Assembly (NCBI GenBank): GCA_016839275.1
Contig: JAEOUM010000015.1
Coordinates: 1-39,219, forward strand
DNA from: Candidatus Thorarchaeota archaeon
GTDB lineage: Archaea > Asgardarchaeota > Thorarchaeia > Thorarchaeales > Thorarchaeaceae
Direction: 5' to 3'
Length of the DNA stretch: 39,219 bases
The notes beneath the pieces were generated by a model that had not been told where the DNA came from, ran no database searches, and saw only the letters and a list, made by a program, of their open reading frames with translations. Every line of letters begins with the position of its first letter. Positions within the stretch are counted from its first letter, which is position 1. A program made the translations under genes and the position numbers. Positions 1 to 39,219 of the stretch are shown one piece after another.

Positions 1-42
1 CACCTTGTAGAGTGGTTTTAAATCTTTCTTATTTGCTAACAT
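1..42 (-). CDS. N-terminal fragment of a leftward gene, cut by window edge
   Basis: An ATG on the minus strand at 40-42 opens a frame of 14 codons that stays open to the window edge and reads MLANKKDLKPLYKV. An AGGT lies about 9 bases upstream, a weak ribosome binding site. The gene would be divergent from hypE. Too little is visible to name a family, and a chance open frame of this length is quite possible. Confidence 0.25.
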   Translation of the reverse strand, partial: MLANKKDLKPLYKV

Positions 43-126
43 ATAAATTACCTATGAAGTCCAAACAGTACTCTTCAAATACGTATGAGGACTGTCTTGT
101 CAAATAAAACAGTCGGAGGAACACAA

Positions 127-1140
127 ATGCCCAAGATTGAGTCAGCTCACGGAGCCGGTGGAAAAATTATGCAACGATTACTAGAGGAGGTCATTATTCC
201 CTCCTTTTATCATAGAAAGATTGGGACAATCGGTCTTGATGAAATGGATGACGGAGCCACATTAAAAGTGGACACGACTAACCTGATAGTGTGCACTGAC
301 TCGCATACAGTCTATCCACTCTATTTTCCTGGCGGTGATCTCGGCTCTCTGGCTGCTTCCGGAACAGTGAATGATCTTGCAGTGATGGGTGCACGGCCGG
401 TAGCAATGACAAACACGATCATTATTGAAGAGGGTATGGAGATTAAAACTCTTCAGGACATTCTTCGATCTTTGAACTCAATCATTGAACCACTCGGTAT
501 TGCCATGATCGCGGGGGACACAAAGGTCATGCCCCCAGGAACACTTGATGGACTGGTAATGTCTACAACAGGAATAGGTGAGGTCTATCTCGAACGACCG
601 ATATCAGACAGTGGAGCTCAACCAGGTGATGATGTCATAATTTCTGGACCTATTGGAGACCACGGTACAGTGCTCCTAGCACACCGTGAGGGTTTGGAAT
701 TCGAAACTAAGTTGACCAGTGATGTTGCCCCGCTCTGGGAACCAATCCGTGACTGTTTGGATATTGGAGGCGTGCATGCTATGAAAGATCCCACCAGAGG
801 CGGTACAGCAGTTGCATTGAATGAGATTGCATCCAAATCTAAAGTGGAGATGGAACTCAAAGAAACTCAGATACCTGTACGTCCTGCCGTTCAATCTCTT
901 TGTGATGTTCTCGGATTGAATCCACTCCATATGAGTAGTGAGGGGAGAGTTGTGATGGCAGTGGCTTCAGACCACACAGATAATATCCTATCAGCTCTCC
1001 ATAAACACGACACAACAAGAGATGCTCAGGTCGTTGGAACGGTTAAGAAGGGTACGCCTAGAGTTCTTATGAAAACAACAATTGGTGGAAGAAAGGTAAT
1101 TCAAGTACCATACGGCGAGCCAGTACCACGTGTCTGCTAA
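127..1140 (+). CDS. hypE: Hydrogenase maturation protein HypE (carbamoyl dehydratase)
   Basis: HypE dehydrates the carbamoyl group carried on its own C-terminal cysteine to a thiocyanate, giving the CN ligand of the NiFe-hydrogenase active site; in the known pathway it receives the carbamoyl from HypF and passes cyanide to HypC/HypD. The 337-residue protein has the usual family length. It shows the N-terminal HGAGG motif (about residue 8), the GGDLGSLAASGTVNDLAVMG region that shapes the ATP site, AGDTKV near residue 127, and the diagnostic C-terminal PRVC with the catalytic Cys as last residue. I chose the ATG at 127 because GGAGG lies at 115-119; a longer frame starting at 85 has no such site. 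The stop overlaps the stop of convergent scpB. No other hyp gene or hydrogenase is in the window, but the intact C-terminus implies a functional NiFe-hydrogenase elsewhere in the genome. Confidence 0.95.
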   Translation: MPKIESAHGAGGKIMQRLLEEVIIPSFYHRKIGTIGLDEMDDGATLKVDTTNLIVCTDSHTVYPLYFPGGDLGSLAASGTVNDLAVMGARPVAMTNTIIIEEGMEIKTLQDILRSLNSIIEPLGIAMIAGDTKVMPPGTLDGLVMSTTGIGEVYLERPISDSGAQPGDDVIISGPIGDHGTVLLAHREGLEFETKLTSDVAPLWEPIRDCLDIGGVHAMKDPTRGGTAVALNEIASKSKVEMELKETQIPVRPAVQSLCDVLGLNPLHMSSEGRVVMAVASDHTDNILSALHKHDTTRDAQVVGTVKKGTPRVLMKTTIGGRKVIQVPYGEPVPRVC

Positions 1141-1691
1141 AGAACCTCTTGGGCTATCGATTCTTCAGATTCCCGTTGGTCATCAAGAATCTTCTTCATC
1201 TTGAATTTGAGTTGTGCTTTCAACTTCACTCTATCACTGTCAAGACCAAAGTAATCCGCAAAGAGAGGGGTTGTTGTCAGGAGCTTTGATCTCCCCTCGG
1301 GCACGGTATCAATGAATTTCTTCTCAATTAATTCCTTTACATGGTCATAGCAATGTGTTCCTCTCTGTGCTACGAGCTCGGATTGCATTATTGGCTGTTT
1401 TAAAGCAATGAATACGAGGGTCTGCAATGTAGCAAAAGAGAGAAGTCCTCCAGGTATCAACTTTCCAACTCGAGGGGTCAGTTCTGGTTTCAACTGCATC
1501 GCATAACGGTCCCTAGGAAGGGCTACCACCTCAAGTGCTCCTTCTCTCTGATTATACTCAAACCCAAGATTATCCAATATCTTTTGTGTACTCGATTGTG
1601 ACTTGCCGATGAGATCAGAAAGTTCCTCAAGTGTCAATGCCCTGCCGCTAACATAGAGTGCTGCCTCGAGTGTGACCATGTCTTCATCCAA
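1137..1691 (-). CDS. scpB: Segregation and condensation protein ScpB
   Basis: ScpB is a winged-helix kleisin-associated subunit of the SMC-ScpAB condensin, which compacts and helps segregate the chromosome. The 184-residue protein opens with the family pattern of a helix (LEAALYVSGRALTLEELSDL) followed by two winged-helix modules, and includes the typical stretch ending in LIPGGLLSFATLQTLVFIAL around residues 75-98. Its charged C-terminal tail is also usual. The TTG start is supported by GGTGA five bases upstream; an ATG four codons later would be too far from that site. It is the last gene of the leftward smc-scpA-scpB run, 10 bases after scpA, and its stop overlaps the stop of hypE. Confidence 0.9.
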   Translation of the reverse strand: MDEDMVTLEAALYVSGRALTLEELSDLIGKSQSSTQKILDNLGFEYNQREGALEVVALPRDRYAMQLKPELTPRVGKLIPGGLLSFATLQTLVFIALKQPIMQSELVAQRGTHCYDHVKELIEKKFIDTVPEGRSKLLTTTPLFADYFGLDSDRVKLKAQLKFKMKKILDDQRESEESIAQEVL

Positions 1692-1701
1692 CTATATCAC
1701 C

Positions 1702-2409
1702 CTACTTTCTTATCTCAGGTTGAGCCTCTTTTGCCTTCTCCTTAACTTTGGGAAGGTCAAGCATCTTCAACATGATTGTGTTATCCTCATTCATCCAGAT
1801 ATCAATGAAGGCTCTTGCATATAGAAACAACAGTGAAAAGAAGACACGTACAATCTCCTTTCGTGTGTTGTTCAATAGCACATCTGTGAATCTTACAATT
1901 TCTCCAACATTCATGAATCGTTTGAGGTCTGCATATACTTCCGCGATTGTTTCCTCAATATTTGCTTGGTCAATATCCATTGTGAAGGTCAAGGGGTCTG
2001 CCTTTCCTCGATACTTCTGCTTGACGGAAGCAGTTCTCACTCTCGGTTCCTTACTTAACACCTGATCCATCGCAATGAGTAGTTCTTCAATTGTAACACG
2101 TCTATTAGTGAGTCTAAATGGCGGTCTAATGAGAGGAATCTCGAGTTCCCGATCATCATCCCCCTCTTCAGGTGGAAGAATTCCAAGTTGAACAAGTTCT
2201 CTTGTCTTTCGCATGAATATTACAGAAGCTGAGTAAAGTGCATTTCCCGATATACGAAAATCAATGTCCCCCAGTCGTCTCATTTCATTTAGGAATCCTA
2301 CAACCAGTTTTCCTACATCCACATTCCATGGTTCTATCTTGTCCAACTGGAGAATGTCTGTCAGTAGAATGTATGGAGGCGTTGCCCAGAATGGAGAATC
2401 ATCATCCAT
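1702..2409 (-). CDS. scpA: Segregation and condensation protein ScpA (kleisin)
   Basis: ScpA is the kleisin that bridges the two SMC heads and carries ScpB. The protein (235 residues) has the N-terminal helical domain that binds the SMC neck, with PPYILLTDILQLDKIEPWNVDV near residue 10, then an acidic linker, and a C-terminal winged helix at about 165-220 (VGEIVRFTDVLLNN...VVRVFFSLLFLYARA type) that binds the SMC head cap. The ATG at 2409 overlaps the smc stop in a TGATG arrangement, pointing to translational coupling; a TTG one codon earlier is a less likely start. Co-transcription with smc and scpB is the usual arrangement and fits the spacing here. Confidence 0.9.
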   Translation of the reverse strand: MDDDSPFWATPPYILLTDILQLDKIEPWNVDVGKLVVGFLNEMRRLGDIDFRISGNALYSASVIFMRKTRELVQLGILPPEEGDDDRELEIPLIRPPFRLTNRRVTIEELLIAMDQVLSKEPRVRTASVKQKYRGKADPLTFTMDIDQANIEETIAEVYADLKRFMNVGEIVRFTDVLLNNTRKEIVRVFFSLLFLYARAFIDIWMNEDNTIMLKMLDLPKVKEKAKEAQPEIRK

Positions 2410-5400
2410 CAAGTTTCAGCTCCAACCTCCTCCAAGTCCACTGATACTATCCTTGATATTCCATCTTGATTGGACACTCCAACAAGAAGATCCGCTTTCC
2501 TAACTGTGGTGTCCCTCAACGATACCACAACAAATTGCGAAGATTTCGACATCTCTGAAATCAGAAGGGCTACATTGTGAGCGTTTACGTTATCTAGCGC
2601 TGCATCTATCTCATCAAACACATAGAAACTAGCTGGATTATACATCTGAATTGCAAAAATCAATGCAAGCCCTGTGAGTGTCTTTTCACCACCACTCATA
2701 GCATCCAGTGTCACAAGCTCTTTTCCTCGTGGTTTTGACCTTACCGTAATGCCACCCATCAGTGGGTGTTCTGGATTCTCGAGCATCAGATTCCCTTCGC
2801 CGCCTGGTGATAGTTTTGCAAAGACCTTTGCGAAGTTATCTGCAATTTCATTATAGACTGTGAGAAACTTCTGAGTTTTTTCTGCTTCAAGTTCCTCCAT
2901 GAATACTAGAATTTCCTTTCTTTCTTCCTCCAATTTGGTCTTTTTGTCCACAATCTCATCGTATTTTTCTCGTTCAGTATCATAGTCTGTAAGTGCTTTC
3001 AGGTTGACAGGTCCCATTGCCTCAAGTTCTCTCTCTATCTCCCTTATCTTCTCTTCGAACTCTTCTAGCTCGCGATAGGTGAGTTCTCGTTCATCCTTTC
3101 TTTCCTCAAGCGCGTTCTCTGCATCCGTGTGAGTGCCTAAGTCAGCAATGAATCCTACAATATCGTTCTCTAAACGATTTTGTTCGGTCTGTAACCTATA
3201 AACCGCCTTCTCGTTTGAAGTCTGAGCTTCTCGAATCTCTTCGTGTCTTAGTCTGTAATTCCTCAGAGTTTCCTTAAGTTCAAGTTGATACACTCTCTTG
3301 TCCTTAACAGCTTCATCTATTTGCTCACGCTTTTCTTTTAGTTTGACGAATTCGCTCTCTCTCTCTGCCAGTCCTAGCTCAAGTTTCTTGACCTCTTCTT
3401 CAAGACCTGGAAGTATTGAGTCTTGTGCTTGAATCTTCGCCTCCAGCTCAATCGCCTTTGGACCAAGTCGTTCATCTAGAGCCACCCTAAACGATGTGAT
3501 GTCACTTTGGAGTTTCTCACGTTGTTTCTGATATTGTTCCTGTACCTCTTTCAGGTCTCTAATGTCTTGATTGAGTTTTGCAGAATCAGATTTTGCGAGA
3601 TCTTCATTGCATTGATCCCGCTGTGCCATGACTCGTTCTCGTTGGACTGTGAGTTCATCATCGCGTTCTCGAAGGCTCTTTATCTGTGCTTCAAGCTCCC
3701 CTATTGTCAGGTTTGCTTTCTCAATCCTCTCCTTTAGAACCTTCGAGCGATTTTCTTGCTCCTCTAGACGTTCTTCAAACTTTTCTAGTTCTATTCTTGC
3801 ACGATAGTTAGTTTTTGATAGTTCTTGGAGTTCTCTCTCTAGAGCTCTTCTCTCATTTCTTAGGGTGCTCTGCTTACTTCTTAGATCTTTTAGAATATCT
3901 TCAAGTCCCTGAAGTCTTTTGGCTATCTCTGGACTAGTATCTTCTACTTGGAGGGAAAGCCCCTTACCGCTTCTCTGATAGTACCCACCAGTCATCAGAC
4001 CTGACCGCTCGACAAGGTCGCCTTCAAGTGTGACTGAACGTTGACCACGGAATCCAAGACGTTTAGCAGTATCAAAATCCTTTGTCACTATGGTGTCAGA
4101 GAACACAAACTCAAAAGCGGGTTTCATTTTCGCTTCAAACTTCACTAGATTTAGCGCAAAGTCTACAACCCCTTCATCGTTTGGTAGCTTTCGAGGTGGT
4201 TGAGCCTTAATCTTATCAAGAGGAATAAAGGACGCGCGACCAATTCTTTCGCGTTTCAACACATCAACGCAGGCTGTTGCTGCATCCTCGTTTTCCACAA
4301 CTACATATGAGAGTCTATTTCCCCCAGCTATCTCCATTGCAACAGCATAGTCTGGGTCGATAGTACCAAGTTCAGCAACAGTGCCATGAATCCCATTAAT
4401 CTCTCCAGCATCTCTCAGCTCCAAAACTCTCGCAACAGCACGTTGTCTCTTCAGGAATGTATCTTCTGCTTCCTTGAGGGCATCTTGACGGGCTTGAACT
4501 TTGATTAGTTCCTCTCTTGTTGTGGCTACAAGATGAGTGCTTTCATCCACCTCGGCATCAATCGTTGCAAGGCGTTCTGTGATCTCTTCGTATTCCTTCT
4601 TTTTTGACTCTTCGAGTTTTTCATTCTTATCTATTAATTCTCGCCTTTCAGGAATAACCTGGTTCAACTCTGTTAGATCGCCTTCTGCCTTTTCAAGCCC
4701 CTCTGTTGAGTCTCTGACCTCTTCATAAGCAAGTCCAAGTTCTCTATTATCGGACTTTATAGACGATCGTATCTCTGACACTCCTTCGTCGAGCGCGCGT
4801 AGCTGGTTATTTAGGTCCTGTAAGCGTAGAGTGGTTTCGTAATAGCTAGTCTGTTCCTTTTCTGACATCTCTTCTAGACGGATGATTTGAGCTGCTGTGC
4901 TTGAAATCTCTTTTTCAAGAGTATCAAGCTGCGCTGCTTTTTCTTTCATCAGACGCTCATTATCACTCATATCATTCTGTGTGGATTCTAACTCGTCAAG
5001 AACACTCATTCTCTCGTTACTAGCTCTATCGAATTCAAATTGCGCCCGTTCCAAATCCGAGCGAACATGGCTTACTGCTGCTGAAACTATGCCATACTGC
5101 TCAGATATCTTTGCAGAGTCGCCCCCTGTTATCTGATCGATATCGTGGTCTATGGTATCAATCTCTGTTTCTGTTGACGTGATTCCTGTTTCAACTTCAA
5201 CAAGTTCTTTTTCAAGACTACTTGCCTCTTCAGCCCTCTGAGTCAGGCTCTCATTAATGGCATCTATTCTTAGCCTGCCCTTAATAATGCTCCACGCAAG
5301 GATGTCAATTCTGTGCTTCTGAATCTGACCGTTCAAACCTTTATGGCGAAGTGCATCGGATCTCTCTTCCTCTAGTTTCTCGAGTTGACGTCGACGTTCC

Positions 5401-5999
5401 TGCAATTGGGCGTCAACCTTTCCTAGATTACTTTCACTTTCAGCTAGTTTCTTGAGGGCGCGTTCTTTCTGTTCATCATATGCAGAGATTCCAGCAATCT
5501 CTTCAATCATCTTTCGTCGCTCAGTGGGGCTTACTTTCACCATCTGGGCAATCTCTCCCTGAAGTACAAGGTTGTACCCATTTGGATCCACCCCAATGGC
5601 GCCAAGCACATCAATAACAGCTCCTCTAGTAACGGTCTTATTGTTGATACGACAGACCGACTTTCCTGTATCATCCAGTTCTCTCTCTATCACCACCTTG
5701 TCAGCATCAACTTGCAACCTTCTATCTGTATTATTAAAATGAAGTTCAACAGTTGCCTCCTTTGCTTTTGGCGGCATGTTCGGCTTTGGTGGAGAATAGA
5801 GCAAATCTGAGAAGACTGTTGCACGTAAGGTCTTTGCGCTAAGCTGACCTAGGACGAATAAAATGGCATCAATGACATTTGACTTGCCTGAGCCGTTCGG
5901 ACCAACGATACATGTGAAGCCTGGATTGAATTTGATGGTGACTGATTCTCGGCCAAATGATTTGAAGCCCTTGCATACTAGCTTCTCGATATGTACCAA
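2409..5999 (-). CDS. smc: Chromosome segregation ATPase SMC
   Basis: SMC is the long coiled-coil ATPase core of condensin. The protein is about 1196 residues, the normal length. It has the N-terminal head with Walker A GPNGSGKS at about residues 33-40, a first long coiled coil, a hinge at roughly 530-680 (GEINGIHGTVAELG through LMTGGYYQ), a second coiled coil, and the C-terminal head with the ABC signature LDAMSGGEKT and Walker B FYVFDEIDAALD. I prefer the TTG at 5999, which gives MVHIEKLVCKGFKSFG, matching how SMC proteins normally start, with GGGTG six bases before it; another TTG seven codons upstream (6020) is possible. It heads the leftward operon with scpA and scpB. Inverted repeats at 6076-6122 lie in its upstream region. 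Confidence 0.95.
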   Translation of the reverse strand: MVHIEKLVCKGFKSFGRESVTIKFNPGFTCIVGPNGSGKSNVIDAILFVLGQLSAKTLRATVFSDLLYSPPKPNMPPKAKEATVELHFNNTDRRLQVDADKVVIERELDDTGKSVCRINNKTVTRGAVIDVLGAIGVDPNGYNLVLQGEIAQMVKVSPTERRKMIEEIAGISAYDEQKERALKKLAESESNLGKVDAQLQERRRQLEKLEEERSDALRHKGLNGQIQKHRIDILAWSIIKGRLRIDAINESLTQRAEEASSLEKELVEVETGITSTETEIDTIDHDIDQITGGDSAKISEQYGIVSAAVSHVRSDLERAQFEFDRASNERMSVLDELESTQNDMSDNERLMKEKAAQLDTLEKEISSTAAQIIRLEEMSEKEQTSYYETTLRLQDLNNQLRALDEGVSEIRSSIKSDNRELGLAYEEVRDSTEGLEKAEGDLTELNQVIPERRELIDKNEKLEESKKKEYEEITERLATIDAEVDESTHLVATTREELIKVQARQDALKEAEDTFLKRQRAVARVLELRDAGEINGIHGTVAELGTIDPDYAVAMEIAGGNRLSYVVVENEDAATACVDVLKRERIGRASFIPLDKIKAQPPRKLPNDEGVVDFALNLVKFEAKMKPAFEFVFSDTIVTKDFDTAKRLGFRGQRSVTLEGDLVERSGLMTGGYYQRSGKGLSLQVEDTSPEIAKRLQGLEDILKDLRSKQSTLRNERRALERELQELSKTNYRARIELEKFEERLEEQENRSKVLKERIEKANLTIGELEAQIKSLRERDDELTVQRERVMAQRDQCNEDLAKSDSAKLNQDIRDLKEVQEQYQKQREKLQSDITSFRVALDERLGPKAIELEAKIQAQDSILPGLEEEVKKLELGLAERESEFVKLKEKREQIDEAVKDKRVYQLELKETLRNYRLRHEEIREAQTSNEKAVYRLQTEQNRLENDIVGFIADLGTHTDAENALEERKDERELTYRELEEFEEKIREIERELEAMGPVNLKALTDYDTEREKYDEIVDKKTKLEEERKEILVFMEELEAEKTQKFLTVYNEIADNFAKVFAKLSPGGEGNLMLENPEHPLMGGITVRSKPRGKELVTLDAMSGGEKTLTGLALIFAIQMYNPASFYVFDEIDAALDNVNAHNVALLISEMSKSSQFVVVSLRDTTVRKADLLVGVSNQDGISRIVSVDLEEVGAET

Positions 6000-6075
6000 G
6001 TCTCGCACCCTTCCCGGCAAGTTCGTTTTTTTGGCATGTTGGCTTGTGTGTTATTCCGATGTTACACAGGCCTAA

Positions 6076-6122
6076 ATACCGTTGGTATGACTAGAGTAAT
6101 ACCCAAGCTACATGTGGGTATT
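6076..6122. repeat. Inverted repeats between roadblock 1 and smc
   Basis: AATACCCA at 6098-6105 is perfectly matched by TGGGTATT at 6115-6122 with a 9-base loop, and a smaller pair ATACC (6076-6080) and GGTAT (6084-6088) with a 3-base loop lies just beside it. All four arms share the ATACC/GGTAT core. The site is upstream of leftward smc and downstream of the leftward roadblock gene. It could be an operator for the condensin operon or a 3' end signal for roadblock 1; there is no following T run in either direction, which favours the operator idea. Confidence 0.4.
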
Positions 6123-6186
6123 GGTCTGTACGTCATATGCTCAAATTAACAAAGCACAGAAAAGTGTAACTCTGTTGACCTATGGA

Positions 6187-6558
6187 CTACTTAGCACCTA
6201 GAATTGAGAGTAAAGAACGACGAAGAGCCATCCGTAGTAGTCCCATTGACTCTCGAGCGCCTTCTCCAGCTACTGCAGCCATTACTATCTTCACATCACC
6301 CAAGATTATTACAAATCCATGATCTGAGGCAATGCTCACTTCCTTGAGACCTCCTTTATCAAGACCCGCTGCCAGCTGAGAAGAGTTGGCTGCTATCTTT
6401 ACTGCGAGATCTGCAACGTCAGAATGCTTGATGCCTCCTGTTATTGTATGACCAAAGAGTACCTTTCCTTTTGCATCGCAGATGATTATACCCTGAAGGT
6501 CTGCATTACTCGCCATGGTCTCCGCAACAATCTCTTCGATCTTCGCTTGATTCACCAT
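6187..6558 (-). CDS. Roadblock/LC7 domain protein 1
   Basis: Roadblock/LC7 proteins are small alpha-beta dimerisation modules that regulate or scaffold Ras-superfamily GTPases (bacterial MglB, eukaryotic Ragulator and dynein light chain). This 123-residue protein shows the family pattern: an N-terminal helix (IEEIVAETMASNADLQG), the strand turn IIICDAKGKVLFG, a long helix with DVADLAVKIAANSSQLAAGL, the strand EVSIASDHGFVIILGDVKIVMAAV, and a final helix with GLLRMALRRSLLSIL. It is divergent from the Sec23/24-like gene across a 184-base shared upstream region. AAGGAGG at 6570-6576 is its ribosome binding site. The partner GTPase cannot be told from sequence; the nearest is at 10456. Confidence 0.85.
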   Translation of the reverse strand: MVNQAKIEEIVAETMASNADLQGIIICDAKGKVLFGHTITGGIKHSDVADLAVKIAANSSQLAAGLDKGGLKEVSIASDHGFVIILGDVKIVMAAVAGEGARESMGLLRMALRRSLLSILGAK

Positions 6559-6569
6559 CTATGTATTAT

Positions 6570-6624
6570 CCTCCTTGGAGGTCTCGAATGACTAGTTGGG
6601 TCTTGAGAGCTGAAGTCTATATAT
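6570..6624 (-). promoter_or_regulatory. Promoter and ribosome binding site of roadblock 1
   Basis: On the minus strand a TATA-like GATATATAG (core 6618-6624) lies about 60 bases before the ATG at 6558, which fits a start of transcription near 6593. The AAGGAGG binding site is one half of the perfect palindrome CCTCC-AA-GGAGG (6570-6581), so the leader RNA could fold back on its own ribosome binding site; that role is inference. Confidence 0.45.
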
Positions 6625-6690
6625 CTTATGCGTTGCTCTCTAATGCATCGGATATTAGAGCCACAATCATAAGGAAAGTCGTCGATTGAC

Positions 6691-6713
6691 TTAAAACCCC
6701 TCACGTGAAGGGT
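6691..6713 (+). promoter_or_regulatory. TATA-like element and palindromic operator of the Sec23/24-like gene
   Basis: TTAAAA at 6691-6696 is a plausible TATA element. It runs straight into an 18-base palindrome, ACCCcTCACGTGAaGGGT (6696-6713), with one mismatched pair. Transcription starting about 25 bases past the TATA element would begin just after the palindrome, so a bound protein there would block it. The ribosome binding site GGAGG follows at 6728-6732. Confidence 0.45.
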
Positions 6714-6742
6714 GGCTGAATTATTTTGGAGGCGAATATATC

Positions 6743-8371
6743 ATGCCTATGTTACGAACTAGCTCAGAGGCTTTTCCAGCGTCGAAAGATGTTCTGAGTG
6801 ATATTCCATATGTCTTACGTGTAGAGTTTAGCCACCTTACACATGAGACCACCAAGATTGTAGGTAAACCTATAGCTTGCCACAAGTGTAATGGTTTCCT
6901 TCTCAGTGTAGACCAGATTCAGGATGACCCAAAGGTTGGCAAGCATTTTGTTTGCCCATTCTGTGGGACACTGAATGTCATCGAGGGCGAAATTGTCGTT
7001 GCTGGAGATGATACAGATTTTGTTGTAGAACCACCAAAAATCAAGACTGATTCCGACACAGGTACAGTTTCAGCAGGTGGGAGGTCTTTTCTCGCGCTCA
7101 TTGATGTGTCTGGCTCGATGAGCGGAGCCAATCTTGCAGCAGTTAAGCGTAGTTTGAATACATCGATTGACAGCCTTGCCTCAAATGCCCCGGACACAAT
7201 GTTTGGTCTGATTGAATTTGAGAGTAGTGTAATTGCCAGGAATTTGGAAAATGGTGAACCCGTTCAGCTACCACAGTCATCATTTGCCAATCTAGATGCT
7301 ATTATGGAGTCAACTAAGAAACTCCTTGATAAAATCAAGCTTGTTAATATTGGAAAGAACGCGAAAAAGCTAAAAGGGCATGTTCAAGCCCTTCGAGATC
7401 AGGGTGGTACAGCTCTCGGTCCTGCGGTCGCAATGGCATATGTTGTTGCGAAACATCGAGATGTTGGACGAGTAGTACTCCTGACTGATGGTCTCGCCAA
7501 TGAAGGAATTGGCGCCCTTGAGGGCTACCAAGTCACCCCTGCAAACAAGTACTACGAAGATTTAGGAAAGATGTTCTTAGGGATTGGAGCATCTGTTGAT
7601 GTCGTTGGTATTGCATCGGGTGCGGGTATGGAACTAAAGACGCTAGGCTTGCTACCGGAGGCGACTGGAGGGCAGATGTACTATGTCACACCAAATGAAC
7701 TAGACCGAAGCATCTCTGAACTTGCTGGTGCATCAATGCTAGGTCGTGATGTTGAGGTCCGTCTTGTGACACCTCCTAGTATAACAATCAAAGATGCGTC
7801 TGGCGTGTCACGAGCGGTTGTTGACACCTTGAAAAAGAAGAGCGAGAGCAAGATTGGTGTTGTGGGCGCAGATAATGAGCTCTACTTCGAAGTGGCACCC
7901 AACAGGGAACTCAAAGAATCTGAGGTACCCATTCAAGTTCAAGTAACTTACACTGATGAAGAGGGTGCTCGTAGGATCCGTGCGGTTACGACTATGCTCA
8001 AGGTGTCAAAGAAGGAAGATGAAATCATGGCCACTCTCGATCCGACTGTAGGCGCCACTTTTGTGACCCAAAAAGCTGGTGAAGAGTCCTTCAGTGGTGA
8101 GCGTGAGAAAGGTCGAGCGAGAATTGCATCCTTTAGGTCTGCAATGAAACGGAAAGCTGGAACAGCTCCAAAGTCCGTCCAGGCAATGCTTCAAAAGGCT
8201 GATGATGCTCTTAATGTTGAAGATAAGGAAATTCAACGACAGGAGGAGATGCTAAAGGCTCAACCTGCATCAGCTCCTTCAGGTGTAGCTGATGAAGCCT
8301 TTACTGAGAACTTAGCTCAGATGAAACGGAGTTCAAAGACGCTTTTCAAGAAAGATGTGGATGAGGAATAA
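6743..8371 (+). CDS. Sec23/Sec24-like protein (zinc finger, vWA trunk, beta-sandwich)
   Basis: The 542-residue protein follows the domain order of the COPII inner-coat proteins Sec23/Sec24. A zinc finger uses Cys46, Cys49, Cys71 and Cys74 (ACHKC and VCPFCGTLN). A vWA-type trunk follows at about 115-335, with DVSGS (121-125), GGTAL (221-225) and LLTDG (246-250); TGGQMYYVTPNELDRS recalls the TGGYM region of Sec23. A beta-sandwich at about 340-425 ends in RRIRAVTTMLKV, like the KRIRVTTIAR of Sec23. The last 110 residues are helical and charged, and the gelsolin-like domain of Sec23/24 is absent. Unlike in Sec23, the metal-ion site D-x-S-x-S, Thr223 and Asp249 look intact, so it may bind a divalent metal. 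No signal peptide or membrane segment is seen, so it is probably cytosolic. It may be a membrane-curvature or scaffold protein; a general vWA protein is the alternative. Sec23/24-domain proteins have been reported from Thorarchaeota. Confidence 0.75.
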   Translation: MPMLRTSSEAFPASKDVLSDIPYVLRVEFSHLTHETTKIVGKPIACHKCNGFLLSVDQIQDDPKVGKHFVCPFCGTLNVIEGEIVVAGDDTDFVVEPPKIKTDSDTGTVSAGGRSFLALIDVSGSMSGANLAAVKRSLNTSIDSLASNAPDTMFGLIEFESSVIARNLENGEPVQLPQSSFANLDAIMESTKKLLDKIKLVNIGKNAKKLKGHVQALRDQGGTALGPAVAMAYVVAKHRDVGRVVLLTDGLANEGIGALEGYQVTPANKYYEDLGKMFLGIGASVDVVGIASGAGMELKTLGLLPEATGGQMYYVTPNELDRSISELAGASMLGRDVEVRLVTPPSITIKDASGVSRAVVDTLKKKSESKIGVVGADNELYFEVAPNRELKESEVPIQVQVTYTDEEGARRIRAVTTMLKVSKKEDEIMATLDPTVGATFVTQKAGEESFSGEREKGRARIASFRSAMKRKAGTAPKSVQAMLQKADDALNVEDKEIQRQEEMLKAQPASAPSGVADEAFTENLAQMKRSSKTLFKKDVDEE

Positions 8372-8400
8372 TCTTCTCTAAGTCATTATTAGTCTAAAAA

Positions 8401-8437
8401 GCCGTGCTTGTTTTTAGCACGGCGCTCGTTTCTTTTT
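8401..8437 (+). terminator. Hairpin plus T-rich tract after the Sec23/24-like gene
   Basis: GCCGTGC (8401-8407) and GCACGGC (8417-8423) form a perfect 7-pair stem with a U-rich 9-base loop, followed by a T-rich stretch TTTCTTTTTA ending at 8437. It sits 30 bases after the stop codon and is the most terminator-like structure in the window. Confidence 0.6.
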
Positions 8438-8461
8438 ATGTAACACACCCTTGTATAAGCT

Positions 8462-8494
8462 AAAAATGCGCATTTTTCAACGTTGCACGGCAAC
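8462..8494. promoter_or_regulatory. Two adjacent palindromes upstream of roadblock 2
   Basis: AAAAATGCGCATTTTT (8462-8477) is a perfect 16-base palindrome. Four bases on, GTTGC-acg-GCAAC (8482-8494) is a second perfect one. A TATA-like CTAAAATA near 8510 would place them just upstream of the core promoter for the gene at 8575, the position of an activator or repressor site. Confidence 0.4.
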
Positions 8495-8574
8495 ATATCT
8501 CCACAAGTCTAAAATAGTCAACTGCGGCGTAGTTGTTGTTAGTGCACAGTCGAAAGTAGCGAGGATTCCGTACG

Positions 8575-8874
8575 GTGATTACCCAAGAAAAACTCCAATC
8601 CATCCTGTCAAACCTTAAAGCGCAGGAAGGTGTTCGTGGAGTTGTGGTGACCACCATGGAGGGTCTTCCACTAAGTAGTGATTTGGACCCCGAAACAACC
8701 GAGAGTGTCGCTGCAATCATAACCTCTCTCGTGGGTAAAGCCCTCGATGCTGTGAGGGAACTTCGAGAGGGTTCACTGTCATTCCTGACCCTTGATACAA
8801 ATAAGGGTCAGATCAACATCGCACCGGATGTGAGCGAGGGCCTAATATTGGTCGTCCTCAAAAATAATGATTGA
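8575..8874 (+). CDS. Roadblock/LC7 domain protein 2 (short)
   Basis: A 99-residue minimal roadblock module: helix KLQSILSNLKAQEGVRG, strand VVVTTMEGLPLSSDL, helix with TESVAAIITSLVGKALDAV, then strands ending LILVVLKNND with no C-terminal helix. The GLPL turn after the first strand is typical of MglB-like roadblocks. The GTG start has GAGG at 8561-8564. Its TGA is followed immediately by the roadblock 3 leader, so the two are almost certainly one transcript and may form a heterodimer (inference). Confidence 0.8.
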   Translation: MITQEKLQSILSNLKAQEGVRGVVVTTMEGLPLSSDLDPETTESVAAIITSLVGKALDAVRELREGSLSFLTLDTNKGQINIAPDVSEGLILVVLKNND

Positions 8875-8889
8875 ATGGAGTGTACTGGA

Positions 8890-9354
8890 ATGAGTGATCC
8901 AAAAGCCTTCGATAAGATACTGACCGAGATTATCCGTCAGGATAAGGGCATCAAGAAGGTCATCCTTGTAGATAAGACAGGACTTACAATTGCCAATGTT
9001 TCAAAGCTGAGCTATTACCCCGTTGATGTTGATTCAATCGGAGCCATTGCCAGTGCGGTCTTCTGTGCAAGTGAGGAGCAGGGCAAGAACCTGCAGATTG
9101 GGGAGCTAGAGATAGTCACTTCTGAATTTTCAGAGGGCAAAATCTTCGCCTCGGCCTGTGGGAAAGGTGTACTCTGCGTTGTATCAGAAGCAGAGGTAAA
9201 CATAGGTCTCATCCGGCTTGTGATGAAGAAGCAGGGTGTCCAACTTGCAGATGAGCTTGATAAGTTCTTGGCTGTAGAGCCATTATCTCCAAAGGATGCA
9301 GAACTTGACGAGGAAGACCTGAAGTCAGCTCTGGCAGAACTTGAACGAGTGTAG
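8890..9354 (+). CDS. Roadblock/LC7 domain protein 3 (with C-terminal extension)
   Basis: A 154-residue protein with a roadblock core: helix AFDKILTEIIRQDKGIKK, strand VILVDKTGLTIANVS, helix VDSIGAIASAVFCASEEQ, strands LEIVTSEFSEGKIFASACG and VLCVVSEAEVNIGLIRLVMKK. It carries an acidic tail of about 40 residues (LDEEDLKSALAELERV) not present in the other three roadblocks here, perhaps a binding segment. I chose the ATG at 8890 because GGAG lies at 8877-8880; a frame-compatible ATG at 8875 directly follows the preceding stop and lacks a site. It is coupled to roadblock 2 and probably ends at the hairpin 9381-9412. Confidence 0.8.
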   Translation: MSDPKAFDKILTEIIRQDKGIKKVILVDKTGLTIANVSKLSYYPVDVDSIGAIASAVFCASEEQGKNLQIGELEIVTSEFSEGKIFASACGKGVLCVVSEAEVNIGLIRLVMKKQGVQLADELDKFLAVEPLSPKDAELDEEDLKSALAELERV

Positions 9355-9380
9355 AACATGTCTGCATGGTGTCCCTAGCA

Positions 9381-9412
9381 GTTTCTTGCATTGTCATCTA
9401 CAATCAAGAAAC
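9381..9412. terminator. Long inverted repeat between convergent genes
   Basis: GTTTCTTG...CAAGAAAC forms the outer stem and ATTGT-catct-ACAAT the inner stem; together 13 pairs with a single bulged C and a 5-base loop. It lies between the 3' ends of rightward roadblock 3 and a leftward membrane-protein gene. It can fold on either strand, so it could end or protect both transcripts. No T run follows, so strict factor-independent termination is unproven. Confidence 0.5.
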
Positions 9413-9441
9413 GCCGCTGAATAATTAGCTGTTCGACTCTG

Positions 9442-10056
9442 TCAGATAATTTCTACGATGGGTATTCTGCAAAGATTCACATGCAGCATGATTTTGTGTC
9501 TAGCTCTTTTGACTATCCTGAGTATTCCATAGTGAATCTGTTCGTTCAAACACCACCACGGTATCTCTTTCTCGATCCACATTAGTGGCTCCTTGGGAGG
9601 CGGCATAATCATCAGAAACGCACCAGCGACTAACGCAAGAAGAGGTATCGGGATAGGGGGGAGTAAATTAACACCCGCCCCGAAGAGGTTCAGAAGGTAC
9701 ATGGAAACTGAAAACTGCAGCTCCGCCATAATACCAAGTCGGATTGTCTTCGGCGTCGTTGTAAAACCCCTGTAGCGTCTGTAGATTTGGTATATGAACG
9801 CCAACCGTAAGAAGGAAAGTGGCAGAAACATATGGAAAAACCAAAAACCGCCCATAGGCACGCTTGGGGACCATAATGGCATTATCCATGTCATCGCAAA
9901 AACATAGACATTAATTCTAGTAGGATAATAACCAACGTCGTAACCAAAGGAAACGCTGAGTGCCTGCGGTGTAAACAATGCGACTAGGCTGAGAATTGTG
10001 CCGACAATTGCTAGCCTTAAGGTCCCCTGTTCGACTGAGGGCTTGAAGTTTCTCAT
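9442..10056 (-). CDS. Multi-pass membrane protein, paralogue family member 1
   Basis: A 204-residue protein with about four or five hydrophobic segments (roughly 14-36, 45-65, 68-88, 108-128, 130-150) and a charged C-terminal tail. I do not recognise the family. Its middle and end closely resemble the proteins at 23744 and 24655: an RY(R)G-x-TxxKTI-type loop, a helix ending in AEL, the motif PIPIPLLALVAGAFLMIM, then PPPKEPLMWIEKE. It sits inside the roadblock/GTPase island but points left. The start follows from an ATG giving MRNFKPSVEQG; a TATA-like sequence and palindrome lie 55-75 bases upstream. Confidence 0.75.
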   Translation of the reverse strand: MRNFKPSVEQGTLRLAIVGTILSLVALFTPQALSVSFGYDVGYYPTRINVYVFAMTWIMPLWSPSVPMGGFWFFHMFLPLSFLRLAFIYQIYRRYRGFTTTPKTIRLGIMAELQFSVSMYLLNLFGAGVNLLPPIPIPLLALVAGAFLMIMPPPKEPLMWIEKEIPWWCLNEQIHYGILRIVKRARHKIMLHVNLCRIPIVEII

Positions 10057-10108
10057 CGGATTCTCATACTCTTTTAATCAGGCATGATTCATCTACTTTG
10101 GATATTGA

Positions 10109-10131
10109 GTGCTCATAAGCACATATACTTA
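10109..10131 (-). promoter_or_regulatory. TATA-like element with adjacent palindrome
   Basis: On the minus strand AAGTATATG (10123-10131) resembles a TATA box for the membrane-protein gene starting at 10056. Directly downstream of it lies the perfect palindrome GTGCT-cata-AGCAC (10109-10122), where a repressor would block transcription. Confidence 0.35.
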
Positions 10132-10178
10132 TTTTCGTACCTAGAATACAGCAACTCTGGTGTTAATCACGCGATTCA

Positions 10179-10304
10179 GTGAAGATCTACATCAAGGCAA
10201 GGGAGTTACACAGGATGATGAAGGGAGTCCCGAAGGACTATGCCAGGCGAGGGATTGAACTGATTACAAGGAAGATACGAGAGATTCAGATTTCACTACA
10301 GTAA
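10179..10304 (+). CDS. Possible small basic protein, 41 residues
   Basis: A GTG-started frame of 41 codons reads VKIYIKARELHRMMKGVPKD and continues with ARRGIELITRKIREIQ to a TAA at 10304. The composition is protein-like (basic, amphipathic, alternating Ile with Arg/Lys) and no ATG begins the frame, only an internal MM. No convincing ribosome binding site precedes it. It lies in the 399-base stretch between the membrane gene and the GTPase gene, which otherwise holds only promoter-like sequence. It may be a real small gene, a remnant, or chance. Confidence 0.25.
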   Translation: MKIYIKARELHRMMKGVPKDYARRGIELITRKIREIQISLQ

Positions 10305-10402
10305 AGTCTATTTAATGGGGCTCAGAAGTAGCAGTTCAGACGCGAAGTGCTTATTACATAGTCTAAAAAGAGAAACAATACTAGCAATCCAATATAGTGA
10401 TT

Positions 10403-10410
10403 GATATAAA
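10403..10410 (+). promoter_or_regulatory. TATA box of the MglA-like GTPase gene
   Basis: GATATAAA lies 46 bases before the ATG at 10456, giving a likely transcription start near 10433 and a short leader. The AAGGAG at 10448-10453 is only two bases from the ATG, an unusually tight spacing. Confidence 0.4.
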
Positions 10411-10455
10411 TGCCAACGAAATGGCGCCTCTCAGGAATAATAAAACAAAGGAGCG

Positions 10456-11028
10456 ATGTTCAAAGTGCGCAAGGATGATAAAGGTAGAATTCATCTGAAG
10501 TTGGTCTTCTATGGTCCATCGCTTGGTGGAAAGACCACAGCGCTACGTTGGCTCTATGGAAAGGTGGAAGGGCTCCAAAAGGGCGAGTTTACAGCCATAG
10601 AGGATGAGACAAATCGCACTCTGTTTTTTGACTACGTTCCCATGTCCGCGGGGGGGCGAGTCTTGTTTGATGTTTTCACAGTGGCCGGACAAAAACGTCA
10701 CCGCCACCAGAGAAAGGTGGTTCTACAGGGCACTGATGGAATACTCTTCGTGGCTGACTCGTCTCCAGATCAACGCGATGAGAACACAGAGAGTTTCGAA
10801 GAGTTGAAGCTGTTTCTGGGCGACGCTCTTGGGCGTGAGATACCCATAGTGGTCATGCTCAACAAGAGAGATCTGCCCAATAGAATGTCGCGTGAAGAGA
10901 TGCTCGACTTACTCGGTCTTGGAGGTAATGTTCCCATTTATGAAACAATTGCAGTACAGGGTGTAGGAGTTAAAAGGGCGTTTCAAGCAATAGCGCGAGA
11001 GGTCATACTCAAAAGGATGTACAAATGA
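10456..11028 (+). CDS. MglA-like Ras-superfamily small GTPase
   Basis: The 190-residue protein is a single small G domain. The P-loop is GPSLGGKTT (20-28). ETNRTLFFDYVP (51-62) matches the switch I region of the MglA family. The G3 motif is TVAGQ (75-79), where the usual Asp of DxxGQ is Thr, as in MglA (TVPGQ). G4 is NKRD (136-139), and ETIAVQGVGV near the end stands for G5. MglA is the bacterial polarity switch controlled by the roadblock protein MglB, and a roadblock gene starts only 17 bases after this stop, so the pair may act as switch and regulator. The basic C-terminus ILKRMYK has no prenylation motif; membrane contact would need a partner. An Arf/Sar1-like role beside the Sec23/24-like protein is possible but sequence places it nearer MglA than Sar1. 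Confidence 0.85.
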   Translation: MFKVRKDDKGRIHLKLVFYGPSLGGKTTALRWLYGKVEGLQKGEFTAIEDETNRTLFFDYVPMSAGGRVLFDVFTVAGQKRHRHQRKVVLQGTDGILFVADSSPDQRDENTESFEELKLFLGDALGREIPIVVMLNKRDLPNRMSREEMLDLLGLGGNVPIYETIAVQGVGVKRAFQAIAREVILKRMYK

Positions 11029-11045
11029 AATACAGGTGAAACAAG

Positions 11046-11417
11046 ATGGGAGAGTCTCGTGAAAATACACTCGAAGGAGTTCTAAACGAACTACAGGGAA
11101 GTATTCCTGAGATTGAAGCATGCGCCATTGTGAGTGTTGAAGGACTCCCAATAGTTTCAGCTCTTCCAACAGACGTAGATGAGGCAAAAGTCGCTGCCAT
11201 GACCGCGGCTATGTTAACCCTTGGTGAGAAAGCCTCCATAGAACTTGGAAAGGGCAATCTTGAGCAGGTCAACATCAAGGGCGTCGATGGCTGGTTGCTC
11301 GTGATACAGGCTGGGATGAACGCATGTCTAACTGTTTCAACTACCGCCAATGCAAAACTCGGGCTCATATTTCTAGATATGAAGAGAGCTGCTGAAAAGA
11401 TTGCTCAGATGATTTAG
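11046..11417 (+). CDS. Roadblock/LC7 domain protein 4
   Basis: A 123-residue roadblock protein: helix LEGVLNELQGSIPEIEA, strand CAIVSVEGLPIVSALP, helix DEAKVAAMTAAMLTLGEKAS, strands NLEQVNIKGVDGWLLVIQAG and ACLTVSTTANAKLG, final helix LIFLDMKRAAEKIAQMI. The GLPIVSALP turn is the classic MglB-like motif. The ATG at 11046 is preceded by AGGTGA. It begins 17 bases after the GTPase stop, so the two genes are probably co-transcribed, and by analogy with MglA-MglB it is the best candidate in the window for the GTPase's regulator. Confidence 0.85.
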   Translation: MGESRENTLEGVLNELQGSIPEIEACAIVSVEGLPIVSALPTDVDEAKVAAMTAAMLTLGEKASIELGKGNLEQVNIKGVDGWLLVIQAGMNACLTVSTTANAKLGLIFLDMKRAAEKIAQMI

Positions 11418-11465
11418 GTCATTTCCTCACACAACGTCAACTCTATTAGGGGTCCCTTTTCAGAT

Positions 11466-11485
11466 ACACTCACTTCAGAGAGTGT
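11466..11485 (+). promoter_or_regulatory. Small hairpin before the TTG start of the prenyltransferase gene
   Basis: ACACTC (11466-11471) pairs with GAGTGT (11480-11485) around an 8-base loop, ending six bases before the TTG start. It covers the only purine-rich stretch (GAGAG) that could serve as ribosome binding site, so it might modulate translation or simply end the upstream transcript. Confidence 0.25.
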
Positions 11486-11491
11486 TTATCC

Positions 11492-12259
11492 TTGAACTTA
11501 GCTGGCCCTGTCTATAGACTGTACGAATATTTCTTGTATCGACAGTTAGACAAGAATCTAGCACCCAAACACGTTGGAATAATACTTGATGGTAACCGAA
11601 GATATGCTAAGAAGCATGGAATGGAAGTCCCATGGTTTGGCCATCAAAAGGGAGCCGCCAAAGTGTTGGAGGTGCTTCGTATTCTCTGGGAGGCAAATAT
11701 CAAAGTATGTACAATATACGCTTTCTCCATTGAGAATTTCCAACGAAGTAAGAATGAGGTCAATGAGATAATGGCCTTAGCCAAGGAAAAATTCAGTGAG
11801 GTTGTTGGGAATCCTGATGTTCATAAACACAAGGTCCGAATAAGTGCAATTGGTCGAGTAGATCTTCTACCCAAAGACGTTCAGAATGCAATTCATGCGG
11901 CTGAAGAAGAAACCAAGGAATATAGTGACCATATTCTCAATATAGCAATCGGGTACTCTGGAAGAGCAGAGCTTGTAGATGCTGTACGTGCTATTGGGGA
12001 AAAGATTGAGAATGGTGAGATGGCTGCAGCTGATGTCACTGAAGATGTGATTGAGGACAACCTCTACACGAGTGGTGTACCGGATCCTGATCTTATCATT
12101 AGAACCTCAGGCGAGGAGCGACTTTCTGGTTTCCTACTCTGGCAATCTGCATACTCCGAGTTATATTTTGCACAGATATACTGGCCTGCAGTTAGAAAGA
12201 TAGACATTTGGCGAGCCCTCCGTTCATATGGCACGCGCGCTCGTAGATATGGAAAATGA
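11492..12259 (+). CDS. uppS: cis-Prenyltransferase (polyprenyl diphosphate synthase, UppS type)
   Basis: This enzyme adds isopentenyl diphosphate units in cis to make the long polyprenyl (dolichyl) phosphate lipid carrier used for glycosylation. The 255-residue protein shows all family motifs: HVGIILDGNRRYAKK (27-41) with catalytic Asp33, GHQKGA (50-55), YAFSIENFQRS with the EV that follows, and RTSGEERLSGFLLWQSAYSE near residue 208. TTG at 11492 is the only possible start between an upstream in-frame stop (11447) and motif I. It follows roadblock 4 in the same direction with a 74-base gap. The product probably supports N-glycosylation of surface proteins such as the one at 19795. Confidence 0.95.
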   Translation: MNLAGPVYRLYEYFLYRQLDKNLAPKHVGIILDGNRRYAKKHGMEVPWFGHQKGAAKVLEVLRILWEANIKVCTIYAFSIENFQRSKNEVNEIMALAKEKFSEVVGNPDVHKHKVRISAIGRVDLLPKDVQNAIHAAEEETKEYSDHILNIAIGYSGRAELVDAVRAIGEKIENGEMAAADVTEDVIEDNLYTSGVPDPDLIIRTSGEERLSGFLLWQSAYSELYFAQIYWPAVRKIDIWRALRSYGTRARRYGK

Positions 12260-12283
12260 AATCCTATCATCTTATGACACAGT

Positions 12284-12293
12284 CTTTTATAAG
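12284..12293 (+). promoter_or_regulatory. TATA box of the gene at 12333
   Basis: CTTTTATAAG is a near-ideal archaeal TATA box. Transcription would begin about 12315, followed by GGAG (12318-12321) and the TTG start at 12333, so this gene probably has its own promoter apart from uppS. Confidence 0.45.
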
Positions 12294-12332
12294 ATAAATC
12301 AACAGGGTTCATAGACAGGAGACCACTTAGCA

Positions 12333-13529
12333 TTGGCAAGAACCCCAGTTGATCTGTATCGAGGTCTTGTTAAAGCTCGCCTTGATGACAGTATAGAATC
12401 ACAGATAACATCGGTCGTTGCCAGATTTACTGATTGCGTTTTTGCAGGTGAGAAACTATCAATTCACTTGACGAGATTTCTCAGGCTTACTACTCGATTA
12501 AATGCATATATCAACTCGAAAGACAATGTGGATCAATCTGATGTCACCCTTGCTGTTGACCTGCTGGACTATCTCACATCTACATCAAAGTGGTGGACGG
12601 TAACTCGACAGGATCCCGGCCTCGTTCTGAGACCTCCCTCTCGAGATGCACGTGGATTTATCAAATCGATCGCAGATCTCCATATGGGCGGAAACACACT
12701 CCAAAGGATTTCTGGTGCAACTGAAAAACTATCCCGGTTTCTTGAAGAACATGAGATTGGCAATCGAGAAGAGATGGAAGAACTCTGCAATAGTATGTTA
12801 TCTACCTGGGCTCTCATTAGTGCTTTTGCATGTCGAAGTCAAGGCAGAAACACCACAACCGAAGAGGATTTTGAAACTGCTTACGATGTAATCCGTATTC
12901 TTCTCTTCTATGTAGATCCTATTGATTATAAAGCATTGACTGCTGTCCGCAAGTTGGGGACTCATTCAGTTCTCCCTCTTGCTGCAGGAGTAGCCTTTTC
13001 CCCAGGCTTCGAGAAGAAGCTAAATGCATCGGTTGCCGCTAATCTTGAGAAAACTCATGGAGATTATCTTGCGGGGCTGGCTATTGCCACTTCAGGCGCC
13101 TCTCGTTCAATTCTCACAAACTCCCTGAGATTGCTTGGGCAACTTCAGGCAGTAAAACAGGAGCTTGATCGACTAGAAGAAGATCACTATGAGTCTGTAA
13201 TTCTTGGTTCTATGGATTTAATCGAGAAAGCTGGAATATCTTCTGATTTTCTTCAGGAGGAATCTTCAGCTGTTGCTTTGTTTAAGGGTCTCAAACCTGC
13301 TGAGGGGGTCGATGAACGAATTCAACTACTCGTTAGAAGATTAGAGAGCCTTATTGTCGATTCGACTGGGAATAAGGACTTTTTACTTCAATATGCTCGA
13401 TTAGTTCCGCGTATGGTGGCCTTACTCCTCCTTCTGGCAAGCAAGACAAAGGAGTCTCCGTCAGCCCCTCTTGCGGATGCTGATGTGAAACGAGGCCTGA
13501 TTCTACTCTACGCTCTGATTAGTGGCTAG
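12333..13529 (+). CDS. Unrecognised helical protein with three similar helix-D-helix segments
   Basis: I do not recognise this 398-residue protein. It appears all alpha-helical and lacks membrane segments. Three segments share one pattern: a hydrophobic helix, a loop of about ten residues, then x-x-D(V/F)-x-x-A(or G)-x-x-(L/I)(L/I). They are SKDNVDQSDVTLAVDLLDYL (about 62-81), TTEEDFETAYDVIRILLFYV (about 175-194) and PLADADVKRGLILLYALI at the C-terminus. The same pattern occurs in the lid helices of MCM/AAA+ proteins and in histone-fold proteins, but no nucleotide-binding motif is present, so it could be an adaptor or a derived DNA-replication factor; this is speculative. The start is TTG with GGAG 11 bases upstream. 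It ends one base before the convergent acyl-CoA synthetase beta gene. Confidence 0.8.
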   Translation: MARTPVDLYRGLVKARLDDSIESQITSVVARFTDCVFAGEKLSIHLTRFLRLTTRLNAYINSKDNVDQSDVTLAVDLLDYLTSTSKWWTVTRQDPGLVLRPPSRDARGFIKSIADLHMGGNTLQRISGATEKLSRFLEEHEIGNREEMEELCNSMLSTWALISAFACRSQGRNTTTEEDFETAYDVIRILLFYVDPIDYKALTAVRKLGTHSVLPLAAGVAFSPGFEKKLNASVAANLEKTHGDYLAGLAIATSGASRSILTNSLRLLGQLQAVKQELDRLEEDHYESVILGSMDLIEKAGISSDFLQEESSAVALFKGLKPAEGVDERIQLLVRRLESLIVDSTGNKDFLLQYARLVPRMVALLLLLASKTKESPSAPLADADVKRGLILLYALISG

Positions 13530-13530
13530 T

Positions 13531-14259
13531 TCATTTGTCTGGCTTGTCAATTAGAATTCTAGCATCCACCACTAGAGCCCCCTTACCTATCGCATAGACA
13601 AATGTTGGATTACAGTCGAGCTCTATAATTTCAGGATTCTCTTCAACCATTTTAGATACTGAAAGCATGATCTTTACCAAGGCGTCTACGTCTCTGGGTG
13701 CCTCTCCACGTATTCCTTCCAGAATCTTGTATGCCTTGAGCTCTTTCAACATCTCTCGTGCATCAGACTCAGTGAATGGAATCAATCTAAAGGACACATC
13801 CTTCAAGACCTCAACAAAAATGCCACCTAGTCCAGCCATCAGCGCATGACCAAATTGTGGGTCTTTTGTGACACCTACAATAATCTCGGTTCCCATATCA
13901 GCGAAGTCGGAAATGAAGACACCTCTGCTTAGGTCTACATCAATGCCTTTTTCCTGACCATACTTCTTTGCATTCTCCATAATCTCATTAAACGCGGCTC
14001 GTACCGCATCCTCGGTCTTCAGATTAATTTTGACACCGCCCGCATCAGACTTGTGCAGGATGTCCTTAGAGAGTATCTTTAGTACTACCGGAAAACCTAT
14101 GCTTTTTGCCTTGGCAACAGCCTCATCCGCAGTTGTTGCAGTGCTATAGGGAGGTATTGGGATACCATATGCTTTCATTATGTCTTTAGCTTCATGTTCG
14201 AGAACGAAAGTTCTACCTTCTTCAAGAGCTGTCTTGAAGATTTTCTTTGCTTCTTTCAT
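13531..14259 (-). CDS. acdB: ADP-forming acetate/acyl-CoA synthetase, beta subunit (ATP-grasp)
   Basis: The ADP-forming acyl-CoA synthetase converts acyl-CoA, ADP and phosphate to acid, CoA and ATP, conserving energy at the end of sugar, amino-acid or peptide fermentation in archaea. The 242-residue protein is the stand-alone beta subunit: an ATP-grasp domain with EHEAKDIMKAYGIPIPPYST (about 21-40), FPVVLKILSKDILHKSDAGG (about 56-75, with the conserved HKSD), FGHALMAGLGGIFVEVLKD and LDCNPTFVY near the end. It is 44 bases after the alpha gene in the same direction, so the two form a split-subunit operon like that of Pyrococcus. Confidence 0.93.
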   Translation of the reverse strand: MKEAKKIFKTALEEGRTFVLEHEAKDIMKAYGIPIPPYSTATTADEAVAKAKSIGFPVVLKILSKDILHKSDAGGVKINLKTEDAVRAAFNEIMENAKKYGQEKGIDVDLSRGVFISDFADMGTEIIVGVTKDPQFGHALMAGLGGIFVEVLKDVSFRLIPFTESDAREMLKELKAYKILEGIRGEAPRDVDALVKIMLSVSKMVEENPEIIELDCNPTFVYAIGKGALVVDARILIDKPDK

Positions 14260-14303
14260 CTATATCCAGACCTCGCTTAGTTTTCTGACTTTGTTCATTC
14301 CTT

Positions 14304-15770
14304 TTATGGTTTATCAGAGATTAGAGTCTTGTTGAACTTATCCCTGTATTTAATCTCCCCATACTGTGCTAACGCTTTAGCCGCTAGAGCTGCTTTTTCA
14401 CCTGTTGCATAAGTAGGTACTCCCATGAGCTCCATGATTTCTCCAGCCTTTGTAGTGAACCCACCTCCCATTGAAACCACAATGAAAGGCAATCCGGATT
14501 GACGTTGATAATTCGCTATCACATTGGTGATGTCCATTCCAAGACTTGGTGTCTGTAGAAGCATTCCTACAACGAACATATCATATTCTCCACTCGCGAT
14601 AGCCTCTTTGAACACTGCATCATATCTAGAAGCATCTGTGTCTCCCACGACATCAATAGGATTTCCTACCGCACAATACGCGGGTAGGTTCTGATGGAGT
14701 TTATTCTCAAGTTCTGCAGAAGGACTCGGTATTGCTAGATTGAGGGCTTCTAGTGCATCGGTTGTCATCACACCCAGCCCTCCTCCATTAGTAATCATGA
14801 GCACCCGATCCCCCTTGGCTGGAGGTTGCATTGCCAAGGCCTTTGCCGCATCAAACATGTGTTCGAAGTTATCAACTCTGATGACTCCTGACTGCATGTA
14901 TGCTGCATTCGCTACCTTATCTGAGCCTGCGAGGGACCCAGTATGCGAACTTGCTGCGGCTCTTGCTTTCTGACCCCTTCCAGATTTCACAACAAGTATT
15001 GGCTTATTCGGAGTCACTGTTTTTGCAGTATCAAAGAAAGAACGCCCCTTAGACTCATCATACCCTTCAGTATAGAAGCAAATCACCTGAGTTGTTGAAT
15101 CTTCAGCGAGATAGCAGAGAAGGTCATCATCATCCACATCGCATTTATTTCCGAGACTGATGAGCTTGCTAATCCCAAGACCAAGTTCGGCTGTCCAGTC
15201 TGAGATGGCTGCGGCAAAAGCGCCAGATTGAGATACTAGAGAGATGTTTGCAACATTGCTTGGCTTTGGTCTTCCACATCTATATTCAGGTAGGAAAAAA
15301 GTATCAATATGACTATGAGTGTCGACAACTCCAACACAGTTAGGACCAATCACACGAATGTCATGTTTCTTGGCAATTGCCACAACCTCGTCCTCTAGTT
15401 CGGCTCCAATCTTTCCGGTTTCTGAAAAACCTCCTGATATGATAATGGCAGCTTTGATCTTCTTCGCTGCGATATCTTCGAACACTCTAGGTGTGATTCG
15501 TGCTGGTACCGCAACGACAACGAGGTCAACCTCTTCTTCAATATCTTGTAGCGTGGGGTAGCATGGAACACCTAATACCTGGTTGTACTTTGGATTGACA
15601 GCATATACCTTTCCTGTATACTGAGGCTTGATGAAATTCTGGATTATGGCTTGTCCTACGCTATTTTGACTTGCAGATGCACCATATATTGCCACACTCT
15701 TGGCAGTGAAGAAGATATCAATCGATTTAGTTGACCCACAAGACACTGATAACACACTCTGATTGTCCAC
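14304..15770 (-). CDS. acdA: ADP-forming acetate/acyl-CoA synthetase, alpha subunit
   Basis: The alpha subunit binds CoA and carries the histidine that is phosphorylated during catalysis. The 488-residue protein has the CoA-binding Rossmann domain (SVAIYGASASQNSVGQAI, about 25-42), a succinyl-CoA-synthetase-like domain with IGPNCVGVVDT and SLVSQSGAFA, and ASSHTGSLAGSD near residue 275, whose His is the catalytic one in this family. A third flavodoxin-like domain contains MITNGGGLGVMTTDAL and VGNPIDVVGD. The GTG start gives about 17 extra residues before the usual beginning of the family, so the true start could be slightly later. It is followed by acdB. Together they suggest a fermentative or acetate-forming metabolism. 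Confidence 0.93.
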   Translation of the reverse strand: MDNQSVLSVSCGSTKSIDIFFTAKSVAIYGASASQNSVGQAIIQNFIKPQYTGKVYAVNPKYNQVLGVPCYPTLQDIEEEVDLVVVAVPARITPRVFEDIAAKKIKAAIIISGGFSETGKIGAELEDEVVAIAKKHDIRVIGPNCVGVVDTHSHIDTFFLPEYRCGRPKPSNVANISLVSQSGAFAAAISDWTAELGLGISKLISLGNKCDVDDDDLLCYLAEDSTTQVICFYTEGYDESKGRSFFDTAKTVTPNKPILVVKSGRGQKARAAASSHTGSLAGSDKVANAAYMQSGVIRVDNFEHMFDAAKALAMQPPAKGDRVLMITNGGGLGVMTTDALEALNLAIPSPSAELENKLHQNLPAYCAVGNPIDVVGDTDASRYDAVFKEAIASGEYDMFVVGMLLQTPSLGMDITNVIANYQRQSGLPFIVVSMGGGFTTKAGEIMELMGVPTYATGEKAALAAKALAQYGEIKYRDKFNKTLISDKP

Positions 15771-15899
15771 GATGATTAAGCGCTTCTTGATACGAATGAG
15801 TACTTGATTGTTACCATGTGTTCACAAGAAGAGTCCCATAGTTCCACTATATGGTAATGCTAATAGCCAATCTGAGTGTTTTCAAACTGAGGATCGGTC

Positions 15900-16907
15900 G
15901 TGAGCTTTGATATTCCTACAGATGGCTATGCGATACTGAACGCCACTAGTGACGAGATGTATAGTTGGATGGATGAGGCAATGAAAGTGCGACTACGGTC
16001 TTTTGGTAGAGACCTACTATGCTACAGCCCGACTGCTTACCCCTATAAGATTCGAGACCATGAGCAGTCCATTTCTGATAATTTTCCATCTCTAAGTGTA
16101 ACTGGCACATCCTGTTCACTAAAGTGTGAACACTGTAATGGGCGATTATTGACAGGTATGGAGCCCACCCTCACTCCTGAAGTACTATTTGAGCGTTGTA
16201 AGGAAATTAAGGCGCTAGGCGGCGAAGGCGTCTTAATCAGTGGCGGATCAAATTCAACAGGACACGTCCCCCTTGATCAGTTTGGAGAGGCAATACGCCG
16301 CATAAAGCAAGAATTAGATTTGCGAGTTGTTGTTCATACTGGTCTTGTGACGCCTAAAACAGCACATCATCTTGCGGAGGCTCAGGTTGATGCTGCTATG
16401 CTAGATATAATCGGAGACGCAGATGTCGCATCAAGAGTTTATCACATCTCAGATGGTCCAAGGAAGATGAGAGAGTCTCTCGACATTCTTGAGGAACATG
16501 ATATACCAACGGTACCCCACATATTGGTTGGACTTGATTATGGAAGAATACGAGGAGAAATAGAGGCTCTGCAATTACTTGCACAAGGAAAACCAGCTGC
16601 TATAGTAGTCATCGCTCTCAGTCCCGTTCGAAAATCTCCTATGGAGAAAGTCAAACCTCCACCTCCTGATGTGATTGGGCGGATAATGACAGCAGCTCGT
16701 CTTGGATTCCAAGATGTTCCTGTCCTTTTAGGCTGTGCACGTCCAAAAGGGCAACATAAAATCGATACCGATTTTTATGCTGTACGAAGTGGTATGAATG
16801 GAATTGCCTTAATTAGCCAAGAAGGTGTGGATTTCGCAAAGAATCTAGGACTCTCCCCCATTTTCGAGGACGTGTGTTGTAGTCTTGCCTATCAGACCTT
16901 CTTGTAG
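15900..16907 (+). CDS. Radical SAM enzyme, biotin-synthase-like archaeal family
   Basis: The 335-residue protein has the radical SAM cluster motif C72-x3-C76-x2-C79 (CSLKCEHC), a GG motif in GEGVLISGGSNSTG, and the TIM-barrel features HTGLVTPKTAHHLAEAQVD, LDIIGDADV, PHILVGLDYGRIRGE and a late LGCARPKGQHK. This matches the archaeal family described as an uncharacterised homologue of biotin synthase (COG1856 type). Archaeal lipoyl synthases LipS1/LipS2 come from related radical SAM families, so sulfur insertion is one possibility, but I cannot assign the substrate. The GTG start has GAGG about ten bases upstream. The 3' end overlaps the convergent membrane gene by 63 bases. Confidence 0.8.
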   Translation: MSFDIPTDGYAILNATSDEMYSWMDEAMKVRLRSFGRDLLCYSPTAYPYKIRDHEQSISDNFPSLSVTGTSCSLKCEHCNGRLLTGMEPTLTPEVLFERCKEIKALGGEGVLISGGSNSTGHVPLDQFGEAIRRIKQELDLRVVVHTGLVTPKTAHHLAEAQVDAAMLDIIGDADVASRVYHISDGPRKMRESLDILEEHDIPTVPHILVGLDYGRIRGEIEALQLLAQGKPAAIVVIALSPVRKSPMEKVKPPPPDVIGRIMTAARLGFQDVPVLLGCARPKGQHKIDTDFYAVRSGMNGIALISQEGVDFAKNLGLSPIFEDVCCSLAYQTFL

Positions 16908-17468
16908 TCTATTTTTTACAATCCACGCAGCAATTTCATAACCTAAATCAAAGAACCAGAGCCCAATTGCAGTTGGTAGGAGTAAAGGCCAAGGTATTGA
17001 TAATAATAGTACACTGACCTTCAAAGTAAATCTAAATTTGAAAAACCGATAGGCTCTAGGTGATATCTGCTTGTCTGTCCAGTCATTTCCACGTTCATCA
17101 AGAACAGCTGCAAGAAACATCATAACGACGAGAGCCATCCAGTCATATATCCCAGTGATTATTGGAAGACCTCTCAATATCACAACAATTGCTATCACGA
17201 TGAATCCAACAATAAATGGAGGTCGATTCACTTTCCCAGAGGCTAGCACACCAATGATTATGCTAGTCATCAGTGCTAAATCCCATTCTGATACAGTCAT
17301 GATTAGACCAAAAAGAAGTCCCGAGAGGGCAAGTGGCACCCAAGATAGATCTTGCCTATCAAGTTCATCGAGGAGGTCATCTCCAGTCTTAAGCAGCAGC
17401 CCTGCCAAGAAGAAGGCTGAGAAATACATCACCCAATCAATCATTTTGATTTTCATCCAGAAAGGCAC
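16845..17468 (-). CDS. Multi-pass membrane protein of unknown function
   Basis: A 207-residue protein with about five hydrophobic segments (near 10-28, 45-60, 65-80, 85-103, 110-122 and 150-180) and acidic loops, including TGDDLLDELDRQD near residue 27 and LDERGNDWTDK near 125. I do not recognise the family; the Asp-rich loops could bind a metal but this is not established. The GTG start is uncertain: GAGGAG lies about 17 bases upstream, and ATG codons occur at residues 5 and 9. The coding end overlaps the radical SAM gene, which is unusual even in this compact genome, but the membrane-segment pattern supports a real gene. Confidence 0.65.
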   Translation of the reverse strand: MPFWMKIKMIDWVMYFSAFFLAGLLLKTGDDLLDELDRQDLSWVPLALSGLLFGLIMTVSEWDLALMTSIIIGVLASGKVNRPPFIVGFIVIAIVVILRGLPIITGIYDWMALVVMMFLAAVLDERGNDWTDKQISPRAYRFFKFRFTLKVSVLLLSIPWPLLLPTAIGLWFFDLGYEIAAWIVKNRLQEGLIGKTTTHVLENGGES

Positions 17469-17598
17469 AACAATAGTTATGGTGGCTCCTCATCTTAACT
17501 ATGACTCGTAATCGGACTATAAAGCCCTACGATAGCCATTACAATCATCGGAGCCAACATGACTCCTTATGATACTCAGATAAAAGTTCGTGATTGTC

Positions 17599-17883
17599 CT
17601 ACAAGAGGACAACAGGGGTTCCAATAGCCTGGCCTGGAAGGTTCGTGTTGAATTTCGCACGAACTGCACCGCTATTTCCATGAGCGCCCAATATTTTTCC
17701 CAGAATCTCTTTCTCACCCTCAGTAGTCCATTTCACCTTACGACTGACAAGGGCAGCAGCCTCCGCTCTAGTCTTTATCTCATCGAACACCAATATCACC
17801 TGATTTGTATGCTGCAGATGTCTACCCCTACGATAGCTCGTGACAATGCCTCTTTGACCTTTTAGTACGTCGCTCTTTGACAT
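17599..17883 (-). CDS. rpl35ae: Large-subunit ribosomal protein eL33 (L35Ae)
   Basis: A 94-residue protein matching the archaeal/eukaryotic ribosomal protein L35Ae: GQRGIVTSYRRGRHLQHTNQ at the N-terminus, NQVILVFDEIKTRAEA, ALVSRKVKWTT, GKILGAHGNSGAVRAKF, and LPGQAIGTPVVLL at the end. The length is normal. AGGAGG lies eight bases before the ATG. It points left and is followed after 130 bases by the membrane gene. Confidence 0.95.
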   Translation of the reverse strand: MSKSDVLKGQRGIVTSYRRGRHLQHTNQVILVFDEIKTRAEAAALVSRKVKWTTEGEKEILGKILGAHGNSGAVRAKFNTNLPGQAIGTPVVLL

Positions 17884-17965
17884 GCGGAGTTCCTCCTATG
17901 AGGGTTCTCGTGAACGCCCAAAGTATTGGATATAAGACTTACTGAATGAACTCATTGACGTACAG

Positions 17966-18595
17966 CTACGAATCTATTCCAGGTCCTCTTTCTGGCAAGG
18001 AACCTGAATCTGTCTTACTCCTCCGGAATCGAGCATCTTCTTCTTTCCCTTTCTCGATTAGCACATCTCTTATTGCCCATCCAATAGTATCCGGCCTTTG
18101 TGCGAGTCTGAATAATGCAAACCAAATTCTACCATCACCCATAGGTCCTTGCATGAAGAGATCCTCTACCATTGTTCTTGTGGTGCCAATCTTGTCCTTG
18201 GAGTATCCTACAGAGGTCACTATTCGAGCCTCACTATCAACCACTTCCTTCACTCTCCACGCATGTTGCATGACACTAATGAACGACAGAAAAACGATAA
18301 AGACCAAAATGAATGATGATGCAAGCAGCGATTCAAAGCTAAAGAGAATTGTACTAAGTGTGATGATTGAGCCAATTAGGATGATCAGGAAGAGAGTACC
18401 CTCAATTAGTGCATTCAGAAAGCTGTCCACGCGCCAATGATAATATCTTGACAGACTTGAAGAAGGAGACCTGAATGACATGATATCGTTCAGATATCTA
18501 TCTCGTGCAACGCGTCCTAAATATAGCCATACGGTCTGGAGTAATAGCCCGTGTAGCATTATTGTAACCGAGATTATACTAAAGAGGGTCTGCAT
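17966..18595 (-). CDS. Membrane protein of unknown function
   Basis: A 209-residue protein with three predicted membrane helices (about 4-26, 64-86 and 88-110) and a soluble, charged C-terminal half of about 100 residues containing SVGYSKDKIGTTRTMVEDLF and GDGRIWFALFRLAQR. No family is recognised. The ATG at 18595 follows GAGG at good distance. It lies 82 bases before the eL33 gene in the same direction, and its 5' side is the unusual 272-base region before deoxyhypusine synthase. Confidence 0.7.
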   Translation of the reverse strand: MQTLFSIISVTIMLHGLLLQTVWLYLGRVARDRYLNDIMSFRSPSSSLSRYYHWRVDSFLNALIEGTLFLIILIGSIITLSTILFSFESLLASSFILVFIVFLSFISVMQHAWRVKEVVDSEARIVTSVGYSKDKIGTTRTMVEDLFMQGPMGDGRIWFALFRLAQRPDTIGWAIRDVLIEKGKEEDARFRRSKTDSGSLPERGPGIDS

Positions 18596-18760
18596 ACTTT
18601 TTTCCTCGGGAAAGTCCGTTTAAAGATATGGAAAAAGGCCACAATCAAATACTTTCGGTAAACTCCCCACTATGGTATTGTTCACTCTATCCAATATACT
18701 TCACAAGAAACCCTGAACTCCTCTCGATATCATGAACCATTAGGGTTTATTCTGGTTTGT

Positions 18761-18802
18761 GCGGGCCGAGGTCTTGTCCTCCCGGAGTGTACCTGGGCTC
18801 GC
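18761..18802. other. GC-rich imperfect hairpin in an AT-rich intergenic region
   Basis: In the 272-base divergent gap 18596-18867, arms at 18761-18772 (GCGGGCCGAGGT) and 18791-18802 (ACCTGGGCTCGC) pair at 11 of 12 positions (one G-T wobble counted, one G-G mismatch), with an 18-base loop. A pyrimidine-rich tract follows. The local GC content is far above the surroundings. Both neighbours point away from it, so it is not an obvious terminator. It could be a small structured RNA or a leader element. I see no tRNA features (no TTCGA T-loop), and no box C/D or H/ACA motif is convincing. Confidence 0.4.
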
Positions 18803-18867
18803 CTCCTCTCTTTCTTATCGAATGACTTATCATGATATGGACTCAGTCCGCACCGTGGTGACTCTCA

Positions 18868-19785
18868 ATGGATAAGGTCCATCATCTTGATCCCGTCGAT
18901 TCAAATACAAGAGGTCCTGACTTTCTTAACTCAATGCTCCGCGTTGGTGTTCTTGGAGCAGGTCGTCTAGGGAGGGCTACGCAGATTGTGCACCGTATGT
19001 TTACAGACAAGGAATGCTACACTTTTCTCTCCATGTCTGGTCCCATGATTCCCGGAGGTCTCAGACAAGTAGTTCGCCATCTTGTCGAGAAGGAATTTAT
19101 TGATGCAATCGTCACAAGTGGAGCCAACATTGTACATGACCTCGTAGAGGCTTTTGGAGGTGCTCATTATAGGGTCCCTGCTGGAAAGGATGATCTTGCG
19201 CTTCGTGAAGCAGGGATGGGTCGGATTGCGGACATCTTTGTAAAGGAAGAGGATTTTGAGAAATTCGAGAAAGGAATCTACGACTTTCTCGACAACCTTT
19301 CAGAGCAGCAGAGGATCTCGCTTGCACCGAGCGAGTTTCTCAGAGAGTTGGGAGACACTGTGTCAGATAGCCACTCAATCGTACGGCAGGCCTCACTTCA
19401 TGGTGTGCCAATCTTCTCTCCAGGACTGATGGACTCGATGCTTGGATTTCATCTCTATACATATAGTACAACTAAACCACTTGCTCTAGATTTTGTAAAA
19501 GATTTACGTATCTTGGGTGAGATCATTACTGAACAGAAGAAGACAGGAGCAATCATGCTTGGAGGCGGGCTCACAAAGCACTTCACCATGGGCTCTACAA
19601 TATTGCGGGGTGGTCTCGATTTGGCCGTTCAGATTACACTAGATAGACCTGAAGGAGGTAGTTCGGGGGGAGCGCCTCTTGTAGAAGGTGTTTCTTGGCA
19701 GAAAATGCAGATCGAATCTAATTTTGAAACTGTCATTGGCGACGCTACGGTGCTATTTCCATTGATGATACTAGCATCTCTTTAG
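18868..19785 (+). CDS. dys: Deoxyhypusine synthase
   Basis: Deoxyhypusine synthase transfers the aminobutyl group of spermidine to a lysine of initiation factor aIF5A, using NAD. The 305-residue protein shows the NAD-binding region VTSGANIVHDLVEAFGG (about 85-101), VPIFSPGLMDSMLG (the substrate-binding PxxxPxxxD region of the family), MLGGGLTKHF, and VSWQKM (275-280), whose Lys279 corresponds to the catalytic lysine that forms the enzyme intermediate in eukaryotic enzymes. GGTGA sits five bases before the ATG. The upstream region carries the hairpin at 18761-18802. Some archaea have extra homologues of other function, but the conserved lysine favours the classic activity. Confidence 0.92.
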   Translation: MDKVHHLDPVDSNTRGPDFLNSMLRVGVLGAGRLGRATQIVHRMFTDKECYTFLSMSGPMIPGGLRQVVRHLVEKEFIDAIVTSGANIVHDLVEAFGGAHYRVPAGKDDLALREAGMGRIADIFVKEEDFEKFEKGIYDFLDNLSEQQRISLAPSEFLRELGDTVSDSHSIVRQASLHGVPIFSPGLMDSMLGFHLYTYSTTKPLALDFVKDLRILGEIITEQKKTGAIMLGGGLTKHFTMGSTILRGGLDLAVQITLDRPEGGSSGGAPLVEGVSWQKMQIESNFETVIGDATVLFPLMILASL

Positions 19786-19794
19786 AGCTGATTC

Positions 19795-22764
19795 TTAGTC
19801 TTTCGAGTCCAAAGAGTCACTTATTGAATCTAGAAGACTCTGTATCTCCATCGCGAGTAACTCCTGTCTTTCCTGTTCCTCTTTCTTGCTCTTCAGCCGA
19901 CCCATGACGTAAATCGATGAGAGTGTCATTGAAACCGCAAAAAGCGCCAGTACCACTGGAAAATTGTAGTAGAATGCTTGGATTAAAGGTAGGTTCGAGT
20001 CCAATGGATCAAATCCATTTCTCACTTCCCATGCGTCAGAAAAAGAGTCTGAGTCAGTATCAATCATATCCGGTCTAGTTCCTGCCTCATACTCTCCCAG
20101 ATTGCATAAACCATCAGCATCCATATCCAGCATTGAATCATCTTGGAGTGGGTCCAATCCATATCTGACTTCCCAAGCATCCGGCAAGGAATCCATGTCA
20201 GAATCAGGACTTAATGGATTTGTACCTAGAATCAGTACTTCATATCCATCATCAAGCGTATCTTGGTCGCTATCTTTGTCCATCGGATTGCATCCATGTT
20301 GGAACTCTTCTAAATTAGTAAGTTCATCAGAGTCATTATCCAAGAATGCATCATCGACCAGTGGATTGGTTCCATATATGACCTCCCAAGCATCTGGCAA
20401 AAAATCAGAATCAGTATCATTGCTTGTTGGATCTAGTCCGAGAATATACTCCTGGATATTTGTGAGTTCATCATTATCATTGTCTAGATTAGCGTCAGAC
20501 GGATTTAATGGATTCAAGCCATACTGTATTTCCCAATCATCCGAGAGCAAGTCGAAATCAGAATCATTAGCACGAGGACTTGTGCCGTAGTTGAAGTCCT
20601 CATAGTTTGTCAATGTGTCACCATCTGGATCTCCACCTGAATCATCTACAAGTGGGTTTAATCCATAATCAACTTCCCATCCATCGGGCATATTGTCTGA
20701 ATCCGAATCAGTGCAGTTTGCAAAACAGCCAGTGAGAAATTCTTGGAGGTTTGTCAACATATCTCCATCAAGATCTTCATCTGCGTCATCAAAAAGCGGG
20801 TTCAAACCATTATTCACTTCATAACCATCAGTCATTATATCATGATCAGAATCTGGCAAGAGACAGTCTGTATTGTATATCATATACTCCTCCCAATCTG
20901 AGAGGGAGTCAAAATCACTGTCATACTCTGTAGGAAGTGATCCTATGACATGGACTTCAAATCCGTCAGATAAAAGATCTGAATCAGAGTCCCAATTGAG
21001 CAGGTCTGTACCATAATCATAGAGTTCCTCCACATTGGTAAGATTATCTCCGTCATGATCTAGGTCTCCATCTAGAGTACCATTTCCATAGGTACAATTT
21101 GTCAGAGGATTTGTGCCTAATTGATAGACCTCAAGATAGTCTCCTAATAGATCAAAATCCGTATCAGGAGAGCGGCTGTTTGTTCCTATTCGTGCCTCTT
21201 CGACGTCTTTAATCCCATCACAATCCCAATCTGTACTATCAGTAACCACTGAAACAAAACCATCGTATCCATTCACACCCCCCGCATTGTAAGTAGAATC
21301 TACTGGATTTCTCATGGGGAAATTATCAGAAAGGGTCTGGCCGCACACATACATGGTGCAGTTATTATCCAAGGACATGGATTTGGCATCATCAAGGAAT
21401 GAGCCTCCCAAATATGTTCCAATGAGGACAACTCTACGATCGATATCCATTCTGAACACAAACGCATCTGCAGCGCCGTTGAAAATTGAGTCATAGGAGT
21501 TTAAAACCATAGAGGGAAGAGCATTTGAGAGCCCGCATACATATACGCTGCCTACGCCATTAACCACAAGATCCGATGGTGATTCAGCGCCAGAGGTTCC
21601 AAAATAGGTTGAGAAATTCAATGATATTCCATCTGGATTGAACACTGTCAAAAAACCATCTAAATTACCTGAATACGTGCTCTGTAATGGTCTTGCTGTT
21701 GGAAAGTTTGTAGAGGTGGTATAACCAGTCACATAGGATCGTCCTATGGCATCTACGCCAATAGCCTGTCCTTCTTCTACATCATTTCCCCCTAGGAATG
21801 TTGAGTAGTTTAAAGAAGTTCCAGATGGATTCAGTTTGAGAGCAAACGCGTCGTTTCCACCACTCATCATAGAATCAACAGCATTAAGTGTTGGGAAATC
21901 GTTTGACCATGTTGTACCAGTGACATACATGGCTCCTTCTTCATCAACTGATATTCCTCTAGCCCACTCATCCTGTTGGCCTCCAATCAGTGTTGAGTAA
22001 AGAATGGTATTGCCTGTTTGGCTCAATTTTGTGACAAAACAATCGCTAATACCAGCAAGAGAGGAATCAAATGGATTAAGTGTTGGAAAATCGCTTGAAT
22101 AGGTTTCTCCAACTATATATGCTTCTCCCTGTTCATTGACCCAGATAGCCCTGGAGTACTCGCCTGAAGAGCCCCCGATGAATGTGGAATATACGAATGC
22201 AGAGCCTGCAGGATTGATTTTACAGACAAACACATCTCCATTATCAAATGTGCTATCAGCAGCATTTACAATCGGGAAATCCGCGGAATTCGTATATCCC
22301 GTGAGATATACAAATCCTGCATCATCAACAAAGATATCTCCTATCTCCTCAGTTTCGTCGCCACCAATATAACTAGAATAGACTATTTCTCCAGTTGGAC
22401 TAATCTTCGTGATGAATCCTTCATCAAAACGGCCCTCATAACTATCATCAAGCGGATTGACGAGTGGGAAATCTCTTGAAGTCGTAGTGCCTGCAACATA
22501 GATATTTCCCATTGCATCACAACCCACTGACATGGAGTTCTCGTCTCCACTGCCTCCTAGATATGATGAGAAATTGAGAAGTGATGTATCATCAGCTACG
22601 ATCATAGGAACCTGCAAATCCAGCGGATTCTCCGATGTTTCTTGAATAATTTGAGCGTGAGAAACCTCTGATTGGCTTACTGGTATGAGGGTTGTTATGG
22701 TTAGAACTATAATGACACTTATTGCAACTCTTTTACTACTCAGAATCCCAACGAAGACTCCCAT
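19795..22764 (-). CDS. Large surface protein: seven-blade SBBP propeller plus calcium-binding repeats
   Basis: The protein (about 989 residues) begins with a signal peptide whose hydrophobic core is VAISVIIVLTITTLI. About residues 55-520 contain seven copies of the SBBP pattern (D-x-x-G-x-x-Y-V-x-G-x-T-x-S-x-x-F-P, as in GNIYVAGTTTSRDFP), enough for a seven-blade beta-propeller. About 525-920 is a run of thrombospondin-type-3-like repeats, DTDSDxLPDAWEVxYGxNPL alternating with LDxDxDxLTNLxEYxxG, whose Asp clusters typically bind calcium. A single membrane helix (about 930-952) and a 36-residue charged cytoplasmic tail end it, so it should stand on the cell surface as a type I membrane protein. 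Many N-x-S/T sites suggest glycosylation. The ATG at 22764 is preferred over a TTG three codons earlier. It may be an adhesin or sheath component; the ligand is unknown. Confidence 0.85.
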   Translation of the reverse strand: MGVFVGILSSKRVAISVIIVLTITTLIPVSQSEVSHAQIIQETSENPLDLQVPMIVADDTSLLNFSSYLGGSGDENSMSVGCDAMGNIYVAGTTTSRDFPLVNPLDDSYEGRFDEGFITKISPTGEIVYSSYIGGDETEEIGDIFVDDAGFVYLTGYTNSADFPIVNAADSTFDNGDVFVCKINPAGSAFVYSTFIGGSSGEYSRAIWVNEQGEAYIVGETYSSDFPTLNPFDSSLAGISDCFVTKLSQTGNTILYSTLIGGQQDEWARGISVDEEGAMYVTGTTWSNDFPTLNAVDSMMSGGNDAFALKLNPSGTSLNYSTFLGGNDVEEGQAIGVDAIGRSYVTGYTTSTNFPTARPLQSTYSGNLDGFLTVFNPDGISLNFSTYFGTSGAESPSDLVVNGVGSVYVCGLSNALPSMVLNSYDSIFNGAADAFVFRMDIDRRVVLIGTYLGGSFLDDAKSMSLDNNCTMYVCGQTLSDNFPMRNPVDSTYNAGGVNGYDGFVSVVTDSTDWDCDGIKDVEEARIGTNSRSPDTDFDLLGDYLEVYQLGTNPLTNCTYGNGTLDGDLDHDGDNLTNVEELYDYGTDLLNWDSDSDLLSDGFEVHVIGSLPTEYDSDFDSLSDWEEYMIYNTDCLLPDSDHDIMTDGYEVNNGLNPLFDDADEDLDGDMLTNLQEFLTGCFANCTDSDSDNMPDGWEVDYGLNPLVDDSGGDPDGDTLTNYEDFNYGTSPRANDSDFDLLSDDWEIQYGLNPLNPSDANLDNDNDELTNIQEYILGLDPTSNDTDSDFLPDAWEVIYGTNPLVDDAFLDNDSDELTNLEEFQHGCNPMDKDSDQDTLDDGYEVLILGTNPLSPDSDMDSLPDAWEVRYGLDPLQDDSMLDMDADGLCNLGEYEAGTRPDMIDTDSDSFSDAWEVRNGFDPLDSNLPLIQAFYYNFPVVLALFAVSMTLSSIYVMGRLKSKKEEQERQELLAMEIQSLLDSISDSLDSKD

Positions 22765-23004
22765 TACGCTCAATATACCAATAGGCGATAATATTCATAA
22801 AGATTTTCTAGTCAACAGAATCGATTTACAATAATTAAAGAAACCAGCTGTGGTTCAACTCTAGTAATATGGCATTTTCCTCTGAAGTGTTCTTTTGGTA
22901 AGAAACTTCGACTGGCATCAGCTTTGTGATCATCATTAGTGACGCCACAGTCATTTTTCCACTTATGATAACGGGCGCTTTACCTTAGACGATACACTTA
23001 TCTC

Positions 23005-23030
23005 ATAATGTTAACAATGGTTAACATCAT
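23005..23030. promoter_or_regulatory. Near-perfect 26-base palindrome upstream of the VOC gene
   Basis: The arms at 23005-23015 (ATAATGTTAAC) and 23020-23030 (GTTAACATCAT) match at 10 of 11 positions around a 4-base centre. The core TGTTAACaatgGTTAACA is perfect. It ends 19 bases before the ATG at 23050 and overlaps the likely transcription start, a typical repressor site. The rest of the 276-base gap shows nothing else I can name. Confidence 0.55.
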
Positions 23031-23049
23031 TTAGGAGTGTAAAGAAGAA

Positions 23050-23442
23050 ATGACAGCTAGACTTCCATACCGAAAAGACTCGGTGTATTTCCAGTACTAT
23101 GTGACTGACTTTGGTCGAGCCCGAAAGTTCTACGGTGATGTTCTTGGATTCAAGATCGCATGGGATATGGGTGACGATGTAGGTTGGATAGAGTACGAAC
23201 TTCCTGTCAAGGGGGCAAAGATTGGTCTCAACCTTCTCACTGAGGGTAAGGTGAAGCATGGCTCTGCAAAGCTCACATTGGATGTCACAGATATCGAGAA
23301 GATGAAGGACTACCTCTCCAGCAAGGGTGTCAAGACTGATGATATAATAGACATACCCAATATGGTTTCTTACTTCAACATCAAGGATCCAGACGGAAAT
23401 CCAATCCAGATTGTTGCTGAGCCGCGTGTGAAGAGCGGGTAG
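23050..23442 (+). CDS. Glyoxalase/VOC superfamily protein
   Basis: A 130-residue protein with the paired beta-alpha-beta-beta-beta modules of the vicinal-oxygen-chelate fold: VYFQYYVTDFGRARKFYGDV (12-31) with LGFKIAWDM after it, GWIEYELP, and in the second half KLTLDVTDIEKMKDYLSSKG, YFNIKDPDGNPIQIVAEP. The DPDGN-x-I-x-(I/L)-x-E ending is the family hallmark, with Glu of IVAEP a likely metal ligand. Members include glyoxalase I, dioxygenases and resistance proteins; the substrate cannot be assigned. The palindrome just upstream suggests single-gene regulation. Confidence 0.85.
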   Translation: MTARLPYRKDSVYFQYYVTDFGRARKFYGDVLGFKIAWDMGDDVGWIEYELPVKGAKIGLNLLTEGKVKHGSAKLTLDVTDIEKMKDYLSSKGVKTDDIIDIPNMVSYFNIKDPDGNPIQIVAEPRVKSG

Positions 23443-23454
23443 TCCACATACTCT

Positions 23455-23673
23455 CTAGTCATTATACTTGACAGATATCACTAGACCAATCAGCATTATC
23501 AGGGCACCTATGTAGAGATGGTGCAACTGAAATCCTCCAATGAGGTACGGGTCGAAATCTGGTAAAAAGTGGAGAAAATCTGTACCCGCCACAAAGTCAT
23601 GGAGGTCGTCTATTACAAGGGCTAATCCAAATATGAATGCGAGAATACCCGCTGCAACTCCTTTCTTTCCCAT
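23455..23673 (-). CDS. Small two-helix membrane protein
   Basis: A protein of about 72 residues with two membrane helices (KGVAAGILAFIFGLALVIDD and HHLYIGALIMLIGLVISVKY) joined by an acidic, His- and Phe-rich loop (DLHDFVAGTDFLHFLPDFD). I know no family for it. The ATG at 23673 is preferred to a TTG two codons upstream; AAGG lies about 12 bases before the ATG. It is convergent with the VOC gene, 12 bases apart, and lies downstream of another membrane gene on the same strand. Confidence 0.6.
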   Translation of the reverse strand: MGKKGVAAGILAFIFGLALVIDDLHDFVAGTDFLHFLPDFDPYLIGGFQLHHLYIGALIMLIGLVISVKYND

Positions 23674-23743
23674 TATCAATCAATCCTTCATGTTGCTTTT
23701 CTATTTCTCCCTAATTTTTGCATGACATCATGTGGTTATCAAT

Positions 23744-24517
23744 TCATCCACTACCTTTTCGACGTGTCATCAGGAATAGTAATCCTGTGAATAGGATAAA
23801 TTGTGGTATCACTTGTCCGTAGTGGTAGCGTAGTGACCATAAACCAAGATTCGTTACAATTAGACCACCAATAATGAGAAGAATGATCTCTGCTGCAAGA
23901 ATAGCACCCAAGATTTTGTTGAGCATTGTAATACTTAAGTATCGAGCTCTAACCTCAGAGGAGCGAGTTTTTGGCTTATCGTCGTTCTCAGAGTTCCACC
24001 AATTAGAAGACTCTTCTTCCTTTTCCACCCATGAAATATCTCTTGGTCGAGGTGGGACAAATCTCATCACAAGGACTGCTGCTAGGAATAAGAGCGGGAT
24101 GGGAAGATGGAATATGTAGAACGAACCGTAACTTAGTATCAACATCGCTGGAACATCAATAATGAGCATCTGAAGCTCGGTTAAGAGTCCAACTAAAAGG
24201 GTTTGTTTCTTGTCAGACTTACCCTGATAGAGTCTCACCATCTGATATGCAAATACAGGTCGAAGAAAAGTGTACATTATTGATTGGCCAATGACGAAGA
24301 AAGGATAGTCCAAGTTAAGGTACCACACGCCTAGGTCGGTTATGTAGTAGAACATCCATACCATGCTCCATATCTGAAAAACGGGAGGATCTGGTGGAAA
24401 CCACCAATTGAGGACGAACGCTGGCGCAAGAAATACTAGAAGAGTGAAATAGAATCCTACCTGTCGAGCACTCACTGGTTTAATCTTATTTGATTGTGGC
24501 TTGTCCTCTTCACTCAT
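23744..24517 (-). CDS. Multi-pass membrane protein, paralogue family member 2
   Basis: About 257 residues with six or so membrane helices. A charged N-terminus (SEEDKPQSNKIKPVSARQ) is followed by helices at about 20-40, 48-65, 70-90, 110-135, 138-152 and two near the C-terminus. Shared with the proteins at 9442 and 24655 are a loop RLYQGKSDKKQTL, a helix ending in TEL, then FHLPIPLLFLAAVLVMRFVP and PPRPRDISWVEKEEES. The C-terminal third, with two further helices, is extra. The ATG at 24517 has GGTGA eight bases upstream and is preferred to GTG codons further up. Function unknown; divergent from its relative at 24655. Confidence 0.75.
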   Translation of the reverse strand: MSEEDKPQSNKIKPVSARQVGFYFTLLVFLAPAFVLNWWFPPDPPVFQIWSMVWMFYYITDLGVWYLNLDYPFFVIGQSIMYTFLRPVFAYQMVRLYQGKSDKKQTLLVGLLTELQMLIIDVPAMLILSYGSFYIFHLPIPLLFLAAVLVMRFVPPRPRDISWVEKEEESSNWWNSENDDKPKTRSSEVRARYLSITMLNKILGAILAAEIILLIIGGLIVTNLGLWSLRYHYGQVIPQFILFTGLLFLMTRRKGSG

Positions 24518-24654
24518 CCACCACGTCACCACTCACTTTCAGTGAAGTAGTGTGGTTGCATAAAGTCTTTCTCATGGACGAAGATTAGAGTTCATTCTCC
24601 ATTCACAAGTGTTAATACTGTCGCCTTTCCAAGAGAAAACGGTTGGAGAAAAAC

Positions 24655-25125
24655 ATGCCAGATTTAGCAGGGCGGCTTAGCTGGAAACACGCATCAATAA
24701 TTATGGCATTGGCGACAGCTGTTCCACCCTATACGACCTTTCTATGGGGATTTGGTGGACATGATAATCGTGTGAGCATAGCAGTATATGCACTCATTTG
24801 GGCGTTATATCCTCCTGAGTCCTCTATAGGCGGATTGCAGGTGTTGAATTCTTACTCATTACCCATTGGAATTTCACTCGGGTTCTTCAATATCATCTTT
24901 GCATTTCAGGTGATACGGTTCCTGAGAGGCGCGACTAGTAAAAGAAATACGCTTTGGACTGGAGCCCTGACACTAGTCATTCCAATGATATCATTGATTG
25001 TAGCATGGCCTGCCATGGCTTCATCAGGATTCTTTGCCTACATTGGTCCTATTCCTATACAGCTTGCCACTGGCCTCTTATTGATGCATTTTGTTGGTCC
25101 AAAAGAACCTACATCGCCTTGGTGA
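24655..25125 (+). CDS. Multi-pass membrane protein, paralogue family member 3
   Basis: A 156-residue, four-helix membrane protein that corresponds to the shared core of the proteins at 9442 and 23744: an extracellular loop with WALYPPESSIGGLQVLN, the loop RFLRGATSKRNTLWTGALT, and the ending YIGPIPIQLATGLLLMHFVG then PKEPTSPW. It lacks the longer tails of its relatives. The ATG is supported by TTGGAG with six bases spacing. It is divergent from member 2, as expected for a tandem or inverted duplication. Function unknown. Confidence 0.75.
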   Translation: MPDLAGRLSWKHASIIMALATAVPPYTTFLWGFGGHDNRVSIAVYALIWALYPPESSIGGLQVLNSYSLPIGISLGFFNIIFAFQVIRFLRGATSKRNTLWTGALTLVIPMISLIVAWPAMASSGFFAYIGPIPIQLATGLLLMHFVGPKEPTSPW

Positions 25126-25240
25126 CATTCAAGTTCTGAGAGCTTCGAACGTTACACGCCATAATCCTTTTATTCGAACTTCAAGCGGTGACGTTGAGTC
25201 TGTGCAGCTAAGACTCTAGACCAATATCAAGGTGATAACT

Positions 25241-25780
25241 ATGGGAAAACGTCCCGGACAATGCTACAGAGAGTGCGACCGACCTCCGTTCATGAGGCAT
25301 CGTTACATCCACAGGAGACCTGCTAGCCGCATAGTCAACTTTGACATGGGCAACCCTGGAGGAAACTTTGAAGTCCAGATGTCACTGATTGGTCTTGAGC
25401 GCTGTCAGATTAGACATCAAGCCCTTGAGGCTGCACGTATCACTGCGAACCGTCAGTTGACAAAGAGAGCTGGTAGGATGAACTTCCATCTACGTATTCG
25501 CGTAAAGCCATACCAGTTCCTCAGAGAGAACAAGATGATCTCTGGCGCTGGCGCAGACCGTGTTCAGGATGGAATGAGAAAGGCTTGGGGCAAGGTCATC
25601 GGTTCGGCAGCGCGAATCAAACCCAATCAGGCTATTGTGACTGTGAGAGTCAATCGTCAATATATCTCAGCTGGAATGGAAGCACTGAAAAAAGCAGCTC
25701 CTAAGATGCCAACTCCATGCAAGATTGTATTTGACAAAATCGACCCAGATCTCAAACGCAAGATGGGTTACGGAACCTAA
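25241..25780 (+). CDS. rpl10e: Large-subunit ribosomal protein uL16 (archaeal L10e)
   Basis: A 179-residue protein matching archaeal L10e: MGKRPGQCYRECDRPPF at the start, NFDMGNPGGNFEVQMSL, LEAARITANRQLTKRAG, and the loop region MISGAGADRVQDGMRKAWGK that reaches towards the peptidyl-transferase centre. GGTGAT at 25231-25236, the strongest archaeal ribosome binding sequence, fixes the ATG at 25241 rather than the GTG nine bases earlier. It ends overlapping the convergent methyltransferase gene by four bases. Confidence 0.96.
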   Translation: MGKRPGQCYRECDRPPFMRHRYIHRRPASRIVNFDMGNPGGNFEVQMSLIGLERCQIRHQALEAARITANRQLTKRAGRMNFHLRIRVKPYQFLRENKMISGAGADRVQDGMRKAWGKVIGSAARIKPNQAIVTVRVNRQYISAGMEALKKAAPKMPTPCKIVFDKIDPDLKRKMGYGT

Positions 25781-26514
25781 TCATCTGAACTATTATGGTC
25801 TTTGACCAGTTTGTTTAGTTTACTTGCAATCCCCGTTAGTGTTGATACTTCACGCCCAGTCAGATACGCACGACCTAGTAAGTTTCTGAATATCTGCTTG
25901 GCAATAGGTCTTCTATAGTCTTTCACATCGAGATGATCTATCACATCATCGAGAAAGATAAGCACTTGTTCTCGTTCTTTACGTGTGGCAGGTCTTGCTT
26001 TGGAACGTTCTCTTGGTGTTTCAATCCCATAAGTCGAGAACAGGTGATAGAGCACAACAGCGACTGCGTGACTAAGGTTCATGCTAGGGTAGTCTTCTGA
26101 CGTTGGTATTGTGAAAGAAAGATCACAAAGCCCAATCTCCTCATTTGTAAGACCAGAACTCTCACGACCAAAAACGAGCGATATTCTGCCATCAAGCAAG
26201 GTTGGATCAGGTAATTCGTGTAAAGGGACTAAAGCCCTAGTAACACTATGATTTCCACCAGACCTTGCAGTTGCTGCCCATGCGACATCGGTATCTTCGA
26301 TTGCATCTTTGAGGTCTTTGAAGATACCTGCTGAATCTAGAATGTGATGCGCATGGACTGAGAAGATTTGTGCTTGATAGTCTTCTCGTGGATCCGGACC
26401 AACAATCCTCAGTTCCTCCACACCGAAATTTGCGAGTGTTCTCGCAGTAAATCCGACATTCCCTGGAGTTTCTGGTTCTACGAGGACGACAATGAGGTTT
26501 GGGAACTCTACCAA
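25777..26514 (-). CDS. trmJ: TrmJ-type SPOUT tRNA 2'-O-methyltransferase
   Basis: TrmJ methylates the ribose of nucleotide 32 in tRNA with S-adenosylmethionine. The 245-residue protein has the SPOUT motifs: motif 1 VLVEPETPGNVGFTARTLANFG (residues about 10-31, with the invariant N of PGNVG), motif 2 SLVFGRESSGLTNEEI (conserved FGRE-x-x-G-L) and motif 3 IPTSEDYPSMNLSHAVAV with N-L-S-H-A. A C-terminal helical part follows. The TTG start has GGAG nine bases upstream. It is the last of a same-strand series with the DRG-type GTPase, TrmY and SRP54. Confidence 0.88.
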   Translation of the reverse strand: MVEFPNLIVVLVEPETPGNVGFTARTLANFGVEELRIVGPDPREDYQAQIFSVHAHHILDSAGIFKDLKDAIEDTDVAWAATARSGGNHSVTRALVPLHELPDPTLLDGRISLVFGRESSGLTNEEIGLCDLSFTIPTSEDYPSMNLSHAVAVVLYHLFSTYGIETPRERSKARPATRKEREQVLIFLDDVIDHLDVKDYRRPIAKQIFRNLLGRAYLTGREVSTLTGIASKLNKLVKDHNSSDD

Positions 26515-26536
26515 AAAACCAATCTCCTAACGTCTT

Positions 26537-27715
26537 TTAGGTGTGAGCCAGCTGGATGATATCGCTATCTTGGAGTGGGTAGTTTAAGCCCACCACCCTC
26601 CGTTTTATCTTATCATTTTCCCTGAATATCACAGCAGAACGGAATCGTTCAATAAACAACTCCTTGTGAATCTTGGCTGCTGCGTCTTCTACCACAGAGC
26701 CCTCAGGAAGAACAATTGGCTTGCGTTCTCTCTGTTTTCCTGGTATCTTTGTATAGACTCTTAATATATCGAGATGCCGATAAAACGCCCAGCTCATTCC
26801 ATCAAGATTTTCTCTCTTTTCTGCTGAGATTGGGACGATATCGAAGCGAGAACTATAATTCTCCTCCAGTTCCTTAAATCTCGCTTCTGAACCTTGGGCA
26901 TCTCCTTTGGTTGCAACTACCATGGCCCGAACGTAGGCAACGCTTGTATCCAAGGCATCAACCAATTGCTGGAATGTTGCAGATTTCTGGAACCTGACGA
27001 TAATGTTTGTGATTCTACGTGCATTAAGGAACTCCTTGACCTCTTCGATATCCCCTTGGTAATTATGAGCCCCATAGATCATATGCCCACCGAGACCGAC
27101 TTTCTCCACTCGCACTGCAGTCTTCTCTTTATTCAGGCGAATTCTTGCGGTATCTAGCTCCCCAAGGATTACCTTCATCTGTGACTCAATATCCTGTGAT
27201 AGATCGATGACTATTGCTATACAGTCCGTGTTTCTTGCGACTGCAAGTGCCTGTCGTCCTATGCCTGTTTCATGACTACCCTCGAACAAACCGGGTATCT
27301 CAACGAGTTGGATGTTGATATCCTCTAGAGTCAGCATCGCAGGGGTTGGAAGAGGTGTTGTGAATGGATAATCGCCCACGTCCAACTTTGCATTAGTGAC
27401 CGAGTTGATGAGAGTTGACTTGCCACTGTTCGTCACTCCAATCAGGCATATTTGCCCAGCTCCTTCTTTTCTGATTACTCCCTCTTCTGCACCGCCTCCT
27501 GAGCGTCGTGCTCTTTCCTGTTCTCTTCTTTTCTCGAGCAATGCTTTAAGCTGGGCTAGTTTCTTTCGGTAGTCCCCAACCATCCTCTCTCCACCTTTAT
27601 GGTTTGGTGCAAGAGAGAGAAGTTTCTCAAGCTCTACTATCCTCTGAGCTAAGTCTTCTGTTTCCTCGTAGATAATTCGTTGTCTATCGAATTCTGGAGT
27701 CACGTTAGTGGGCAA
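26537..27715 (-). CDS. DRG/OBG-family GTPase with TGS domain
   Basis: The 392-residue protein is a developmentally regulated GTP-binding (DRG) type GTPase, a translation-associated factor universal in archaea and eukaryotes. It has an N-terminal helical region with a basic stretch (LLEKRREQERARRSGGG), G1 GVTNSGKST near residue 93, switch PFTTPLPTPAML, G3 VEIPGLFEGS (the usual DTPG is EIPG), an inserted helical segment, a late G4/G5 region ending VPISAEKRENLD, and a C-terminal TGS domain (about 310-392) ending in LQDSDIIQLAHT. The TTG start lacks an obvious ribosome binding site and a GTG four codons on is possible. TrmJ follows after 22 bases. Confidence 0.88.
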   Translation of the reverse strand: MPTNVTPEFDRQRIIYEETEDLAQRIVELEKLLSLAPNHKGGERMVGDYRKKLAQLKALLEKRREQERARRSGGGAEEGVIRKEGAGQICLIGVTNSGKSTLINSVTNAKLDVGDYPFTTPLPTPAMLTLEDINIQLVEIPGLFEGSHETGIGRQALAVARNTDCIAIVIDLSQDIESQMKVILGELDTARIRLNKEKTAVRVEKVGLGGHMIYGAHNYQGDIEEVKEFLNARRITNIIVRFQKSATFQQLVDALDTSVAYVRAMVVATKGDAQGSEARFKELEENYSSRFDIVPISAEKRENLDGMSWAFYRHLDILRVYTKIPGKQRERKPIVLPEGSVVEDAAAKIHKELFIERFRSAVIFRENDKIKRRVVGLNYPLQDSDIIQLAHT

Positions 27716-27768
27716 TGATGGTCAACTATTTTCTGCATACTTTGATTATGAAGCTTTCTTCATGTGTC

Positions 27769-28362
27769 CTATTCTACATCATCTGCCCGCTCATTGATAT
27801 CAAGGATGAATCTCTCAGGATGTGGTGGATATGGTATAGCAGAATTTATTCTGAAATCTCCCAAAGTTTTGGACTCAAGACCTGCGATATCAATAGGAGT
27901 TCCTGTTTCATAGATTAGAATGACATCATCAAGTAAGAGTGTTGAATCAATGGTGGATTCGTCTATATTACGTGCAATAAGAATCAAGTTTGGCGAATAT
28001 CTGGAAATGAATCTTGTAAGTGCCTCCCTTCTAACAATAATTCCATTGTCTAGAATTTGTTCTGAATTATGTTGAAGACTTTCAGCGACTTGCAAAGCTT
28101 TGAGCAGAAAGAATGAGATGGACCTTTCATCAGGTGATACACGTTTCAAAGCATTCCCTGGAAATGAAATTATCATCAAATCCTCAATAGATCCTTTAGC
28201 AACTGACACGACTACATCTCTACGTAGATTTCCTGATACGAATAAACCTACGTTTACACATCTACATGCAGTGACGGTCTCTGATGAATTGCGGCCTGAT
28301 TTTACAGAAACCCTGTCAATTTGAATGTCGTCAAATAGTATCAGGAATCGTCGCATCGACAT
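27769..28362 (-). CDS. trmY: tRNA pseudouridine-54 N1-methyltransferase TrmY
   Basis: TrmY makes N1-methylpseudouridine at position 54 of archaeal tRNA, replacing the bacterial ribothymidine. The 197-residue protein matches the family (SPOUT fold, DUF358): ACRCVNVGLFVSGNLRRDVV (32-51), SFPGNALKRVSPDERSISFF with the conserved SPDER, and LIYETGTPIDI towards the end, part of the SAM-binding knot. Length is normal. It starts 11 bases after the srp54 stop and precedes the DRG-type gene by 53 bases, so it is probably co-transcribed with srp54. Confidence 0.85.
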   Translation of the reverse strand: MSMRRFLILFDDIQIDRVSVKSGRNSSETVTACRCVNVGLFVSGNLRRDVVVSVAKGSIEDLMIISFPGNALKRVSPDERSISFFLLKALQVAESLQHNSEQILDNGIIVRREALTRFISRYSPNLILIARNIDESTIDSTLLLDDVILIYETGTPIDIAGLESKTLGDFRINSAIPYPPHPERFILDINERADDVE

Positions 28363-28373
28363 TCAGATCCTGA

Positions 28374-29765
28374 TTACATTCCGGGCAGTCCACCAGGGAG
28401 TCCGGGGATACCACCTTTTCGTCCTCTCCGTTGTTTGCCCATTTGTTTCATCATTCTCTTCATCTGCTCGTGTTGCTTTAACAAATCACGTACATCCTTT
28501 TGGGATGTTCCAGAGCCTCTTGCAATCCTCTTTATCCTTGAAGCCTTGATGAGCTTGGGCTCGTCCATCTCTTCCTTAGTCATAGAGTTCATGATGACTT
28601 CCCATCTCTTCATGTTCTCTTCTTGAATTTCCGCAATACCCTCTGGCAGTTTGTATTGGAGACCTAGCATTTCCATGACCTTGCCAATTGGTCCCATCTT
28701 CTTGAGCTGTTTAAGTTGTGCCATCATATCTTTCAGTGAGAACTGCCCTTTCATTATGCGTTTGACAGCATCTTCTTCGACTTCGATTTGTGCTTCCTTG
28801 ACCTTGTCTATGAGCCCTCGAATATCTGACATGCCCAAGAGTCGACCCGCAAACTTGGTCGGATTGAAAGGCTCGATTGCATCCATCCCTTCCCCAGTTC
28901 CAATGAATTTGATTGGTGCCCTCGTGGCTGCTACAGCTGACAGAGCACCTCCACCTTTTGCACTGCCATCAAGTTTTGTCACAATAATTGAACCTATATT
29001 AGTGGCGTTTCGAAAAGCCTCTGCTTGAACACCCGCCTGTTGACCTAGTGTACCATCGATAACAAGTATTATCTCCTGGGGGCTAACAGACTTTGAAATA
29101 TCCCGCATCTCCTTAATGAGGCTGGTTTCTTCTCTGTGACGACCTGAAGTGTCCAAGAGAATGAGCTCGACTCCTCTGTCTTTCATCTCCTTGAATCCTT
29201 TCTTGGCAAGCTTGACAGCGTCCTTTTCATTCTCATCGCCCCAGAACGGTACATTGGAACGTTCTGCTAGTTGTTTCAGTTGGCTGTATGCACCTGGTCT
29301 GAAGTTATCAGCGCAAATGACCCCACTCTTAATCCCTCGTTTTTGATAGTAACGAGCTAGTTTTCCTATTGTTGTAGTCTTTCCTGAACCCTGAATGCCC
29401 ACCATCATGATAAGATTGGCTTTCCCGGGATTTATCGTCAGAGGTACTGTCTTCTCTCCAAGGAAGTAAGCCAGAGTGTCCCATACGACTCTAACGATAT
29501 GTTCGCGGCGTGACACACCTCTTGGAAGAGTTTCATCTAAGGCTTGTTTTTGTACTCTCTCTGTGATGGCCATAACCAGGTTGACATCCACATCTGCCAC
29601 AAGTAGTGCCCGTTGGATGTTCTTGACTAGTTCTTTGACTAGCTCCTCATCAATAACACTTGCACCAAAGAGCTTCTTCAGTGCAGAGTTGAGTGATTTT
29701 CCCAAATTATCAAGGACCAAGACCATCACACCATCAGGTTTGCGTGAGGTCTTACCAAAGTCCAT
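28374..29765 (-). CDS. srp54: Signal recognition particle GTPase SRP54
   Basis: SRP54 binds signal sequences emerging from the ribosome and docks with its receptor FtsY to deliver membrane and secreted proteins. The 463-residue protein has the N domain (LGKSLNSALKKLFG), the G domain with G1 GIQGSGKTTTIGKLA, the insertion-box region, G3 DTSGRH (usually DTAGRH), G4 TKLDGSAKGGG, and the methionine-rich M domain from about 325, with SRIKRIARGSG and HEQMKRMMKQMG. The Gly/Pro-rich end GGIPGLPGGLPGM is typical. Most homologues begin near MVLDNLG, which is residue 14 here (ATG at 29726), so the first 13 residues may not be translated; AAGGCG precedes the upstream ATG. It heads the leftward run with trmY. 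Confidence 0.95.
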   Translation of the reverse strand: MDFGKTSRKPDGVMVLVLDNLGKSLNSALKKLFGASVIDEELVKELVKNIQRALLVADVDVNLVMAITERVQKQALDETLPRGVSRREHIVRVVWDTLAYFLGEKTVPLTINPGKANLIMMVGIQGSGKTTTIGKLARYYQKRGIKSGVICADNFRPGAYSQLKQLAERSNVPFWGDENEKDAVKLAKKGFKEMKDRGVELILLDTSGRHREETSLIKEMRDISKSVSPQEIILVIDGTLGQQAGVQAEAFRNATNIGSIIVTKLDGSAKGGGALSAVAATRAPIKFIGTGEGMDAIEPFNPTKFAGRLLGMSDIRGLIDKVKEAQIEVEEDAVKRIMKGQFSLKDMMAQLKQLKKMGPIGKVMEMLGLQYKLPEGIAEIQEENMKRWEVIMNSMTKEEMDEPKLIKASRIKRIARGSGTSQKDVRDLLKQHEQMKRMMKQMGKQRRGRKGGIPGLPGGLPGM

Positions 29766-29855
29766 ATCAACTTTCGCCTTGAGCTAGTTGGATTTGATAC
29801 AAGGGGCAAGGTCTAAAACTGAGCTGTATCATCAAACAAATCCGTGGTGACACAA

Positions 29856-30341
29856 ATGTCTGATGAAGTCAGTGGGAAGATACGAATCGTAAAGATTGTT
29901 GATGGAACAGTAATTGATCATATTAGAGCAGGCAACGCTCTTGAAGTCCTTAAGATTCTTGGAATCACTGGCAAAAATGGGAATGTTGTGACTCTCGCGA
30001 TGAATATCAGTAGTTCAAGGATAGAGAAAAAGGACATTGTGAAGGTTGAGAATCGCTCTCTCGATTCAGTTGAAGTTGCACGAATTGCACTTGTAGCTCC
30101 AGAAGCGACAATAAATCTGATCGAGAATTCTAAGGTCATAAAGAAGACCCGTGTTGAATTGCCAGAAACGATTACAGGCATTATGAGATGTCCCAATGAG
30201 CGGTGTGTAACAAATAAAGAACGAGAACCAATCCAGGCTAAGTACCAAGTTGTGTCACAAAAACCTATCCAGCTCAAGTGCCTTTACTGCTGGACATTGA
30301 TTGACGAACCAGATATACTTCCTCTTTTTACTGTTAGATAG
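29856..30341 (+). CDS. pyrI: Aspartate carbamoyltransferase regulatory subunit PyrI
   Basis: PyrI binds nucleotides and zinc and regulates the catalytic PyrB in pyrimidine synthesis. The 161-residue protein has the allosteric domain (KIVDGTVIDHIRAGNALEVL, about 14-33, then GKNGNVVTLAMNISSSRIEKKD) and the zinc domain with MRCPNERCVTN and LKCLYCWTLID supplying the four cysteines. The ATG at 29856 is fixed by GGTGA at 29846-29850. PyrB is not in the window, so the operon usual in many archaea is split here or lies elsewhere. Confidence 0.93.
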   Translation: MSDEVSGKIRIVKIVDGTVIDHIRAGNALEVLKILGITGKNGNVVTLAMNISSSRIEKKDIVKVENRSLDSVEVARIALVAPEATINLIENSKVIKKTRVELPETITGIMRCPNERCVTNKEREPIQAKYQVVSQKPIQLKCLYCWTLIDEPDILPLFTVR

Positions 30342-30386
30342 TTTGAAGAAGAAACCACCGTCAAATTCCAAACGCTTTTAGGCAGA

Positions 30387-30396
30387 CTATAAAAAG
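30387..30396 (+). promoter_or_regulatory. TATA box of the ATPase gene group
   Basis: CTATAAAAAG lies 42 bases before the GTG start of the subunit F gene at 30429, a near-consensus archaeal TATA box. It marks a promoter separate from pyrI for the F-A-(UDG)-(membrane)-B series. Confidence 0.5.
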
Positions 30397-30428
30397 AGGG
30401 GTGCAAGCCGGCTGTAGAGGAATAACTC

Positions 30429-30752
30429 GTGTCAAGTGAAAAGATAGCTGTCATAGGCGACAGGGATACAGTCACAGGGTTCAGATTAGTTGGAGTCAGT
30501 GAGTGTGCCACACCAAAATCGCCAGAGGAAACACGAGAACTACTCCTTGATTTCTTTCGGGATCCAAGTATGGGACTTGTTATAATCACCGAAGCTCTTG
30601 CGTCACAAGTCGAAGACACCATAGTTGAGCTTTCACAATCCCCCGTTCCTGTGATTTTACTGATTCCAGATAGGGATGGATCCACAGGTGCCTATGAATC
30701 AGTCCTGAGAGAGTTGATACGAAGAGCAGTCGGAATAGAGATCAAGATCTAA
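30429..30752 (+). CDS. atpF: A/V-type ATP synthase subunit F
   Basis: Subunit F is part of the central stalk of the archaeal A-type ATP synthase, coupling rotation to catalysis. The 107-residue protein shows IAVIGDRDTVTGFRLVGV at the N-terminus, the conserved GLVIITEALASQVEDTI and SPVPVILLIPDRDGSTG, and the ending LRELIRRAVGIEI. Length is normal. It starts with GTG. It precedes subunit A by 26 bases in the standard F-A order. Confidence 0.9.
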   Translation: MSSEKIAVIGDRDTVTGFRLVGVSECATPKSPEETRELLLDFFRDPSMGLVIITEALASQVEDTIVELSQSPVPVILLIPDRDGSTGAYESVLRELIRRAVGIEIKI

Positions 30753-30778
30753 AGAAGCCATCATGGAGATATGAACCC

Positions 30779-32584
30779 TTGACAGAATTGATTGGAAGAA
30801 TCGAAACCATTGCGGGCCCTGTAATCAACTGTTCCGGACTCCCCTCTGTCCGAATGTACGAGGTAGTGCGAGTCGGAAATCAGCAACTTATAGGTGAGGT
30901 CATTGAAGTAGCTGAAGATGAATTTACTACGCAGGTCTATGAGGAAACATCTGGCCTCGCTCCTGGGGAGCCTGTAATATCTACTGGCGACTCCCTCTCT
31001 GTTGAGCTTGGCCCAGGTCTTCTTGGTTCTATTTATGATGGTATTCAACGCCCACTTCCTACTCTACGTGAGATTTCAGGTGATTTTATATCACGAGGCC
31101 TCCATGTTGAAGGACTTGACAAGACGAAGAAATGGAAATTCACACCTACTGTGAAGGTGGGCGACACGGTCGAGCCAGGATCCATCATTGGCGAAGTTCC
31201 AGAAACTGGTATCATTACCTCAAAAATCCTTATTCCTGTTGGAGTCGCAGGAGAAGTTGTAGAAATTGTTCCTACGGGAGAATATACAGTCATTGAAACG
31301 ATTTGTAAGGTGAAAGGTAGCCATGGTGATATCCATGATGTCATGATGATGCAAAGAACCCCGGTTCGAATTGGCCGTACATTCAAGGATCGTGTTTCAA
31401 TGGACACACCATTAATTACCGGACAACGAGTCATTGATACTTTCATGCCCCAAGCAAAGGGAGGCACAGGAGCTATTCCTGGTGGCTTCGGGACCGGCAA
31501 GACTGTGACACTACATCAATTTGCAAAGTGGGCTGATGCGCAGGTGGTGGTGTATGTTGGCTGTGGAGAACGTAGGAATGAAATGACAGAGGCTCTCGAA
31601 GAATGGCCTCATCTGAAAGACCCGAAAACTGGCCGCCCACTCATGGAGCGAACCGTACTTATTGCTAACACATCTAACATGCCAGTTGCAGCTCGAGAAG
31701 CGTCAATCTATGTAGCAGTCACTATTGCAGAGTATTTCAGAGACCAAGGATATGATGTTGCGTTGATGGCTGATTCGACATCTCGTTGGGCTGAAGCATT
31801 ACGTGAGATCTCTGGACGACTTGGACAACTGCCATCAGAGGAAGGATATCCAGCTTATCTTGGCTCGAGGCTTGCGCAGTTCTACGAGCGTGGTGGAAGG
31901 GTGAAGGCTCTAGGCTCAGGCGATCGGCTCGGATCAATCACCGTATGTGGGGCTGTTTCGCCTCCCGGAGGAGATTTCTCAGAACCTGTGACACAAGCAA
32001 CTCTAAGGATTGTGAAAGTATTCTGGGCTCTAGATAAAGATCTAGCTGCTAGAAGGTTCTTCCCTGCAATAAACACCCTCACAAGTTATTCACTCTACCT
32101 CAATACTTTGGAGAAATGGCATAGGGCAAATCTCGGTGAAGATTGGCCTGGTCTTGTTAAAGATGCGCTTGCCATTCTTCAGAAGGATCAAGAGCTTCGA
32201 GAGATTGTTCAACTTGTTGGTCCTGATGCACTGCCTGAATCTGAACGTGCAGTCCTAGAAGCTGCACGGATGATCAAGGAAGACTTCCTCACTCAGAGTG
32301 CAATTCATGAGATAGATACTTACTCTCCTATTGGTAAGACCTACCGGATGCTCAGAATAATCATTGGTTTCGCACAGAAAATGACAACTGCTGTGAAGAT
32401 GGGCATTCAGGTTCGGAGAGTCTTGGAATTGAGTATTCTTGATAACATCGCTCGTATGAAGATTACTCCCTGGGATTCCTATGAATCCCAGATGGATGCT
32501 ATTGAGAAAAAGATGGAACGTGAGTTTCAGTCCCTCTTCCAAGAACTATCTGAGTCTGGGTATCTCGCAGAACACGCAGTATAG
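30779..32584 (+). CDS. atpA: A/V-type ATP synthase catalytic subunit A
   Basis: Subunit A carries the catalytic sites of the rotary ATPase. The 601-residue protein has the N-terminal barrel, the bulge domain special to A/V subunit A (about 110-190), the P-loop GGFGTGKT near residue 235 (GPFGSGKT in many archaea), GCGERRNEMTE, the Walker B region [20 protein letters not shown], and VSPPGGDFSEPVTQ. TTG is the start, with GGAG about ten bases upstream. Its position right after subunit F is standard; what follows is not, since subunit B is separated by two unrelated genes. Confidence 0.96.
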   Translation: MTELIGRIETIAGPVINCSGLPSVRMYEVVRVGNQQLIGEVIEVAEDEFTTQVYEETSGLAPGEPVISTGDSLSVELGPGLLGSIYDGIQRPLPTLREISGDFISRGLHVEGLDKTKKWKFTPTVKVGDTVEPGSIIGEVPETGIITSKILIPVGVAGEVVEIVPTGEYTVIETICKVKGSHGDIHDVMMMQRTPVRIGRTFKDRVSMDTPLITGQRVIDTFMPQAKGGTGAIPGGFGTGKTVTLHQFAKWADAQVVVYVGCGERRNEMTEALEEWPHLKDPKTGRPLMERTVLIANTSNMPVAAREASIYVAVTIAEYFRDQGYDVALMADSTSRWAEALREISGRLGQLPSEEGYPAYLGSRLAQFYERGGRVKALGSGDRLGSITVCGAVSPPGGDFSEPVTQATLRIVKVFWALDKDLAARRFFPAINTLTSYSLYLNTLEKWHRANLGEDWPGLVKDALAILQKDQELREIVQLVGPDALPESERAVLEAARMIKEDFLTQSAIHEIDTYSPIGKTYRMLRIIIGFAQKMTTAVKMGIQVRRVLELSILDNIARMKITPWDSYESQMDAIEKKMEREFQSLFQELSESGYLAEHAV

Positions 32585-32630
32585 ACACAGCGTGGACTTT
32601 ATCCCTTCAAAGGCACTCTATTATTGTGAG

Positions 32631-33182
32631 ATGACACGAGAGCGGGAATTGAATTCACTTCATGATTCTATCCGAGAATGCAAGCTTTGTCCTCTTCATA
32701 CGACACGCTTGAATGCAGTTCCAGGTGAGGGCTCGTACAATGCAAAACTCTTCTTCATCGGTGAAGCACCAGGTGCAAGAGAGGATGAGTCTGGAAGACC
32801 TTTTGTGGGAAGATCTGGTGAATTATTGACACAAATGATAGAAAGTATCGGACTAACTCGAGATGAGGTCTTCATAACATCCGTGCTAAAATCAAGGCCG
32901 CCGAATAATCGAACTCCCGCTCCATCAGAGATTGAAACATGTCGTCCCTATGTTGAGCAGCAGATTGAGCTAATACGTCCTCGCGTTGTCGTACTTCTCG
33001 GAGGAGTGGCAATTGCTGCAATGGTCGGTCCGTGGAGTGTTTCAGAGTCTCATGGGAAATTCTTTGAAGCAAAAGGTCGTACCTATTTCATGACATATCA
33101 TCCTGCTGCCGCACTCCGTTTTCCAAAGGTTAAGACTTTAATGGCGGATGATTTCAAAATTCTAAAATCTGAGTTACTTTGA
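32631..33182 (+). CDS. udg: Family 4 (UDGa) uracil-DNA glycosylase
   Basis: This enzyme removes uracil from DNA after cytosine deamination. The 183-residue protein shows CKLC (Cys17, Cys20), the catalytic-region motif GEAPGAREDESGRPFVGRSG (44-63), KSRPPNNRTP (87-96), ETCRPYVE (Cys104) and the second motif YHPAAALR near the end. Family members hold a 4Fe-4S cluster with four cysteines; here the third, expected in KCRPPGNR, is Ser88, at exactly 16 residues before Cys104. The ATG at 32631 was chosen since earlier in-frame starts lie within atpA. It sits between the A and B ATPase subunit genes. Confidence 0.9.
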   Translation: MTRERELNSLHDSIRECKLCPLHTTRLNAVPGEGSYNAKLFFIGEAPGAREDESGRPFVGRSGELLTQMIESIGLTRDEVFITSVLKSRPPNNRTPAPSEIETCRPYVEQQIELIRPRVVVLLGGVAIAAMVGPWSVSESHGKFFEAKGRTYFMTYHPAAALRFPKVKTLMADDFKILKSELL

Positions 33183-33226
33183 GTGGTCATTAAATTCACA
33201 CATATCCACTCCATAATGTGAGATCA

Positions 33227-33742
33227 ATGATTCCTCCTGTAGTCACATTCATGTTTGCACAATCCCCCTTTGATGTCACATTACCAGAAGCCTGGTTCAC
33301 AGCAATGAATCAGATATTGAATGTATTGTTTGCTTTCGCTATACGTGGCTATCTCCTTCTCATCCTTGTTGGTCTGATACTATTTGCTACAGGATTGAGC
33401 GATGGCCTCTCAAAGGTATTAGTTGCATTTGGAATTGGACTATACTTCGGAGGTCCATTGATCGTAAATCTTGTTGCAAGTTTCTCAAGCATTGCTCCTG
33501 TTACAATGGAGAGTGCCACATCTGCATGGCTACAGCTTTTTGGTATGACAGATTCAGAGATTGTATACGTCTTGGTATGGGTTGGTGAAGCAATCGCAGG
33601 AATTTGTTGTCTCACGGGAGCTATTCTCTATTTTACTCCAAGCACAAATAATCTCAAATCTAGAGGGCAGTCCCTCATTGTTCGGTCTCTAATGCTTGCT
33701 CCTCTCCTAGTTTTCTTTCACATCACCCCACTACTACTCTGA
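33227..33742 (+). CDS. Membrane protein of unknown function within the ATPase gene group
   Basis: A protein of about 171 residues with four membrane helices (near 35-55, 60-80, 105-130 and 145-165) and a short N-terminal segment VTFMFAQSPFDV. A GTG three codons upstream (33218) is the alternative start. I do not recognise it; it is not similar to the ATPase membrane subunits I/a or K/c (no hairpin with a central Glu). It lies 45 bases after the uracil-DNA glycosylase gene and 75 bases before subunit B. Confidence 0.7.
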   Translation: MIPPVVTFMFAQSPFDVTLPEAWFTAMNQILNVLFAFAIRGYLLLILVGLILFATGLSDGLSKVLVAFGIGLYFGGPLIVNLVASFSSIAPVTMESATSAWLQLFGMTDSEIVYVLVWVGEAIAGICCLTGAILYFTPSTNNLKSRGQSLIVRSLMLAPLLVFFHITPLLL

Positions 33743-33817
33743 GTTGCACTTCGCAACTCTTAAAACTCGGTCATGGATACGACCCGATGCTAAAACACGC
33801 CCCGGAAGGTATCGCTA

Positions 33818-35221
33818 TTGTCTAAAGAAACCTCTATTGTTTATCGTACAGTATCGGATGTCAGTGGCCCCCTCTTGGTTGTAGAACATACCCATGATGT
33901 ATCTTACAACGAGGTGGTTAAGATTCGTTCTCCCGGAGGTGGCGAGTTATTGACGGGAACTGTTCTTGAAACCGGACGGGGTAGGGCTGTAATTCAGGTC
34001 TTCGAAGGAACAAGTGGTTTGGATACTGATCTCACCTCTGTCAGATTCACTGGAGAAACCATGAAACTACCAGTTTCCACAGAGATTCTTGGCAGGGTCT
34101 TAGATGGTGCAGGAAATCCTCTTGATAAAGGGCCTCCACTTACAGCAGAGGACCACTGGGATATCTATGGTTCTCCAATCAACCCTTATGCAAGACAATA
34201 TCCACGTCAACCTATTCAGACTGGACTTTCCTCAATTGACGGGCTGAATACCCTCGTCAGAGGTCAAAAACTCCCCATCTTCTCAGGGTCCGGTCTCCCG
34301 CACAACAGGATTGCTGCTCAAATTGTTCGTCAAGCTAAGATACCTGGAGAAGAGAGCGAATTTGCAATTGTGTTCGGGGCGATGGGTATCACAGCAACAG
34401 AAGCTCAGTACTTTATGGATTCTTTCGAAGAAACTGGTGCATTAGAACATACAGCGCTCTTTCTCAATTTGGCCGATGACCCAGCAATTGAGCGAATTAT
34501 CACACCCCGCGCAGCTCTTACTGCTGCAGAATACTTGGCATACACTTCAGATATGCATGTACTTGTCATTCTCACTGATATGACAAACTACGCAGAGGCA
34601 TTACGCGAAATAAGTGCTGCAAGGTCTGAGATTCCCGGTCGACGCGGTTATCCCGGTTACCTCTATACAGACCTGAGTCTCATCTATGAACGTGCAGGTC
34701 GTATTCACGGAAGAAAGGGGACTATTACTCAGATGCCAATTCTTTCCATGCCCCAAGATGATATGACCCACCCAATTCCTGACCTTACCGGGTATATTAC
34801 TGAGGGTCAAATAATCGTCGGACGTGGTCTTCATCGACGAGGTATTTATCCCCCTATCGATCCTGGTCCTTCTCTGAGTCGTCTGATGAAGGAGGGTATC
34901 GGTGAGGGAATGACCCGTTTCGATCACAAAGAGATTCAAGCGCAGCTCTATTATGGCTACTCAGAGGGGCGTGACCTTCGTGACCTCGTTGCTGTGGTAG
35001 GCTCAGAGGCATTAACAGATCGTGACCAAAAATATCTGAAGTTTGCTGACAAGTTCGAGTCCGAGTTCATCAATCAAGGTGAGTTTGAGGATCGTTCCTT
35101 CGAACAGACCTTGGACATTGGATGGAATCTACTCAGTGACTTTCCTGAACGAGAACTCAAGAGAATTGATCCTGAAACAATCACTTGGGCTAAAGAACAG
35201 ACTCTTTACAGGCCAAGCTAA
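33818..35221 (+). CDS. atpB: A/V-type ATP synthase subunit B
   Basis: Subunit B is the non-catalytic partner of A in the ATPase head. The 467-residue protein has the N-terminal barrel ([20 protein letters not shown]), [20 protein letters not shown], the degenerate P-loop region [47 protein letters not shown] (about 250-278) and [21 protein letters not shown]. The TTG start is supported by GGAAGG seven bases upstream. Subunits D, C, E, I and K are not in the window. Confidence 0.96.
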
Positions 35222-35276
35222 CGCACGGAGTTCTTAAGACAAGGTCCACCTACTAAGGTAGTGAGTGGGGGACAAC

Positions 35277-35978
35277 ATGCGTATTCTTGTAGTGGGAAGT
35301 TGTGGTAAGAGAAAACTGATACAACATGAAAGCGCTCCTTCATGTGATGACCTTACATCAAAAGAAGCTCTCTTCAAGTGGCAGGAGTTGCTTTGCAACT
35401 ATGTTGTCAAAGCAAGAGAGATGTATACGGGTTATTTGAACCAAGAACTTGTCAAAGGCGTAGATCTTCTGAGGCAGATACAAGGTATAGAGGTTCAACT
35501 AGTCATAGTGTCCGCTGGTTTTGGTATTATAGGGGAGAATGAGTTAATCCCTCCCTATGACTGCAGTTTCTCGCGTATGCGGAAGCGTGAGATTCAGACC
35601 CGAATAAATGACCTGAGAATAGAATATGACTTCGCGCAGCTCTGTTCCTCTGGATTTGATATTGTATATCTGGCGCTTGGCAAGAATTATCTACATGCAC
35701 TTGGGGACGAATGGATGTTGGGTGCTCAGTCCGTTATAGTTGGATTTGATAAGACACTTACTGGTCAAAGAGTTGTCTGTATTCCAGCAAATCATCGTAT
35801 TGTCAGTGCATTTTCATCGCAGGGTTACACTATTCATGGAGTAGTTGGTTTCAAGGGTGATCTATTGAGAATCCTTGCCCAGTTTGCAATAGAGCATAAC
35901 AACCCCTATCATGAGGTCATGAGCTGGACTAACCATGATCATCTTCAAAACTTGATTCAAAGAATGGGTGGACTATAA
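35277..35978 (+). CDS. DUF6884-like protein
   Basis: The 233-residue protein opens with ILVVGSCGKRKL, has KAREMYTGYL near residue 46, LVIVSAGFGIIGENELIPPY (about 74-93) then DCSFS, and later IVYLALGKNYLHAL. The order 'S-C-x-K-x-K, ARE-x-Y-x-G, SA-x-(F/Y)-G-x-x, PYD' resembles DUF6884 proteins, which occur in bacteria and archaea with unknown activity, sometimes near mobile or defence genes. The ATG at 35277 has GGGGGA directly before it; a GTG at 35265 is the alternative. It points right, ends seven bases before the convergent gene at 35985, and follows subunit B by 55 bases. Confidence 0.6.
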   Translation: MRILVVGSCGKRKLIQHESAPSCDDLTSKEALFKWQELLCNYVVKAREMYTGYLNQELVKGVDLLRQIQGIEVQLVIVSAGFGIIGENELIPPYDCSFSRMRKREIQTRINDLRIEYDFAQLCSSGFDIVYLALGKNYLHALGDEWMLGAQSVIVGFDKTLTGQRVVCIPANHRIVSAFSSQGYTIHGVVGFKGDLLRILAQFAIEHNNPYHEVMSWTNHDHLQNLIQRMGGL

Positions 35979-35984
35979 TCTGAT

Positions 35985-36830
35985 CTAGCGAGTAAATCTG
36001 ATTGTTGCCTCGCTCTTCTCCGACACATCCCGAATTCCTTTCTCGCAATTATCGCAGTGAATTCTCCATGAGAAACTAAATGATGATGTCCATTTTCGCA
36101 CACTCAAATCAAGCATGAATGTAGTTTCAGAAGGTTCGATACTAAGCTCAGCTGGAAGGAACCCTACCCTGATTATATGGTCTTCTGGCAACCAGCTGTA
36201 GGGTGATACATTGGTCAGTATCAAGTTTGGGTCAATCTCAATCTCCACCTCAACATTCTGGTACGGGTGTAGATACCTATTCAAGAACTGTGATGTAATG
36301 CGAACTGTCGTTTTGTTAATTACCTCCCATTCTTTAATCAGATTCAATTCTGGGGTTCTATACTTTCCCTTCTCTGCTTTCCTTCCTCTTCGTGACTTTT
36401 GTCTGATGCGTTCTGGAATTGTTGCATTAGATTGAAGCCTGTAAGGATAATCAATCCAGCCAACTATCGTCTTGAGCGCTGCCAGTTTCACATCATTAAG
36501 AAGGTACTTCGTGATATTTTGTGCAGATTCCGCCTTTCGAATCCCCTTCACAATCCCTGAACGGATCTCAGAAACAAGCACATTCGATAGCATTGTGGTT
36601 TTCTGAAGAGCTTTACACACCTCTTCTACAAACTCGACAATCTCTCTTCCGATTTGTGCACGGTATTTGTTCTCTTCAAACCATGTACTACGTGTTGTAT
36701 TATCATAATTTGGAGGCGCAAGCGACTCACAGGCTTGCTGCCACGATTTGAGACTCCTGCCTTCTAGTTTTGTAATAACAAACTCTTCGATATACTTGTA
36801 GTGCTCTTTACTCAGTTTTTTCTTTTTCAC
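35985..36830 (-). CDS. Unrecognised protein: basic helical N-half, beta-rich C-half
   Basis: About 281 residues. The N-terminal half is helical and basic (KKKKLSKEHYKYIEEFVITK, then a Trp-containing repeat-like helix region), with a very basic linker RQKSRRGRKAEKGK near 150. The C-terminal half is beta-rich (NVEVEIEIDPNLILTNVSPY; VGFLPAELSIEPSETTFML) like an immunoglobulin or appendage-type sandwich, with a CDNC pair at the end (HCDNCEKG). I do not recognise the family. A GTG at 36830 with GGGGGAG eight bases upstream suits the TATA position better than the ATG at 36851. An inverted repeat surrounds its promoter, suggesting strict or self regulation. Confidence 0.6.
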   Translation of the reverse strand: MKKKKLSKEHYKYIEEFVITKLEGRSLKSWQQACESLAPPNYDNTTRSTWFEENKYRAQIGREIVEFVEEVCKALQKTTMLSNVLVSEIRSGIVKGIRKAESAQNITKYLLNDVKLAALKTIVGWIDYPYRLQSNATIPERIRQKSRRGRKAEKGKYRTPELNLIKEWEVINKTTVRITSQFLNRYLHPYQNVEVEIEIDPNLILTNVSPYSWLPEDHIIRVGFLPAELSIEPSETTFMLDLSVRKWTSSFSFSWRIHCDNCEKGIRDVSEKSEATIRFTR

Positions 36831-36850
36831 AAGTGCTACTCTCCCCCGCA

Positions 36851-36878
36851 TAGCACAAGTATATGGCTACATGTGCTA
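36851..36878 (-). promoter_or_regulatory. TATA box enclosed in an inverted repeat
   Basis: TAGCACA (36851-36857) and TGTGCTA (36872-36878) are perfect inverted copies 14 bases apart, and the minus-strand TATA-like CCATATAC (36859-36866) lies between them. A further AGCAC half-site follows at 36882-36886. This is a textbook layout for a repressor that blocks TBP binding. From this TATA box the start of transcription would fall near 36835, which supports the GTG start at 36830 only if the leader is very short, so the start remains open. Confidence 0.5.
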
Positions 36879-36976
36879 CTAAGCACTAGTTCAATGGAAT
36901 GTGTATTAAACTACTAGAAAATAAGCGCTGACAGGGCAAACACGCCCATGCCTATGAAGTAATCTTTGGTATTATT

Positions 36977-37315
36977 CTATTCGAGACCGTGGTGCAAGTA
37001 GTGATCCTTTTCCTTTTTTGCGCCAAAGCTACGAAGGCCTTCAGTCTTAATCTGACTCTTAATTGCTTTTGCCTGTGCAGCTGTGATTTCTCCCTGTTTT
37101 GCCAAGAAGTCAACTATTTCTATAGCCTGAGGCACTGTATCACAACGACGTATGTAGTCCACGACATCAGGAGTGAATGTCTGTTTCTCCTGACCTTGAT
37201 CGGATTCTTCAGACATTGTTCGGACACCATCTATTTTGAAGGATTGAGTATTACCCTCTTCAAGCTCCTTTGTAAGAGCTGGAAAAGAATGACGAAAATC
37301 ATCGTCTTCGGACAT
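36977..37315 (-). CDS. Archaeal DUF2095-like protein
   Basis: A 112-residue soluble protein with FRHSFPALTKELEEG at the N-terminus, IDGVRTM near residue 30, then FTPDVVDYIRRCDTVPQAIE, IVDFLAKQGEITAAQAKAI, and the ending LRSFGAKKEKDHYLHHG. This pattern (FPxLxKELxxG, GVR, DVVDYIRRC, RSFGxKKExxxY) matches what I recall of DUF2095, a conserved archaeal family of unknown function. The ATG at 37315 is fixed by GGTGA five bases upstream. It follows the radical SAM gene by 111 bases on the same strand. Confidence 0.7.
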   Translation of the reverse strand: MSEDDDFRHSFPALTKELEEGNTQSFKIDGVRTMSEESDQGQEKQTFTPDVVDYIRRCDTVPQAIEIVDFLAKQGEITAAQAKAIKSQIKTEGLRSFGAKKEKDHYLHHGLE

Positions 37316-37426
37316 CTTTTTCACCAGATACCTATAGTCTATTATGACACTGGCATCTCTCAAGAGTCATTTTCGCGGATTGACTTAAGAGCTTTGTCAA
37401 GACGCACCCTCTTTAAAAAAATACTA

Positions 37427-38953
37427 TCACTTTAGGTATGCCCAAGGTATCCCTTTACTAAACCGTTCAGGGTCACTGGCCAGTGAAAGGAGCGAAATTC
37501 CTGTTTCCTTTTCAGCCCTTCTCCAACCACCATATCCTCCATAGGTTGCAGCAGTACGAATGACTTTTCCTAGTGATCTGTTTCCTATTGATAGAGCTGC
37601 TTGGATTCGAGCACTACGTGGATCAAGAGTTTCTATTGTCAGCCTTGGTACATTCTTCAGCTGATCCTCAATATTCCTAAGTGTTGTTCGAAGTGCATCC
37701 AGCTCAAGTTGTGGTTCCAACTCCCATCTTGTCCTTGCCTTTGGAACAAATGGATTCACACTGGCTGTAATTTTCATCGTGGAGTTCTTGGCTATGTTCT
37801 GTATCATTTTCACTGTCGAATGGATATCCTCCTCTGTTTCGCCTGGCAGACCGATTATGAAATACAGCTTAAGTGAGTTATAGCCAACCGATTCAGCTGT
37901 CTTCACAGCCATTTCAATATCCGAATCAGTGAGACCTTTCCCCATACTCTTTCTGAGTTTAGATGAGCCTGTTTCAGGAGCAATTGTTAGTGTTCGTTGT
38001 CCACTTTTAACAAGGCAGTCTAAGAGATCTTTCGAAATAGAATCTGCTCTCAGGGAGGGTACTGAAACATCCACCCCTTTAGCCACCATCCAACATACAA
38101 GTTCCTCTAGTCTGTCCAAATCTCCCAAGGATGAACCGATTAATGACACTTTATTTACTGGAGTTTGCTCAATTCCCTGCTTTACAAGATCCTGTAATCG
38201 TTCCAATGAGCGAGTTCTTCTTGGTTGACATATATGTCCCACAAGACAAAACTTACAGGAATGCCCACAGCCTCTTGTGACCTCTAGAAGGAAAGATTTG
38301 CCAAAGACTGGTTCGAGCTTCGATCCTTCCTCTACATCCGGTATTACTTGAGCAACAGGGTATTCGAGAGCATCGAGGTCTGGGATTGTGATGTGACTTA
38401 CAGAAGAGGGCTTGGTTGTTGGAACATATAGACCATCCATTTCTGCCAAAGCTGCAATTGATCCATAACGGGAGTCTGTAGCTTTGACGATGTCTATGAT
38501 ATTATGAATGACAAGATCTCCTTCTCCTATCACAAAGGCATCCACGAAGTCCACATAGGGCTCAGGATTTGAACTCACTACCGGACCCCCAATTATAACA
38601 ATCGGATCATTATCTGTTCTATCTTCAGCGAGAACTGGGATTTTACCTATTACTAACATCTGTATGAGATTCAGTATGTCCTCTTCGTAGGTAAGGGTAA
38701 AGCCAATGATGTGGTTATCTCGCAATGGTCGATTACTCTCAACTGACAATGCAGGAGACTGCGTCTGATGTCTAAAGTAGCGCTCACAGGATGTGTCATC
38801 TCTTGAATTCAACGCGGAATATAGGATTTGTAAGGCAAGACCAGTCATACCTGCACGATACGTTGAAGGGTAGCAGTATCCAAAGAGCACATCAACCCTA
38901 CTAGAATTCTTCAGGATTGAATTATACTCTCTTAATGGTCTTGGCGCCAACAT
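37427..38953 (-). CDS. Radical SAM enzyme with B12-binding-like N-terminal domain
   Basis: The 508-residue protein has a Rossmann-like N-terminal domain of the cobalamin-binding type found in the COG1032 group (VDVLFGYCYPSTYRAGMTGL, then IIGFTLTYEEDILNLIQML, IVIIGGPVVSSNPEPYVDFV), but no D-x-H-x-x-G for lower-ligand exchange. The radical SAM domain follows, with EVTRGCGHSCKFC (C-x3-C-x2-C, near residue 230), LIGSSLGDL, SLRADSISKDLL, TIAPETGSSKLRKSMGKG and IGLPGETEEDI. Homologues occur across archaea with unproven function; related proteins include methylthiotransferases and tetrapyrrole enzymes. GAGGG six bases before the ATG, and only seven bases from the stop of the GlmU-like gene, indicate one operon. 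Confidence 0.85.
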   Translation of the reverse strand: MLAPRPLREYNSILKNSSRVDVLFGYCYPSTYRAGMTGLALQILYSALNSRDDTSCERYFRHQTQSPALSVESNRPLRDNHIIGFTLTYEEDILNLIQMLVIGKIPVLAEDRTDNDPIVIIGGPVVSSNPEPYVDFVDAFVIGEGDLVIHNIIDIVKATDSRYGSIAALAEMDGLYVPTTKPSSVSHITIPDLDALEYPVAQVIPDVEEGSKLEPVFGKSFLLEVTRGCGHSCKFCLVGHICQPRRTRSLERLQDLVKQGIEQTPVNKVSLIGSSLGDLDRLEELVCWMVAKGVDVSVPSLRADSISKDLLDCLVKSGQRTLTIAPETGSSKLRKSMGKGLTDSDIEMAVKTAESVGYNSLKLYFIIGLPGETEEDIHSTVKMIQNIAKNSTMKITASVNPFVPKARTRWELEPQLELDALRTTLRNIEDQLKNVPRLTIETLDPRSARIQAALSIGNRSLGKVIRTAATYGGYGGWRRAEKETGISLLSLASDPERFSKGIPWAYLK

Positions 38954-38960
38954 TATACCC

Positions 38961-39219
38961 TCATTTGGAGGATTCTAAATCAACAATGGTCTGGCTCTGT
39001 TTCGCAATTACCAACTTGTTAGGTCCAATATCACTATCCACTATTACTCCTATGCCAGTTCTCGAACCCTGATGCATAACAACTCCGGGGGCTATTGATG
39101 TACCAATTCCAGTCTTCACATTATCACCGATGATTGCGCCAAGTTTTCTTCTTCCAGAACTTACTCGTTTTCCCTTCAGGGTACTGCTTACAGCTCGGTC
39201 ATCATGTCTTAGGTTTGCA
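38961..39219 (-). CDS. C-terminal part of a GlmU-like sugar-1-phosphate nucleotidyltransferase/acetyltransferase
   Basis: Only the last 85 residues are in the window. They form left-handed beta-helix repeats with the pattern of archaeal bifunctional sugar-nucleotide enzymes (as in Sulfolobus ST0452): LRHDDRAVSSTLKGKRVSSG, RRKLGAIIGDNVKTGIGTSI, APGVVMHQGSRTGIGVIVDS. These enzymes make UDP-N-acetylglucosamine from glucosamine-1-phosphate. The HDD and GRRKLGAIIGDN segments are typical. The start and the nucleotidyltransferase domain lie beyond the right edge. The radical SAM gene follows directly. Confidence 0.85.
   Translation of the reverse strand, partial: ANLRHDDRAVSSTLKGKRVSSGRRKLGAIIGDNVKTGIGTSIAPGVVMHQGSRTGIGVIVDSDIGPNKLVIAKQSQTIVDLESSK

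Follow-up and report, generated by a model that had tools for sequence, protein, structure and literature searches.

Asgard archaea stand closest to eukaryotes and encode numerous small GTPases and roadblock proteins, and a gene module of theirs, one MglA-type small GTPase with up to four roadblock proteins, is real and ancient. We read it, with a probability of roughly 0.55, as an ancient MglA/MglB-type GTPase switch that is served by several specialised roadblock regulators. Three findings lead naturally to a roadblock-regulated switch: the neighbourhood is conserved well beyond Thorarchaeota, the GTPase is of the Group 1 MglA type, and one of the roadblocks, RB3, is MglB-like.

A roadblock-GTPase locus in Thorarchaeota

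The window, i.e., the whole 39,219-nt stretch of DNA analysed here, comes from a Thorarchaeota (Asgard) metagenome-assembled genome (G000) of 2.58 Mb that is 84% complete. The original prediction for this DNA named six proteins, four roadblocks, an MglA-like GTPase and a Sec23/24-like protein, and all six are present at the positions given below, their families being backed by Pfam or profile matches. Its "membrane gene" between the proposed partners did not hold up: the ORF at 9442-10056 is unconserved, belongs to no Pfam or NCBIfam family and has no relative in the other loci read. The features of the locus are as follows.

2409..6020, minus strand: smc, conserved left neighbour of RB1
6187..6558, minus strand: RB1, roadblock protein, divergent gene beside smc (profile match to the solved roadblock 9jq8)
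6743..8371, plus strand: Sec23/24-like protein with Zn finger, vWA trunk, beta-sandwich and C-terminal helical bundle, no gelsolin domain (Pfam, profile, model)
8575..8874, plus strand: RB2, short LC7-type roadblock without C-terminal helix (profile matches to 7F8F and dynein light chain roadblock)
8875..9354, plus strand: RB3, MglB-like roadblock carrying a conserved C-terminal helix of the EELKAALSELEKV type after a linker (MglB matches, tail alignment)
9442..10056, minus strand: ORF with membrane segments, inserted in the RB3-GTPase gap, unconserved and outside the module
10456..11028, plus strand: MglA-type small GTPase, G2 Arg54, G3 TVAGQ (Pfam, PDB match, profile, alignment)
11046..11417, plus strand: RB4, roadblock protein, a median of 12 nt downstream of the GTPase (profile matches)
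11492..12259, plus strand: UppS-type cis-prenyltransferase, conserved right neighbour of RB4 (Pfam Prenyltransf, 1.4e-76)

Three of the ten Pfam roadblock matches in the G000 genome fall within this cluster, which together with the conservation of the cluster across Asgard families indicates that the clustering goes beyond chance. The gap between RB3 and the GTPase (9355-10455 in the window, and its counterparts in relatives) receives unrelated DNA in many Thorarchaeota and ranges from 111 nt to 3.9 kb. Further downstream, positions 12333-13529 encode a fast-evolving protein of 398 aa (56% median identity) that has no family and was seen in Thorarchaeota loci only.

The module is conserved across Asgard families

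Relatives of the GTPase were fetched as 49 loci, the search extended over 228 Asgard genomes, and some 75 neighbourhoods, mostly non-Thorarchaeota, were read from whole genomes. Thorarchaeota show the order smc, RB1 (divergent), Sec24-like gene, RB2, RB3, GTPase, RB4, uppS, as part of a block of some 12 functionally unrelated genes. Outside Thorarchaeota, RB2-RB3-GTPase-RB4 is intact in seven families (f2, f3, f4, f12, f13, f14 and f27), mostly with a divergent RB1 on the left and often with uppS on the right, and this core survives in families whose surroundings differ completely. Reduced forms occur in f5-f10, f26, f28 and f29, e.g., RB2-GTPase in f5-f8, or RB3-GTPase with RB4 nearby in f9. 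RB1 is divergent to RB2, or in Thorarchaeota to the Sec24-like gene, in f1, f3, f4, f12, f14, f26, f27, f28 and f29. An Odinarchaeota locus (L178, genome G175) carries RB1 and a contiguous RB2-RB3-RB4 with no GTPase in between.

At the E-value used, the GTPase was found in 204 of the 228 genomes, a count that includes paralogs. RB3 is present in 198 of them (44 of the 45 of high quality) and RB4 in 215 (all 45 of high quality). The uppS gene adjoins RB4 or lies near it in many families. In four loci (L122, L149, L193 and L194) RB4 is still beside or near uppS though separated from the GTPase; this linkage suggests a tie between RB4 and polyprenyl lipid synthesis.

Conservation and spacing set the core genes apart from their neighbours. 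Within Thorarchaeota, median protein identity to the window is 96.8% for the GTPase, 91.8% for RB3, 90.2% for RB4 and 85.4% for RB2, compared with 81.9% for ACS, 77.4% for UppS, 74.0% for RB1, 71.8% for the Sec24-like protein and 68.1% for Smc. The GTPase ranges from 91 to 99%, above the 83 to 97% of EF-1A in the same family. Third codon positions of the GTPase gene agree at only 44%, indicating very strong purifying selection on the protein; recent horizontal transfer or exchange as the source of the high identity was ruled out on the same grounds. Spacers measure 0-26 nt between RB2 and RB3 and a median of 12 nt between the GTPase and RB4, whereas a median of 178 nt separates the Sec24-like gene from RB2, leaving room for a promoter of RB2's own.

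The GTPase is of the MglA type

The window GTPase is assigned to Arf/Ras by Pfam, which detects no roadblock domain of its own, and its best PDB match is MglA (1.3e-38; 1.6e-47 with the family profile). An Arg in G2 together with TVPGQ in G3 is described for Group 1 MglA proteins, and an insertion between G1 and G2 for bacterial MglA (PMC4316618). In our 42-row alignment Arg54 of G2 is nearly invariant and G3 reads TVAGQ, with Thr75, Gly78 and Gln79 invariant and the Val nearly so; Ala replaces Pro in nearly all rows, and TVPGQ is found in f22 and f25. The stretch from G1 to G2 aligns gap-free to M. xanthus MglA, insertion included, in a comparison made with bacterial MglA. Association with an MglB-type roadblock is seen at the level of the gene neighbourhood only. 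When the predicted GTPase domain was compared with known structures, MglA ranked first by a small margin and the top four matches were all MglB-bound MglA. Judged by its residues, the GTPase bears nearly all Group 1 MglA hallmarks, and it keeps the Group 1 catalytic residues in cis.

In the GTPase tree the module GTPase stands apart from a second MglA-like subfamily of Loki- and Odin-type genomes, and f27 has both. The tree does not resolve the deep order, its row for MglA has a long branch, and vertical descent and transfer from bacteria fit it alike. One GTPase copy (L040:4682-5245) has Leu in place of the catalytic Gln (TVAGL), unlike the other module GTPases in the alignment, which have TVAGQ; it is a single metagenome sequence and possibly an error. 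The G000 genome also encodes a second MglA-like GTPase (C174:4745-5287) that is 50% identical and lies in a frame of about 290 aa with an extension, and similar paralogs occur in other Thorarchaeota.

Four distinct roadblock proteins

The Robl_LC7 model of Pfam matches RB2 (9e-17), RB3 (1.6e-9) and RB4 (3e-16). RB1 alone is sub-threshold (18.3 bits), and its family profile matches the solved roadblock 9jq8 at 2.6e-23. The RB2 profile finds the Odinarchaeota roadblock 7F8F (Odin-RBLC7) at 2.9e-39 and the eukaryotic dynein light chain roadblock at 8e-23, and RB2 of the Odin locus L178 encodes a protein identical to 7F8F. 7F8F crystallised as a homodimer that lacks a C-terminal helix and has space for a partner helix (PMC10933270). 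The RB4 profile matches 7F8M (Thor-RB; 1e-31), 9jue (1e-30), CvnB5 (3e-17) and MglB (1e-6).

RB3 is, from its sequence, the best MglB candidate of the module. Its family profile matches MglB at 2e-6, and RB3 matches the NCBIfam MglB model over its whole length (22.2 bits, E 1.2e-4); the cut-off of that model is 200 bits, and we therefore call RB3 MglB-like rather than MglB. At the positions of the MglB GAP residues, RB3 has Thr for Asn37 and Lys or Arg at Arg98 in all but one row. RB3 also has a conserved CGKG motif, with K97 in window numbering. Beyond the domain, the tail alignment shows a linker followed by a conserved helix-like segment. RB2, RB3, GTPase and RB4 share one frame in L050, which we modelled read through with stops as Gly. 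This gave confident single domains at a pTM of 0.42, too low for any interface to be claimed, and a C-terminal helix of RB3 was predicted at residues 306-316 of the model with low confidence (about 50 pLDDT). The RB3 C-terminal motif was rejected as a marker for the module GTPase: it is retained in Odin and f15-f17, where the GTPase is of the other subfamily, and altered in Loki-type lineages.

RB3 also matches MAPKK1_Int/LAMTOR3 (1.7e-7; in Pfam 31.5 bits against a cut-off of 25) and LAMTOR2, and RB2 matches Pfam LAMTOR5 (28.7 bits against a cut-off of 27). The LAMTOR5 and MAPKK1_Int matches are not decisive because both are weaker than those to Robl_LC7, and the likeness of RB3 to LAMTOR2/3 is about as weak as that to MglB.

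The Sec23/24-like protein is a neighbour in Thorarchaeota

The Sec23/24-like protein contains Zn finger, trunk, beta-sandwich and helical domain in the COPII order (Pfam: trunk 3.6e-11, beta-sandwich 2.6e-6, Zn finger 0.003). By sequence it is nearer to Sec24 (family profile 3.5e-18) than to Sec23, and its predicted structure (pLDDT 88, pTM 0.89) is equally close to both (TMq 0.73). The gelsolin domain is absent from its 542 residues, the chain stopping after the helical bundle. A C-terminal basic-x-Ser motif (MKRSSKxLF and variants; window 8300-8371 and loci L158-L163) is kept in other Asgard families and is, by inference from the sequence, a candidate phosphorylation (kinase) or peptide-binding site.

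Eukaryotic Sar1 recruits Sec23/24, and the original prediction had suggested a possible system in which roadblock dimers connect the GTPase to the Sec23/24-like protein as a coat-like membrane effector. The predicted fold and the position of the gene between RB1 and RB2 in nearly all Thorarchaeota loci speak for this. Its distribution points the other way: the gene occurs in only 80 of the 228 genomes, over 100 GTPase-bearing genomes lack it, and it is present in Loki-type genomes that have the other GTPase subfamily. It adjoins the module in Thorarchaeota only. Elsewhere RB1 directly adjoins RB2, and the Sec24-like gene, unlinked in every other family read, lies on other contigs without module genes. 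Its neighbours there include no roadblock or GTPase shared among the loci, and the loci of f14 have neighbours in common only through relatedness. Even in Thorarchaeota the adjacency is no tighter than that of unrelated neighbours in the same block, and the protein evolves like an ordinary neighbour (72% against 97% for the GTPase).

Two Thorarchaeota genomes keep the module without an adjacent Sec24-like gene. In L052 (G184) it has moved to another contig. In L033 (G222, 96% complete) about the last 33 codons remain between RB1 and RB2, and no second copy was found in the genome; we take the stub for a natural deletion, although a misassembly is not wholly excluded. The coat link was therefore discarded on distribution, the 178-nt spacing, and this loss and relocation, and as an account of the locus we consider it very unlikely. 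Conservation of the neighbourhood, the check that went with the original prediction, held for the GTPase-roadblock part, in seven other families, and failed for the Sec24-like part, which counts against the coat; likewise, synteny, the MglA type of the GTPase and the MglB-like RB3 bear out a roadblock-GTPase module and leave the coat aside. The Sec23/24-like protein is judged a Thorarchaeota-specific neighbour outside the module core, and it is possibly an ArnB-like phospho-regulated scaffold.

Alternative readings of the module

Of the alternatives, the most plausible, if still unlikely, is that the roadblocks mainly form a Ragulator- or LC7-like scaffold which positions the GTPase or other cargo and has no MglB-type GAP or GEF activity. 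The dynein light chain roadblock as a close relative of RB2, the MAPKK1_Int/LAMTOR3 and LAMTOR2 matches of RB3, and the groove for a partner helix that Odin RB2 presents would all fit a scaffold, as would the RB2-RB3-RB4 of Odin, kept without a GTPase beside it. Against this stand the GTPase itself, which is an MglA rather than a Rag and lacks the Rag-type roadblock domain, its retained Arg/Gln arrangement, which is targeted by indirect GAPs such as MglB, and the match of RB3 to the MglB equivalog model over its whole length. Less likely than any other reading is that the genes are adjacent by inherited order alone and have no joint function. The Thorarchaeota block, with its unrelated genes in kept order, would allow for this; the persistence of RB2-RB3-GTPase-RB4 amid wholly different surroundings and with very short spacers, and the fact that no other genes of the block are as conserved as those of the core, argue against it.

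A proposed roadblock-regulated MglA-type switch

For the preferred reading, an MglA/MglB-type switch with several roadblock regulators, we infer contacts between the GTPase and the roadblocks of the module. RB3 would take the MglB role, reorienting the switch loops of the GTPase and triggering hydrolysis, and is the main GAP/GEF candidate. The two protomers of M. xanthus MglB divide the work: one promotes nucleotide exchange through its Ct-helix, and most of the GAP surface belongs to the other (PMC6785124, PMC11016934). The tethered C-terminal helix of RB3 may act on the GTPase, like the MglB Ct-helix, or on RB2. RB2, of LC7 type and with its groove left open by the missing helix, could pair with RB3 or accept the RB3 helix, which would create a built-in asymmetric platform. 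A tailless RB2 and a tailed RB3 encoded 0-26 nt apart in Thorarchaeota suggest a pair that is asymmetric by design; the heterodimer is putative, since Odin RB2 crystallised as a homodimer. RB4 and RB1 may form further dimers that position the switch or carry its output. The roadblocks may also have other partners, since Odin keeps RB2-RB3-RB4 without the GTPase and since Loki and Odin carry a different MglA-like subfamily. The output is probably housekeeping cell organisation (polarity, envelope growth or division), a proposal that draws only on how universal and conserved the module is and on its neighbours UppS and SMC.

Asgard MglA-like GTPases, roadblock structures and Sec23/24 homologs are already known individually. 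No description of the RB-GTPase module was found in the literature searched, a search thin in subscription journals. The module looks like a core cell-organising switch of Asgard archaea, and its conserved gene order points to one GTPase with up to four roadblock partners. Its RB2 has already been crystallised from Odin (7F8F), and the module is of a size that lends itself to direct biochemistry; the tempting claim of an archaeal GTPase-coat system is removed as unsupported. Regulation of the GTPase by RB3 and RB2, if it occurs, would make the module an ancestral case open to study, placed between MglA/MglB of bacteria and the Ragulator, TRAPP and dynein roadblock assemblies of eukaryotes. A bolder version has LC7-type RB2 and MglB-type RB3 as the two halves of a built-in asymmetric regulator, acting on an MglA-type switch whose conservation exceeds that of EF-1A; RB2 would be the archaeal counterpart of dynein roadblock, and this subunit of dynein would have its origin in a GTPase polarity module. 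That version strikes us as doubtful, a shade more so than the scaffold.

Comparison with known systems

The Sec23/24-like protein shares with COPII Sec23/Sec24 the ordered Zn finger, vWA trunk, beta-sandwich and helical domains and the TMq of 0.73. Unlike them, it lacks the gelsolin domain, is encoded by a single gene and, outside Thorarchaeota, is not linked to the GTPase. ArnA-ArnB of Sulfolobus is a phosphorylation-dependent regulator that shares the Sec23/24 core motif; ArnB comprises vWA, beta-sandwich and C-terminal helical bundle, as in the Asgard protein, and the Zn finger is found on its partner ArnA (PMC12852372). The Asgard match to this system is weaker (TMq about 0.48) than that to Sec23/24, and here the Zn finger is in the same chain.

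Like Ragulator/LAMTOR with the Rag GTPases, the module surrounds a GTPase with several different roadblocks, and RB3 is weakly LAMTOR2/3-like, whereas the Asgard GTPase is MglA-like and without a roadblock domain of its own. Actinobacterial conservons (CvnA-D) likewise combine a small GTPase and a roadblock in an operon, and the CvnB5 match of RB4 is in line with this likeness; in contrast to conservons, the module has several roadblocks and neither a histidine kinase nor a CvnC gene. Among solved Asgard structures, 7F8F is the module's RB2 in Odinarchaeota, and 7F8M and MK-D1 Roadblock3 (9jue) are relatives of RB4. They were studied as isolated structures, and in the sections consulted the paper (PMC10933270) does not describe the gene module.

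The closest parallels are with MglA/MglB of Myxococcus and Thermus. The Asgard module differs from this pair in that four distinct roadblock paralogs take the place of a single MglB and Ala that of Pro in G3, and in being archaeal and near-universal in one phylum. It shares a Group 1-like GTPase with the G2 Arg and TV-x-GQ, clustered roadblock and GTPase genes, and a roadblock, RB3, that resembles MglB down to the tethered C-terminal helix.
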